Assembly: GCA_002010725.1 (NCBI GenBank)
Contig: MTOP01000056.1
Location: forward strand, 40,774 to 83,510
DNA from: Candidatus Aminicenantes bacterium JdFR-80
GTDB lineage: Bacteria; Acidobacteriota; Aminicenantia; Aminicenantales; Aminicenantaceae
DNA length: 42,737 bases
Direction of reading: 5' to 3'
In this document: in pieces, positions 1-42,737 of the stretch
How positions within the stretch are numbered: the stretch's first letter is position 1
Layout: each line of letters starts with the position of its first letter
The notes under the pieces: generated by a model
Databases searched by the model: none
What the model was told of the DNA's origin: nothing
The model's input: only the letters and a program-made list of their open reading frames with translations
Program-made: the position numbers and the translations under genes

Positions 1-87
1 GTTAAAAGGAAAAGAGGGTTCGGAATTAACTGTCATTTTAGGGCAATAACTTGCTTTGATATCCTTAGGAAAAATCAAGGGGAAGGC
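1..87. other. Host chromosomal flank left of attL
   Basis: These 87 bases lie outside the 38-bp att repeat, so they are host DNA that originally followed the 3' end of tRNA-Leu. I see no convincing open reading frame, hairpin or RNA gene in them. Confidence 0.6.
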
Positions 88-125
88 ATAAAAAAAGAGT
101 GCCGAAGAGGGGACTCGAACCCCTA
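88..125. repeat. attL, 38-bp core repeat (copy of tRNA-Leu 3' end)
   Basis: An exact 38-bp match to 42479-42516. It holds the last 26 bases of tRNA-Leu (minus-strand sense) plus the A7 tract just beyond the tRNA. Sequence diverges immediately after 125, and no tRNA body follows, so this is the orphan att copy left by integration into the 3' end of the tRNA gene. On the minus strand the T-arm stem followed by T7 could also stop transcripts coming out of the integrase gene. Confidence 0.93.
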
Positions 126-128
126 TGA

Positions 129-153
129 ATATTTACGGATTGTGCCTAAATAT
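129..153. repeat. Inverted repeat between attL core and integrase stop
   Basis: Arms 129-135 and 147-153 are perfectly complementary (7 bp). After a one-base bulge there is a further GG/CC pair, closing a 6-base loop. It sits four bases inside the phage end of the core and ten bases from the integrase stop. It could be a recombinase or excisionase site or a 3'-end hairpin of the integrase mRNA. The sequence does not decide between these. Confidence 0.45.
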
Positions 154-162
154 CTAGAAATA

Positions 163-1263
163 CTACTGGGTAGATTTTTGGGTGTGGCTGTTTTTGTGGC
201 TGTTTAGTAGGTTTTCAAGGACTGAAATTCCGGTTTTCAGATGATCAATGAAGGGGTGGGTATATTTTATTGTTGTCTGGATGTCCGAATGTCCTAACAT
301 TGCTTGAGCCATAGCTATGTTTTGACTAGCTAGGACCGTAGCGACTGTATGCCGGATCACGTGAAAGCTAAAGTCTTTTATTCCTGTCAGCCTTCTTATC
401 TTTTTAACGGTATAAAATACAGTGTTAGGATTTCTCCATTTTAGAGAAAACACGTATTTATCTCTGCTTTTTCTAATGTGCTTTTCCAGTATTTGCCGAG
501 ATTGTAGAGAAAGCGGGATAATCTTGTATTCTCCCTGGGTCTTCCGGGGGGACCTTTTCTTTGATTTAGTCTTGTGGTGCGGAAGGATTATTACTGATTC
601 CTGGAGATTTATGTTTTTCTTTTCCAGGAATAATATTTCACTTAGCCTCATTCCGGTTAAAAAAGCAAATAGTGTTACATCATGAACAATTTTCTGAAAG
701 TCAGACCTGGGTTTCTGCTGGATTTGTTTTGTGGCGTCAAGGACCAGATTAATTTCTTCTAGATTAAGGGCCCTTCTTTTTTGCTCTTCTACGTATGGAA
801 CGTAATATAAACTAACAGGGTTTTCTGAAATATATTTATCCCGGATAGCACAATTGAGTAAATGCCGGAGGAGTTCCATGTATCGATTTACGGTAGTGGT
901 AGAAACATTTAGCTCTTTAAGTAGGTAATTCTCAAGTTTAAGAATGTTTTGTTTGTTTATCTGCTGAAGGTAGATGTTTCCAAATACAGAAAGAATTTTT
1001 TTGAGTCTCTGATCATCCCGGTCTATTGTCTTTTTGTGTTGGTGCTCTTGTAGGTAGATTTTGATATAGTCTTTGAGCCTGATTCTTTTAATGCCGGGTG
1101 CTGATAGGCCATAATGAGTGGCGATAATCTCTTTTTCAACCTGTTTGATCCTCTCGGATAAAAGATATTCTTCTCCCCGTTTTAGACCTAAACTTCTTCT
1201 GTATCGGATTCCGTCAATCTGTTTAAAGAAATAATATCTGCCGTTACGTTGGTATAGTCCCAC
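163..1263 (-). CDS. int: Tyrosine recombinase, phage integrase
   Basis: Catalyses site-specific recombination between attP and the tRNA-Leu attB. The 366-residue length is normal for the family. The N-terminal 50 residues look like an arm-DNA-binding domain, about 60-155 is the SAM-like core-binding domain, and the catalytic domain carries R206 (TGMRLSEI), K231 region, H301-x-x-R304, H325 in LGH and nucleophile Y334. The start codon is GTG at 1263, preceded by AGAGG; it overlaps the 3' end of the repressor gene by 20 bases, so the two are co-transcribed and probably translationally coupled. The gene lies 38 bp from attL, the usual position. Its last codons contain the arm-type repeats. Confidence 0.95.
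   Translation of the reverse strand: MGLYQRNGRYYFFKQIDGIRYRRSLGLKRGEEYLLSERIKQVEKEIIATHYGLSAPGIKRIRLKDYIKIYLQEHQHKKTIDRDDQRLKKILSVFGNIYLQQINKQNILKLENYLLKELNVSTTTVNRYMELLRHLLNCAIRDKYISENPVSLYYVPYVEEQKRRALNLEEINLVLDATKQIQQKPRSDFQKIVHDVTLFAFLTGMRLSEILFLEKKNINLQESVIILPHHKTKSKKRSPRKTQGEYKIIPLSLQSRQILEKHIRKSRDKYVFSLKWRNPNTVFYTVKKIRRLTGIKDFSFHVIRHTVATVLASQNIAMAQAMLGHSDIQTTIKYTHPFIDHLKTGISVLENLLNSHKNSHTQKSTQ
183..205. repeat. Integrase arm-type sites, left pair
   Basis: Two identical 11-mers, TGTGGCTGTTT, start 12 bp apart (183-193 and 195-205), inside the last codons of the integrase gene. The same motif family, again in 12-bp-spaced pairs, occurs at 42356-42398 next to attR. Repeats on both arms of the reconstructed attP are what arm-type binding sites of a lambda-class tyrosine integrase look like. 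Confidence 0.65.
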
Positions 1264-1558
1264 GTTTTTTTATCCTCTTAAAAGCACTGTCATTTATTTT
1301 TCTGCTCATTTTCTTTGCTAAATTAATCAAGTCACAAATATCTACCTCGAGAGCCTCAGCGATTAACATGATTGTATTGATCCCCGGATTTTTTATAGCT
1401 CCCTTCTCTAGTCTGCTGTAATACCCATTATCCATCCCCGTTAGCCTGGTAATATCATATAGTTTTAATCCCTTTTCTTCCCGGGTTTTCCTGATGGCTT
1501 GGCCTATTTCTAGGAGGGGAGCTTCCACAATTTCAATAGTAATTTTTTTCTTCATCAT
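1244..1558 (-). CDS. XRE-family helix-turn-helix repressor
   Basis: A 104-residue DNA-binding protein with one HTH_3 domain at about residues 16-72. The second helix pair reads KLYDITRLTGMDNGYYSRLE. It has no peptidase or dimerisation domain of the LexA/CI type, only a short basic tail, so RecA-stimulated autocleavage is not expected. It is first in the leftward operon with integrase and divergent from the early operon, the usual place of the prophage repressor. Two adjacent ATG codons (1558 and 1555) are possible. The GGAGG at 1563-1567 fits the inner one at 1555 better. The 17-bp dyad at 1682-1698 is a plausible operator. The role as lysogeny repressor is inferred from fold and position. 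Confidence 0.85.
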   Translation of the reverse strand: MMKKKITIEIVEAPLLEIGQAIRKTREEKGLKLYDITRLTGMDNGYYSRLEKGAIKNPGINTIMLIAEALEVDICDLINLAKKMSRKINDSAFKRIKKRGTIPT

Positions 1559-1629
1559 TTTTCCTCCTTAGCCCTTCTGGCAAAACCGGAAGGGCCAGTT
1601 TCCCTGACCCCCCTCATTTGCCTATTTTC

Positions 1630-1658
1630 AATATATGTTTTTGTTTTATTTTTGTCAA
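1630..1658 (-). promoter_or_regulatory. Leftward promoter of repressor-integrase operon
   Basis: On the minus strand TTGACA (1658-1653) is followed after exactly 17 bp by TATATT (1635-1630). This is a near-consensus sigma70-type promoter, with its start about 65 bases before the repressor start codon. The -35, -10 and spacing are identical to those of the late promoter at 39709-39737. Confidence 0.8.
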
Positions 1659-1681
1659 GTTATTTTTAAATGTTCTTATTG

Positions 1682-1698
1682 TTATTAATTGTTAATAA
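1682..1698. promoter_or_regulatory. Candidate operator between divergent promoters
   Basis: A perfect dyad, TTATTAATTGTTAATAA (7-bp arms around TTG), lies midway between the leftward promoter (-35 at 1658) and the rightward promoter (-35 at 1717). The direct repeat ATTGTTA at 1678 and 1688 overlaps it. Position and symmetry suit a dimeric HTH repressor. Binding is inferred. Confidence 0.5.
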
Positions 1699-1716
1699 AA
1701 AATATCAAAAAAGGAC

Positions 1717-1745
1717 TTGACAAATAAACAGTTGTTTTTTAAATT
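1717..1745 (+). promoter_or_regulatory. Rightward early promoter
   Basis: TTGACA at 1717-1722 is followed after 17 bp by TAAATT (1740-1745). The spacer contains the imperfect dyad AAACAGTTGTTT (1726-1737), a possible operator. An AGGAGG follows at 1755-1760, eight bases before the first early gene. The whole block from -35 to Shine-Dalgarno closely resembles that at 40449-40493. Confidence 0.7.
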
Positions 1746-1768
1746 ATAAACGAAAGGAGGTAAAAAGG

Positions 1769-1978
1769 ATGGAAGAAATCAGGTTTGATGGGATAAGGGA
1801 GGTTTTTTTAAGTGTAGAAGAAGTCTCAAATATGCTTAATGTCAGTAAGTCCACAATCAGAAATTGGTGTTCCTTCCGTGGTTTACCACATATCAAAATA
1901 GCCCGGAAAATACTTATTCGCAAAGTCGATTTAATGGAGTGGCTCGAGAGATACAAGAGGGGGGATATAAATGACTGA
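1769..1978 (+). CDS. Excisionase-like winged HTH DNA-binding protein
   Basis: A 69-residue protein made almost entirely of an excisionase/MerR-type helix-turn-helix. It reads FLSVEEVSNMLNVSKSTIRN, then an R-G-L-P-H-I-K-I wing and a terminal KVDLMEWLERY helix. Such proteins bend att DNA to drive excision, or act as Cro/Cox-like regulators. It is the first gene of the early operon, divergent from the repressor, with a strong AGGAGG eight bases upstream. That position fits either an excisionase or an early switch protein. The next gene overlaps it by 8 bases. Confidence 0.75.
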   Translation: MEEIRFDGIREVFLSVEEVSNMLNVSKSTIRNWCSFRGLPHIKIARKILIRKVDLMEWLERYKRGDIND

Positions 1979-3011
1979 AGAAAAAGAAAGAGAAATTATC
2001 GAGTCCCATGTAGAACAGGAAGAGAAAGCTATCGTTTTGAAGAAAGAAGATGCAATTGACTTGGATAGTGACCTTTTCCAGAAGCGGTTAGATGAGATAA
2101 AAACATTTCAAAAGCTGGTTAGAAGCCAGCTAAAGAAAGATCATGATTTCGGGGTAATTCCCGGAACATCAAAGCCAACTCTTTTAAAACCCGGAGCCGA
2201 GAAAGTAGCAAAGCTCTTAGGTCTTACTGATCACTTTGAGATTATTTCTGAAATAAAAGATTGGGAAAACGGATTTTTTCATTTCCAGGTTAAGGTCTAT
2301 CTGAAAAGCATAAAAACAGGACAAATAATCTCAGAGGGAGTAGGTGAGGCCAATTCTAAAGAAAGTAAATTTGCATACCGTTGGGTCCGGGCCAATAAAC
2401 TTCCTGGGGGCCTAGATAAAGACAGCCTTCCATATAGATACATAAAAACCCGAGGTGGTTCAGTTAAGTTATATCGGATTAATAATGATGAGATCTATTC
2501 CCAAGTTAACACAATCTTAAAAATAGCCAAAAAGAGAGCAATGGTTGATGCAGTTTTAAGTGCCGGCAGACTTTCAGAATTGTTCACCCAGGACCTAGAA
2601 GACATGGTTGAAGATCAGATTATTGATGTTGAACCAATCGAGAACGAGCCGGAAAAAGAAAGACAAAGTAGTGGGGGGCTTGAAGATCTAACAGAGACCC
2701 AAGAAGACAATGAAGAGTTTAAGAGTGCAAAAGAGAAAATAGACGAGGCTATTAAAAGAGCAAAGTTAAATAGACAGGAATTTCTTGGTTTTCTAGACAA
2801 GGTTGGAAAGAAAAAAGGGAAAAAATATGTTGGGAAAATCTTTAACAACTATAGCCTGACAGAAGGAAACCACCAGGACGTCATCCAACTTGCAGAAAAA
2901 ATTGAAGAGGCCATTCAATATTACATCGAACACAAAATAAGAAAGGACAATAAAAATGAAGGAAAGACTGAAAGCGGTGAGCAAGACTCACCAGAGGTAT
3001 CGACTAGCTGA
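1971..3011 (+). CDS. Putative phage recombination (annealing-type) protein
   Basis: A 346-residue protein. The conserved core is residues about 45-215, with the motif HDFGVIPGTSKPTLLKPGAE near 60 and ILKIAKKRAMVDAVLSA near 195. The C-terminal part (215-346) is highly charged, with a low-complexity Glu-rich linker. Proteins with this core occur in phages and plasmids and are usually left unnamed. Here it directly precedes and overlaps (56 bases) a RecB-like nuclease and then SSB. That is the order of an annealing protein, exonuclease and SSB recombination module, so I infer a single-strand annealing or recombination role. It has no recognisable RecT, Erf or Rad52 motif that I can point to. Confidence 0.5.
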   Translation: MTEEKEREIIESHVEQEEKAIVLKKEDAIDLDSDLFQKRLDEIKTFQKLVRSQLKKDHDFGVIPGTSKPTLLKPGAEKVAKLLGLTDHFEIISEIKDWENGFFHFQVKVYLKSIKTGQIISEGVGEANSKESKFAYRWVRANKLPGGLDKDSLPYRYIKTRGGSVKLYRINNDEIYSQVNTILKIAKKRAMVDAVLSAGRLSELFTQDLEDMVEDQIIDVEPIENEPEKERQSSGGLEDLTETQEDNEEFKSAKEKIDEAIKRAKLNRQEFLGFLDKVGKKKGKKYVGKIFNNYSLTEGNHQDVIQLAEKIEEAIQYYIEHKIRKDNKNEGKTESGEQDSPEVSTS

Positions 3012-3609
3012 TGGAACTATTGTTCCTTCAGTAACATCAATATTGGGAATTCTGGCTAAACCGGCCCTGGTTCATTGGGCTTGGAAACTAGGGACAGAAG
3101 GAATAGATTATCGAACTTACACCAATGAAGCAAAAGCAGTTGGGGCCTTGGTTCATGAAATGATCCTGGCACATTTCAAGGAGGTAGAGGTTGATTATTC
3201 TAACTATACCAAGAACCAGATAGAGATGGCAGAGAACAGTTTTCTAAGTTTTTTGGAGTGGGCTAAAAAGCATAAATTCGAACCAATATTAATCGAAATG
3301 CCTCTTGTCTCAGAAAAATACAGATTCGGAGGAACCCCAGACTTTTATGGCAGAGTCGATGGTGTTCCTGGTATTCTCGATTTTAAATCTGGAAGCGGTA
3401 TATATGAAGAATATTGTTATCAAGTAGGGGGATATAAAATCCTTCTAAATGAGGTTGGATATGAGGTCCGGTTTGCAAAGCTTATCCGGATTACCAGAGA
3501 AGAAGACGAACAATTTGAGGTCAAAAACATCGATTACGATCCTCTTATTCATTACGAAACAATCTTTCTATCAATCAGAAGTCTTTATGGTCTCATCAAA
3601 AATAAGTAG
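2956..3609 (+). CDS. PD-(D/E)XK nuclease, RecB/Cas4-like exonuclease
   Basis: A 217-residue single-domain nuclease. The metal-binding motifs are visible in order: GALVHE (H67, E68), GGTPDFYGR (D129), ILDFKSG (D142-x-K144) and the QVGGY signature (Q156, Y160), as in RecB-type and lambda-exonuclease-like enzymes. It probably degrades one strand of double-stranded ends to load the upstream annealing-type protein. The ATG at 2956 lies 56 bases inside the previous gene, with an AAAGGA site ahead of it, so the two are probably coupled. SSB follows nine bases after its stop. Confidence 0.75.
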   Translation: MKERLKAVSKTHQRYRLADGTIVPSVTSILGILAKPALVHWAWKLGTEGIDYRTYTNEAKAVGALVHEMILAHFKEVEVDYSNYTKNQIEMAENSFLSFLEWAKKHKFEPILIEMPLVSEKYRFGGTPDFYGRVDGVPGILDFKSGSGIYEEYCYQVGGYKILLNEVGYEVRFAKLIRITREEDEQFEVKNIDYDPLIHYETIFLSIRSLYGLIKNK

Positions 3610-3618
3610 GGGGGACAC

Positions 3619-4023
3619 ATGATAAACAAGGTCTTCTTGGTTGGCCGTGTAGGAAGAAAAGACGTAAGGATTACAGAAAACACAACCGTTGCAGTAATTA
3701 GATTGGCAACTGACAGATGGAATAAGAAAAGCCAAGAGGTTGAAACAGATTGGCACCGCGTAGTTATGTTTGGAAAGCTAGCAGAAAATGCTGACAAAAT
3801 TCTCGAGAAGGGCGATGCAATAGCTATAGTTGGCTCCCTAAGATATAGCATCTATAACGAAAACAAGAGAGCTAGCGTAATGGCTGAAACCTTTAAACTT
3901 GTGAGCAAGAAGAAGAAACAAGAAGACCAACCGCCTGAAGAAACTGATTTTCAAGATAATGAACAATTTGATTTTGAGGAAAAAAGCGACCAGGAGGAGG
4001 ATTATGACGACATCCCCTTCTGA
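3619..4023 (+). CDS. ssb: Single-stranded DNA-binding protein
   Basis: A 134-residue SSB with an OB fold at residues 1-100 (start MINKVFLVGRVGRKDVR, middle DWHRVVMFGKLAENA), an acidic linker and the classical C-terminal tip DDIPF that recruits repair and replication partners. It coats single-stranded DNA during phage recombination and replication. Start ATG at 3619 follows AGGGGGG. The end overlaps the next gene by 20 bases. Confidence 0.95.
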   Translation: MINKVFLVGRVGRKDVRITENTTVAVIRLATDRWNKKSQEVETDWHRVVMFGKLAENADKILEKGDAIAIVGSLRYSIYNENKRASVMAETFKLVSKKKKQEDQPPEETDFQDNEQFDFEEKSDQEEDYDDIPF

Positions 4024-4252
4024 AAAAGAGCTCCTCATTGCTAGGGGTGATCACTTTAAGGTTATTGCTAATAAGAAAGGGATATTTTGTGTCATTGATA
4101 GAGACGATGCTGAGTTATTTAAATATGTTGATTCAGTATTAGAGGCTATTTACGGAAAAAGGCTCCTATACACAATTGATAGAACCGACAGAAAGAAAAA
4201 CAGAAAAGATCGTAGGGTAATATGGGAACTTATTATTAGAAGTGATGCATAA
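4004..4252 (+). CDS. Hypothetical early protein
   Basis: An 82-residue protein of unknown function, starting MTTSPSEKELLIARGDHFKV. I chose ATG 4004 because AGGAGGAGG stands at 3992-4000; an in-frame extension to 3959 has no such site and would run deep into ssb. It is basic in the middle (RTDRKKNRKDRR) and looks like a small alpha/beta protein. It sits between SSB and the replication genes, so a DNA-metabolism role is possible but not shown. Confidence 0.7.
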   Translation: MTTSPSEKELLIARGDHFKVIANKKGIFCVIDRDDAELFKYVDSVLEAIYGKRLLYTIDRTDRKKNRKDRRVIWELIIRSDA

Positions 4253-4263
4253 AGGGGGGATAG

Positions 4264-4899
4264 ATGCTTCTAACAGAAGCATTTCAAAAAATTAACAATA
4301 TTCTTGATAACCGCGAAATACCTTTGAAAGATAAGTGTTACTATCTTTACCTGGTTTCCAGAGCAAATATTGTTGGTGTTGTTTATCCTTGGTGCTTCCA
4401 AAAGGATGGCTCTCTTTCTGTTTTAGAGGATGAAGGGTTAATCTCATTGATAGAATCTCCTGTTGGTTATTACGTTTTTATTCCTCAGTATCTTGCTTAT
4501 ACCTTTTCAACTGAATCGGATCATTTAAACCGAATTTGGTCCAACTGTGTTCTTCTCCCTGATGAGGTTTTTAAGGTGGTCCGGCCCTGCGTTGAAAGGC
4601 TTTATCCAATGCTTTCTTTCCCTGTTAAGAAAAGCAAATCTTCTCCCCAGGTAAGTGTTGAATTCGATTTTGAGAATAAAACATGGATTGGAATAACGGA
4701 CGAACTGATTGAATACTGGAAAAAAACATTTCCAGCCGTAAATATCCAGTCTGAATTAAAGAAAATGGGGGCTTGGCTTGTAGCTAATCCAACAAGAAAG
4801 AAGAAAAACTATAAACGATTTATCTATAACTGGCTGGCTAGGGCTCAAGATAAAAGCCGGGTTGAGGCAAAGAGCTGGGCTGAAAGGATGGGCGGATGA
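4264..4899 (+). CDS. Replisome organiser-like replication protein
   Basis: A 211-residue protein. The N-terminal 110 residues are unrecognised. The C-terminal 60 residues (ELIEYWKKTFPAVNIQSELK, then GAWLVANP, RKKKNYKRFIYNWLARAQ) match the pattern common at the end of phage replication initiators and helicase-recruiting proteins: W-x-x-x-(Y/F)P-A-V-N, W-L-x-x-N-P, RK-x-N-x-x-R-F-x-x-N-W-L. It is followed with a 4-base ATGA overlap by a helicase-loader-like gene. It probably directs host replication proteins to the phage origin. GGGGGGA precedes the start. Confidence 0.6.
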   Translation: MLLTEAFQKINNILDNREIPLKDKCYYLYLVSRANIVGVVYPWCFQKDGSLSVLEDEGLISLIESPVGYYVFIPQYLAYTFSTESDHLNRIWSNCVLLPDEVFKVVRPCVERLYPMLSFPVKKSKSSPQVSVEFDFENKTWIGITDELIEYWKKTFPAVNIQSELKKMGAWLVANPTRKKKNYKRFIYNWLARAQDKSRVEAKSWAERMGG

Positions 4900-5489
4900 G
4901 AGAAAAGGAAACTCTTACACCCACAAAATTTGAAAGACTTATGAAACAACTTTCAGCCGTGTTTAGAAAAAAATTGGATGATGAGGTTATGGGAACATAT
5001 TACTCGGCATTTCGAGAAGAAGATGCCCGTATTTTTAGTAAGGCTGTTGCTAATATAATAAACCATCGGGAAGACGGTTCATTTCCTACTATTGCAGAGA
5101 TTCATAAAGAAATAAGAGAGATCAAAGAAAATCTAACCCAAAGAAAAAAAGTCTATCCGTGCTTCTATTGCGGTGGAACGGGGGTTGTGATCGTCAAGGC
5201 CGGACCACCAAATGAAAAATATGAGGTGGCCCTGCGATGTGTTTGTAAGAATGCCAGAAGATTTTCACCATCCATAAGGCAGGCCACCAAAGAAGAGATA
5301 TTAAAACACCTAAATTCGCTTCCCGTGATTGAAAAAGTAGTTATGGAGTGCAGAAACTGCGGAAAAATGTATGAAGTAAAGATACATAGTAAATTTGATG
5401 TTTCCAAGATAGCTTCCAGGATGAGTCTTTGTTGGGAGTGTTATGTAGAAGAGGGGGTAAAGAGAGGGATCTTTGCTGAAAGGGGTTAA
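4896..5489 (+). CDS. Helicase-loader-like protein with zinc-binding motifs
   Basis: A 197-residue protein. Residues about 8-80 (FERLMKQLSAVFRKKLDDEV, HREDGSFPTIAEIHKEI) resemble the G39P-type loader/inhibitor of phage replicative helicase. The rest carries two likely zinc sites: CFYCGGTG with a later CVC, and CRNCGKMY with CWEC. Coupled by ATGA to the preceding replisome organiser-like gene. The likely role is loading the host DnaB helicase, as the phage encodes no helicase of its own. The assignment is from pattern and position. Confidence 0.55.
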   Translation: MREKETLTPTKFERLMKQLSAVFRKKLDDEVMGTYYSAFREEDARIFSKAVANIINHREDGSFPTIAEIHKEIREIKENLTQRKKVYPCFYCGGTGVVIVKAGPPNEKYEVALRCVCKNARRFSPSIRQATKEEILKHLNSLPVIEKVVMECRNCGKMYEVKIHSKFDVSKIASRMSLCWECYVEEGVKRGIFAERG

Positions 5490-5493
5490 GGCT

Positions 5494-5730
5494 ATGAGGA
5501 CTGTTTTTGGAAGCAAAATAGAAGAGCTAATTGATGTGAACTACATAAGAAGGCTTAATGGAAACATCGAGCCCTGTATGGTCCTCGCTTGGTTTAAAGG
5601 TGGGAAAATTGGCTGTGTGCTGGTTTCCGATATAGTCGAGGATAGAGAGGGAGAGCTAGAGGAAGCAATAAAAAAGCTAGAAAACAAGAAGGAAAGGAAG
5701 GCTGAAGATGTTTTTGAAAAAACTGCTTAG
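5494..5730 (+). CDS. Hypothetical early protein
   Basis: A 78-residue protein starting MRTVFGSKIEELIDVNYIRR, with a compact beta-rich N-terminal half and a charged C-terminal helix rich in E and K. ATG 5494 is preferred over the in-frame TTG at 5473 because GAAAGGGG lies at the right distance. No family recognised. Overlaps the next gene by 23 bases. Confidence 0.65.
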   Translation: MRTVFGSKIEELIDVNYIRRLNGNIEPCMVLAWFKGGKIGCVLVSDIVEDREGELEEAIKKLENKKERKAEDVFEKTA

Positions 5731-5941
5731 CAAACCTAGCGACCTTTATTGTGAAGAAAGAATTATTAAGCTTTGCGTGGTTGATGATGACTATATTTGG
5801 AGAAAATCTGTTGAGCTTGAAGATATGCTAGACAAACTGATTCCTGGCATGGAGGGTGTTGGCATTACCGCTGTTCTTCATCACTTTCTAGTGGGCCTAC
5901 TGGAGAATTGCGGGGTTTTTATACAAAGAACGGAGGGATAA
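5708..5941 (+). CDS. Hypothetical early protein
   Basis: A 77-residue protein, probably alpha-helical in its second half (LEDMLDKLIPGMEGVGITAV). No recognisable domain. Starts inside the end of the previous gene after an AAGGAAGG site, typical of the tightly packed early operon. Confidence 0.6.
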   Translation: MFLKKLLSKPSDLYCEERIIKLCVVDDDYIWRKSVELEDMLDKLIPGMEGVGITAVLHHFLVGLLENCGVFIQRTEG

Positions 5942-5943
5942 AA

Positions 5944-6147
5944 ATGGAATTAATAAAGGGAATTTTACTACAGCTTTCAATGATGTTCTTTTTTGGTGGG
6001 GTGGTGTGTCTCTATCTCGGTTGGGGGGCTATATCTGAGCCTAAAGAAAAAGAGATGTCACCATATATCCGACTAGCAAAAATCTTTTTAATTCTTGCTT
6101 TTGTTTTGTTGGCGAGCATCATCACTTGTCATTACTTGGGAGGGTAA
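5944..6147 (+). CDS. Small two-pass membrane protein
   Basis: A 67-residue protein with two predicted membrane segments (about residues 6-28 and 43-64) joined by a polar EPKEKEMSPYIR loop. ATG 5944 is taken because GGAGGG stands just upstream. Function unknown. It begins a pair of tiny membrane proteins. Confidence 0.7.
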   Translation: MELIKGILLQLSMMFFFGGVVCLYLGWGAISEPKEKEMSPYIRLAKIFLILAFVLLASIITCHYLGG

Positions 6148-6149
6148 AA

Positions 6150-6320
6150 ATGATAATTGAGATATTTTTATTCTTTTTGGCCATATTTGTGCTGATCCTT
6201 ACATGGAAAATATATGGGTGCTTGTGTGAGCTGGGGGATGGATTCAGAGAATTGTTAGCACTAGATAAAGAGTTTAGAAGAAAAAGAAGAGAAATAATTG
6301 GAGGGGGTAAAAATGGATAG
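6150..6320 (+). CDS. Small single-pass membrane protein
   Basis: A 56-residue protein with one N-terminal membrane helix (MIIEIFLFFLAIFVLILTW) and a basic cytoplasmic-type tail. ATG 6150 follows GGAGGG. No family recognised. Confidence 0.7.
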   Translation: MIIEIFLFFLAIFVLILTWKIYGCLCELGDGFRELLALDKEFRRKRREIIGGGKNG

Positions 6321-6549
6321 CAAATACACCATTAAAGCCGAGATAATACCCGGCCTACAAATAGAATCGGACGGGACACGTTTGATAGACGCCATCGAGG
6401 ATATTGAGATATTGGTCTCGATAATTCAAGAGTTTAGAAATCGCTTGGCTGTAGATGAGTCTGAGTTGATAAAAAAGAAGAATGAAATTCTCGACATGAT
6501 AAAAGAGGCTATTGAATTAAAAGAAGAAATGAGGGGAAAAAATGAATAA
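6313..6549 (+). CDS. Hypothetical protein, member of tandem paralogue pair
   Basis: A 78-residue protein. The N-terminal half (KYTIKAEIIPGLQIESDGT, then an IxEFRNRL helix) is similar to that of the next gene (KYIIRAKHPLLRPGLSIETE, then IREFNEQ), so the two look like a tandem duplication that has diverged. The C-terminal half is charged and helical. ATG 6313 follows GGAGGGGG. Confidence 0.7.
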   Translation: MDSKYTIKAEIIPGLQIESDGTRLIDAIEDIEILVSIIQEFRNRLAVDESELIKKKNEILDMIKEAIELKEEMRGKNE

Positions 6550-6781
6550 CAAATACATTATTAGGGCTAAGCATCCTCTTTTAAGGCCGGGCTTATCAAT
6601 AGAGACGGAAGCTTCCGAGGGATATGTGGTGTGGGTCCTTAATAAATTATTGGCATTAATCCGGGAATTCAATGAACAAGAAGAAGAGGCTAAAAAAACA
6701 GAAGAATTTCATAAAGCATTAGTGAACTCGCTTGTCGAAAGACAGACACCGATTGATGAAAAAGAGGGAGATGAAAATTGA
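6542..6781 (+). CDS. Hypothetical protein, second member of paralogue pair
   Basis: A 79-residue protein sharing the K-Y-x-I-x-A ... P-G-L-x-I-E ... I-x-E-F layout with the gene just before it. The C-terminal region is an acidic helix. Overlaps the previous gene by 8 bases and the following one by 4. Function unknown. Confidence 0.7.
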   Translation: MNNKYIIRAKHPLLRPGLSIETEASEGYVVWVLNKLLALIREFNEQEEEAKKTEEFHKALVNSLVERQTPIDEKEGDEN

Positions 6782-7197
6782 GTAAAACCAAGAGGCAAAG
6801 AGGCCTGGACTTTCAAAGGTGGATAAAGAATTGGTTAGAAGAACGAGGTTGGATTGTCCACAACGAAACCCCGAGCGCAAAAAAAACCAAAACCAAAGAG
6901 GGCAAAAAAATCTGGGTCAGCGGGAAAACCGATATTTTCAATTGTATTGACCTCATAGCAAAGAAAGATTACCGCACCCTTTGGATTCAGGCGACTTTAG
7001 ATAGCAGTGTTGGGCGGAAGATAGAGAAATTAAAAACCGTTCCCTGGGCGCCGAATGATGAGGTGTTTATTTTTCGGAAAGTTAACAAGGAAGAAGTAGT
7101 GATAAAGCGTTTCTCCCCCATCCGGCAGGAACTTGATGAGGTGGGGAGAATCCGGAGGCGGGTGTTTTACCCGAAAGAGGGGAGGTTTGAGATATGA
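6778..7197 (+). CDS. Holliday-junction-resolvase-like (VRR/PD-D/EXK) nuclease
   Basis: A 139-residue protein. The N-terminal RGLDFQRWIKNWLEERGWIV helix and the following FNCIDLIAKKDYRTLWIQAT strand pair follow the layout of archaeal/phage Holliday-junction resolvase-like nucleases. The usual E-x-K motif reads Q-A-T here, a variant I have seen described for some phage relatives, so activity is uncertain. The start is TTG at 6778, overlapping the TGA of the preceding gene. Confidence 0.55.
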   Translation: MSKTKRQRGLDFQRWIKNWLEERGWIVHNETPSAKKTKTKEGKKIWVSGKTDIFNCIDLIAKKDYRTLWIQATLDSSVGRKIEKLKTVPWAPNDEVFIFRKVNKEEVVIKRFSPIRQELDEVGRIRRRVFYPKEGRFEI

Positions 7198-7463
7198 AAA
7201 ATAGCGACAGGCTAATCTTTTGGGCATCGGTGGCCTGTTTGGTCTTTTTGATTTTGGGAATAATCATAGGCTATTCCGTGAGTCAGAAGCAAATCTGGTT
7301 TTGGGGGATAAGTGAGAAGCAGAGAGAAATAGAGCTTACGATCCGGCGGATAGAGCTAAAAGAAGCGAAGCTGGATGCACTACTCCGGGCGATGAAAGCC
7401 TACGACCGGGAGGTATGCCGGCTGATTGAAGATTTACAAATGAGGCCAAGTGAGGAGGATTAA
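7194..7463 (+). CDS. Membrane-anchored coiled-coil protein
   Basis: An 89-residue protein with one membrane helix (residues about 8-28, FWASVACLVFLILGIIIGY) and a charged coiled-coil-like remainder (KQREIELTIRRIELKEAKLD). Starts with an ATGA overlap. Function unknown. Confidence 0.7.
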   Translation: MKNSDRLIFWASVACLVFLILGIIIGYSVSQKQIWFWGISEKQREIELTIRRIELKEAKLDALLRAMKAYDREVCRLIEDLQMRPSEED

Positions 7464-7738
7464 TGCCTTGGGACAAAAGAAGATACCCTGAAAATTGGGA
7501 AGAAATTGCAGAGGAAGTGAAAAAAAGAGCTGGATATCGATGTGAAAATTGTGGATCCCCTTCAATTCCGGGCAGAATTTTGACGGTTCATCATCTTGAT
7601 ATGAATCCCCAAAATAACTCTTTTGAAAATCTAGTTGCACTTTGTCAGGCCTGTCATCTTCATATTCAAGCGAAATATCGTCCCGGGCAAGGATTTTTAT
7701 TTAAAAAACCCAAATGGGTAAAAACAAGAAATCTTTAG
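7463..7738 (+). CDS. HNH endonuclease
   Basis: A 91-residue small HNH nuclease. CENC at 27-30 and CQAC at 61-64 form the zinc site. The catalytic strand is TVHHLD (H43, H44), followed by N-N-S-F-E-N-L and the final CQACH histidine (H65). HNH proteins of this kind are often next to terminase and aid packaging. This one is in the early operon, so a role in DNA metabolism or host DNA attack is equally possible. Its start overlaps the preceding stop by one base. Confidence 0.85.
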   Translation: MPWDKRRYPENWEEIAEEVKKRAGYRCENCGSPSIPGRILTVHHLDMNPQNNSFENLVALCQACHLHIQAKYRPGQGFLFKKPKWVKTRNL

Positions 7739-7749
7739 GGGGGATTAAC

Positions 7750-8043
7750 ATGGCTTTACCAAGCAAGATAATCTTAAAACACCCAAGTGGTCAAGGGTGG
7801 CCTTCATTTGATTGGCTGATTAAAAAGGGGACAAGGCTAAAGAAGGATTTAAAGGAAGAGATTAGGTGGTTGTATCAGGTTGGTTGTTCTCATGTAAAGA
7901 AGTTTTTAGAGAGCCACCCTGAATATAAATACTTGGGTTCTGAGGATTTAGGGCATATTCCCGAAGTAAATGAAGGTGTTCGAGAGTTTATAGAGAGATG
8001 TAAAAAAGATGGGTTTGAGATTATAGAAGAGAAAATGTTATGA
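7750..8043 (+). CDS. Hypothetical protein preceding radical SAM gene
   Basis: A 97-residue protein, MALPSKIILKHPSGQGWPSF at the start, mostly charged and helical. ATG 7750 is chosen because AGGGGGG lies at 7737-7743; the in-frame ATG at 7714 would lie inside the HNH gene. It is coupled by ATGA to the radical SAM gene, so the two may act together. No family recognised. Confidence 0.65.
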   Translation: MALPSKIILKHPSGQGWPSFDWLIKKGTRLKKDLKEEIRWLYQVGCSHVKKFLESHPEYKYLGSEDLGHIPEVNEGVREFIERCKKDGFEIIEEKML

Positions 8044-8849
8044 AAATAGCAAGGGTTTTTCCCACGCAAACCTCAATGAGCCCTGTTGATCCAGATTCTT
8101 ATTTTGGTCCTCCAGATTTATTTACACCCCCATATGATGAAATTCATATAAGCGTTGTTTTTACTTGGGATTTACCAAGAGCACAACAGCTTAAAGCCCA
8201 ATGGGAACATATTGCACCAGTCAAAATTGGTGGGCCTGCTATTCATGGTGAACCAAAAGATGGATTTAAGGCTGGTATGTATTTATGCAAGGGGGTTACC
8301 ATAACCTCAAGGGGTTGTCCAAACAAATGCCCGTGGTGTTTTGTAAATTGTGATCTTATCGAATTGGATGATTTCCCCGAGGGCAATATTATTCAAGATA
8401 ATAATATTCTGGCCTGTTCAAAGCCACACCTGGAAAAAGTTTTTCAGATGCTTTCTAAACAGAGGGGTATTGATTTTAGGGGGGGATTAGATTCAAGGCT
8501 TCTCAAAGATTGGCATATTGAGAAACTAAGAGGATTAAGAATTAAGGCGCTTTGGCTTGCTTACGATCACCCAGCAACTAGAACTTATTTTATCAAGGCG
8601 ATTACAAAGTTAAAAAAATATTTCAGGCGTGATCAATTGCGTTGTTATGTCTTAATTGGATTCGGGAAAGATACGATAGAAGAGGCCGAAGCAAGATTAA
8701 AATTTGTTTGGGATGTGGGAGCTCTTCCTTTTGCTATGCTTTATCGTAACGGGCGGGGGGATTACCCATCTCCAACTTCAGAATGGAAAAGATTACAACG
8801 AAAATGGGCAAGACCTGCTATTTACAAATCTTTTTTCAAAGAGGACTAA
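8040..8849 (+). CDS. Radical SAM protein
   Basis: A 269-residue protein with the radical-SAM cluster motif TSRGCPNKCPWC (C93, C97, C100; CxxxCxxC) that binds a [4Fe-4S] cluster and S-adenosylmethionine. The first 90 residues (HISVVFTWDLPRAQQ, then KIGGPAIHG) resemble the cobalamin-binding-like lead-in of the Elp3/MiaB/NifB-type superfamily. Downstream, RGGLDSRLL and CYVLIGFG fit the partial TIM barrel. It is short for the family and lacks an evident auxiliary cluster domain. The substrate is unknown. Nucleotide or tRNA modification, or protein modification, are possibilities. It is coupled to the gene before it. Confidence 0.8.
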   Translation: MKIARVFPTQTSMSPVDPDSYFGPPDLFTPPYDEIHISVVFTWDLPRAQQLKAQWEHIAPVKIGGPAIHGEPKDGFKAGMYLCKGVTITSRGCPNKCPWCFVNCDLIELDDFPEGNIIQDNNILACSKPHLEKVFQMLSKQRGIDFRGGLDSRLLKDWHIEKLRGLRIKALWLAYDHPATRTYFIKAITKLKKYFRRDQLRCYVLIGFGKDTIEEAEARLKFVWDVGALPFAMLYRNGRGDYPSPTSEWKRLQRKWARPAIYKSFFKED

Positions 8850-8850
8850 C

Positions 8851-8907
8851 ATGACCTGCCAAATAAGTTTTGTTGACGAGGAAAGACAATTCTTTAAAAA
8901 GAGATGA
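8851..8907 (+). CDS. Possible micropeptide
   Basis: An 18-codon frame, MTCQISFVDEERQFFKKR, that starts two bases after the radical SAM stop with GAGGAC upstream. The start site is reasonable, but the length makes it uncertain. Confidence 0.3.
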   Translation: MTCQISFVDEERQFFKKR

Positions 8908-8910
8908 AAA

Positions 8911-9030
8911 ATGGAGTGGTTATTAAAACTAGGTTGGGATTTTTGGGGCGGGGTAATTGGGTTTTTATTTGTGTTTGGATGGTTCTTTGGGTGGATTATT
9001 TACTTGGTTATAACTGAGGAGTCTGATTAA
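8911..9030 (+). CDS. Small membrane protein, 39 residues
   Basis: A frame starting MEWLLKLGWDFWGGVIGFLF and continuing with a Phe/Trp/Ile-rich stretch to TEESD. It is clearly hydrophobic with Gly spacing, a single membrane segment. The ribosome site (AAGAGA) is weak, but gene packing on both sides supports it. Confidence 0.5.
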   Translation: MEWLLKLGWDFWGGVIGFLFVFGWFFGWIIYLVITEESD

Positions 9031-9040
9031 GGGCTGTAAA

Positions 9041-9145
9041 ATGAGTAAGAAGGTATCAATGTTATTTGCCTGGGTCAAAAAATCCATCCCTCGCCTTCTC
9101 CGGTGGGAGAAGAAGCTGGGGGAGATTATTGAGAAGGGGGAGTAA
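9041..9145 (+). CDS. Small basic amphipathic protein, 34 residues
   Basis: A frame starting MSKKVSMLFAWVKKSIPRLL and ending GEIIEKGE, a basic amphipathic helix. It ends two bases before the next start. Supported only by packing and the clean reading frame. Confidence 0.4.
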   Translation: MSKKVSMLFAWVKKSIPRLLRWEKKLGEIIEKGE

Positions 9146-9146
9146 C

Positions 9147-9482
9147 ATGGAAAAATTATCATTTCTAAACCCGGTTTTTAAGAAGGGATTGAATTTCACG
9201 GTCAGACTAGGGACAAAATGGGTAAATAAGTTATCTATTGGTGATTTTATTGAAATTGCAGGCTGGGATGGATTTGGCCAAATTAAAAAAATTTATATTT
9301 GTCGTTTGGCTGAAACTCCAGAAGAAGTCCTGAAAAATGAGCATGATATGGGTTGTAGAACTTTGGATGGTTTAATGAGTGCATTAAAGTTTGTGTATTC
9401 AGAATTGTCTAGCTTATCAGACGAAGAGATAGAGAACCAAGTTGTTACCTGCATAGGGTTCTATCTCTACAAAAGATACTAG
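9147..9482 (+). CDS. ASCH-like small phage protein
   Basis: A 111-residue protein. NFTVRLGTKWVNKLSIGDFI followed by a beta-rich section, EHDMGCRTLDGLMSALKFVY and a final VVTCIGFYL strand fits the layout of small phage proteins related to the ASCH/PUA-like fold, which is thought to bind RNA. ATG 9147 follows GGGGGAG. An upstream in-frame extension to 9066 overlaps the preceding small gene and is not needed. Confidence 0.6.
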   Translation: MEKLSFLNPVFKKGLNFTVRLGTKWVNKLSIGDFIEIAGWDGFGQIKKIYICRLAETPEEVLKNEHDMGCRTLDGLMSALKFVYSELSSLSDEEIENQVVTCIGFYLYKRY

Positions 9483-9490
9483 GAGAAACA

Positions 9491-9730
9491 ATGAGTAATC
9501 CCACAGTAAAAGAAATCCTTAAATCTTGGCTAAAAGAACATGGGTATGATGGTCTTTTTAATGAATGGGGAGAGTGTGGCTGTGAGCTAAATGATTTAGC
9601 TCCATGTGGAGAAATCGACCCGGAATGCAAAGCAGGATATAAGGCTGTCTGTGAAGGTGAAGAGAGGTGTGAAGCATGCGAATTGGGGGTCTGGCATATT
9701 CAGGCTGATAAGCCAAGGGGGAAGGAATGA
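9491..9730 (+). CDS. Cys-rich small protein
   Basis: A 79-residue acidic protein with eight Cys (CGCELNDLAPCG, DPECKAGY, CEGEERCEACELG). The amphipathic N-terminal helix (VKEILKSWLKEHGYDGLFN) and Cys spacing suggest a metal-binding mini-domain. Similar small proteins are frequent in phage early operons and have no known role. Confidence 0.65.
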   Translation: MSNPTVKEILKSWLKEHGYDGLFNEWGECGCELNDLAPCGEIDPECKAGYKAVCEGEERCEACELGVWHIQADKPRGKE

Positions 9731-9939
9731 TTAGATTTGAAACTGATATTAATAGTTGGGTTATCTACTGTGATTTTTGCTCAAATTATGAAGAATTTCC
9801 AGAAGAAAAAAAGTTTAAAGCAGTAGTAAAAAGGGCAAAAGAAATGGGTTGGAGAACATTTTTAACGAATACTGGTTGGGCAAATAAGTGTCCAGTTTGT
9901 TGTGATGATTTAAAAAGATTCCAAAAGGGGGAACAATGA
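9727..9939 (+). CDS. Zinc-ribbon-like small protein
   Basis: A 70-residue protein with CDFC near the start and CPVCC near residue 56, a likely four-Cys zinc ribbon. Coupled by ATGA to genes on both sides. Function unknown. Confidence 0.65.
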   Translation: MIRFETDINSWVIYCDFCSNYEEFPEEKKFKAVVKRAKEMGWRTFLTNTGWANKCPVCCDDLKRFQKGEQ

Positions 9940-10292
9940 CTAGTGAAGAAAAGATTAAGACTGCTATTAAATTTCTGGAAGATACCGTGGGTGGGATGAT
10001 GTTTGCTTTTAGCCACCATAAACCAGGCAGTAAAAAAGTTGAGAAAAATCGCAAAGAGTTGGTTGATTCATTATTAGAAAGTTTAAAAATTCTTAGAGCT
10101 GCTAGAGATTTAAAAATCAAAGCGTTTCCAGAAAGAGAAGAAATTGAAATTGAGGGAATAAGATATAGTTATGTGGTTTTTAGAGATTGGGGTAAAAATG
10201 GATTTCCGGTTGGAACGGTTTTTAAGATTCTAAAAAGAGGAGACACCCTTTGGGTAGAAAAATTAAAAGAAACTGACAGAGAGGGGGAATAA
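9936..10292 (+). CDS. Hypothetical early protein
   Basis: A 118-residue protein: helical N-terminal half (KIKTAIKFLEDTVGGMMFAF) and a beta-rich C-terminal half (YVVFRDWGKNGFPVGTVFKI). No family recognised. Coupled to both neighbours. Confidence 0.65.
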   Translation: MTSEEKIKTAIKFLEDTVGGMMFAFSHHKPGSKKVEKNRKELVDSLLESLKILRAARDLKIKAFPEREEIEIEGIRYSYVVFRDWGKNGFPVGTVFKILKRGDTLWVEKLKETDREGE

Positions 10293-10711
10293 TGAATAAC
10301 AAGATAAAAAGAGTGTATATTGCCGGCCCTCTTGGGCCCACCGGATTGAAAAGCCAATATCCAGCTATCGACTTTCTATATAACGCCTCGGATATGATAA
10401 GGATTTCTCTTGAGGTTTTCTTTGCTGGTTTTGTTCCCTTCTGCCCAGCTCTAGATATGTTGTTCTTCTTGTTGCTCAGGCGTGATCTTGGAGAGCAAAT
10501 TACAGACCCCATGATTAAAAGATATAGCATAGATTGGCTAGAGGTGTGTGATGCTATGCTTTTGTGTCCGGGTTGGGAAAAATCAAGGGGGGCCCTCGCA
10601 GAAATTGAGTTTGCTAAAGAAAGGGGGATTCCAATTTTTGAAGATTTGGTTGATTTAAAAAAATCCCAGAAGGGGGTAAACCATGAATACTTCAGTAAAA
10701 CTCAAAGCTAA
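10292..10711 (+). CDS. DUF4406 / nucleoside 2-deoxyribosyltransferase-like protein
   Basis: A 139-residue Rossmann-like protein. VYIAGPL at residue 8, a GFVPFCPALDM strand, DWLEVCDAMLLCPGWEKSRG and a final EIEFAKERGIPIF are the sequence marks of the DUF4406/deoxyribosyltransferase-like family. Members act on nucleosides or nucleotides, and in phages they may adjust the nucleotide pool or modify bases. The start overlaps the preceding stop by one base. Confidence 0.8.
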   Translation: MNNKIKRVYIAGPLGPTGLKSQYPAIDFLYNASDMIRISLEVFFAGFVPFCPALDMLFFLLLRRDLGEQITDPMIKRYSIDWLEVCDAMLLCPGWEKSRGALAEIEFAKERGIPIFEDLVDLKKSQKGVNHEYFSKTQS

Positions 10712-11024
10712 ATTCTGGCCCACATTTATCAAAGCCTGTGAATCTCAATGGAAGTGTGGTGGACAAAGATATGCCTTAACAGAAGACAAGGAATTTACGG
10801 ACCTAATCTGTGAGGCCGTGGGTGAAGACTGGATTGGTGGAAACATCATGAAATACACCGGGGAGATTATAAACGCAAAAAAGGCCGGTGAGAAACCTCA
10901 AGAAGTCAACTTCTTCAAAATAGCTGTTTACGCCTTTATCTGGTGGCTTAAGCATATGGATATAGGGTTTACCCAAAGGGATAAAGGGGAAGAATTTGAA
11001 ATTACAGGGGGGAAAAATGATTAA
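10683..11024 (+). CDS. Hypothetical early protein
   Basis: A 113-residue protein. WIGGNIMKYTGEI followed by FFKIAVYAFIWWLKHM recalls the helical GN-x-x-KY motif of DUF3310/MazG-like phage proteins linked to nucleotide metabolism, but the match is loose. It begins 29 bases inside the deoxyribosyltransferase-like gene, after AGGGGG. Confidence 0.6.
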   Translation: MNTSVKLKAKFWPTFIKACESQWKCGGQRYALTEDKEFTDLICEAVGEDWIGGNIMKYTGEIINAKKAGEKPQEVNFFKIAVYAFIWWLKHMDIGFTQRDKGEEFEITGGKND

Positions 11025-11307
11025 TTACCTAATTGGTTTTTCTGTGGTTTTTCTGTTACTTATATTGATTTTGGCGATTGTTGTGGGAAGGCTCTATATT
11101 AAAGTAAAGTGTTTTCTGGTAACCGACCTAAAAACTGAGATCGAGAAGATCAAGAGGGATATTAATGATAGCAGGTGTTTCTATATTTATCCTGGTCGAG
11201 AAGTCTCTATTAAACACGTAATTAACCTTTTACTTGATCATTTTGGTTTAGAAGTAAAGTATTTTCCGGAACGAGTAGAGATTATTAAAAAGGAGAAGCA
11301 AACATGA
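11017..11307 (+). CDS. Membrane protein with shared C-terminal LLLDxxGLxV motif
   Basis: A 96-residue protein with one N-terminal membrane helix (YLIGFSVVFLLLILILAIVV), a short coiled coil and a C-terminal domain GREVSIKHVINLLLDHFGLE. The last part resembles the C-terminus of the protein at 12735-13106. ATG 11017 is chosen because of the GGGGGG just upstream. Function unknown. Confidence 0.65.
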   Translation: MINYLIGFSVVFLLLILILAIVVGRLYIKVKCFLVTDLKTEIEKIKRDINDSRCFYIYPGREVSIKHVINLLLDHFGLEVKYFPERVEIIKKEKQT

Positions 11308-11507
11308 GTGGCCTAATCCTCATCAGGTGTGTGGAGAATGGGTATTTGGTTGAATTTCCCCAGCCAACAAGAAGAACTGTTTGGAGGAGAAAGGTTATTT
11401 GTAGGAATGATGATGAGGTGAAAGAGCTTATAAACGAAGCCCTTGCTAATGTTAAGGCTCTAGAAAGGACTATCAGACAAATGGAGGGAACACAATGGGT
11501 AAAATAA
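11304..11507 (+). CDS. Hypothetical early protein
   Basis: A 67-residue basic protein, beta-rich start (ILIRCVENGYLVEF) and helical end (LINEALANVKALERTIRQME). Coupled by ATGA to the previous gene. No family recognised. Confidence 0.6.
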   Translation: MSGLILIRCVENGYLVEFPQPTRRTVWRRKVICRNDDEVKELINEALANVKALERTIRQMEGTQWVK

Positions 11508-11746
11508 TTCGATATAAACATCATGGAAGGATGGTTTATGTAGATGAAGATTTAAAAGGCAAACATAGGGAATATTGTCTATGTTTCCGTTGTGCGAAAT
11601 TTCACCCCGAAGATGGGGTGAAGAATTGTTCAATTGCTAACCTGAATTATGCAATGGACGTTTTACTAAACGTGGTAACTCCAGTGTGGGAATGTCCCAG
11701 GTTTGAAGAAAAACCTCCGCTTAAGGTAAAAAGAGGGCATCCGTGA
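11495..11746 (+). CDS. Cys-rich small protein overlapping the structured RNA
   Basis: An 83-residue protein with CLCFRCAKFHPE, a lone C in KNCSIAN and WECPRFE near the end, a likely metal site common in small phage proteins. The last four codons (GHP and stop) also form the 5' strand of the closing stem of the structured segment at 11735-11871, so translation would compete with folding of that RNA. Confidence 0.65.
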   Translation: MGKIIRYKHHGRMVYVDEDLKGKHREYCLCFRCAKFHPEDGVKNCSIANLNYAMDVLLNVVTPVWECPRFEEKPPLKVKRGHP

Positions 11747-11871
11747 CTGAACAACGGGGTTCTGGCGGTTTCCCCGTAAGGTGCGGGGGACGTGTATTTT
11801 GGTCCCCGGCTGGGGGTTATATCGACAAAAACCGCTACCCCCTTGCAGGTAACCAATCCTGCCGGGTGCCC
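11735..11871 (+). ncRNA. Novel structured RNA candidate with kissing loops
   Basis: This 137-nt segment is about 60% G+C by hand count, in an operon near 40%, and has no reading frame. It folds into a closed multibranch form. P1 pairs 11735-11743 with 11863-11871 (9 bp, one G-U). P2 pairs 11754-11759 with 11772-11777. P3 pairs 11783-11791 with 11802-11810, with one G-G mismatch. P4 pairs 11812-11817 with 11837-11842. P5 pairs 11845-11849 with 11858-11862. The 12-nt P2 loop (11764-11771, GGCGGTTT) is complementary over 8 bases to the P4 loop (11829-11836, AAACCGCT), a loop-loop pseudoknot. It ends 30 bases before the next start codon and has no U-tract. It could be a free phage RNA, a ribozyme or a cis-regulator of the next gene. 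I recognise no known class. Confidence 0.6.
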
Positions 11872-11901
11872 TTCATAAAGATCTAAAAATTAGGGGGAAC
11901 A

Positions 11902-12330
11902 ATGCAATCGGGGTTTGAGTTGATAAAACCAGGAAAGGGAAAAAGGGTCAAATTTAATATGGTAACAATATCTCCTGTCTTGCTTACGTTCAATAGACAC
12001 GTGGTAGAAAAAATGAATCTTTCACGCCAGAGAAATGTAATGCTGTTCTATAATCCCAAGCTAAAGATAATAGCAATAAAACCATCTCCGGTTGAAACAG
12101 AAAATACATATAGGGTTTTTGTTAATAAGAATAGAAATGCATCTCTAACAGTAAGGGGGTTTTTAAAAACCACTGGCTTGATTGTCACGTTGGGGTTCCT
12201 CAAAAACAAAGAGTCTAAACGTTTCAGAGCTGTTTGGAGTTACAAGGAAAAGGTTCTTTATGTTCCTTTAACATCAGAAGCCTTTAAAAAACTTTCTGTA
12301 TTAGAGGAGGAAGAAAAGACAGATGAGTGA
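11902..12330 (+). CDS. Hypothetical protein downstream of structured RNA
   Basis: A 142-residue protein, beta-rich (VKFNMVTISPVLLTFNRHVV, then VMLFYNPKLKIIAIKP). Related small proteins are seen in phages without known function. If the structured RNA acts in cis, this is the gene it would control. Start ATG follows AGGGGGAAC. Confidence 0.65.
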   Translation: MQSGFELIKPGKGKRVKFNMVTISPVLLTFNRHVVEKMNLSRQRNVMLFYNPKLKIIAIKPSPVETENTYRVFVNKNRNASLTVRGFLKTTGLIVTLGFLKNKESKRFRAVWSYKEKVLYVPLTSEAFKKLSVLEEEEKTDE

Positions 12331-12544
12331 AAGAGTTATTCGAAACTGCAACGAATGCCCGGGATCTAGTGTAACCACTTTCTACGAGTCTGATAAAACA
12401 AAAAAAGTAAAGGTATATCTCTACTGCTCAGTGCTAAAGCAATACCTGGGAGATCTTAAAGAGAATATGTCACCACCTTCTTTTTGTCCTCTATATCCCA
12501 TTGAAGACTTTCTCGCTGAATTAAAGTGGGCTGAGGAAAAATGA
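12323..12544 (+). CDS. Cys-rich small protein
   Basis: A 73-residue protein with CNECPG near the start, YCSVLKQ in the middle and FCPLYP near the end. The spacing suggests one metal site. Overlaps the previous gene by 8 bases and is coupled by ATGA to the next. Confidence 0.65.
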   Translation: MSERVIRNCNECPGSSVTTFYESDKTKKVKVYLYCSVLKQYLGDLKENMSPPSFCPLYPIEDFLAELKWAEEK

Positions 12545-12741
12545 AGGGAACTCCCTGTGCCGATCTAATAAGGAAGGTCTTGGAAGAGTCAATAGAGGAA
12601 AATTTTAAAGAATTTGGCTTACTTAAGCAGTGTAAAAAATGCTTACAACTAAAAAACGGTTGCCGGGGTCAATATAATGCTCCCGGTTTAACTTATTTTT
12701 GGTGTGCTCATTATGATAACGGGAGGAAGAAACAATGTTAA
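12541..12741 (+). CDS. Cys-rich small protein
   Basis: A 66-residue protein with six Cys, CKKCLQLKNGC in the centre and WCAHYDNGRKKQC at the end, after an N-terminal helix. Probably metal-binding. No known family. Confidence 0.6.
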   Translation: MKGTPCADLIRKVLEESIEENFKEFGLLKQCKKCLQLKNGCRGQYNAPGLTYFWCAHYDNGRKKQC

Positions 12742-13106
12742 ATACAGAAAAATTTGTTGTTGAATTAACATCCTCTCTTTTGAGACTAACAAATGAGTTA
12801 AATGATATTAAAAACCAAGTTGAGATGAATACGGCAGAAATCAACAAGTTAAAAGAGGTTTCTGGGGAGATCAACACCAAGATTGATAATCTCAAAATAA
12901 CTGAAGATGTATGTTTCTTGGGACGATTGGCAAATTTTAATAAAATTCTTCTGAGGGTTAATAATGGAGTGATTTCTTTGGGGGAGCTTTTGTGGTTACT
13001 GCTAGATTTCCTTGGTTTAAGAGTGGATTTCGAAACGCGTGAAGGAAAAGAATTCCGGGAACCGAATTACTATGTCATACCAAAGTTAGTGAAAAAGAAA
13101 AAATAA
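12735..13106 (+). CDS. Coiled-coil protein with LLLDxxGLxV motif, last early gene
   Basis: A 123-residue protein. Residues about 8-55 are a coiled coil, and residues about 78-95 (NGVISLGELLWLLLDFLGLR) resemble the C-terminal domain of the membrane protein at 11017-11307. It closes the early operon, 19 bases before the terminator hairpin. Confidence 0.65.
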   Translation: MLNTEKFVVELTSSLLRLTNELNDIKNQVEMNTAEINKLKEVSGEINTKIDNLKITEDVCFLGRLANFNKILLRVNNGVISLGELLWLLLDFLGLRVDFETREGKEFREPNYYVIPKLVKKKK

Positions 13107-13124
13107 TGAAAAGGAATAAATTAT

Positions 13125-13149
13125 AGGGTGTTCAGTTTTTGAACACTCT
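13125..13149. terminator. Bidirectional terminator hairpin between convergent operons
   Basis: A 10-bp stem (13125-13134 with 13140-13149, one G-T pair) with a 5-base loop lies between the early operon (ends 13106) and the late operon (stop at 13148). The T runs on either strand are short, so efficiency is uncertain, but the place is right for stopping both operons. Confidence 0.6.
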
Positions 13150-13555
13150 ACTGATTATATTTAATCACGTTTCCAGTCGCCTGGATGTAAACCATAAATA
13201 ACCCGTTAAAACCCTCTCTCTTCAGCTTTTTATACATCAGCCGATCTGAATAAGAAAAATATGGTTTCGCATAATGGTTGTGAATAATCAAAATTATGTC
13301 TTTAATTGTGCTTCCCTTCTTGGCTAACTTGCTTCTTAAATATTCAACGGGAACCAAAATGCGGTGCTCTATCCGATTGGTGATTACGAAAAAATCACCA
13401 TTCCAAAGCTGGATGTAAACTGACTCAAACGGTTCTTTGAAAACCGACTTGTAAATATTACCTTCTGAAATATATATTTGAATCTGTGAATTAAGGTTAA
13501 GGTGGGCCGGTAAAAGCACAATAACAATGGCTATTCCCACCAAAACCTTTTTCAA
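13148..13555 (-). CDS. Secreted protein with JAMM-like HxH..SxxD motif
   Basis: A 135-residue protein with an N-terminal signal or anchor segment (KKVLVGIAIVIVLLPAHL). The C-terminal half has IIHNHYAKPYFSYSDR: H92-x-H94, then six residues, S101-x-x-D104. The JAMM/RadC zinc peptidase signature is HxH-x7-SxxD, so this is one residue short. Trailing GFNGLFMVY and GNVIKY strands fit the JAB fold. It is last in the late operon, after the portal and phosphoesterase genes. An envelope-located peptidase is possible but not shown. Confidence 0.5.
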   Translation of the reverse strand: MKKVLVGIAIVIVLLPAHLNLNSQIQIYISEGNIYKSVFKEPFESVYIQLWNGDFFVITNRIEHRILVPVEYLRSKLAKKGSTIKDIILIIHNHYAKPYFSYSDRLMYKKLKREGFNGLFMVYIQATGNVIKYNQ

Positions 13556-13580
13556 TCCATCTTATCTCCTCTTTTTTCTT

Positions 13581-14630
13581 TCACGGCGAGGCTTCCAGCC
13601 TGTTTTCCTGAGGGTGCCGTAAACATACCTGTCTTGTCTTTCCTTGTCTCCCGGAAATTTTTTTCTTGCCATCCTTTTTAGTTTTCTTTCTAGTGCCTTT
13701 GGCATATTTACCCCCTTTGTATAAACTTAACCAAAAATCCCAATCTGTGCCGTCATGAAAAAGATATATAAAGCCATTCTTTAAAACACCAAAACCAGAT
13801 TTCCAGAAGGGATAACTGGTTGTTCTGAGATTAATATATTCAATCTTACTAATATCAAATAATCCCCCCAAGTCAATGCAGAGAAACTTCCCGGAAACAT
13901 CATAAGTCATTCCAAAGAAATGCCCATGAGCGTTGATTAAATTCCGGTGATATTTAGAGGCTAATCGAGTGGCCATCCTGGTCGGTATTCGGCTATAGTC
14001 TTTCGCGTGTGTAAGAAGCCAATCTTCTCCAATTTCTAAACTGTCATAATTCGTGAATTTAAATTTATTCTTCATAACCAAGTTGCCAAATATCCGGAGA
14101 AAAAACCGGGCCTGAATTCTGCCATCTGAGAATATTCCGGCTCTCCTCTCATGGTTTCCCTGAATAAGGAAGATAAAATCAAACTGATCCAGCCAATCCA
14201 TAAATGGCTCTGTCCATTCTATTTCTTCTCCCATTTCTGGTCTGTATTCTGAGTAATACTTGCTAATAAAGTGCATATCAAATAAGTCCCCGACGATAAT
14301 TATCTTGTTAACATCTAAAAGGTGTGAAATTATTCCTGCCCTGTTTACCCATTTTTCAGAATAGTAAGGAGCATGGACATCACATATAATCAGATAATCA
14401 TCCATAGGAAGTCGGGGAGGGTGGAAGTATTTCATCTCACTGTCTTTATCTTCTTTTTTTATTATCCTTCTTAGGCCTTTCCTATATACTAACCTCTCTA
14501 CCATGTTTGTTGTCACTTGTGTCTTAAGCTCTTTAGATAAGATTTCGGCTATTTTGGAATAGGTGAATCCGCTCATTATAAGTTCTATAACCCTTTCCAC
14601 CTTCTCTGGGGTCCAATTTACTTTTGTCAT
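13581..14630 (-). CDS. HTH plus calcineurin-like phosphoesterase
   Basis: About 349 residues. An N-terminal homeodomain-like HTH (WTPEKVERVIELIMSGFTYS) is fused to a metallophosphoesterase domain with ICDVHAP (D, H), IIIVGDLFD, IQGNHE, LTHAKD and AHGHFFG, the full two-metal site. The C-terminal 50 residues are basic and Lys-rich. The fused HTH suggests the phosphoesterase works on or near DNA, perhaps in packaging or end processing given the portal and terminase neighbours. ATG 14630 is at a better distance from the GAGGAG than the GTG at 14639. Confidence 0.8.
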   Translation of the reverse strand: MTKVNWTPEKVERVIELIMSGFTYSKIAEILSKELKTQVTTNMVERLVYRKGLRRIIKKEDKDSEMKYFHPPRLPMDDYLIICDVHAPYYSEKWVNRAGIISHLLDVNKIIIVGDLFDMHFISKYYSEYRPEMGEEIEWTEPFMDWLDQFDFIFLIQGNHERRAGIFSDGRIQARFFLRIFGNLVMKNKFKFTNYDSLEIGEDWLLTHAKDYSRIPTRMATRLASKYHRNLINAHGHFFGMTYDVSGKFLCIDLGGLFDISKIEYINLRTTSYPFWKSGFGVLKNGFIYLFHDGTDWDFWLSLYKGGKYAKGTRKKTKKDGKKKISGRQGKTRQVCLRHPQENRLEASP

Positions 14631-14635
14631 TGTTA

Positions 14636-14974
14636 TCACTCCTCATCAGGAATTTTAGAGGCTTGATCTGCTATCTTACATAGTTGTTCTATCCACTTAA
14701 GAAACCTGTAAAAAACCTCAATCTCGGCTGCCTTCTTGGCAAAATTTTCCTCTTTCTTGTTGATCAGATTAAACAGAATCGCCGGATTTCCTTTCTGTCT
14801 AAGAAAGGGCTCTACTACATCTTTCCAGCCCTTTGTCTTTGTCATCTCTCTTACAGCTAGGGCCACCGGTTTAAATCTCTTTAGGTTTATCTTTACCTCT
14901 TCCCGTCTTATGAACTCGTTGTAACCTTCAGTAAAAATATCTTCTTCTTTGCTTGTTATATGACCTCTGAACAT
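14636..14974 (-). CDS. Hypothetical protein downstream of portal
   Basis: A 112-residue, mostly helical, charged protein. No domain recognised. It lies between portal and phosphoesterase with only 3 bases after portal, so a virion-assembly role is possible. Confidence 0.65.
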   Translation of the reverse strand: MFRGHITSKEEDIFTEGYNEFIRREEVKINLKRFKPVALAVREMTKTKGWKDVVEPFLRQKGNPAILFNLINKKEENFAKKAAEIEVFYRFLKWIEQLCKIADQASKIPDEE

Positions 14975-14977
14975 GGC

Positions 14978-16717
14978 TTACTCTCCTAACTTTTCAAAGA
15001 ATTCCTGGGGAACGGGTATTCCCATCCCCTCAGCTACTGCCCTGGATTGAGGGCCCTCTAAAGCCTCTTTTGCTCCAGCCCTTGTGGCTTCCTGGGCAGG
15101 AGGAGAGAGCTGTTGGACTATTTCCTCGGGATTCTTATTCCCTAGCTTCAGCCAAAGTTGTTTTATTAAGGCCACCCGGTTAACTTCGGGAAACCGAATC
15201 AGCCTATCAAAGGCCTGGATAAAGATATTAGTGTCTATTTCTTTAACCTGTGACAGACTCTCTGTGATGGGGACCACACCGATGCCACGCTTTAACTGTT
15301 CCGTGTCGAGATCAAAGAATTGGTCAGCATGATTTGGCTCTCCGACAATTTCTTTGTAGGTCTCTCTATCAATTGTCTCTCTTATATAAACCAGTGCTCT
15401 CTTGGCAAGGGGGGTTAGGATATAAAAGTCCAGCTTCTTTAAGTAAAACTCGGGTCTTCCCTGGCTGGCCTGTTGGAGCCGGATAATTCCAGTAGCCGTC
15501 TCTCTCCTTCTCGGTGTTGCACCTCTTGTGTAGTCCCAGAAACTAGAAACATTCTGGAAGTCATAATAAAGCGATTGCTCTTCTTTATAGGATGAAGATG
15601 TAACATCTGCTATCGGTAGTTCTTCAATAGCATCTCTATTTGTGGTCACAATTACATTTCCGGGAGCCGAGAATAAGGTCGCTAGATCCACCTCTCCAGC
15701 GGTCATGTCATAGATAAATAGTTTGTTCAAAACAAGCGACACGTTTTCCCTTCTTTGCGATCTCAGAAGATTTAACTCCTTTTGGATAGGCTTCAGCGAC
15801 TCTACCAGCCCTATTCCGAAAAACTCACCAGGAGCACCGCCGGTTCTGGCGTCTAAAACCGGAAGGGGAAATGGATAAGGCTTGATTGCATATCTCGTTG
15901 TATTTCTAATAATAAACTGCTTGTTGGCAATGGTTACAACATCACCATCCTCAAAGCAATCCAGAATCTCAATCTTGTTCTTCTCGTGGGGGGTATCTAT
16001 GGAAATTCCAATCTCTGAAAGGAGCTTCTTAACCGGGTCCTCATCTGTCCCATATCCGCCGGTTCCAATTCTTTCTACCCCTTCATATATGCCTTTTTCC
16101 TGGGCCTCAAGTAGCTCTTCTATTGTTGAATACCCCCTTCTGATTATCCAGTTGGCTCTTGACAGTCTCTTTCTGCCGGGTTCTGGAAACATGGAAAATG
16201 TATGAGGGGACTCTAGATAAATATAATCAAAGGCATCACTTTTCGTTGTCTCTCCAGTGGATAGAATCCTTTGGATTTCCTTTGTAACGGGGAAATTGAT
16301 TAGATACGCAACATTATAAAGATTTATGTTTCTCAAGAGGTCCTCTATTTCTAAAATAAATTCAGTTCTTTCGTCTTTCATGACCCAGTTAAGGATGATT
16401 TCCAGCTCTGAACACAATTCCTTTGAAATCGAGCTCAGCCTAGGGTGGATTGAATATATCGATGGTTGGGAGAAGATTGATAGCATGATGTAGGCTATAT
16501 AGTCTTCCATGTAGGCAAATGTATAGGGCACAAATATACTGTGCTTATAGACCTTCTCTTCTCCCTTCATATAGCTCTTGTAGAGGTAATAATTCTCCTT
16601 TCCCTTGTCCATATACTGCCTATAGGCATCCTCAGAGTGCTTAAACCTTGTTAGCCATTTCTTTAACAAATCAAGTTCTTCCTGGGTTCTTGTTACGGCT
16701 CTTTCTTCGAGATACAT
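14978..16717 (-). CDS. Portal protein
   Basis: About 579 residues. It forms the dodecameric portal at the head vertex through which DNA passes. The helical N-terminal clip (KWLTRFKHSEDAYRQYMDKG) and the core FGIGLVESLKPIQKELNLLR with SQRRENVSLVLNKLF are typical of podovirus-type portals. It directly follows the large terminase. ATG 16717 is preferred to GTG 16723 because GGGGG is seven bases before it. Confidence 0.85.
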   Translation of the reverse strand: MYLEERAVTRTQEELDLLKKWLTRFKHSEDAYRQYMDKGKENYYLYKSYMKGEEKVYKHSIFVPYTFAYMEDYIAYIMLSIFSQPSIYSIHPRLSSISKELCSELEIILNWVMKDERTEFILEIEDLLRNINLYNVAYLINFPVTKEIQRILSTGETTKSDAFDYIYLESPHTFSMFPEPGRKRLSRANWIIRRGYSTIEELLEAQEKGIYEGVERIGTGGYGTDEDPVKKLLSEIGISIDTPHEKNKIEILDCFEDGDVVTIANKQFIIRNTTRYAIKPYPFPLPVLDARTGGAPGEFFGIGLVESLKPIQKELNLLRSQRRENVSLVLNKLFIYDMTAGEVDLATLFSAPGNVIVTTNRDAIEELPIADVTSSSYKEEQSLYYDFQNVSSFWDYTRGATPRRRETATGIIRLQQASQGRPEFYLKKLDFYILTPLAKRALVYIRETIDRETYKEIVGEPNHADQFFDLDTEQLKRGIGVVPITESLSQVKEIDTNIFIQAFDRLIRFPEVNRVALIKQLWLKLGNKNPEEIVQQLSPPAQEATRAGAKEALEGPQSRAVAEGMGIPVPQEFFEKLGE

Positions 16718-16729
16718 AGCCACACCCCC

Positions 16730-18097
16730 TTATAGGAATTGTCCTGTTGCCCAGCGTCTTTCTAACTGGGCCCTATATGCTTTTATGTCCTCTAACTCAA
16801 CGTGCTTCACGTTGGCGTTTATTATGTATTTAGCACAGTCAATAAAATCATCATTTACCTTCTTCGGTCTGTCTTTTCTTCCTTTTTCTTCTCTTGCCCT
16901 CAGACTAGCCCAGCTATCCCAGGTATAAGTCTTTAGCTGGAAAATGAATTCCGGACACGATTGGAAGATATGAACCATGGGTTCTGGAACCTCAGCAAGC
17001 ATATCGCTGAAACGATGGAAGAAGGTATTAAAGTCTCTATTAGCCGTTTTAAAGAACAATCCTTGTCTTCTATAAAGCTCATGAATAGACTTGATTCCTA
17101 GTGTCTTTTGCTCTACCTTGGCATGAGTTGGGTCAATAAATCTGGCTTTAACCTTTTCTTTTGCCTGTCCTTCAATCCTGATAATTTCCATTGCTGATTC
17201 CGGCACGGTCATCGGTCTTCCGTCATCCATTTCAAACTTAACCTCTCTATAAAACCAGTGATGACCTCGCGGATCTATTGCACACCACAATCCATAAATC
17301 GGCTTCTGGGGATGAGGGTCAATAGCCATAACCCTTGTCCAGGTATTGGGAATTTCAAAGGGCTGAACAACGTGTTGCCTATGGGAAAACAACGGGAAAA
17401 CCAGCCCATATTCCCTAGTGTATTTCCCAAAGTAAAGCCTGTGGGCATCAGCTTCTCTTCCTTTCCTCTTTAATTCCTCAATGTCTTTTTTAAGCTTCTC
17501 GTGGCTTATATAAGGGTTATCAAACGAGGAAAAGTTAAAGGCTCTCGGCTCTTCCGTGTTTCCTGTTGTGGCAAAAATCTCGTCATACATATCAAGAAAT
17601 TCAAGCGTGATGTTGTGAATCTTTGGATCCGGAACGGTCCCAATAAATAATGCATCCCCGTTGTGGTCAGCTAACATTGGCTTAACTGTATCAAACCAGA
17701 CAGAGTAGGGGATGGTGGGAAACTCATCGAAAACCACAAAGTGAAGCCCAGCACCGAGCAAGAAGATCTCTTCCTGTGTTCCAAGAAACTCTATGAGGCT
17801 GTCGTTGTAAAGCTCAATATAGTGTTTATCTTCTCTCTTTTTTCTCATGAGCTCAGCCGGTAAATATTTCAGCATCACTCGCCAGGCAATTCTGTAGGCC
17901 TGGTCCTTGGTTGGGGCTAAATACCAAATTCTGGCGTGGGGTGTTTCTATTGCCCTCTTAATAATCTCGTTGACTGCTAAAACCGTCTTTCCGAACCGCC
18001 GTCCAGCTATAACCATAACAACTACACCTCGATAGGGCGGACTAAGAGCTTTGTGAACCATCAACTGCTTCTCGTGAGGAACGTATTTAAGCCTCAT
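16730..18097 (-). CDS. terL: Terminase large subunit
   Basis: A 455-residue packaging ATPase and nuclease. Walker A is GRRFGKT at 32-38, Walker B HFVVFDE at 119-125, and the C-terminal RNase-H-like nuclease domain starts at VMAIDPHP (D260), with further acidic residues in FIDPTHA and DDFIDCAKYI. Length is normal. It abuts the putative small subunit with no gap. It cuts and pumps DNA into the prohead through the portal encoded next. Confidence 0.93.
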   Translation of the reverse strand: MRLKYVPHEKQLMVHKALSPPYRGVVVMVIAGRRFGKTVLAVNEIIKRAIETPHARIWYLAPTKDQAYRIAWRVMLKYLPAELMRKKREDKHYIELYNDSLIEFLGTQEEIFLLGAGLHFVVFDEFPTIPYSVWFDTVKPMLADHNGDALFIGTVPDPKIHNITLEFLDMYDEIFATTGNTEEPRAFNFSSFDNPYISHEKLKKDIEELKRKGREADAHRLYFGKYTREYGLVFPLFSHRQHVVQPFEIPNTWTRVMAIDPHPQKPIYGLWCAIDPRGHHWFYREVKFEMDDGRPMTVPESAMEIIRIEGQAKEKVKARFIDPTHAKVEQKTLGIKSIHELYRRQGLFFKTANRDFNTFFHRFSDMLAEVPEPMVHIFQSCPEFIFQLKTYTWDSWASLRAREEKGRKDRPKKVNDDFIDCAKYIINANVKHVELEDIKAYRAQLERRWATGQFL

Positions 18098-18469
18098 TTA
18101 TTCTCCCTCTGTGTCTTGCTTCTCCTTTTTAGGTTTCGGTATATCTGCCACGGGCATTGGTTTTCCCCATTCAACTACTCCAGATGAATTCCCTATACTG
18201 TCTTCAATTGACTTGACCACTCTCATAAACTTTTCGTCTCCCATTAGTCCGACAACAAATTTTGCAGCCTCAAACTGGGACTTGCTTTTTTTGTCCCTCA
18301 AAAACTTATTCAGCAAAAGAGAGACAGCACAATACATGGTCTCGTAAACTTTTCTCGGAAGCCTTTGCTTTAAATCCTCATCAGAAAGGTCCACAATCTC
18401 ATTGAAGGGACTTTTGGGCCTTCCCGGGCTTCTCCTCTTCATGTTTTGAAGGTGTTTAGCTCCAGCCAT
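18098..18469 (-). CDS. Probable terminase small subunit
   Basis: A 123-residue protein with a basic N-terminus (KRRSPGRPK) and helical centre (YETMYCAVSLLLNKFLRDKK), placed immediately before terL. Size and position are those of TerS, which recognises phage DNA for packaging. No HTH can be pointed out with confidence, so the call rests on context. Confidence 0.55.
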   Translation of the reverse strand: MAGAKHLQNMKRRSPGRPKSPFNEIVDLSDEDLKQRLPRKVYETMYCAVSLLLNKFLRDKKSKSQFEAAKFVVGLMGDEKFMRVVKSIEDSIGNSSGVVEWGKPMPVADIPKPKKEKQDTEGE

Positions 18470-21400
18470 TATTCACCTTCCTTCTTTAATTCGTTAACCC
18501 ATTCAAGAAGGGTCTCTACTAATTCTTGATAATGCCTATTAGCCCGCTCAAGCTTTTCCCAGTCCTCTGAGCTTAGGGTGGCTAAAAATACAGCCTTCTC
18601 TCTTTTGTTTAACCTTGATAGGGGGGCTAGGTTCTTAATTGATTGAGTAATCCCTTTCTTGATAGAGTCTCTAACCTCTTTTTCTGTCTTTAGCAGTGAG
18701 GAATTAATTACTTCCTCGATATATTGAGACAGCAGGATCTTAAATGATTCTTTATCACCAAATCTCAAGGACTGGGCCATGTGGTAGAGAATTGGGGTCT
18801 TATTAGTTATAATGCCACCCGTGTAATCTTTCCCTAGCTTCTTAAGGAACATAGTCTCCTTGTCAAAAATATCGTAGTAAGCAGAGGCATCACCATCAGC
18901 AACATAAAACAAGTAATTAAGGATTGTCTCACCAATTGGCTTATCAGGAACATCTTTTTTCAGGGCTCTGTAAAGCTCTTCTAAGCCGACCGATCTAGCC
19001 AAATAGAGGGTCTTATCTTTTATTAACCTGGGTTCATCGAATTCAGGGAAAATAGACATTCCTGTAGCAAGCTCAAGTGGAATCTTCATCGCAGGATGAA
19101 GGAGCTGGTAAGCCTTGTCAATTGGTGCTTCAGCCATTTCTTTTAAAATCTCTTTTAGAGACATCTCCCCCGTCTTATACCTGTGGATAAAAATCGGGAG
19201 AGAATCTAAAGCAAACCAAGACATCAAATCGTCAAGAGAACCCAAACGGTTGAAGTAAATAACTTTTCCCTCGGGGATATTAAAAGCCTTTCTTAGCTCT
19301 TTTTGGATAAACGGAGGAAGAAACAGGTGGGTTCTTGCCCTCTGCTCTTCGCTTAAAGATTGTTCTGCTTCACCATAGAAAATATTATTCAGAACATTAT
19401 AAATTGCATACAAGAGATATCCCTTTAATGCTATTCTTCCTAATAGATATGTATAATAAGGTGCTTTAAACATCGCCGTGCCAGCTATTGTTCTGGCTAA
19501 GGCCGGGATAATTTTAGCCTCAGCTATGGCATTTCTATACAGCCTGTAATATCTTCTAGTGTTGACTTCCTGCCAGCTCCAGAAGGGAAATATTGAACCT
19601 CTTAATGCCTCTCCTATAGTTGATAACTCCTCATAATTACCCAGAAGCTCATTTGCTAATCTGTAGGCCTTTTCTTCAATTGAGGGGAGGGCGTCAATTT
19701 CTCCCTTAATTGAAGCGTAGTAACTCTTCGGCTTTCCACCATTCCTGATTATTTCGTCCTTAATGCTTAAGTAATTGGCATATCTAAGAAGTGCTTCTCT
19801 AACCTCAGAAACCGCTCCCATCTTCTTAAAGTAACCACCAACTATTTTCTTGAAAGCACTTTCATTCTTAGCAATTGAGCCTTGGGTTATTTGCTCATAT
19901 AGCCTTCCTAAATCCCCTAGCTCCTGGATATGGAATGAACTCCTAACACCACCCAGTCTAAAGAATTCCCTCAGCTCGGGTGACATTCCTGTTTTTCTAA
20001 CAAATGCTTCGTATAAGTCCTTTATTGACTTCGGTAAATACTTAAAAGCCCGGGGGTTTCCGATAAATACAGCCTGGGCGTCACCTGTAAAGTTTCTTAT
20101 GTTGTATTTTGTTACATATCTCGGGCTAAGCAAAAACCATCGCTTCACATTGGTGTGGAACTTTCTCCAGACTTCTTTAATTAGGGTATCATCGCTTCTC
20201 TTAAAGAACTGGTTTAATGCTCTCTCTGTCCCTTCCCGGATTAGGAAATACGGCTTATCCTGTCCTATAATGAGTGCATCCCTTGCTTTGTCTATGATTC
20301 TCTCAACGGTCTCTTCCTTCCCAACTAAAGTAGGATCCCTTAAGACCTGCTCTACAATTCTATCTGTTATAACCTTTCCGCTATACAGATACTTTCCGGG
20401 GTCAAACTGATACAGCTTAAAGTCTTTGGGAATTAAAAAGTGCCAATTCTTAACCCCCATCTCTTTAGCTTTTTGCTTTATGTTCGCTAACAGGTCATCG
20501 TATTCGTGAGCAATGCGGTTAAGCTCTCGAAGGACCTTCAGGTCCATTAATAACCTGGTTAATACATCATGCTCGGCCACCGCATATTCTGTAATATAGG
20601 CATGATGTTTTGGCTCTAATCCCAGCTTCTGAAGATCTTCTAGCTCTCCCTTGGTATAACCACCCTTTCTCTGTCTCATATAACTCCGGCCTCTAGGGAC
20701 TTTAAGCCTTCCCGTCCCTTTTCCTTTTATGTTCTCCTCAATTACATAATCAATAACCAGGTGTCTGAAATAATCAGGACGATTGAATATATGAGAAAAA
20801 TCGGCTCCCAAGCTTCTTCCCAGGTTAATAAAATCTCGTTGAATAGCCCTATAAAGCTCAGCCCTTCTCCTGACTGCCTCTAAAACCTTTTTCTGGGATT
20901 TGATTTTATTAAAGAATTCTTTATATTCTCTCTCTACCTCTTCTCTGGTAAACCCATAATCTAAAAGCTTTAAATCTTTGTTGATTCTTGCTGTTTGATA
21001 AAGGTCTGCGAGCCACACATATTTCCTGAAATTACTGATTTCAGCATCACTAAGACCAGCGATAATTCCATTTATTGCCTCATAAGCCTCTTGTGGAACC
21101 ACGCCTCGATAAGCCTTTATTTGTCTAAAGGCCTCCTTTGGGACAATGTATTCTGCTTTATTTGGCATGGTGGGGTAGGCCCTGAAGCCACTAAAGATCT
21201 TGCTTACTGCCTTCTTCATCTGAGTTAAAATGCCCTCGTGAGGGACTTTTCTATAAGTCTGGAAAACTTTTTCAAACCTATCAGAAAGCTTTATCTCTCC
21301 TGTTTTCTCTTCTCCCTTTAATGCTCGTTTTAGTTTCTGAATGCCTAATCCAATTATCGGCTCTTTAGGTTCTGTCTCTTCGTAATATCTATTAGCTAAA

Positions 21401-23688
21401 CTCTTTATAATATCCTCGGTAGAAACACGCTCCACTAGCTTCTCGGCTGTCTCTATTAATTCCTTGGAAACCTTTCCAGGCTGTCCCACCCCTAATATTG
21501 CATCTGGGTATTTCTCTTTTAGTAACTGGATAGCTCTCTCCCCTTCGCCTGGCCGGACAAGACCAACGGTTAGACCTTCCATCATAACCGGCTCAGCCTC
21601 TTCTAGCTCTTTGAGCATTTCCTCGACAGTCTTTTCTCTTGTGGGTTTTTCTTCCCGGGCTATCTCAATTCCGTGTCTTTCAAGAAAGTCTTCCAGCGTT
21701 TCTCTCTCCCCGGCAAACTCTTTCTCTGCTAATCTTTTTATCGTTTCTAGCTCTTCCTTGAATTCTGGCGATACCTCGGTTTTAACCGGGGGCTTCTCTT
21801 CCTCGCTCAGTAACTTACTGAATTTTTCTTTTCTTCTTTTTATGTTCTCTAAGGCCACATCTAAGGGCTGGAGATCCGTCTCTTCAGTTTTTCTAAAACC
21901 AGCCTCTTCAGCTCTCTTCTGTAGCTTTTCAATAATTTTTTCTCTATTAAGTAACCGCCCAGTTGAGACTTTTTTAGCAATGTTTAAAATAACCTTGTCA
22001 TTAAAATCCAAGTAATAACCACTGGCCTTATCAAATGCTTCTCCAAGTTCATCTTCTAAAAGTGTTATTTCTTCATCTCGGGCTCTTTCTCTTTCCATTC
22101 TTCTTAACTCGTGAGGGGTATAACTATCCGGGGGTAATCCTCGCCTGAATCTTGATGCTCTCTTTGCTAAAAATTCAAAAACATCTGAAGAATAACCGCT
22201 GTCGGGAATTTTTGTAACAATATCTCCCAGCATCGAAATAAATGTCTGGTTTCTTTCTCTAACGCCAGTTGCTAACTCCGAGGCTAGCTCATCCATAGTG
22301 ACACCAATATAGGGGTTCTTCTTGGCCTCTTCTGGACGAACCAGCATATCTTCGGGAAATATCTTTTTGAGTTCTTTATACGAATAAATAGAATTTGGCC
22401 TAATTCTTCCGTATTGAAACTTGATAAAGCTCATTAACGGATCGCTAGAGCTATACTCCTGCCACGTTCTATGTCTTTTTTTGTATTCGTGTTTTTCTCC
22501 TAGTTCTTTCCATTGCTCCATTAAGTCAGGAAGTTTATTTATATCTTCTGCCTGTCTAAGCCACTCATAAGGAACCCTAATGTTCTCTGGGGTAACCAAA
22601 TAGTGCTTTAAGGCTCTCCAGTGCTTCAGTTCTTTAAGTGCAGCTCCTGCCTTTCTGAGTTCTGCCACCTCATTATCTAACTGTCTGAAGATCTCTCTTA
22701 ACGGTTTATTCCGGATATAATCTGGAAGTTTATGAGAAGAGAAGACAGTTAAAAGAAGCTCGTCAAAAAAGGCCTGCGAAGTCTCAGGTGTTATCTTTCC
22801 TCTCGCTATGTCATTAGCAATCTTGCGAATTGTCTGTGGATCATACTGATTGAGTAAATTAAGCAATGCCCGGGATGAAAACTGCCTTATAAACTTGGAG
22901 AGTAATGGTGTTTTATTAAAATCAATAAACTTATTTCCACCTAGAACTGCACCAAACAAAAATGCGTGTAAAGCACGTTGGGGAGCGTGTTCGATCCCTT
23001 CTTTTGAAAGGTCAGAAAATAAGGAAGCAAATCCCAGTGGAACACTTTCCCTGAGCATCTGTGCAAAAACTGGCATTCCAGCCTTCTCAAGGGCCCTTAC
23101 TCCACCTTTTACTGCCATACTCCCCAAGCTACCGCCATACATCATCGGTGTCCCAAAGAAACCGGTAAACCGCCCTATTACATTTCCTAATGCTTCAATG
23201 GGTGTCCTGGGCTCGTATTTATAGGGCTTCTTGGTCATCCCCAGGGTCATTTCATCTGCCAAACCTTCAAGAAACCCTGTGCTAAACTCAGAAAGCTTCT
23301 CTCCGGCTTCTTTAATCTTCTTGGGTGAAATATAATCCTTTAGTCCTAATTGGGTGACTAAGAAGTCTATCCCGGGGGAAAATAAGTCAAGTGTTGGTGG
23401 TGCTTTATCTATGTGTGGAGGTTGCGTTTTCTGGGGCTCTTCTGGGGGCTCTACATAAATTTTAGATGCTGTTTCTTCTAAAACCGGCATCTTTATTTCG
23501 GCTTCCTTATGTGCTTCCTCTGGGGGTCTTAGCCTAATCTCTGGTGGAACAAAAACTCTCTCTATTGATTCTGGACTCGGTTGCACCTGGAGAAGCCGGC
23601 CTTTTAATTTATCAAAAATAGCAGGCTCGGGCTCTGTCTGTGGTTGTGTATTTAATAACGATTCTTTTAGTCTCTCGAATATACTCAT
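18469..23688 (-). CDS. Very large virion (ejection-type) protein
   Basis: A 1739-residue protein. The first 110 residues are Pro/Glu-rich. A Gly-rich hydrophobic section lies at about 180-260 and a long Glu/Lys-rich coiled-coil region at about 620-790. Near 1180 is RWFLLSPRYVTKYNIRN and near 1365 GSIFPFWSWQEVNTRRYYR, both seen in large polyvalent/internal virion proteins of podoviruses. It is probably packaged in the head or neck and injected with the DNA. It lies between two other ejection-type proteins and the terminase, with 1-base overlap to terS. Confidence 0.7.
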   Translation of the reverse strand: MSIFERLKESLLNTQPQTEPEPAIFDKLKGRLLQVQPSPESIERVFVPPEIRLRPPEEAHKEAEIKMPVLEETASKIYVEPPEEPQKTQPPHIDKAPPTLDLFSPGIDFLVTQLGLKDYISPKKIKEAGEKLSEFSTGFLEGLADEMTLGMTKKPYKYEPRTPIEALGNVIGRFTGFFGTPMMYGGSLGSMAVKGGVRALEKAGMPVFAQMLRESVPLGFASLFSDLSKEGIEHAPQRALHAFLFGAVLGGNKFIDFNKTPLLSKFIRQFSSRALLNLLNQYDPQTIRKIANDIARGKITPETSQAFFDELLLTVFSSHKLPDYIRNKPLREIFRQLDNEVAELRKAGAALKELKHWRALKHYLVTPENIRVPYEWLRQAEDINKLPDLMEQWKELGEKHEYKKRHRTWQEYSSSDPLMSFIKFQYGRIRPNSIYSYKELKKIFPEDMLVRPEEAKKNPYIGVTMDELASELATGVRERNQTFISMLGDIVTKIPDSGYSSDVFEFLAKRASRFRRGLPPDSYTPHELRRMERERARDEEITLLEDELGEAFDKASGYYLDFNDKVILNIAKKVSTGRLLNREKIIEKLQKRAEEAGFRKTEETDLQPLDVALENIKRRKEKFSKLLSEEEKPPVKTEVSPEFKEELETIKRLAEKEFAGERETLEDFLERHGIEIAREEKPTREKTVEEMLKELEEAEPVMMEGLTVGLVRPGEGERAIQLLKEKYPDAILGVGQPGKVSKELIETAEKLVERVSTEDIIKSLANRYYEETEPKEPIIGLGIQKLKRALKGEEKTGEIKLSDRFEKVFQTYRKVPHEGILTQMKKAVSKIFSGFRAYPTMPNKAEYIVPKEAFRQIKAYRGVVPQEAYEAINGIIAGLSDAEISNFRKYVWLADLYQTARINKDLKLLDYGFTREEVEREYKEFFNKIKSQKKVLEAVRRRAELYRAIQRDFINLGRSLGADFSHIFNRPDYFRHLVIDYVIEENIKGKGTGRLKVPRGRSYMRQRKGGYTKGELEDLQKLGLEPKHHAYITEYAVAEHDVLTRLLMDLKVLRELNRIAHEYDDLLANIKQKAKEMGVKNWHFLIPKDFKLYQFDPGKYLYSGKVITDRIVEQVLRDPTLVGKEETVERIIDKARDALIIGQDKPYFLIREGTERALNQFFKRSDDTLIKEVWRKFHTNVKRWFLLSPRYVTKYNIRNFTGDAQAVFIGNPRAFKYLPKSIKDLYEAFVRKTGMSPELREFFRLGGVRSSFHIQELGDLGRLYEQITQGSIAKNESAFKKIVGGYFKKMGAVSEVREALLRYANYLSIKDEIIRNGGKPKSYYASIKGEIDALPSIEEKAYRLANELLGNYEELSTIGEALRGSIFPFWSWQEVNTRRYYRLYRNAIAEAKIIPALARTIAGTAMFKAPYYTYLLGRIALKGYLLYAIYNVLNNIFYGEAEQSLSEEQRARTHLFLPPFIQKELRKAFNIPEGKVIYFNRLGSLDDLMSWFALDSLPIFIHRYKTGEMSLKEILKEMAEAPIDKAYQLLHPAMKIPLELATGMSIFPEFDEPRLIKDKTLYLARSVGLEELYRALKKDVPDKPIGETILNYLFYVADGDASAYYDIFDKETMFLKKLGKDYTGGIITNKTPILYHMAQSLRFGDKESFKILLSQYIEEVINSSLLKTEKEVRDSIKKGITQSIKNLAPLSRLNKREKAVFLATLSSEDWEKLERANRHYQELVETLLEWVNELKKEGE

Positions 23689-23690
23689 TT

Positions 23691-25019
23691 TTAAGGCGTC
23701 TTAGAGAGGTATTCCCTAACTTTCTCTAAGAGATGATTTATCTCCGCATCCGTCAGGCCTTCTGCTTTTAAGTCGGGAATAATTGCATATACCTCTCTCA
23801 TTACGTCTGCTGGAAGTAATTTCTTTCCTTCAGACTTAACTTCCTCAATTGCCGAAATAATCTCTGTATAAGCCCTGTTTACTCTCTCAAATATCTTCTT
23901 GTTTCCCTCTTCTATCTTTTTATCAACTTTTGCTGTGGGAACTACCGGTGTAATTGGTTTATCCCTCTTAACAGATTCTTTTGATTCCTTGGAAATGTCT
24001 TCCACCTTAATCTCATCAATAAGTATATCTTCTGGGATTGGCTCAATCTCAAAGTCTTCACTCCACTCAATACCCAAATCCTTCGCTCTCAGCTTGTTAG
24101 CTATGTTTATCTTCTTAATAAGTTGATTGTTTATCGTTTTCACCAATAGCCTTGCCCTGTTTTTCCTAACTTTGTAATTATCCGTCTCGCCACCCAAAAT
24201 ACGCTGAACCAAAGACTGGCTGATGGGAGATTTACCGTTTATGTTTATTCCTTTGAGGCTTTCGATAATCGCTTCGCTACCGGCCGGTTCTTTAACATAT
24301 TTCAGAATGTTCATCTGAATGTTTGTAACTTTCTGTTGTAGCTCATTCAGGCCGGTATAAAATTTGAACCGTCTATCCTGCTCCTCAATTGTCCTTTCTC
24401 TCATCTTTTCTGCTTTTTCTTCTGCTGTCTCTCTCGCTTCAATGGGTGTTCTTATGTCAACTGAAATCCCGCCGGGGCCAATTGATGCCTGTTCTATTGT
24501 TTCTGGTCCGGTCTTTAATCCTAAATCCCTCAGCTTCTTCATATACTCCTCTGTCTTAATAACCCCCTTGGTTGCTTCCTCTTTTCCAGCTTCTTCCCAT
24601 CCCTCTCTCTTTATCTGCTGAAGTGTCATAGCAAGAGGCCGTCTAGTTACATCTTCTCCCGTATAAGGCTGAACATTGCTTCCGGGTAGGGGGCCTCTCC
24701 ACCGCTGTGCATCCGTAAGGATCGCCTGAATCATGGGGTGTTTATCAAGCTGATAATATCTCACCGTTGCAAGAAACGGCTCAGAAAGAACTACTCTTGC
24801 ATCCAGCTTTCCAGTGATGTAATCGTTGTAAATGTCTTTAGCAAGTTTCTCCCTCTGCTGTATCGCCTCTTCCTCTGCTCTGGCTTTCATAAGTCCTGTT
24901 TGGTAATTCTGAAGCATTTTATATGTCAATGCCTGGTTTAAGGCTCGGTTTATACCACTGCTAAGACCACTCAAAAGCATTGTTAGTGGTGATGGGGTTG
25001 GTTTAACTATTGTTGCCAT
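23691..25019 (-). CDS. Coiled-coil internal virion protein
   Basis: A 442-residue protein, largely helical, with long charged coiled-coil stretches (ARAEEEAIQQREKLAKDIY; EKAEKMRERTIEEQDRRF) after a hydrophobic N-terminus. There are no enzymatic motifs. It sits between the 556- and 1739-residue proteins, so it is likely a second ejection protein. Confidence 0.6.
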   Translation of the reverse strand: MATIVKPTPSPLTMLLSGLSSGINRALNQALTYKMLQNYQTGLMKARAEEEAIQQREKLAKDIYNDYITGKLDARVVLSEPFLATVRYYQLDKHPMIQAILTDAQRWRGPLPGSNVQPYTGEDVTRRPLAMTLQQIKREGWEEAGKEEATKGVIKTEEYMKKLRDLGLKTGPETIEQASIGPGGISVDIRTPIEARETAEEKAEKMRERTIEEQDRRFKFYTGLNELQQKVTNIQMNILKYVKEPAGSEAIIESLKGININGKSPISQSLVQRILGGETDNYKVRKNRARLLVKTINNQLIKKINIANKLRAKDLGIEWSEDFEIEPIPEDILIDEIKVEDISKESKESVKRDKPITPVVPTAKVDKKIEEGNKKIFERVNRAYTEIISAIEEVKSEGKKLLPADVMREVYAIIPDLKAEGLTDAEINHLLEKVREYLSKTP

Positions 25020-25031
25020 TGCTATTTCTCC

Positions 25032-26702
25032 TCATCCAAGGAATTTTAAGAGTTTTGCCCCCGTAAAATAGCCCAGCAAGTTTCCAAGTCCGCTTCCTAA
25101 TCCACCCAATAGGTAACTCCACGCACTCGGTTGTGGCGGTTGGGCAATATTTTCAATGGGATTCATACCCATCAATGCCAATGCCATCTGGAAAGGCACC
25201 ATCTCTTCTTGTCTTGCCCTGAGCCAATCCTCATAAGCTCGCTGTAAAGCATTCTGATATTCGGCCCTATTAAGTGCCTCTCTCTGTGTTAACAGGCTTC
25301 CACCGGTTAACAAGTTCTGCAGGATTTGATTCTGTAACCCCTGTTTGGTAGTCGCTAATCCTGTAAGGCCACCAGCACCCTGAAACATCGAGGCGACATT
25401 CTGATTCCAGCCTGCAAGATTTATATCAGCTAAGGTCTTCTGAAGATTAGACAGAACCTCATCTGCAAGTAATGCCTGGGCAAGGGCGTGTCTGCCACCA
25501 AAATAACCACCTAAATTACTAAACCTGCTGGCTAACATCTTTTGGGCTCTTCGTAAATCCCGGAAAGCCTGATTTGCAATTGCGTTGTAAACTGCATTCC
25601 GGAACATCGCTCCAGTGGGGGACAATCCACCAGCTAAAGCAAAGTTATAAAAGCTCTCGGCCGGAGCTAATGTCTGAAGTGGTTGCTGGTCAAGATACAT
25701 CTGGCCTATATAATCAAGGGCAGATTGCTCATAAGGATTAATGGGGATTGGCCCAGTATAGCCAAAAATATCTAGCATTGAGGTGGCCTCTCCCGGTTTA
25801 AATAACTGAATATCCACACCGGGTGGGGGTTCATAAGGACCATAAACGAGCGTCTGTCCACTGCCATCACCATTCCGTCCACTGCCATCACCATTCCCAC
25901 TCTCGGGATTAGTGTATTGAAGGTTATCAAAGTATTGATCCCAAAGACCGACCACATTTTGACTTAATGGCCAGCTAATAAAATCTTGCCAGCTTACCGG
26001 ACCCCCTGCTTTTTTATATAACTCGGCCACCTTATTAAAATTCTGCCATCCCCAGTAAGGGTGCCAAATGATATAATCAGGCCAATCAGGGGAACGCCAC
26101 CATCCCTGTTTAACCCATGAAGGATCTACACCTCTCCCTTCCCATTCCTGCGAACCAGCTAAATTCCGGTAATTTCTAAAGCTAGTCCACCAGGATGGTC
26201 TTTTCCATTTCTCCAGGTCCCATTTTTCCTTGGTTGTGTCTTCGGTTGTGTCTTCCTCGCTTTCCTTATCTTCTACATGCTCAAACGGGGGTTCATCGGG
26301 TATCTTAATAATCTTCCCGCTGCCTTCTGTCTGGGTCTGTCTTCTAGACTGCTCTCTAGGTAACCGATTGATTGTATCTCTTCTAGATTGGGGAAGAGGT
26401 AACCGATTAGTTGTATCTCTGCCGGGAAGCCGAAGGAGGGCTTTTCGTAAGGGTGAAAAGGATAATTCTTTACCTTCCGTAGGAAATGAAAAACTGGGGG
26501 TCTTGGTTGGAATCGTCTCTGAGCGATAGCTAATACCCAAATCAGGCGTTCTGTCTAAAAGCTGTTGTCCAGCGGGGGAAAATGCCGGCAACGGCTTTGG
26601 GGTCGGTCGGTAGTTTTGTAACAATTCCCGGTTTCCGGCAGGTGATATAGATTGTGGTTTTCTTTTATATATATCATCCATTGCTCTCGTTAATGGGTTC
26701 AT
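25032..26702 (-). CDS. Pilot/ejection-type virion protein with short repeats
   Basis: A 556-residue protein. The N-terminal 130 residues are Pro/Arg-rich and contain a 13-residue repeat (NRLP..QSRRDT), followed by a Trp-rich domain (about 165-270) and a GNGDGSG repeat near 275. The C-terminal 220 residues are Ala/Gln-rich and helical (NAVYNAIANQAFRDLRRAQK, then FSNLGGYFGGRHALAQALL), ending in a hydrophobic Gly-rich segment. This pattern is typical of podovirus DNA-transfer (pilot) proteins. Confidence 0.65.
   Translation of the reverse strand: MNPLTRAMDDIYKRKPQSISPAGNRELLQNYRPTPKPLPAFSPAGQQLLDRTPDLGISYRSETIPTKTPSFSFPTEGKELSFSPLRKALLRLPGRDTTNRLPLPQSRRDTINRLPREQSRRQTQTEGSGKIIKIPDEPPFEHVEDKESEEDTTEDTTKEKWDLEKWKRPSWWTSFRNYRNLAGSQEWEGRGVDPSWVKQGWWRSPDWPDYIIWHPYWGWQNFNKVAELYKKAGGPVSWQDFISWPLSQNVVGLWDQYFDNLQYTNPESGNGDGSGRNGDGSGQTLVYGPYEPPPGVDIQLFKPGEATSMLDIFGYTGPIPINPYEQSALDYIGQMYLDQQPLQTLAPAESFYNFALAGGLSPTGAMFRNAVYNAIANQAFRDLRRAQKMLASRFSNLGGYFGGRHALAQALLADEVLSNLQKTLADINLAGWNQNVASMFQGAGGLTGLATTKQGLQNQILQNLLTGGSLLTQREALNRAEYQNALQRAYEDWLRARQEEMVPFQMALALMGMNPIENIAQPPQPSAWSYLLGGLGSGLGNLLGYFTGAKLLKFLG
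25856..25897. repeat. 21-bp tandem duplication in pilot gene
   Basis: Two exact copies of a 21-bp unit at 25856-25876 and 25877-25897, in frame, giving two GNGDGSG units in the protein. It is a likely site of length variation by slippage. Confidence 0.85.
26358..26420. repeat. Imperfect 24-bp direct repeat, period 39 bp
   Basis: 26358-26381 and 26397-26420 differ at two bases. The 39-base period equals 13 codons and produces the NRLP..QSRRDT repeats in the N-terminal part of the pilot protein. Confidence 0.75.
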
Positions 26703-27256
26703 TATCCACCTCCCCTAGTGAGAAAGAGTCTGGATCTAGGTTCATTCCCTAACTGGGGATAATTGCCCGATAAAGGATAATAGAAGGGCATCACAAAGGG
26801 AGCTGTAAACAATCTACTTACCGGACTAGCATAGAAATTTATTAAACTACTCGCCACGGGGGAAATACTTCTGGGGGTTCCCAGACTGCCCATTGTTGGG
26901 GTAAACTGCCCCACCATTGAAAGCCCGCTTCTTCCACCCCTCTCGGTATCTTCCTCTCTTCTAAAGGGTGGCCTTCTGTTCCACGGATTCTTTTTCTCGT
27001 TGTGTGGGTCTGTTATGTCAACTTCTTCTGTTGTTTTGTTGTTTGCCCAAGGGTCCCATGCTTTAGTCCTTCCACCGCTTAAAGTAAAATGATACGGTGC
27101 ATAAGACTCTAAATAAGGTCCTAACCAGGGCATTCCCAGCGGGTAGCCCTGAATTGACCTCAAGGCAGCCCTGAGCATTTGGTCAAGACCAGCCATCTGA
27201 AGCTGGGTCTTAACCGGTGTTGCTTGAACTCTGATGTCTCCGCTTTCTCCGCCCAT
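26702..27256 (-). CDS. Hypothetical late protein
   Basis: A 184-residue Pro/Gly/Arg-rich protein with little predicted order (QGYPLGMPWLGPYLESYAPY; APFVMPFYYPLSGNYPQLG). No family recognised. It overlaps its neighbours by one base on each side, in the ejection-protein block, so a minor virion protein is likely. Confidence 0.6.
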   Translation of the reverse strand: MGGESGDIRVQATPVKTQLQMAGLDQMLRAALRSIQGYPLGMPWLGPYLESYAPYHFTLSGGRTKAWDPWANNKTTEEVDITDPHNEKKNPWNRRPPFRREEDTERGGRSGLSMVGQFTPTMGSLGTPRSISPVASSLINFYASPVSRLFTAPFVMPFYYPLSGNYPQLGNEPRSRLFLTRGGG

Positions 27257-27747
27257 TATTCCCCTCCTAAAACAAGATAAAACTCAAGTAAATCTACATA
27301 TTTGCCTTTTACAAACATATACTCTTCTTTCTTTCCAACGAACTTAAATCCTAATGACTTAAGAAACTTTATTGAGGCTTCGTTACCGTCAATAACCCGA
27401 CTTACTACCGAGTGAAGTTTATAGGTGTTAACCATATCCGCTTTAATTAAATCCACTAATGGCTTAATCTTGCCTTTTCCTCGGTCTTCTTTATTGAAAA
27501 TACAAGCCCATAAACAACAACTGCGATAGGGGTTAACATCTGTAAAAAAGACCACACCAAACGGTGTGGGTCTTCCTTTTTCAAAAAGACCATAAACAAC
27601 GGTCCCGGGAGAATAAAGAAGAGCCACCAGATCATTCCATCCGACCATATCATCGAACATGGAATATCGACAATCAGGTTTTAAAAGATTGTGTATTACA
27701 TAAGTGAGATGTTCAGGTTTTTTCTCTAATTTCTTAATACCGGCCAT
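27256..27747 (-). CDS. GNAT-family acetyltransferase
   Basis: A 163-residue protein with GNAT features. They are a strand YGLFEKGRPTPFGVVFFTDV, an acetyl-CoA loop region KEDRGKGKIKPLVDLI, and the motif NEASIKFLKSLGFKFVGKKE near the end, where N followed by a helix and LGF is typical. It may acetylate a virion or host protein. Placement in the middle of structural genes is notable. The substrate cannot be told. Confidence 0.75.
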   Translation of the reverse strand: MAGIKKLEKKPEHLTYVIHNLLKPDCRYSMFDDMVGWNDLVALLYSPGTVVYGLFEKGRPTPFGVVFFTDVNPYRSCCLWACIFNKEDRGKGKIKPLVDLIKADMVNTYKLHSVVSRVIDGNEASIKFLKSLGFKFVGKKEEYMFVKGKYVDLLEFYLVLGGE

Positions 27748-27751
27748 TTCC

Positions 27752-28093
27752 TTATCTCCCCGTAATTAGGTTTTTTATGTAAAAAATGACCATAAATAAG
27801 GCTCCACCGATGGTTCCCCACATTCCTGACTTTACCTCTACCGCTGTTATGCGTTTATCCAACTTACCAAACCTTTCTTCGATTTTTAGTCTTTCTTTCT
27901 GGTATGTCTCCTTAAACTCCTCAAATCCTTTAGCAAGGTTTTCGGTGGCTTTACAGTTTTGGTCAAGTTTATACAAGACCATTTCCTTCCACTTGTCCCA
28001 TCCGTTATTTTGATTAACTATCTTGCTCTCAATCTCCTTCCTTAATGCCTTTATTTCTTCTTGAACATCTTTAACAGTAACCCTTCTAGCCAT
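27752..28093 (-). CDS. XhlA-like coiled-coil membrane protein (lysis)
   Basis: A 113-residue protein: a long coiled coil (residues about 8-85) followed by a C-terminal membrane helix (MWGTIGGALFMVIFYI). The layout is like XhlA/haemolysin-type holin partners. It lies in the lysis block with holin-like, spanin-like and endolysin genes. Confidence 0.55.
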   Translation of the reverse strand: MARRVTVKDVQEEIKALRKEIESKIVNQNNGWDKWKEMVLYKLDQNCKATENLAKGFEEFKETYQKERLKIEERFGKLDKRITAVEVKSGMWGTIGGALFMVIFYIKNLITGR

Positions 28094-28097
28094 GACC

Positions 28098-28712
28098 CTA
28101 TCTCCTTAATATAAGAGTGACTACAATCCCGGCAGAGACGCCATATAAAAAATATCTTATGGTTTTTCTGCTCGATTCTTCCTTCTGAATCTTTAGCTCG
28201 TTTCTGAGCCTCTCTATTGTTATGGAAAGGGCCTGTTCTCTCAGAATAATCTCAGACTCTCTTCCGGCTAACGCATTTTTGCACGCTTCTAATGATTCTT
28301 TCAGGGCAATATTCTCTTGCTTTAAGGCTTTATTCTCAGCAACTAAAAAGGCAATCTCTCTAAAAGTATCTACACCCAAAGATATCCTGTTTCCAGAATA
28401 TTCAATATCCGTGAAACCAATCTCCTCAATTAACTCCTGTGGTGTGGCTTCTTCCAGTCGTTTCTTGGTTTCTAAAAGCTCTTTTCTTATCTTTTTAGCT
28501 TCTTCTTCCTTTTGGATGGCATAAATCTTAAAAGCCTCAATAATTCTCTCCCATTTCTTAATATCTTCTTTCTTCTGCTTTTCCATCGCCTCAACTTTTG
28601 CTTTATACACTTCGAGGGTCTCCTTTACGGGGGCCGTATAGCACGCATCATAAAACTTAACCGTCACCCCAATCAGCAAGACAATCACAACCCCATAAAG
28701 TAAATTTTTCAT
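28098..28712 (-). CDS. Spanin-like coiled-coil protein with membrane segments at both ends
   Basis: A 204-residue protein. The N-terminal hydrophobic segment (LLYGVVIVLLIGVTVKFYDAC) ends at a Cys, a long coiled coil spans about 30-175, and a C-terminal membrane helix (RYFLYGVSAGIVVTLILRR) closes it. Membrane anchors at both ends separated by a coiled coil is the layout of unimolecular spanins, which fuse inner and outer membranes in lysis. The Cys could be a lipidation site but the lipobox is poor. The assignment is tentative. Confidence 0.5.
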   Translation of the reverse strand: MKNLLYGVVIVLLIGVTVKFYDACYTAPVKETLEVYKAKVEAMEKQKKEDIKKWERIIEAFKIYAIQKEEEAKKIRKELLETKKRLEEATPQELIEEIGFTDIEYSGNRISLGVDTFREIAFLVAENKALKQENIALKESLEACKNALAGRESEIILREQALSITIERLRNELKIQKEESSRKTIRYFLYGVSAGIVVTLILRR

Positions 28713-28924
28713 TTTTTCTTCCCCGCTATGGATATTTGAACAATAGGCTCCAAAACCCTTGTGGCCATATAGGCTATAGCTATATCCCTTATGGCATTTA
28801 CGGCCACCTGGGGTTCAAGCATAAATAAGGGAATTGCTAAATAAATCAACGTGAACGACAATATCGCCACCTGAAACTTAGTGGACACCATCCACTTTAT
28901 AAACCCATCTCTGACCCTCACCAT
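28709..28924 (-). CDS. Holin-like small membrane protein
   Basis: A 71-residue protein with two hydrophobic segments (VAILSFTLIYLAIPLFML and IRDIAIAYMATRVLEPIV) and a basic tail. It lies between endolysin and spanin-like genes, overlapping both by a few bases. Size and context suit a holin. Confidence 0.6.
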   Translation of the reverse strand: MVRVRDGFIKWMVSTKFQVAILSFTLIYLAIPLFMLEPQVAVNAIRDIAIAYMATRVLEPIVQISIAGKKK

Positions 28925-29382
28925 TCCGCTCCCTCATGTAATTTTGGGCTGTATCTTGGGATAATCAAAAAGCCTAAATCGAAATGAACAAATGTTTTTC
29001 CTTTGTCTAAATATCTCTTCCATCCTATTCTCGGTCGGATATCTACTTTCCTCAAAATCTCAACCGCCCTTTTAACTTCAGAGACAGAATTAAAGTCAAC
29101 ATCCAAAGCAAGTCCAAAAACGTGGACCGACCAATAGGTGGAAGAGATCTTGTTCATCACCAATTCTTTTTGGTGATCTAAACACCTGTAACCACTGGTA
29201 ATAATCGGCCAATAACCCAGCTCATCTGCCAATCTTTCATAAACCCTAAAAAGAACTGAGAACTCATAGTTGATAATTGTTTCGCCGTCATCTCCAATAT
29301 CATAGAGATCAGGTGGCAATTTCCCACAATGCGGGCACTTATATCGCCTTAAAATATCCTTCATCCTCTTTTCGTCAATCAT
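28918..29382 (-). CDS. Endolysin, peptidase M15 family
   Basis: A 154-residue L,D- or D,D-peptidase. SGYR at 63-66, SVHVFGLALDVDF (H87, D94) and FVHFD (H133) provide the zinc-binding H, D, H of M15/VanY-type enzymes that cut peptidoglycan cross-links. A CPHCGK motif at 16-21 in the N-terminal extension may bind another metal. There is no signal peptide, so it needs the adjacent holin. Confidence 0.88.
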   Translation of the reverse strand: MIDEKRMKDILRRYKCPHCGKLPPDLYDIGDDGETIINYEFSVLFRVYERLADELGYWPIITSGYRCLDHQKELVMNKISSTYWSVHVFGLALDVDFNSVSEVKRAVEILRKVDIRPRIGWKRYLDKGKTFVHFDLGFLIIPRYSPKLHEGAEW

Positions 29383-30743
29383 GTCTGCCTCTCCCTGATT
29401 ATTTCTCTGACGGCTCTTTCAATCGCTCTTAACTCCGGCTCCTTGTTTAGCTCAAAGCTGACACCATATTTACGACACTCTTCTCTTGTGAGTCCCTCAA
29501 GGGCTGATTTTCTCCATGTTGCAATATTGGGAATGGTTGTGCTCCTTACCCAGGCAGCAGCGGACATGATTATCCAGCCACCACCACCATTCCGATAGTC
29601 ATAAACAAGGCCGTGATACATATCAAAGGAAGAGGGGCGCCTGAATTCCGGGTTCCAATTTTTTCCAATTAAACCGGTTCCTATAAGGCCGGCTTCATAA
29701 GTCTGGGCCCCATCTGAATCACAAACAATCCTGCGTCCAAAGGGCTTATAAAAGTATTTATAAAAATCACGGTCATGACGGTGATAGCGGATAAATGCCC
29801 AGGCGGTATTAATTCCATGATGCGAATAAAGAATCTTCTTGTATTTCTTCAGCCATTTATAACCAGCGGGATCATCGCCATCTAGCGATCTGTCTATATG
29901 CTGAACCATGATTCTCTTCTGTGGGACCTTAAGTTTCTTGGTTAAATAATCAATCATGTGATAAGTCCACTGGGTTAGCGGTTTGGGCTCAAATTCGTGT
30001 GGCTCATTAATCAGCTCCCAGATAACCAAGGGATTATCAAAGTGTTCTACCATTGCTTGGCAATAGTCCTTGAACATCGCTATAACCAGCTCATCTTCAA
30101 TAAAAGCTCTTGGTCTCGAGGGGGATTTTATATTGGAGTTTCTTCCGTTCCACATTGAGAAGTGATATCGAAAGCCCTTAATACCCGATGCAAGGCAGAT
30201 AATTGTCACAATTCCCCTTTCGTGGAAGACCCGTAATCTTCGGGACATTTCGTTAACATAGGCGGGAGAAAGAATAAGTCTTCCATTTCTGAATCTATAG
30301 ATATATCTATCGTTGCGAATCTCTAGTGGCTGAATGTATCTATAAATAGAATCTGGTCTCTCCTGACAGTAAGCAAATAAACGGATTACATTTACGCCAC
30401 GTTTCGCAGATTCTTCTCCTACAAACTCAAATCTGTTCATATTCCAATTCGTTCCATCCTGGAAGGGAATGACAAAGCCATCTAAATCCCAGGGGACATA
30501 ACCAACCATAAAGTTATAAACCGAATAAGGAAATATAGTTCTGGTAACTGATTTTTTCTTGGGTTTTTTCTTGTTTTCTTTCTTCTCTTCTTTCTGTTTA
30601 TCTTCTTTCTTTTTTTCTTCTCGCTTAACTATTTCTCTCTCATCACCGGCTTTAGAAAATGCTGTTTCTTTCTTATTGAATAATCTTTTACAGATGCCTA
30701 CAAACCTATTCCAAAGCCAAAGAATAATCTTTTTTATGCTCAT
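29379..30743 (-). CDS. GH5-like (clan GH-A) glycosidase with membrane-proximal N-terminus
   Basis: A 454-residue protein. Residues 1-25 are hydrophobic/amphipathic and could be an anchor, 30-65 are a Lys/Glu-rich linker, and about 70-450 form a TIM-barrel glycosidase. IWELINEPHE holds the acid/base Glu (E247) after the VIRLF strand, and RIMVQHIDRS and KKILYSHHG follow the barrel order. The expected nucleophile Glu is not obvious; the segment CDSDGAQT stands near its place. The gene overlaps the endolysin gene by 4 bases. It may degrade a host surface polysaccharide, on the virion or during lysis. Confidence 0.7.
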   Translation of the reverse strand: MSIKKIILWLWNRFVGICKRLFNKKETAFSKAGDEREIVKREEKKKEDKQKEEKKENKKKPKKKSVTRTIFPYSVYNFMVGYVPWDLDGFVIPFQDGTNWNMNRFEFVGEESAKRGVNVIRLFAYCQERPDSIYRYIQPLEIRNDRYIYRFRNGRLILSPAYVNEMSRRLRVFHERGIVTIICLASGIKGFRYHFSMWNGRNSNIKSPSRPRAFIEDELVIAMFKDYCQAMVEHFDNPLVIWELINEPHEFEPKPLTQWTYHMIDYLTKKLKVPQKRIMVQHIDRSLDGDDPAGYKWLKKYKKILYSHHGINTAWAFIRYHRHDRDFYKYFYKPFGRRIVCDSDGAQTYEAGLIGTGLIGKNWNPEFRRPSSFDMYHGLVYDYRNGGGGWIIMSAAAWVRSTTIPNIATWRKSALEGLTREECRKYGVSFELNKEPELRAIERAVREIIRERQT

Positions 30744-30748
30744 CTTGC

Positions 30749-31126
30749 TTACACCTTCTTAAAAATTGAAGCATTAGCATCTATGGTATAGCCATCTAAG
30801 GTTTCTTGATTCTGGATAGAATACAGTTTAATCTTCGATACGTGAGGAGTAATTGAAACTGTCTTCTGAACTGCATTTAGCCCATTAGGAGTCACATTAA
30901 TGGTAAGATATGGTTCGGTATCCCATGAACCTCTTGCTGGATCATAAGCCACAAAGGCAAAAGTAACATCCAGACTAACACCAGCATTATTCCCCTTGAC
31001 GTAAACAGAAATAGAAGCAAACTTGGCATCACTCAGGTCAATTTCATTCGAGCTAACCACCTGGGTAGTATTAATAGGAATAGTTACATCTGAATCTAAA
31101 AATTTTCTAAAATAAGGAATCAACAT
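30749..31126 (-). CDS. Small beta-rich virion protein
   Basis: A 125-residue protein with alternating beta pattern (FASISVYVKGNNAGVSLDVT; YLTINVTPNGLNAVQKTVSI). It looks like a decoration or fibre-associated beta sandwich. No family recognised. Confidence 0.6.
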   Translation of the reverse strand: MLIPYFRKFLDSDVTIPINTTQVVSSNEIDLSDAKFASISVYVKGNNAGVSLDVTFAFVAYDPARGSWDTEPYLTINVTPNGLNAVQKTVSITPHVSKIKLYSIQNQETLDGYTIDANASIFKKV

Positions 31127-31155
31127 CGTCTTACCTCCTTAAATAATTTTTTCAA

Positions 31156-31416
31156 TTAACCCTCCTCTAAAGTCTCTCCGCAGATTCCAGGAATATTCAT
31201 TTCTTCTCCAGCGGGTTTGAAGTAACATTTTTCTATAAATTTCCACCCCTCGTCTGGAAGCCAAATAAGGAAAAAGAGCATATCGAAGAAGTCTTCTTCT
31301 TTCCGAATATACGCTCCAACTAAATCAACTTCCCAGTGAAATCCATAGCAGGTGAAAACATCTCCTTTTTTGAATCTTCCCTTGGGGTCATCTTTTATTG
31401 CCTCTACTTTAAACAC
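31156..31416 (-). CDS. Hypothetical late protein
   Basis: An 86-residue acidic protein rich in aromatic residues (VFTCYGFHWEVDLVGAYIRK). No domain recognised. Sits between the 71-residue gene and the 125-residue beta protein. Confidence 0.6.
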   Translation of the reverse strand: MFKVEAIKDDPKGRFKKGDVFTCYGFHWEVDLVGAYIRKEEDFFDMLFFLIWLPDEGWKFIEKCYFKPAGEEMNIPGICGETLEEG

Positions 31417-31624
31417 TGTCTAACTCCTTCAAGATTTGTTGCAGTTCCTCTATATTTGCAATTAAATGATTCTTCACAGCAACTTTCAGTGTGCCTGGAG
31501 ATACAGAGTTTAAAAAGCCAACAATATCTTCCCAAGTCCCTAATGTCCCAATGTAGGAATAGAGAGCATTCACAACTAATGCTCTTTTCCTTTTCTTTTG
31601 ATTGAGAATTTTTATTTCGTCCAT
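31409..31624 (-). CDS. Hypothetical late protein
   Basis: A 71-residue helical protein (KRALVVNALYSYIGTLGTWE, then helices to ELDSV), placed directly after the tail-fibre gene. Size and position resemble a small fibre-assembly protein, but no family is recognised. The GAGGTG upstream supports this frame over the overlapping one. Confidence 0.6.
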   Translation of the reverse strand: MDEIKILNQKKRKRALVVNALYSYIGTLGTWEDIVGFLNSVSPGTLKVAVKNHLIANIEELQQILKELDSV

Positions 31625-31638
31625 TTTTACACCTCAAA

Positions 31639-33096
31639 CTAATCTTTCTTACAGAAAACAACGTCTATATAAGGGGGGAGATGACTTGCACTTCCCGAAC
31701 TGAAGGCAGCAATATCTACTGTATGATGGTGTCTCCAAGAAATATCTTGGTCGCCAGACGTAGCATCCTGATAATACCAATCATCACTAACAATTCCGCT
31801 TGTATTTGTGCTTGGTGGGTCAATTGTATGAGTATGCGTAGAACTTCCTCCGGTTCCTCCATAAGTAGCAGCACCACGGAGAAATTTCCCATCAAAATCT
31901 GCAACTCTTGTCCAGCCTGAGGGGCAAGAGCCTTGGAAGATTGCTATCATTCCAGATGGAATAGCCTGTGATGCAAGGGCAAAATCAGAAGCGTGATATC
32001 CGTCTAGTTTATCTGAATCCGGAACTTTATTATTTCCAATAAGACTATCAAGATAATAAGAACCAAAATAAATCTTTTTCCCTGACGCCATTGTCAGGTC
32101 ACCATACATCGTATCGCCTTCTTTAGAGAGCAACCAACCATAATCACGTCTATATCGATAACGAGCTGCAAAACCTATTTGTCCTATCTGTATTGCACCA
32201 TATGTAGAATTTCCGGATTTGATAGTAATCCTTAACTTTGTTATATAGCTATCGCTATAAAAGTGTACATTGGTTTGAAAGGCAGAGGTTGTGTCTGCTA
32301 CTGTATGCCAAGATGCATCATTTGAAGTATAAACTTCAATTTTATAACCTGAATCTGGTTTTCTATTCCAAGCAAAATGAATCCAAAAATATGTAGAATA
32401 ATGTATGGTTCCAAAATCCTCAATCGTTATTGTCAAAGGATATGTGGTTAAACTATCATCCCACTTTGCATAATTAGGGAAACTACTAGTAAACATATAT
32501 TTTAAAAAACCTGCATCTGGAGATTTACTTGCTGTAACTGTATATCCTTTTTCAACAGCAAGGGCGAGTACATTGTCCTCAAGAGAAAGTCCATAGTTGT
32601 AATAGTCTCGTGAATCTAAAAGAATCCCTCTCTTTACAAAGTTATCCCCCATCTCTAAAGCACCCTGAAGTGACAATCCTGCAAAACTTGGGCTTGCTGA
32701 TGTCCTAACATCCTGGTCAAGGTCATAGCCATCTACCTTATCAGCATCCGATACCTGAGAAGTTATCTCACTCCCTGGGTGAGTATGACTCTCTGGGGGA
32801 AATGTTGACGGTTTATCAGGTATATTATTCCAAAAAGGGCTACCCCAAAAATCAGATATATCCCCTCTTGTGTGTTGATGGCTATCCGGCGGGAAAGTAG
32901 AAGGTCTATCAGGAATGTTGCTCCAAAACGGAGAATCAAAGAAATCAGGAATCTCCCCCCTCGGATGGGTATGACTTTCCAAAATATTAAAAGCATCTTG
33001 AATTCTCGTTAATTCGTCGTCTATCCCCTGCACAAGTCGGTCAATCTCAGACTTCCCCGTCCGACTTTTTCTAAACGACTTCCTGTACAAACTCAT
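31639..33096 (-). CDS. Tail fibre with collar domain and N-terminal repeats
   Basis: A 485-residue receptor-binding-type protein. A coiled-coil start is followed by two near-identical 32-residue repeats around 41-103 (pattern HTHP-RGEIPDFFDSPFWSNIPD). KVDGYDLDQDV begins a fibre shaft. The C-terminus is a tail-collar fibre domain (PSGMIAIFQGSCPSGWTRVA, then GKFLRGA and a His-rich THTHTI ... HLPPYIDV end). It probably contacts the host surface. Confidence 0.85.
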   Translation of the reverse strand: MSLYRKSFRKSRTGKSEIDRLVQGIDDELTRIQDAFNILESHTHPRGEIPDFFDSPFWSNIPDRPSTFPPDSHQHTRGDISDFWGSPFWNNIPDKPSTFPPESHTHPGSEITSQVSDADKVDGYDLDQDVRTSASPSFAGLSLQGALEMGDNFVKRGILLDSRDYYNYGLSLEDNVLALAVEKGYTVTASKSPDAGFLKYMFTSSFPNYAKWDDSLTTYPLTITIEDFGTIHYSTYFWIHFAWNRKPDSGYKIEVYTSNDASWHTVADTTSAFQTNVHFYSDSYITKLRITIKSGNSTYGAIQIGQIGFAARYRYRRDYGWLLSKEGDTMYGDLTMASGKKIYFGSYYLDSLIGNNKVPDSDKLDGYHASDFALASQAIPSGMIAIFQGSCPSGWTRVADFDGKFLRGAATYGGTGGSSTHTHTIDPPSTNTSGIVSDDWYYQDATSGDQDISWRHHHTVDIAAFSSGSASHLPPYIDVVFCKKD

Positions 33097-33106
33097 TTAC
33101 CCCTCT

Positions 33107-34618
33107 TTACTTAATCGTTGTGATATAACCCTTAAGAATTAAGCCGTGCAGATTAAAACCATAAATATTACTGGAATCTCTTATTCTTAACTTAAATTCT
33201 TTTCCCAAAACATCGGTGTAAACCGTGTATCTTCGAACCCCGCTGTTACCCGAACCGGTAACATTGTAGTTATAAGAAAAGTTCTCATTCGCCTCATTTG
33301 CTATATCAAGAACAAGGTTGATGTCGTTGTCAGTAAGTTTCTCAATAAGAAGATCTACCTGTAATATCCTTTTATTCCTTGTCCTGTCCTTTAAACCAAT
33401 CTCGGGTAAAACTGCCGAGCTGGTATAAGGATTAGCTCCCAGGTCAACATATTCAGACCACATCTCTTGATATACATAACCATTGACATCACCAATTAAT
33501 GGGATATAGCTAAGACCAGCAATTCTTTGCTCTGGACTTAAAGTTACATTATCAGTATCTTTTTCTAAAGCACCTATACAAGTAATATCGAAAGGAAGAG
33601 TCCGTTTCCCGACCAGCTCTCCGGTCCTGACATCCAAAATAGCAAGTTGGTCATTACGGGAGTTTCCAACAGCCGGGTAAATAAGATAGATATATTCAAG
33701 ATTGGGAAAGTAAAAAGCTATCGCCCTTTCGTAATAAACAGGATCAATCCCGTCTAAAACTAGTTTATTAAACTTGTTTTTAGATATTGTCTCAGGGGGT
33801 TGCCCGGGAATAAGCCGAACCATCCCAGACTGGGAAAGGAAGTAGTGAATATTTTCTCCGCATAAAGTATTGGGTGCTAAAAGACCTATCCTCTCAGAAA
33901 GAGGAGAGGAACCAAACCCTGTCTGTTCTCCAGACCAAAAAACACGGTAAATAGAATCAGAGAAATAGACTATAATTGAATCTTCCATCTTCTTGGCGTT
34001 GACAATCTTTCCCTCTGAGGCAATATCTAAAGAATCTTCTGGATCAAAGATTGTAATAGCTCCCGGATTAGACCATTTAAGCCTTGTGTAATGCTCTGTC
34101 CCGCTCTCAATTGTCCTGAAAAGCATAAGGTAAGTCTTATGCTCCAACAAAAACCTTGCTTTTAAGGTTGTGGGGTCAAGTAAATTTCCTGAATTGATGC
34201 CATCGTAATATTTGATTATTCCAGAATAAGAATCAGTAATTACTATCTTGTCATCTATATTGGCCGAGCTAACAACTATACACCTTTCATCTAACGACAA
34301 AGCATTGGTGTAAATGCTTGACCAAGGGGTGTCTCCACCAACATATTTGTAAGCTCCTGTTGTTGTAACTAGAATCAAAAACTTTTCGTTGGTTGTATAT
34401 TTCCTGTAAGTTGGTAATCCTAATGCTTTTTCCTTGGGAGTTGCAGTAAAATAATTAAGTCCCCTCTGTTTCATAATTTTTCCTTCTTTAATTAAAACCC
34501 CATCAGCATCAGATAAATAGAGAGGCTTATCGGGTTGTGGGATAATCTTCTCAAGTATATCTGTGTTTATCCCTACAAACCCCACAATCTCGGCTAATGG
34601 TGTAAGATAATCCATCAT
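33107..34618 (-). CDS. Tail protein, beta-propeller-like (tail tubular/nozzle type)
   Basis: A 503-residue beta-rich protein with repeated strand-turn units (KFLILVTTTGAYKYVGGDTP; KIVITDSYSGIIKYYDGIN) consistent with a propeller or nozzle-type podovirus tail protein. The first 60 residues fit the usual G-x-L-x-x-R-x-G start of these proteins. Position downstream of the adaptor fits a tail component. Confidence 0.6.
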   Translation of the reverse strand: MMDYLTPLAEIVGFVGINTDILEKIIPQPDKPLYLSDADGVLIKEGKIMKQRGLNYFTATPKEKALGLPTYRKYTTNEKFLILVTTTGAYKYVGGDTPWSSIYTNALSLDERCIVVSSANIDDKIVITDSYSGIIKYYDGINSGNLLDPTTLKARFLLEHKTYLMLFRTIESGTEHYTRLKWSNPGAITIFDPEDSLDIASEGKIVNAKKMEDSIIVYFSDSIYRVFWSGEQTGFGSSPLSERIGLLAPNTLCGENIHYFLSQSGMVRLIPGQPPETISKNKFNKLVLDGIDPVYYERAIAFYFPNLEYIYLIYPAVGNSRNDQLAILDVRTGELVGKRTLPFDITCIGALEKDTDNVTLSPEQRIAGLSYIPLIGDVNGYVYQEMWSEYVDLGANPYTSSAVLPEIGLKDRTRNKRILQVDLLIEKLTDNDINLVLDIANEANENFSYNYNVTGSGNSGVRRYTVYTDVLGKEFKLRIRDSSNIYGFNLHGLILKGYITTIK

Positions 34619-35709
34619 TAAACCTCTATATCATGGGCAATTCTGGCTTCTCTCCTTACCCATTCATTATCTACAGGGGAAATATCTGAATACCTTGTTC
34701 CCCCGGGGGTGTATATAATCATCCAATTCCCGGAAGTCTTTATTATGGATACAATCTTCTCAGAAAGACTTATTTGTTCTCCAATACTTCTTGGTTTAAT
34801 ATGTGTTGGTGTGATATCCTCATCCAGACTAATCGACTCTTCAATGTTTTTAAAATAACCAACATAAACATCTGTTAATTCATTCAATATAATTGACTCA
34901 GACAATCCTTTAGAAACATCTCTGTCAGATAATTTTTCTAAAATGTTAATCGACTCTGATGGGCTTTCTTTTTTTACGTTTATAACGTCAAAGTAAGTAG
35001 AAGATAATTGCTCTGTATTTGCCACCCCCTCGGAAAAACTTTTAAAGCTGCTCTTTTTTAATATCTCAGATAAATTGATGCCCTCACTTATTCTCCTAAA
35101 AAACCAAACTTTCTGACTGATCGATTCGGATGGCTTAACCAGCTCGGACATAGCTTTACTAAAGTCCTTCTCTGGTGCTGGAGAGAAATTAAGGCTTTCA
35201 ATTATTGACTTCTTGTGTCTAAATGTAACAACAAGGCTTGCCCAGTCGTAATATCCAAAACTTTGAATATAAGCACTTCCTGTCTTTGCTGAGGCCGGAG
35301 AGGCAATAAGCAAAAGCTTATATGTTCCTATGCCACCAGCCTGAAAAGTGGGAAGGACATTGACATTGCTTAATATCTTTGCTTCAGAACTGCCGGTATA
35401 AGTGACTTGGTAATACTTATCATAAACCCCATCAGGCCTTATAATGTAAATCTCAAATTCAACTGACCCATCTACTATATCCCCACCATAGGTCTCCCAC
35501 CTGGCAAAAACCTCAAGTGTTGCACTAATTACTTCAGCCTCAATGCTTAGCAACTGCCATATTTTATGTGGTTTTTTGGATGTGGAATCGCTGTAACTTA
35601 TTGCCTCAGCCTGTCCATCTACCCACCCAAACGCATAACCACCATCTACACCATTAACCCACCCGTTTAAATTATTACTGAAATTATTATTGATAAGAAT
35701 TTCACCCAT
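34618..35709 (-). CDS. Tail-associated protein with ISLSE repeats
   Basis: A 363-residue protein. The N-terminal 170 residues are a beta-rich domain (NNNFSNNLNGWVNGVDGGYA) like a carbohydrate-binding or jelly-roll module. Residues about 190-340 contain loose repeats of the type SESISLSE/SESINILEKLSD. The gene overlaps its neighbours. Probably a tail fibre or receptor-binding accessory protein. Confidence 0.6.
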   Translation of the reverse strand: MGEILINNNFSNNLNGWVNGVDGGYAFGWVDGQAEAISYSDSTSKKPHKIWQLLSIEAEVISATLEVFARWETYGGDIVDGSVEFEIYIIRPDGVYDKYYQVTYTGSSEAKILSNVNVLPTFQAGGIGTYKLLLIASPASAKTGSAYIQSFGYYDWASLVVTFRHKKSIIESLNFSPAPEKDFSKAMSELVKPSESISQKVWFFRRISEGINLSEILKKSSFKSFSEGVANTEQLSSTYFDVINVKKESPSESINILEKLSDRDVSKGLSESIILNELTDVYVGYFKNIEESISLDEDITPTHIKPRSIGEQISLSEKIVSIIKTSGNWMIIYTPGGTRYSDISPVDNEWVRREARIAHDIEV

Positions 35710-35890
35710 AATTAACCTCTATGGTCTTCTCAATGATGTAACGACTTTGTGTTAAGTCTGAATAACGAAAAGCAGAACTTTTGGGTAGATAGACTAGAAT
35801 ATTCCTATCATCAGTAGCAATGTGATCGATATACATCTCCATCCATAGCTGTTTCAGCTTTATTGTTTCTTCTATTACAATTTGAACCAT
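35702..35890 (-). CDS. Hypothetical small late protein
   Basis: A 62-residue protein with strand-rich composition (DDRNILVYLPKSSAFRYSD). No family recognised. Packed between the 145-residue tail protein and the 363-residue one, overlapping the latter. Confidence 0.55.
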   Translation of the reverse strand: MVQIVIEETIKLKQLWMEMYIDHIATDDRNILVYLPKSSAFRYSDLTQSRYIIEKTIEVNYG

Positions 35891-35902
35891 CTTCCATTGA
35901 AA

Positions 35903-36340
35903 TTACCTACTAACTATAACTTTGTAAGTGATCTCAATCTGGTCATTCTCAGCAAGATTTACGTCGGAAAATGTAACCCTATTTAAAAGAAGCCCACTAG
36001 CGGTTTTTAAACCATATTCCCTGACCGTCCAGCCACCAACTGGTGCAGTATGAACCGAAGTAAACTGAGCGGTATCATTGGTAACATTGGTGGTGACCCT
36101 AGAGAAGGAAACAGTTTGCTCGTCAAGCTGGTTACCTAAAGCAGTATCAGCAGTAGTTGGGGTCGTCCCATCATCGCCAATAGCACCCTTAGTAAACGCC
36201 TCGGCTGTTGCCTCACCTAAAAGGTAAGCAATCTGAGCTAGTCCATTGTTAACAATGGTGTTTTTCTTTCTTAAGAGAAAAATCTTTTCCTTGGTTTTTC
36301 CGTCTATCTTATGAAGCTCAATAACTCCTATAAGTTTCAT
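35903..36340 (-). CDS. Phage tail-fibre-type protein
   Basis: A 145-residue protein. NTIVNNGLAQIAYLL, IGDDGTTPTTADTALGNQ, then FTSVHTAPVGGWTVREYGLK is the pattern of short phage tail or fibre proteins. A beta-rich virion component is likely. Confidence 0.7.
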   Translation of the reverse strand: MKLIGVIELHKIDGKTKEKIFLLRKKNTIVNNGLAQIAYLLGEATAEAFTKGAIGDDGTTPTTADTALGNQLDEQTVSFSRVTTNVTNDTAQFTSVHTAPVGGWTVREYGLKTASGLLLNRVTFSDVNLAENDQIEITYKVIVSR

Positions 36341-36351
36341 CCCTCTGCCTC

Positions 36352-37056
36352 CTATAAGCCTTCGTAATTAAACTGGGGGAATACAATCCTCTTTTTATCC
36401 TTAAACTCATCCCAGCTTTGAAATCTCATCTTGGCATTCTTGAGATAGTGCCTTCTGTTTTGGAGAATAAGAGACTGCTTCTCTTCCTCGAAAAGGGCTT
36501 TAAACGCCTGGGCTGAAGCCATATCCTTCATATACAAAGCCATCTTGAACGCCATCCCGTAGATATGAAGATCAGGAAAATGGGTTAAGAAATAATCACT
36601 GAAGCTGGTGTCCTTTATCTCTTCCGGAAGGCCATTGTAGAAAAGCCTAATCTCTTTACCGCTCTCAGTGGGGATCGGCCTGATCTCAAACTCTCTTCCT
36701 CGCATGGTAACCCATTTGGGTGTAACGTTTAACCCTGAATCATTGCTCGGTAATCCCAGGCCTATATCAATGACTCCGGGCGGTGATTTGACAAGAAGTG
36801 TTCCGTCATACCAAACATTCAGGTCGTCAATAAAGTCATCGGGAAGCCCATACCTGGATTGTCCAGCCACCGAACCACCATCGACAGTCGCTTCTTTGTA
36901 AAGAAAATAAAGCCCGTGGAAACCCCCAGCCAATGCGTCTAAAGCCACCCGTCTTCTGACCTCATTAGCCCAGCGATAGTGCCAGCTAGTGGAAAAAGAA
37001 CGGCCGTCTCCTTTTTCTTCCACCGAGCTAATGATGTCAGAAAAGGTTATACCCAT
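36352..37056 (-). CDS. Head-tail adaptor (tail tubular A-like)
   Basis: A 234-residue protein. SRYGLPDDFIDDL followed by FEIRPIPTESGKEIRLFYNG and a helical C-terminus with DLHIYGMAFKMALYMKD is the layout of podovirus adaptor proteins (P22 gp4 / T7 gp11 type) that bind under the portal. Confidence 0.7.
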   Translation of the reverse strand: MGITFSDIISSVEEKGDGRSFSTSWHYRWANEVRRRVALDALAGGFHGLYFLYKEATVDGGSVAGQSRYGLPDDFIDDLNVWYDGTLLVKSPPGVIDIGLGLPSNDSGLNVTPKWVTMRGREFEIRPIPTESGKEIRLFYNGLPEEIKDTSFSDYFLTHFPDLHIYGMAFKMALYMKDMASAQAFKALFEEEKQSLILQNRRHYLKNAKMRFQSWDEFKDKKRIVFPQFNYEGL

Positions 37057-37536
37057 TTACTTGCCTCTCCTGTGGGAAATCTTGTGTCCCCGAAGAGCCA
37101 TCTCGGAGCTAAACTCCTTTTTGCAAACATCACAAACAAACGGCCCGGCCTTTTTCTCCTCTAACTTGACTTTGGGATTGCGTAACTTTTCAGCCCTAAC
37201 CGTCTCTTCAGGAACCTCGGCTTCTTGGGCTATGGTTTGAGTGTTAATTGACCCCCTAATAGTCTTCTGCTTCTTGGCATTAATTGAAGCCTCAACAATC
37301 TTTCTGTCCACCTCGCTGATCTCAAAAATGACACCCTCTTTATAAGCAATGGAGTTCCTGATGGCCTTAATTTCTTCCGGGTTGCTCGTCACATAAACCC
37401 CGTTCTCGAACTTAGCGATCTTTGCGGGAACCTGGATAATTCTCCCGTCCGGAGAAAGAGAAAGAGACTCTGGTCGGATAACAATCATATACCTCAGGGC
37501 ATTTACTCTAAACTCAACTTTTTCGGCATTAGCCAT
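37057..37536 (-). CDS. Capsid-adjacent protein with C2H2 zinc finger
   Basis: A 159-residue protein with an unrecognised beta-rich N-terminal domain (residues 5-85) and a basic linker. The end is a classical C2H2 zinc finger, FVCDVCKKEFSSEMALRGHK: C135-x2-C138-x12-H151-x3-H155. It is next to the major capsid gene. Possible roles are head decoration, completion or DNA binding. The finger itself is unambiguous, but its function is not known. Confidence 0.75.
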   Translation of the reverse strand: MANAEKVEFRVNALRYMIVIRPESLSLSPDGRIIQVPAKIAKFENGVYVTSNPEEIKAIRNSIAYKEGVIFEISEVDRKIVEASINAKKQKTIRGSINTQTIAQEAEVPEETVRAEKLRNPKVKLEEKKAGPFVCDVCKKEFSSEMALRGHKISHRRGK

Positions 37537-37557
37537 AATTACCCCCTAAAAAGAATT

Positions 37558-37611
37558 TGGGGGTCTCGCTTCGTGGGGCCGAGGTATGACCGGGTTCATG
37601 CGAGACCCCCA
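37558..37611 (-). terminator. Hairpin between major capsid and zinc-finger genes
   Basis: A 12-bp perfect inverted repeat (37558-37569 with 37600-37611, GGGGGTCTCGC core) with a 30-base loop, in the only sizeable gap of the late operon. On the transcribed minus strand it lies after the zinc-finger start region and before the capsid gene. It is followed by ATTCTTTTTAGG on its 3' side when read toward 37557. Since transcription runs from high to low coordinates, it sits downstream of the capsid stop and just before the zinc-finger gene. A partial terminator or mRNA-processing hairpin that keeps capsid mRNA in excess is the simplest reading. Confidence 0.6.
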
Positions 37612-37637
37612 TCATTTTGGACTAACCCCTGACTGGA

Positions 37638-38780
37638 TTAGGCGACGTTGTAGATAATGCCGTGTCGCTCGGCGTTGTGAATTTCGAGACCACAGTGAAC
37701 CTGGTATTCATCCAGGAGGTAGTGAACATTCTTGGGCTGGATATCTACCAGAAGTTTGAAATCTAAGCCATCGAGATACCGATAAACCAGCTCCTTGACA
37801 TCGAGAATAAAGGCCATCCCAGCATAAGGACCAGTAAAGTTTTTATCCAGAACCAGATTAACTACCCCAAAAGGAGAGAGGTATTCTCGAACCGAAATTC
37901 CATATTTCTTCTGAAGACCAGGCGTAAGTCTCTGTTTGTCGGAAGCAAATGCTGAAATATCACCAATGATTCTCGGCCCGGCGAACAGGAACCGCTCATC
38001 AGAACCATGGGCAAAAACATCCTCAAGATGCCCTAAGAAGGCAGATTCCGTAAGCGATGAACCACTAGCATCCAATTCTGGAGCGGTGCCTTTCAGGAAG
38101 TAATAAACTCCACCAGTCTGATAACGGGGACCGGAAGAATCGAGCTTGGGCTCACCGAAGAGGAACTGGACCTCGATATCCCGCTTCAGCTCGTTGGCTT
38201 TCTTTCTCCGCTCATAATTCCGCCGGTTTCCACCATAAGTAGCAATGGCATTAGCAGTCTCGGTGATCTTTACGGTTTTGGAGAAGATCTGAATGTAATT
38301 GCTCTTCCGGCTCTTGGCGGTGACCATCGCATCGGGAGCAGTATATCCCTCAGCCATGGCTGAACCCAGACGGAAGAGATAATCGTTGTCATTAATAGCA
38401 GCAGCAGAAGTCGAACCCCATCCTCTGGTAACAGTAATTGTATTGGTGGAAGTGTTGACGGCAGTGATGAGCATTACCTCATTGGTCCGGGTGTTTTTCA
38501 CAATGTCATAAGGCTGGAAAATATCAGCATCATCCACCACCAGGTCAGTAGCAGCATTGTCGTAACCAGTAGCATTGTTGATCTGAGTGTAACGGCCGAT
38601 GTAGTCATCCTCGAACCAATGAAACTCCACATCCTGAGCTTTTAATTTGCTCAGTTTACCCAGAAGAGAAAGAAAGGGATTGATGTCCGGGTCGAGCTGA
38701 AAAATCATATCCCGAACATCATACTTTTTGATGTATTGTTCAAAGTTCGAAGTGGTGAAAGCACCACGAATATTGGCCAT
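37638..38780 (-). CDS. Major capsid protein, SU10/DUF5309 type
   Basis: A 380-residue HK97-fold capsid protein of the SU10/DUF5309 kind. NPFLSLLGKLSKLKAQDVEF at the start, a beta insert near 75-135 (ITAVNTSTNTITVTRGWG), the KTVKITETANAIATYGG and RRKKANELKRDIEVQFLFGE segment, then the C-terminal P-domain-like strands. It follows the scaffold gene by 11 bases and is followed by a hairpin. Confidence 0.85.
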   Translation of the reverse strand: MANIRGAFTTSNFEQYIKKYDVRDMIFQLDPDINPFLSLLGKLSKLKAQDVEFHWFEDDYIGRYTQINNATGYDNAATDLVVDDADIFQPYDIVKNTRTNEVMLITAVNTSTNTITVTRGWGSTSAAAINDNDYLFRLGSAMAEGYTAPDAMVTAKSRKSNYIQIFSKTVKITETANAIATYGGNRRNYERRKKANELKRDIEVQFLFGEPKLDSSGPRYQTGGVYYFLKGTAPELDASGSSLTESAFLGHLEDVFAHGSDERFLFAGPRIIGDISAFASDKQRLTPGLQKKYGISVREYLSPFGVVNLVLDKNFTGPYAGMAFILDVKELVYRYLDGLDFKLLVDIQPKNVHYLLDEYQVHCGLEIHNAERHGIIYNVA

Positions 38781-38791
38781 CTCTGTCCTCC

Positions 38792-39658
38792 TTATTCGCT
38801 GTAGAATTCAGCGTCCATGATGGCCTTCTGTAATTCTCTGGACTCCCTCTCTATGTCTCTCTCCTGCATATTTACCTCGGTGGCGGAGGACGTTACAGGT
38901 GCTTGGCGAATCCTGGAGACAAGCCCCTTCAGCTTCTCAGTGTCAACAGCATCTAATCCCAGCTTTTTCTTGAGAACATTAGCCCAGACTTCCATCTGCT
39001 GATCATAAGCTTTCTTCGCCATGTCGTATAAAGTCTCTACATCCTGAATACCGGTCTGATTGTGAATCTGAAGCATTAACGGCCTCAAATTATCAAACTC
39101 AGCCGGGTTCCTGCTTCTAACCCGATGAAGCTCCGCTAAATACCGGTTGTATTCTCGCATCTCAAATTCTTTGCGAACCTCATTCAAAACAGCCGACTTA
39201 AACTTTTTCACAAACCGCTTCAAATTCTCTTTGTCAGAAACAATATCCACAGGGTTCTCAGGTAAATCCAACTCCTCTTCCTGCTGAGGCGGAATAAACT
39301 GAGGAACATAGCCAGGTGCAGGAGCCGGAGACACAGGAGGAACACCAGGAGGAACCACAGAAGCCAACCTCTGGACGTCCTGAGATAACTCAGTGTTCTT
39401 CTTCTCTAAGTTTTCCGCCCACTCAACCAGCTCGGAAACGCTCTTGAACCCCTTCTTCTTCATGAGGCTCGAGAGCCTTTCCACAACCTCATCATCCTTG
39501 TCCGTAACAGGGGGACTCTGAGGGCTGGTCTCCTGAGCTTTATCCTGAGATCCACCAGACCCAACCTTAGAACCCTCTCCTTCTAAACTGAAGACAGAAG
39601 GGTCCTGAAGCCCGTCCTCTTGTCCAGTAATAGGGGAGGACTTTTTCTTCTCACTCAT
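38792..39658 (-). CDS. Scaffolding protein
   Basis: A 288-residue acidic, helical protein. It has a disordered Ser/Gln/Glu-rich start, a Pro-rich hinge (about 102-125) and a coiled-coil C-terminal half (NLKRFKKFKSAVLNEV-type helix, then RSRNPAEFDNLRPLM). It lies directly upstream of the capsid gene as scaffolds do, and is the first gene of the late operon. GGAG stands before the ATG at 39658. Confidence 0.75.
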   Translation of the reverse strand: MSEKKKSSPITGQEDGLQDPSVFSLEGEGSKVGSGGSQDKAQETSPQSPPVTDKDDEVVERLSSLMKKKGFKSVSELVEWAENLEKKNTELSQDVQRLASVVPPGVPPVSPAPAPGYVPQFIPPQQEEELDLPENPVDIVSDKENLKRFVKKFKSAVLNEVRKEFEMREYNRYLAELHRVRSRNPAEFDNLRPLMLQIHNQTGIQDVETLYDMAKKAYDQQMEVWANVLKKKLGLDAVDTEKLKGLVSRIRQAPVTSSATEVNMQERDIERESRELQKAIMDAEFYSE

Positions 39659-39708
39659 AACTAAACTCCAAACACACTACTGGGCGTCATAATAGACACC
39701 TCACTAAT

Positions 39709-39737
39709 AATATAATCTGCCACTGCTTTTTTGTCAA
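39709..39737 (-). promoter_or_regulatory. Late promoter
   Basis: On the minus strand TTGACA (39737-39732), a 17-bp spacer and TATATT (39714-39709), about 45 bases before the scaffold start. It has the same hexamers and spacing as the repressor promoter and a shared ACTTGACAAAAA context. It is the only strong promoter I see for the 26.5-kb late operon. Confidence 0.75.
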
Positions 39738-39754
39738 GTCTTATTTAAAACCCA

Positions 39755-39817
39755 AAGGCGAGGCCTATGTGAAAGGAGGTTTTAAGGGGGGATATACGAG
39801 GAGGTCGGCCTCGCCTT
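39755..39817. repeat. 11-bp inverted repeat in late leader region
   Basis: Arms AAGGCGAGGCC (39755-39765) and GGCCTCGCCTT (39807-39817) are perfect complements around a 41-base purine-rich loop. It lies between the two minus-strand promoters, so it may be a hairpin leader or attenuator, or a protein site. Confidence 0.5.
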
Positions 39818-39844
39818 CCCCGTAGGCCTTACGAGGCTGATATT

Positions 39845-39873
39845 ATGCTAAAACATCAATGGCTTTTTGTCAA
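39845..39873 (-). promoter_or_regulatory. Possible second late promoter
   Basis: TTGACA (39873-39868) and TAGCAT (39850-39845) on the minus strand with a 17-bp spacer, 136 bp upstream of the first promoter. The -10 is weaker. Transcripts would cross the inverted repeat 39755-39817. Confidence 0.4.
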
Positions 39874-39958
39874 TGCTAGATAGTAATATTTCGGCAGAAG
39901 GAATCTCTTATGGAAGAGAAAAATAGGGAAGTTGTGTGTTTTCTCGTGTAATAAGTAT

Positions 39959-40016
39959 ATCGACCGGTCGATGGCCCGGGAGTCCCGGGATCCCTATGGG
40001 ACCCCCCATCTCCCGG
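39959..40016. repeat. Cluster of GC-rich palindromes
   Basis: It begins with a perfect 14-bp palindrome, ATCGACCGGTCGAT (39959-39972). TCCCGGGA at 39983-39990, GGGATCCC at 39987-39994 and TCCC-TAT-GGGA at 39991-40001 follow, with three copies of CCGG(G)A. This is a GC-rich island in AT-rich DNA. It is too short-stemmed to be a good terminator and lacks a T run. Confidence 0.65.
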
Positions 40017-40057
40017 AAAAATTGTTCAATTTCTGGACATTTTGTGACTATTCTAGC

Positions 40058-40080
40058 ATGATTTTTCATGGAAAAATCAT
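40058..40080. repeat. 23-bp palindromic hairpin
   Basis: Arms ATGATTTTTC (40058-40067) and GAAAAATCAT (40071-40080) are exact complements around ATG. It lies at the start of the AT-rich section. A protein-binding dyad or origin hairpin is possible. Confidence 0.6.
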
Positions 40081-40398
40081 AATAAAATGCTTATAAAGAT
40101 AAAAGTTAACATAAGATTAGTTATACGAACCATGTATTTTTATCTTCTTTATCTAGAACCACATAGAAAATCCTAGTATTACGATAGTGATTAATAGTAA
40201 AAGGTGCCATGTTCTATTTTTTTAACCATTTATAGTGAATAAGAATGTTAAGAAACTGAACACTATTTACTAACATAGTTATCACTCTAGTAATTATAAT
40301 ATATATACTAGCAATAATCAATAAAACTAAAACACTACTCCAGTATATTCTCTAGATCATAGATAACACCATAAAGATACATACACCATGAATAGGGA

Positions 40399-40430
40399 TT
40401 TATTCATTAATTGAGTAGAAAATGAATAAA
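40399..40430. promoter_or_regulatory. Inverted repeat upstream of accessory promoter
   Basis: TTTATTCATT (40399-40408) and AATGAATAAA (40421-40430) are exact complements with a 12-base spacer. It lies 19 bases upstream of the -35 at 40449. A regulator dyad for the rightward promoter is likely. Confidence 0.5.
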
Positions 40431-40448
40431 AGCAAATAAAAAAAAGAA

Positions 40449-40477
40449 TTGACAAAAAAGACAATTTGTGCTAAATA
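40449..40477 (+). promoter_or_regulatory. Rightward promoter of accessory operon
   Basis: TTGACA (40449-40454), 17-bp spacer, TAAATA (40472-40477), then AAAGGAGG before the ATG at 40500. The layout from -35 to Shine-Dalgarno closely matches the early promoter at 1717, suggesting duplication or shared control. Confidence 0.7.
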
Positions 40478-40499
40478 GATAAGCGAAAGGAGGTTAAAA

Positions 40500-40901
40500 A
40501 TGACGGGTAAAACATTAATAAAGGGGGTTAAAATACAAGGCTTAAAAGAAATAAGGCAAAAAGAAAACGAGATTTTCGTAAACGCTTGGAGAGAGGGGGA
40601 GTTTTTCCCAACTGAATTTGATACCGAGCTCAATGAGATCCAGCGTCAAAAGATCAGAATATTAAAAGAAAAGTGGGGAAAGATATATGGCGTTCGGATC
40701 AATGAAGGCGTGCCGGTTGAAAGGTTGAAAGGAAAAGTCTTAAATTTCAGTTGTGACGCTGTGATCCCTTGCTATTCCGAGGAACTGGTCCGCTTAATAG
40801 AAAGATACAGAAAGGCTGATTTTCCACGCGCTCAAAAAATGATTACTGAAATTCACGATCACATCGACAAATTGGGTGGCGAACTGCTATATTGGGTGTA
40901 A
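40500..40901 (+). CDS. Hypothetical protein, first of accessory operon
   Basis: A 133-residue, mostly helical protein (NEIQRQKIRILKEKWGKIYG; LVRLIERYRKADFPRAQKM). No domain recognised. It has a strong promoter and AGGAGG. It may be expressed in the lysogen or together with the early genes, as the promoter resembles the early one. Confidence 0.7.
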   Translation: MTGKTLIKGVKIQGLKEIRQKENEIFVNAWREGEFFPTEFDTELNEIQRQKIRILKEKWGKIYGVRINEGVPVERLKGKVLNFSCDAVIPCYSEELVRLIERYRKADFPRAQKMITEIHDHIDKLGGELLYWV

Positions 40902-40902
40902 A

Positions 40903-41010
40903 ATGGGCGACTTAAGTTTATTTGGTTTTCTCGGTTTCTGGCTTGTCTTGCTAGTCCGGGTCCTCTCAGCCCGGGCTAGCATTTCTGGAACAAAAAAAAT
41001 AAAATACTAA
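40903..41010 (+). CDS. Small membrane protein, 35 residues
   Basis: A frame MGDLSLFGFLGFWLVLLVRV, then LSARASISGTKKIKY, a single membrane helix with a basic end. It starts one base after the preceding stop, so translation is probably coupled. The message contains a 12-bp hairpin at 40949-40981. Confidence 0.45.
   Translation: MGDLSLFGFLGFWLVLLVRVLSARASISGTKKIKY
40949..40981. repeat. 12-bp inverted repeat inside small membrane gene
   Basis: Arms TGCTAGTCCGGG (40949-40960) and CCCGGGCTAGCA (40970-40981), one G-T pair, 9-base loop. There is no T run after it on the plus strand. It may attenuate or stabilise the mRNA, or mean that the small gene is not real. Confidence 0.6.
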
Positions 41011-41024
41011 TATGGAGGGATAAA

Positions 41025-41210
41025 ATGAAAGCGTATCTTCTCTCACGAGAAAATGGAGTCATTCAGATTGGAAGAACTGTTTACACTCTTCCTCTTAGGA
41101 CAAAATTTGAGGGAACCAGGAAGGGCCTAAAAAAATATCCTTCTTGTGATGTAAAAGAAAATAGTTGGGAAGAGGCAGAAAAAGCATATAAAGAACTGGC
41201 CCAATCATAA
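41025..41210 (+). CDS. Hypothetical protein
   Basis: A 61-residue protein (MKAYLLSRENGVIQIGRTVY at the start). No family recognised. GGAGGG lies before the ATG. Confidence 0.65.
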   Translation: MKAYLLSRENGVIQIGRTVYTLPLRTKFEGTRKGLKKYPSCDVKENSWEEAEKAYKELAQS

Positions 41211-41244
41211 CACATCCGAAACCAGGGACTAAAGGAATAACGCA

Positions 41245-41535
41245 ATGGCAAAAACAAGTTGGCGTGAATTGATAACTGAGGCCCTGGTGAAAAATAATGA
41301 AAGCTGGAAAGACATGGAATACATAACATTGTCAGAAAGAGAATTAGATGAGACGTTCAGTGAGATATATCATCCGGAATATGGGCCAGAAGGAAGGCCA
41401 TTTACTGCTTGGACAAAGAAAAGGGTATATTTTCCTGTAATTAAAAACTGCGGTGAGCTTAAATTTTATGGGGTTGCATCGGTTTCACGAGATCCTGACG
41501 GAAAACCAACGGAACATATTGGAAAGGAAACATAA
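41245..41535 (+). CDS. Conserved-type phage protein of unknown function
   Basis: A 96-residue protein. TSWRELITEALVKNNESWKD, then TLSERELDETF, PFTAWTKKRVYFPV and a final TEHIG is a pattern found in small proteins of many phages with no assigned role. It closes the accessory operon before the terminator. Confidence 0.75.
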   Translation: MAKTSWRELITEALVKNNESWKDMEYITLSERELDETFSEIYHPEYGPEGRPFTAWTKKRVYFPVIKNCGELKFYGVASVSRDPDGKPTEHIGKET

Positions 41536-41563
41536 TAACAGAAGGGGGGTGATATAGCTTTTC

Positions 41564-41596
41564 AGCCGGGGACCGCTAGGATCCCCGGCTTTTTTG
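41564..41596 (+). terminator. Rho-independent terminator
   Basis: A perfect 9-bp stem AGCCGGGGA (41564-41572) with TCCCCGGCT (41582-41590), a 9-base loop and a run of T directly after. It ends the accessory operon and insulates the lipoprotein gene. Confidence 0.88.
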
Positions 41597-41625
41597 TTGA
41601 CTAATTTATATTAATAATTTATTTT
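41597..41625 (+). promoter_or_regulatory. Promoter of lipoprotein gene
   Basis: TTGACT (41597-41602), 17-bp spacer and TATTTT (41620-41625), directly after the terminator. A terminator followed by a dedicated promoter is the arrangement of a lysogenic-conversion (moron) gene. Confidence 0.5.
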
Positions 41626-41642
41626 TTTATTTGGGGGTAAAG

Positions 41643-42236
41643 ATGAGAAACAAGTTATTGTTTTTAATTATCGTGTTTTTCTTATTATGGAGTTGTGTAA
41701 AAGTTAAGTCAGTAGTGACTATTCCTGAATATTCGGGTGTAAAATTTAAGAAGATCATGGTTGTGGCTATTATTGATGATATGGATTTCATTAAGAGGGT
41801 AGAGACTCAAGGCGTGGTGGAGATCCGGAAGCGGGGCGGTGAAGCGATTCAAGGGTTTAAGCTTTTCTCTCCATTCAAAAAGTATAGCCAAGATGAGTTT
41901 GTGGGGATCCTAGATGAGAACAATATTGACGGTATTCTTGTTTTTTATCTGAAGGGGACAAGAGAAAACACCTTCTACCTTCCCGGCAGTGTTTTTACAA
42001 TTGGTCAAATGACGGCAAGTGGGAATAGTGCGACTTACTCGGCAATGTCAGTGGGTGGCGGGCTATACCCGCTCAGAGATGTTGATTATTCCTTCTCCAT
42101 CGGCTTAATGGATAGAAATAATACTTTAATATGCTATGCAGAGTCTATTATAGAGTCTAGAAATAATACTTGTATAAATATTATGATGAAAAAAATTATC
42201 TCTGTAATTGATAAATATCTCATTTTATCTCGTTGA
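41643..42236 (+). CDS. Lipoprotein, probable lysogenic-conversion gene
   Basis: A 197-residue protein. The signal sequence RNKLLFLIIVFFLLWSC ends in a lipobox-type C (about residue 18), so it is expected to be lipidated and membrane-anchored. The mature part is an alpha/beta domain (FKKIMVVAIIDDMDFIKRVE; NNIDGILVFYLKGT) with a Ser/Gly-rich segment. It resembles small lipoproteins of unknown role that recur in bacteria. It lies between its own promoter and attR. It may alter the lysogen's envelope or block superinfection. ATG 41643 is used as GGGGG precedes it. Confidence 0.7.
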   Translation: MRNKLLFLIIVFFLLWSCVKVKSVVTIPEYSGVKFKKIMVVAIIDDMDFIKRVETQGVVEIRKRGGEAIQGFKLFSPFKKYSQDEFVGILDENNIDGILVFYLKGTRENTFYLPGSVFTIGQMTASGNSATYSAMSVGGGLYPLRDVDYSFSIGLMDRNNTLICYAESIIESRNNTCINIMMKKIISVIDKYLILSR

Positions 42237-42268
42237 TTATAGATAAATTTATTTACTGATACGGGCTA

Positions 42269-42345
42269 TTTCTTTTTTTCTTTTCTTTTTTCTTTAAAGG
42301 GGGGTGCAGGGGGGATTTTTTCTTTTTTCTTTTCTTTTTTTCTTT
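42269..42345. repeat. Homopyrimidine mirror repeat around a G6-TGCA-G6 core
   Basis: 42269-42295 and 42319-42345 are perfect mirror images, 27 bases each: T3 C T7 C T4 C T6 C T3 against its reverse. Between them are two G6 runs (42299-42304, 42309-42314) joined by TGCA. Mirror-symmetric pyrimidine tracts can form intramolecular triplex (H-DNA), and the G runs could stack. No gene is present. Confidence 0.85.
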
Positions 42346-42355
42346 TATCGTAAAG

Positions 42356-42398
42356 TGTGGCAGTTTTTGTGGCGGTGTGGTCGTTTTTGTGGCAGTTT
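42356..42398. repeat. Integrase arm-type sites, right pairs
   Basis: Four copies of the motif TGTGGCNGTTT or close variants at 42356, 42368, 42376 and 42388, that is two pairs each spaced 12 bp. The same motif pair at 183-205 lies beside attL. They lie 81 bases from the attR core. Confidence 0.65.
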
Positions 42399-42478
42399 TT
42401 TTGTTTTTTGTTTTGTCTTAATGTTTCTAATTGTTTCTATAACCATTTTGTTTTCAGTCGGTTACGGGGGAATAAAGT

Positions 42479-42516
42479 ATAAAAAAAGAGTGCCGAAGAG
42501 GGGACTCGAACCCCTA
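42479..42516. repeat. attR, 38-bp core repeat
   Basis: Exact copy of 88-125. It overlaps the 3' 26 bases of tRNA-Leu and the T7 tract after it. Here the phage-supplied sequence restores the tRNA 3' end. Confidence 0.93.
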
Positions 42517-42577
42517 CGAGCGAAATGTGCTCACTAGCCCCTCAAGCTAGCGTGTCTACCAATTCCACCACTTCGGC
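42491..42577 (-). tRNA. tRNA-Leu(GAG)
   Basis: 87 nt, class II tRNA. Acceptor stem GCCGAAG/CTTCGGC with discriminator A, D-arm with GGTAGACAC, anticodon stem CTAGC/GCTAG around TTGAGGG giving anticodon GAG, a long variable arm with GAGC/GCTC, and T-arm AGGGG/CCCCT around TTCGAGT. CCA is not encoded. It is the attachment site of the prophage. Confidence 0.95.
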
Positions 42578-42590
42578 ACAATTTATTTTC

Positions 42591-42614
42591 GCCTTTTCCA
42601 GGCAAGGAAAAGGC
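42591..42614. repeat. Inverted repeat between host gene and tRNA-Leu
   Basis: GCCTTTTCC (42591-42599) and GGAAAAGGC (42606-42614) are exact complements with a 6-base loop. It lies between the stop of the host gene and the tRNA. No T run follows on the minus strand, so a terminator is uncertain; it could be an RNA-processing hairpin. Confidence 0.5.
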
Positions 42615-42625
42615 TTCATCTTTAT

Positions 42626-42736
42626 CTATTTTTTTTCGGCCGGTTTATTCTGACTGGTGTTTTTTTCTTTTGTCTGTTTCGTTTCAGTTTTAGTGGGCGC
42701 CGGTGCTTCTTTCTTTTGGGTTTCAGTGACTGCTGG
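42626..42736 (-). CDS. C-terminal end of host gene, probably SecG
   Basis: A partial frame of 36 residues running off the window edge, PAVTETQKKEAPAPTKTETK followed by more Lys/Thr-rich residues and ending PAEKK. Such an Ala/Pro/Lys/Thr tail is usual for SecG, the inner-membrane subunit of the Sec translocase. secG followed by tRNA-Leu(GAG) is known from E. coli (secG-leuU). The identity rests on tail composition and synteny only. Confidence 0.5.
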   Translation of the reverse strand, partial: PAVTETQKKEAPAPTKTETKQTKEKNTSQNKPAEKK

Positions 42737-42737
42737 T

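Follow-up and report, generated by a model that had tools for sequence, protein, structure and literature searches.

By sequence comparison, the RNA encoded on the + strand at positions 11734-11872 of the window (the whole 42,737-nt stretch of DNA analyzed here) can be assigned to the known manA family as a divergent, compact form, and we hold both this assignment and the fold described below to be very nearly certain. The junction core of manA probably recurs, in circularly permuted order, in the phage nanocage RNA ROOL, and the overall explanation, in which the compact manA of a tRNA-Leu-integrated prophage carries a ROOL-shared core and forms a tRNA-like autonomous domain, stands for us at about an even chance. 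Since 2010, manA has stood as an orphan riboswitch candidate, and we know of no function established for the ROOL RNA cages. The value of the results lies in the evidence for the manA pseudoknot, in the relation between manA and ROOL and in a testable tRNA-like core; they also extend the range of manA beyond marine cyanophages, with a compact form in a prophage. If the core is indeed shared, the solved ROOL structure could explain the manA fold and predict its key nucleotides, and the search for a function would move from metabolites to host tRNA-related machinery.

Family membership and fold

A sequence-only reading of the segment had considered it an undescribed RNA of no known class. The Rfam manA model RF01745, however, aligns over its full length (positions 1-192 of 192) with 11717-11872 in a low-threshold Rfam scan of 301 nt (44.3 bits, E=1.9e-10), and it matches the same RNA in locus L006 with E=2.2e-8, so that the RNA is better described as a divergent, compact manA. 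Because the score lies below the gathering cut-off of 55.2, an ordinary whole-window Rfam scan misses it. A leave-out covariance model (R1), built from 31 aligned marine manA RNAs with the window excluded, finds 11739-11867 as its sole match in the 42.7-kb window (33.7 bits, E=1.7e-7) and returns 56.7, 46.9, 27.9, 25.0 and 24.5 bits for the divergent members L022, L005, L008, L107 and L110, respectively. The manA-like loci were gathered from viral contigs by sequence patterns; the pattern TAAGGTG..GGTAAYCAATCC returned mostly unrelated sequence, and blastn matched the segment to no phage or plasmid sequence. The conserved strings UGACUGAACAA, UAAGGUG and GGUA..AAUCC stand at RF01745 model positions, and the first hairpin of the Rfam model, 5' of P1, can be aligned within the upstream coding sequence with one of its six pairs non-standard. 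The branched P3 with inner hairpins is absent, the window P3 being a simple hairpin; this is a difference within the family, and the window RNA is therefore filed as a manA variant.

The deciding evidence for the fold, drawn from sequences, is comparative and consists of the covariance-model matches and of covariation. In an alignment of 34 RNAs that includes the window, 37 of 39 pairs changed on both sides, the covariation check proposed with the sequence-only reading, and 98.6% of cells pair. Cells with changes on both sides number 212, whereas shuffles give 46 and slid controls no more than 42, a large margin for an alignment that leans towards structure because it was fitted to it. The earlier claim of a structured phage RNA is thereby borne out. 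Thermodynamics is less telling. The folding energy on the + strand is moderate (z=-2.5 against dinucleotide shuffles), for which reason the structure was tested by comparison, and energy alone is weak evidence because the - strand folds nearly as well (z=-2.1). A terminal stem of at least 9 bp arises in 5 of 5000 shuffles with fixed ends. The minimum-energy fold of the single sequence differs from the manA fold, the nested minimum lying at -65.2 and the five-stem fold at -56.9 kcal/mol, to which the pseudoknot adds about -10.1 before any penalty. Chance folding of a GC-rich patch, for which the almost equal folding of the reverse complement might speak, is hardly credible and is considered refuted by the independent covariance-model matches and by covariation across phages. 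Readings of the locus as an antisense-strand RNA or as a stand-alone terminator were both rejected.

The five compatible stems of the sequence-only reading were all found where it had placed them, in agreement with the covariation of the relatives. Its closing stem, which corresponds to manA P1, exists but pairs 11734-11743 with 11863-11872 over 10 bp and not 9. Core A (UGACUGAACAA, 11744-11754) follows and includes the UGA stop of the upstream ORF (11744-11746), in keeping with the claim that the 5' strand of the closing stem overlaps the end of the upstream gene; the segment is hence not wholly non-coding, as had been supposed, its first 13 bases being the end of an 83-aa ORF, while the rest does lie between ORFs. 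A 3-bp helix (ACU 11746-11748 with GGU 11780-11782) connects core A to core B (UAAGGUG, 11777-11783), and between the two cores stands the P2 hairpin (11755-11776; CGGGG/CCCCG, stem 11755-11759/11772-11776, loop UUCUGGCGGUUU). P3 (11786-11807; GGGGAC/GUCCCC, stem 11786-11791/11802-11807) is without the side hairpins of marine manA, and P4 (11812-11842; GGGGGU/ACCCCC, stem 11812-11817/11837-11842) is interrupted on the 3' side by an internal loop. The U at 11844, immediately 5' of P5, is conserved in ROOL and in nearly all manA RNAs and would be tRNA position 48 in the register proposed below. P5 (11845-11862; GCAGG-UAACCAAU-CCUGC, stem 11845-11849/11858-11862) abuts the 3' strand of P1 (P1') and is almost identical to a ROOL hairpin. 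All these elements lie on the + strand.

The 8-bp complementarity reported between the loops of P2 and P4 is present exactly as claimed, GGCGGUUU (11764-11771, + strand, in the P2 loop) pairing with AAACCGCU (11829-11836, + strand). In Weinberg et al. 2010 (PMC2864571), the manA pseudoknot is drawn with a question mark ("pseudoknot?"), and we take the loop-loop helix of the window to be that element. The strands of the marine pseudoknot, GGCA and UGCC, are invariant and hence provide no covariation. In divergent members the strands differ and yet match, as in the window (GGCGGUUU/AAACCGCU), L022 (GAACAG/CUGUUC), L067 (UACAAUA/UAUUGUA), L005 (UAACAU/GUGUUA) and L110 (CCAAAAA/UUUUUGG). A swap test that set the P2 loop and P4 region of each of 12 members (11 divergent, 1 marine) against swapped partners gave p=0.0009 for the P4 region (last 45-60 nt) and 0.009-0.012 for the whole of P3-P4; the pseudoknot is unsupported in L004 and L021, and the partner in L067 lies farther from P5. 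The P2-loop/P4 pseudoknot is thus shown by sequence comparison to tie the manA fold together, and now has the covariation support that it had been without.

Prophage setting, genomic contexts and possible roles

The window holds a complete prophage, about 42.4 kb long, inserted in the 3' end of a tRNA-Leu gene, with a 38-bp direct repeat at both ends. The left copy of this attL/attR pair spans 88-125 and the right copy 42479-42516, the latter lying in the 3' end of tRNA-Leu(GAG) (42490-42577), and the integrase gene occupies 163-1263 on the - strand. The RNA is located in a tight, co-directional early operon, between the gene for the 83-aa protein (11495-11746, + strand), which overlaps P1 and core A, and the gene for a 142-aa protein (11902-12330, + strand), whose ATG at 11902 follows the RNA end by 30 nt. 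Sequence inspection suggests AGGGGG (11892-11897, + strand) as the probable Shine-Dalgarno sequence of the latter gene, complementary to CCCCCU (11838-11843) in P4. In 140-nt windows, GC content is about 55% at the RNA segment and 30-45% in the AT-rich vicinity. The 142-aa protein has no known relatives: none was found outside the prophage, searches yielded neither a Pfam or PHROG family nor a PDB relative above noise, and a structure prediction made without an alignment was uninformative (pLDDT 34.5). The comparison of synteny gave a mixed answer, since one related phage has the upstream gene (55% identity) but neither the RNA nor the 142-aa gene; the place of the RNA there reads, from the sequence, as a DNA methyltransferase gene, and no manA motif occurs in the record of this phage. 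Elsewhere in the prophage, a 269-aa protein of the early operon (8040-8849) has a weak, sub-threshold radical SAM match, and a 454-aa protein of the structural region (29379-30743) a weak, sub-threshold match to glycoside hydrolase family 5, on the basis of which it is perhaps a tail-associated depolymerase.

Among the manA relatives, a raw count places the RNA of 82 of 88 loci on the strand of the next ORF, a median of 83 nt upstream of it, which would also suit a cis-regulator. The genes downstream are mutually unrelated: manA precedes an SSB gene in L110 and a tRNA-Ala in L014. A manA motif is also reported from a Bifidobacterium megaplasmid that encodes a tmRNA (PMC10832533). In L005 (4939-5099) and L009 (2774-2958), manA lies on the + strand within a 456-bp gap of an otherwise minus-strand gene run and, being on the strand opposite to all its neighbors, cannot be a 5' leader. 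A 137-kb phage contig (L107) presents, on its - strand (986-1219), two tandem manA-like cores and then a convergent tail sheath gene, model R1 finding manA at 1017-1219 directly before a second copy of the core motif at 986-1017. Taken together, these contexts speak, short of proof, for an RNA that is self-contained rather than a sensor tied to one particular gene.

The mechanism that we tentatively prefer, at somewhat below an even chance, is that of an autonomous folded domain. The manA core would be read by a host factor that recognizes tRNA-like shapes, candidate readers being a tRNA-processing nuclease or the ribosome, and manA would not be a metabolite sensor for whichever gene happens to lie downstream. 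In the window, translation of the upstream gene ends inside core A, on the UGA, and a ribosome terminating there would prevent P1 and the core from closing, so that folding would have to wait until the ribosome has left; ribosome and fold are thus predicted to be mutually exclusive at this site. A role as a cis-acting element of the early operon, in which the fold governs how the 142-aa gene and later genes are translated or how stable their message is, for instance by hiding or exposing the ribosome-binding site, while ribosomes on the upstream gene gate the folding itself, is a serious possibility, if one that we doubt. It draws on the position of the RNA 30 nt before the ATG in a tight co-directional operon, on the shared strand of those 82 loci and on the predicted pairing of CCCCCU in P4 of the window with AGGGGG, and manA is judged cis-regulatory in Weinberg et al. 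2010 (PMC2864571); the downstream genes of the relatives are nonetheless unrelated, and L005, L009 and L107 offer no same-strand gene for the RNA to lead. The narrower proposal of an element specific for 11902-12330 is unsupported because the 142-aa protein lacks outside relatives and manA RNAs adjoin unrelated genes.

The same source lists manA as a probable riboswitch, and a complex, highly conserved core would suit the binding of a small ligand that switches the downstream gene. We nevertheless consider a metabolite riboswitch improbable: the neighboring genes show no consistent pathway, no expression platform was found above chance and the core probably recurs in the stand-alone RNA ROOL. 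The autonomous domain is favored over it because some relatives place manA where no leader is possible. Transcription attenuation, by which a hairpin at 11770-11790 followed by CGUGUAUUUU would act as a terminator competing with P2 and P3, is very improbable: the terminator-like pattern is present, but two such patterns were found where 1.1 are expected, its U tract is weak and the hairpin would destroy the conserved fold.

A junction core probably shared with ROOL and possibly tRNA-like

The recurrence of the manA junction core in ROOL, which we consider probable from sequence, is clearest in two of the ROOL RNAs. Matches to ROOL among the loci comprise L003 (286 bits, a pattern hit) and L049 and L050 (300-305 bits), all three found by core motifs, together with L180 and L181, which were retrieved by the Rfam ROOL model alone. 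In circular order, ROOL reads UAAGGU, P3, P4, U, P5 (GCAGG UAAUCAAU CCUGU), P1', a capped loop, P1 and GUGACUGAAUAA; in the window, UGCAGGUAACCAAUCCUGC adjoins P1' and P1 adjoins GUGACUGAACAA. The P5-P1' block UGCAGGUAAYCAAUCCUGY is common to both. At the corresponding places, ROOL P1 measures 5 bp in L003 and 7 bp in L050, and in L003, L049, L050 and L181 ACU has a 3-bp partner after AA at about position 190. The permuted core is plain to see in L003 and L050, carries an additional base next to P1 in L049 and is represented by part of its motifs only in L181, where the 12-nt core A is exact (0 of 1000 shuffles as good) and P5 differs, and in L180, where the window P5 block is matched at 16 of 19 positions (p=0.001) and core A is not kept. 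Rfam scans of the window locus gave no match to ROOL (RF03087), and the locus is without the P1-P19 layout of about 600 nt. Rfam lists no clan for manA or for ROOL, and no paper naming both was found in the literature searched, which left preprints and most subscription papers outside. The P5-like hairpin of ROOL in the RF03087 consensus seems to be one base out of register with respect to the clean 5-bp stems of L003, L049 and L050; our comparison of P5 relied on sequences and not on the printed Rfam pairing.

The fold of the manA core suggests the body of a tRNA, P1 and P5 taking the parts of acceptor and T arm, ACU/GGU that of a 3-bp D stem and P4 that of the variable arm. From the stems we presume the conserved nucleotides to correspond to tRNA positions U8, G9, a 3-bp D stem, G13, A14, A15, A21-A22, G26, U48, G53-C61, U54, A58 and Y60, with the 5-bp P5 resembling a T stem. 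Of these register nucleotides, U8, A14, R15, A21, Y48, G53-C61, U54, A58 and Y60 are in place in manA. Among 88 marine manA RNAs, U48 is found in 87, U54 in 85, A58 in 87, Y60 in 88 and G53-C61 in 87, as counted by a parser that gave a small bonus to loops UA..AAU; these five features lie outside the first and third viral search patterns and hold, with few exceptions, in divergent manA and in ROOL as well. Positions U8 to A21 cannot count as independent in the marine set because the search pattern included them, though the Rfam consensus shows them in capitals. The elbow nucleotides G18, G19, U55 and C56 (the GG/UC contact) are missing, there is neither a CCA end nor a constant 7-bp acceptor stem (P1 varying from 5 to 10 bp), and ARAGORN and the Rfam tRNA model made no call on manA RNAs. 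The conserved manA nucleotides may line up in register with the invariant core of tRNA, and the manA core may be tRNA-like. That manA and ROOL form a single phage-RNA superfamily built on one circularly permuted, tRNA-like core of class II (Leu type), probably derived from phage-carried tRNAs, with manA, an autonomous phage RNA and not a riboswitch class, as the small form and the ROOL cage as the elaborated one, is a conjecture that we think may well fail. A separate locus (L033, 6672-6809, between tRNA-Glu and tRNA-Lys) combines a 5' half resembling the D/anticodon region of tRNA-Leu with a 3' end that corresponds to the P5 of manA and ROOL and has a 7-bp stem closing it; it receives no ARAGORN or Rfam call and was considered as a possible missing link.

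Set against known systems, the window RNA is closest to manA (RF01745), with which it shares the P1-P5 layout, the abutment of P1 on P5, the P2-P4 pseudoknot, the match to the full-length model and the core strings UGACUGAA(C/U)AA, UAAGGUG and GGUA..AAUCC. It differs in the lack of a spacer between core A and P2, in a simple P3 without side hairpins, a 10-bp P1 and a ROOL-like P5 loop of 8 nt, in a score below the gathering cut-off, and in residing in a prophage not of the cyanophage type, with no adjoining mannose, nucleotide or photosynthesis gene. With ROOL (RF03087) it has in common the P5-P1' block, a P1 ending at GUGACUGAAUAA, the U before P5, the 3-bp ACU/GGU helix next to a GAAUA/AA internal loop, and an occurrence in phages or prophages, often near tRNAs. 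ROOL, however, is about 600 nt long with many more stems, has P1 capped by hairpins and P2 open, whence the circularly permuted order, and is the one of the two that is known to form an octameric cage (PMC12286853). The structural comparison with class II tRNA of the Leu type yields the same five-helix order, the 2-nt linker U-G, the 3-bp D stem, G13 A14 A15, U48 and a 5-bp T stem with G53-C61 and the loop U54..A58 N59 Y60, whereas manA, which tRNA finders do not detect, has no CCA and no evidence of an anticodon arm, carries P2 inserted in the D loop and presents a longer T loop and an acceptor-like stem of 5-10 bp.
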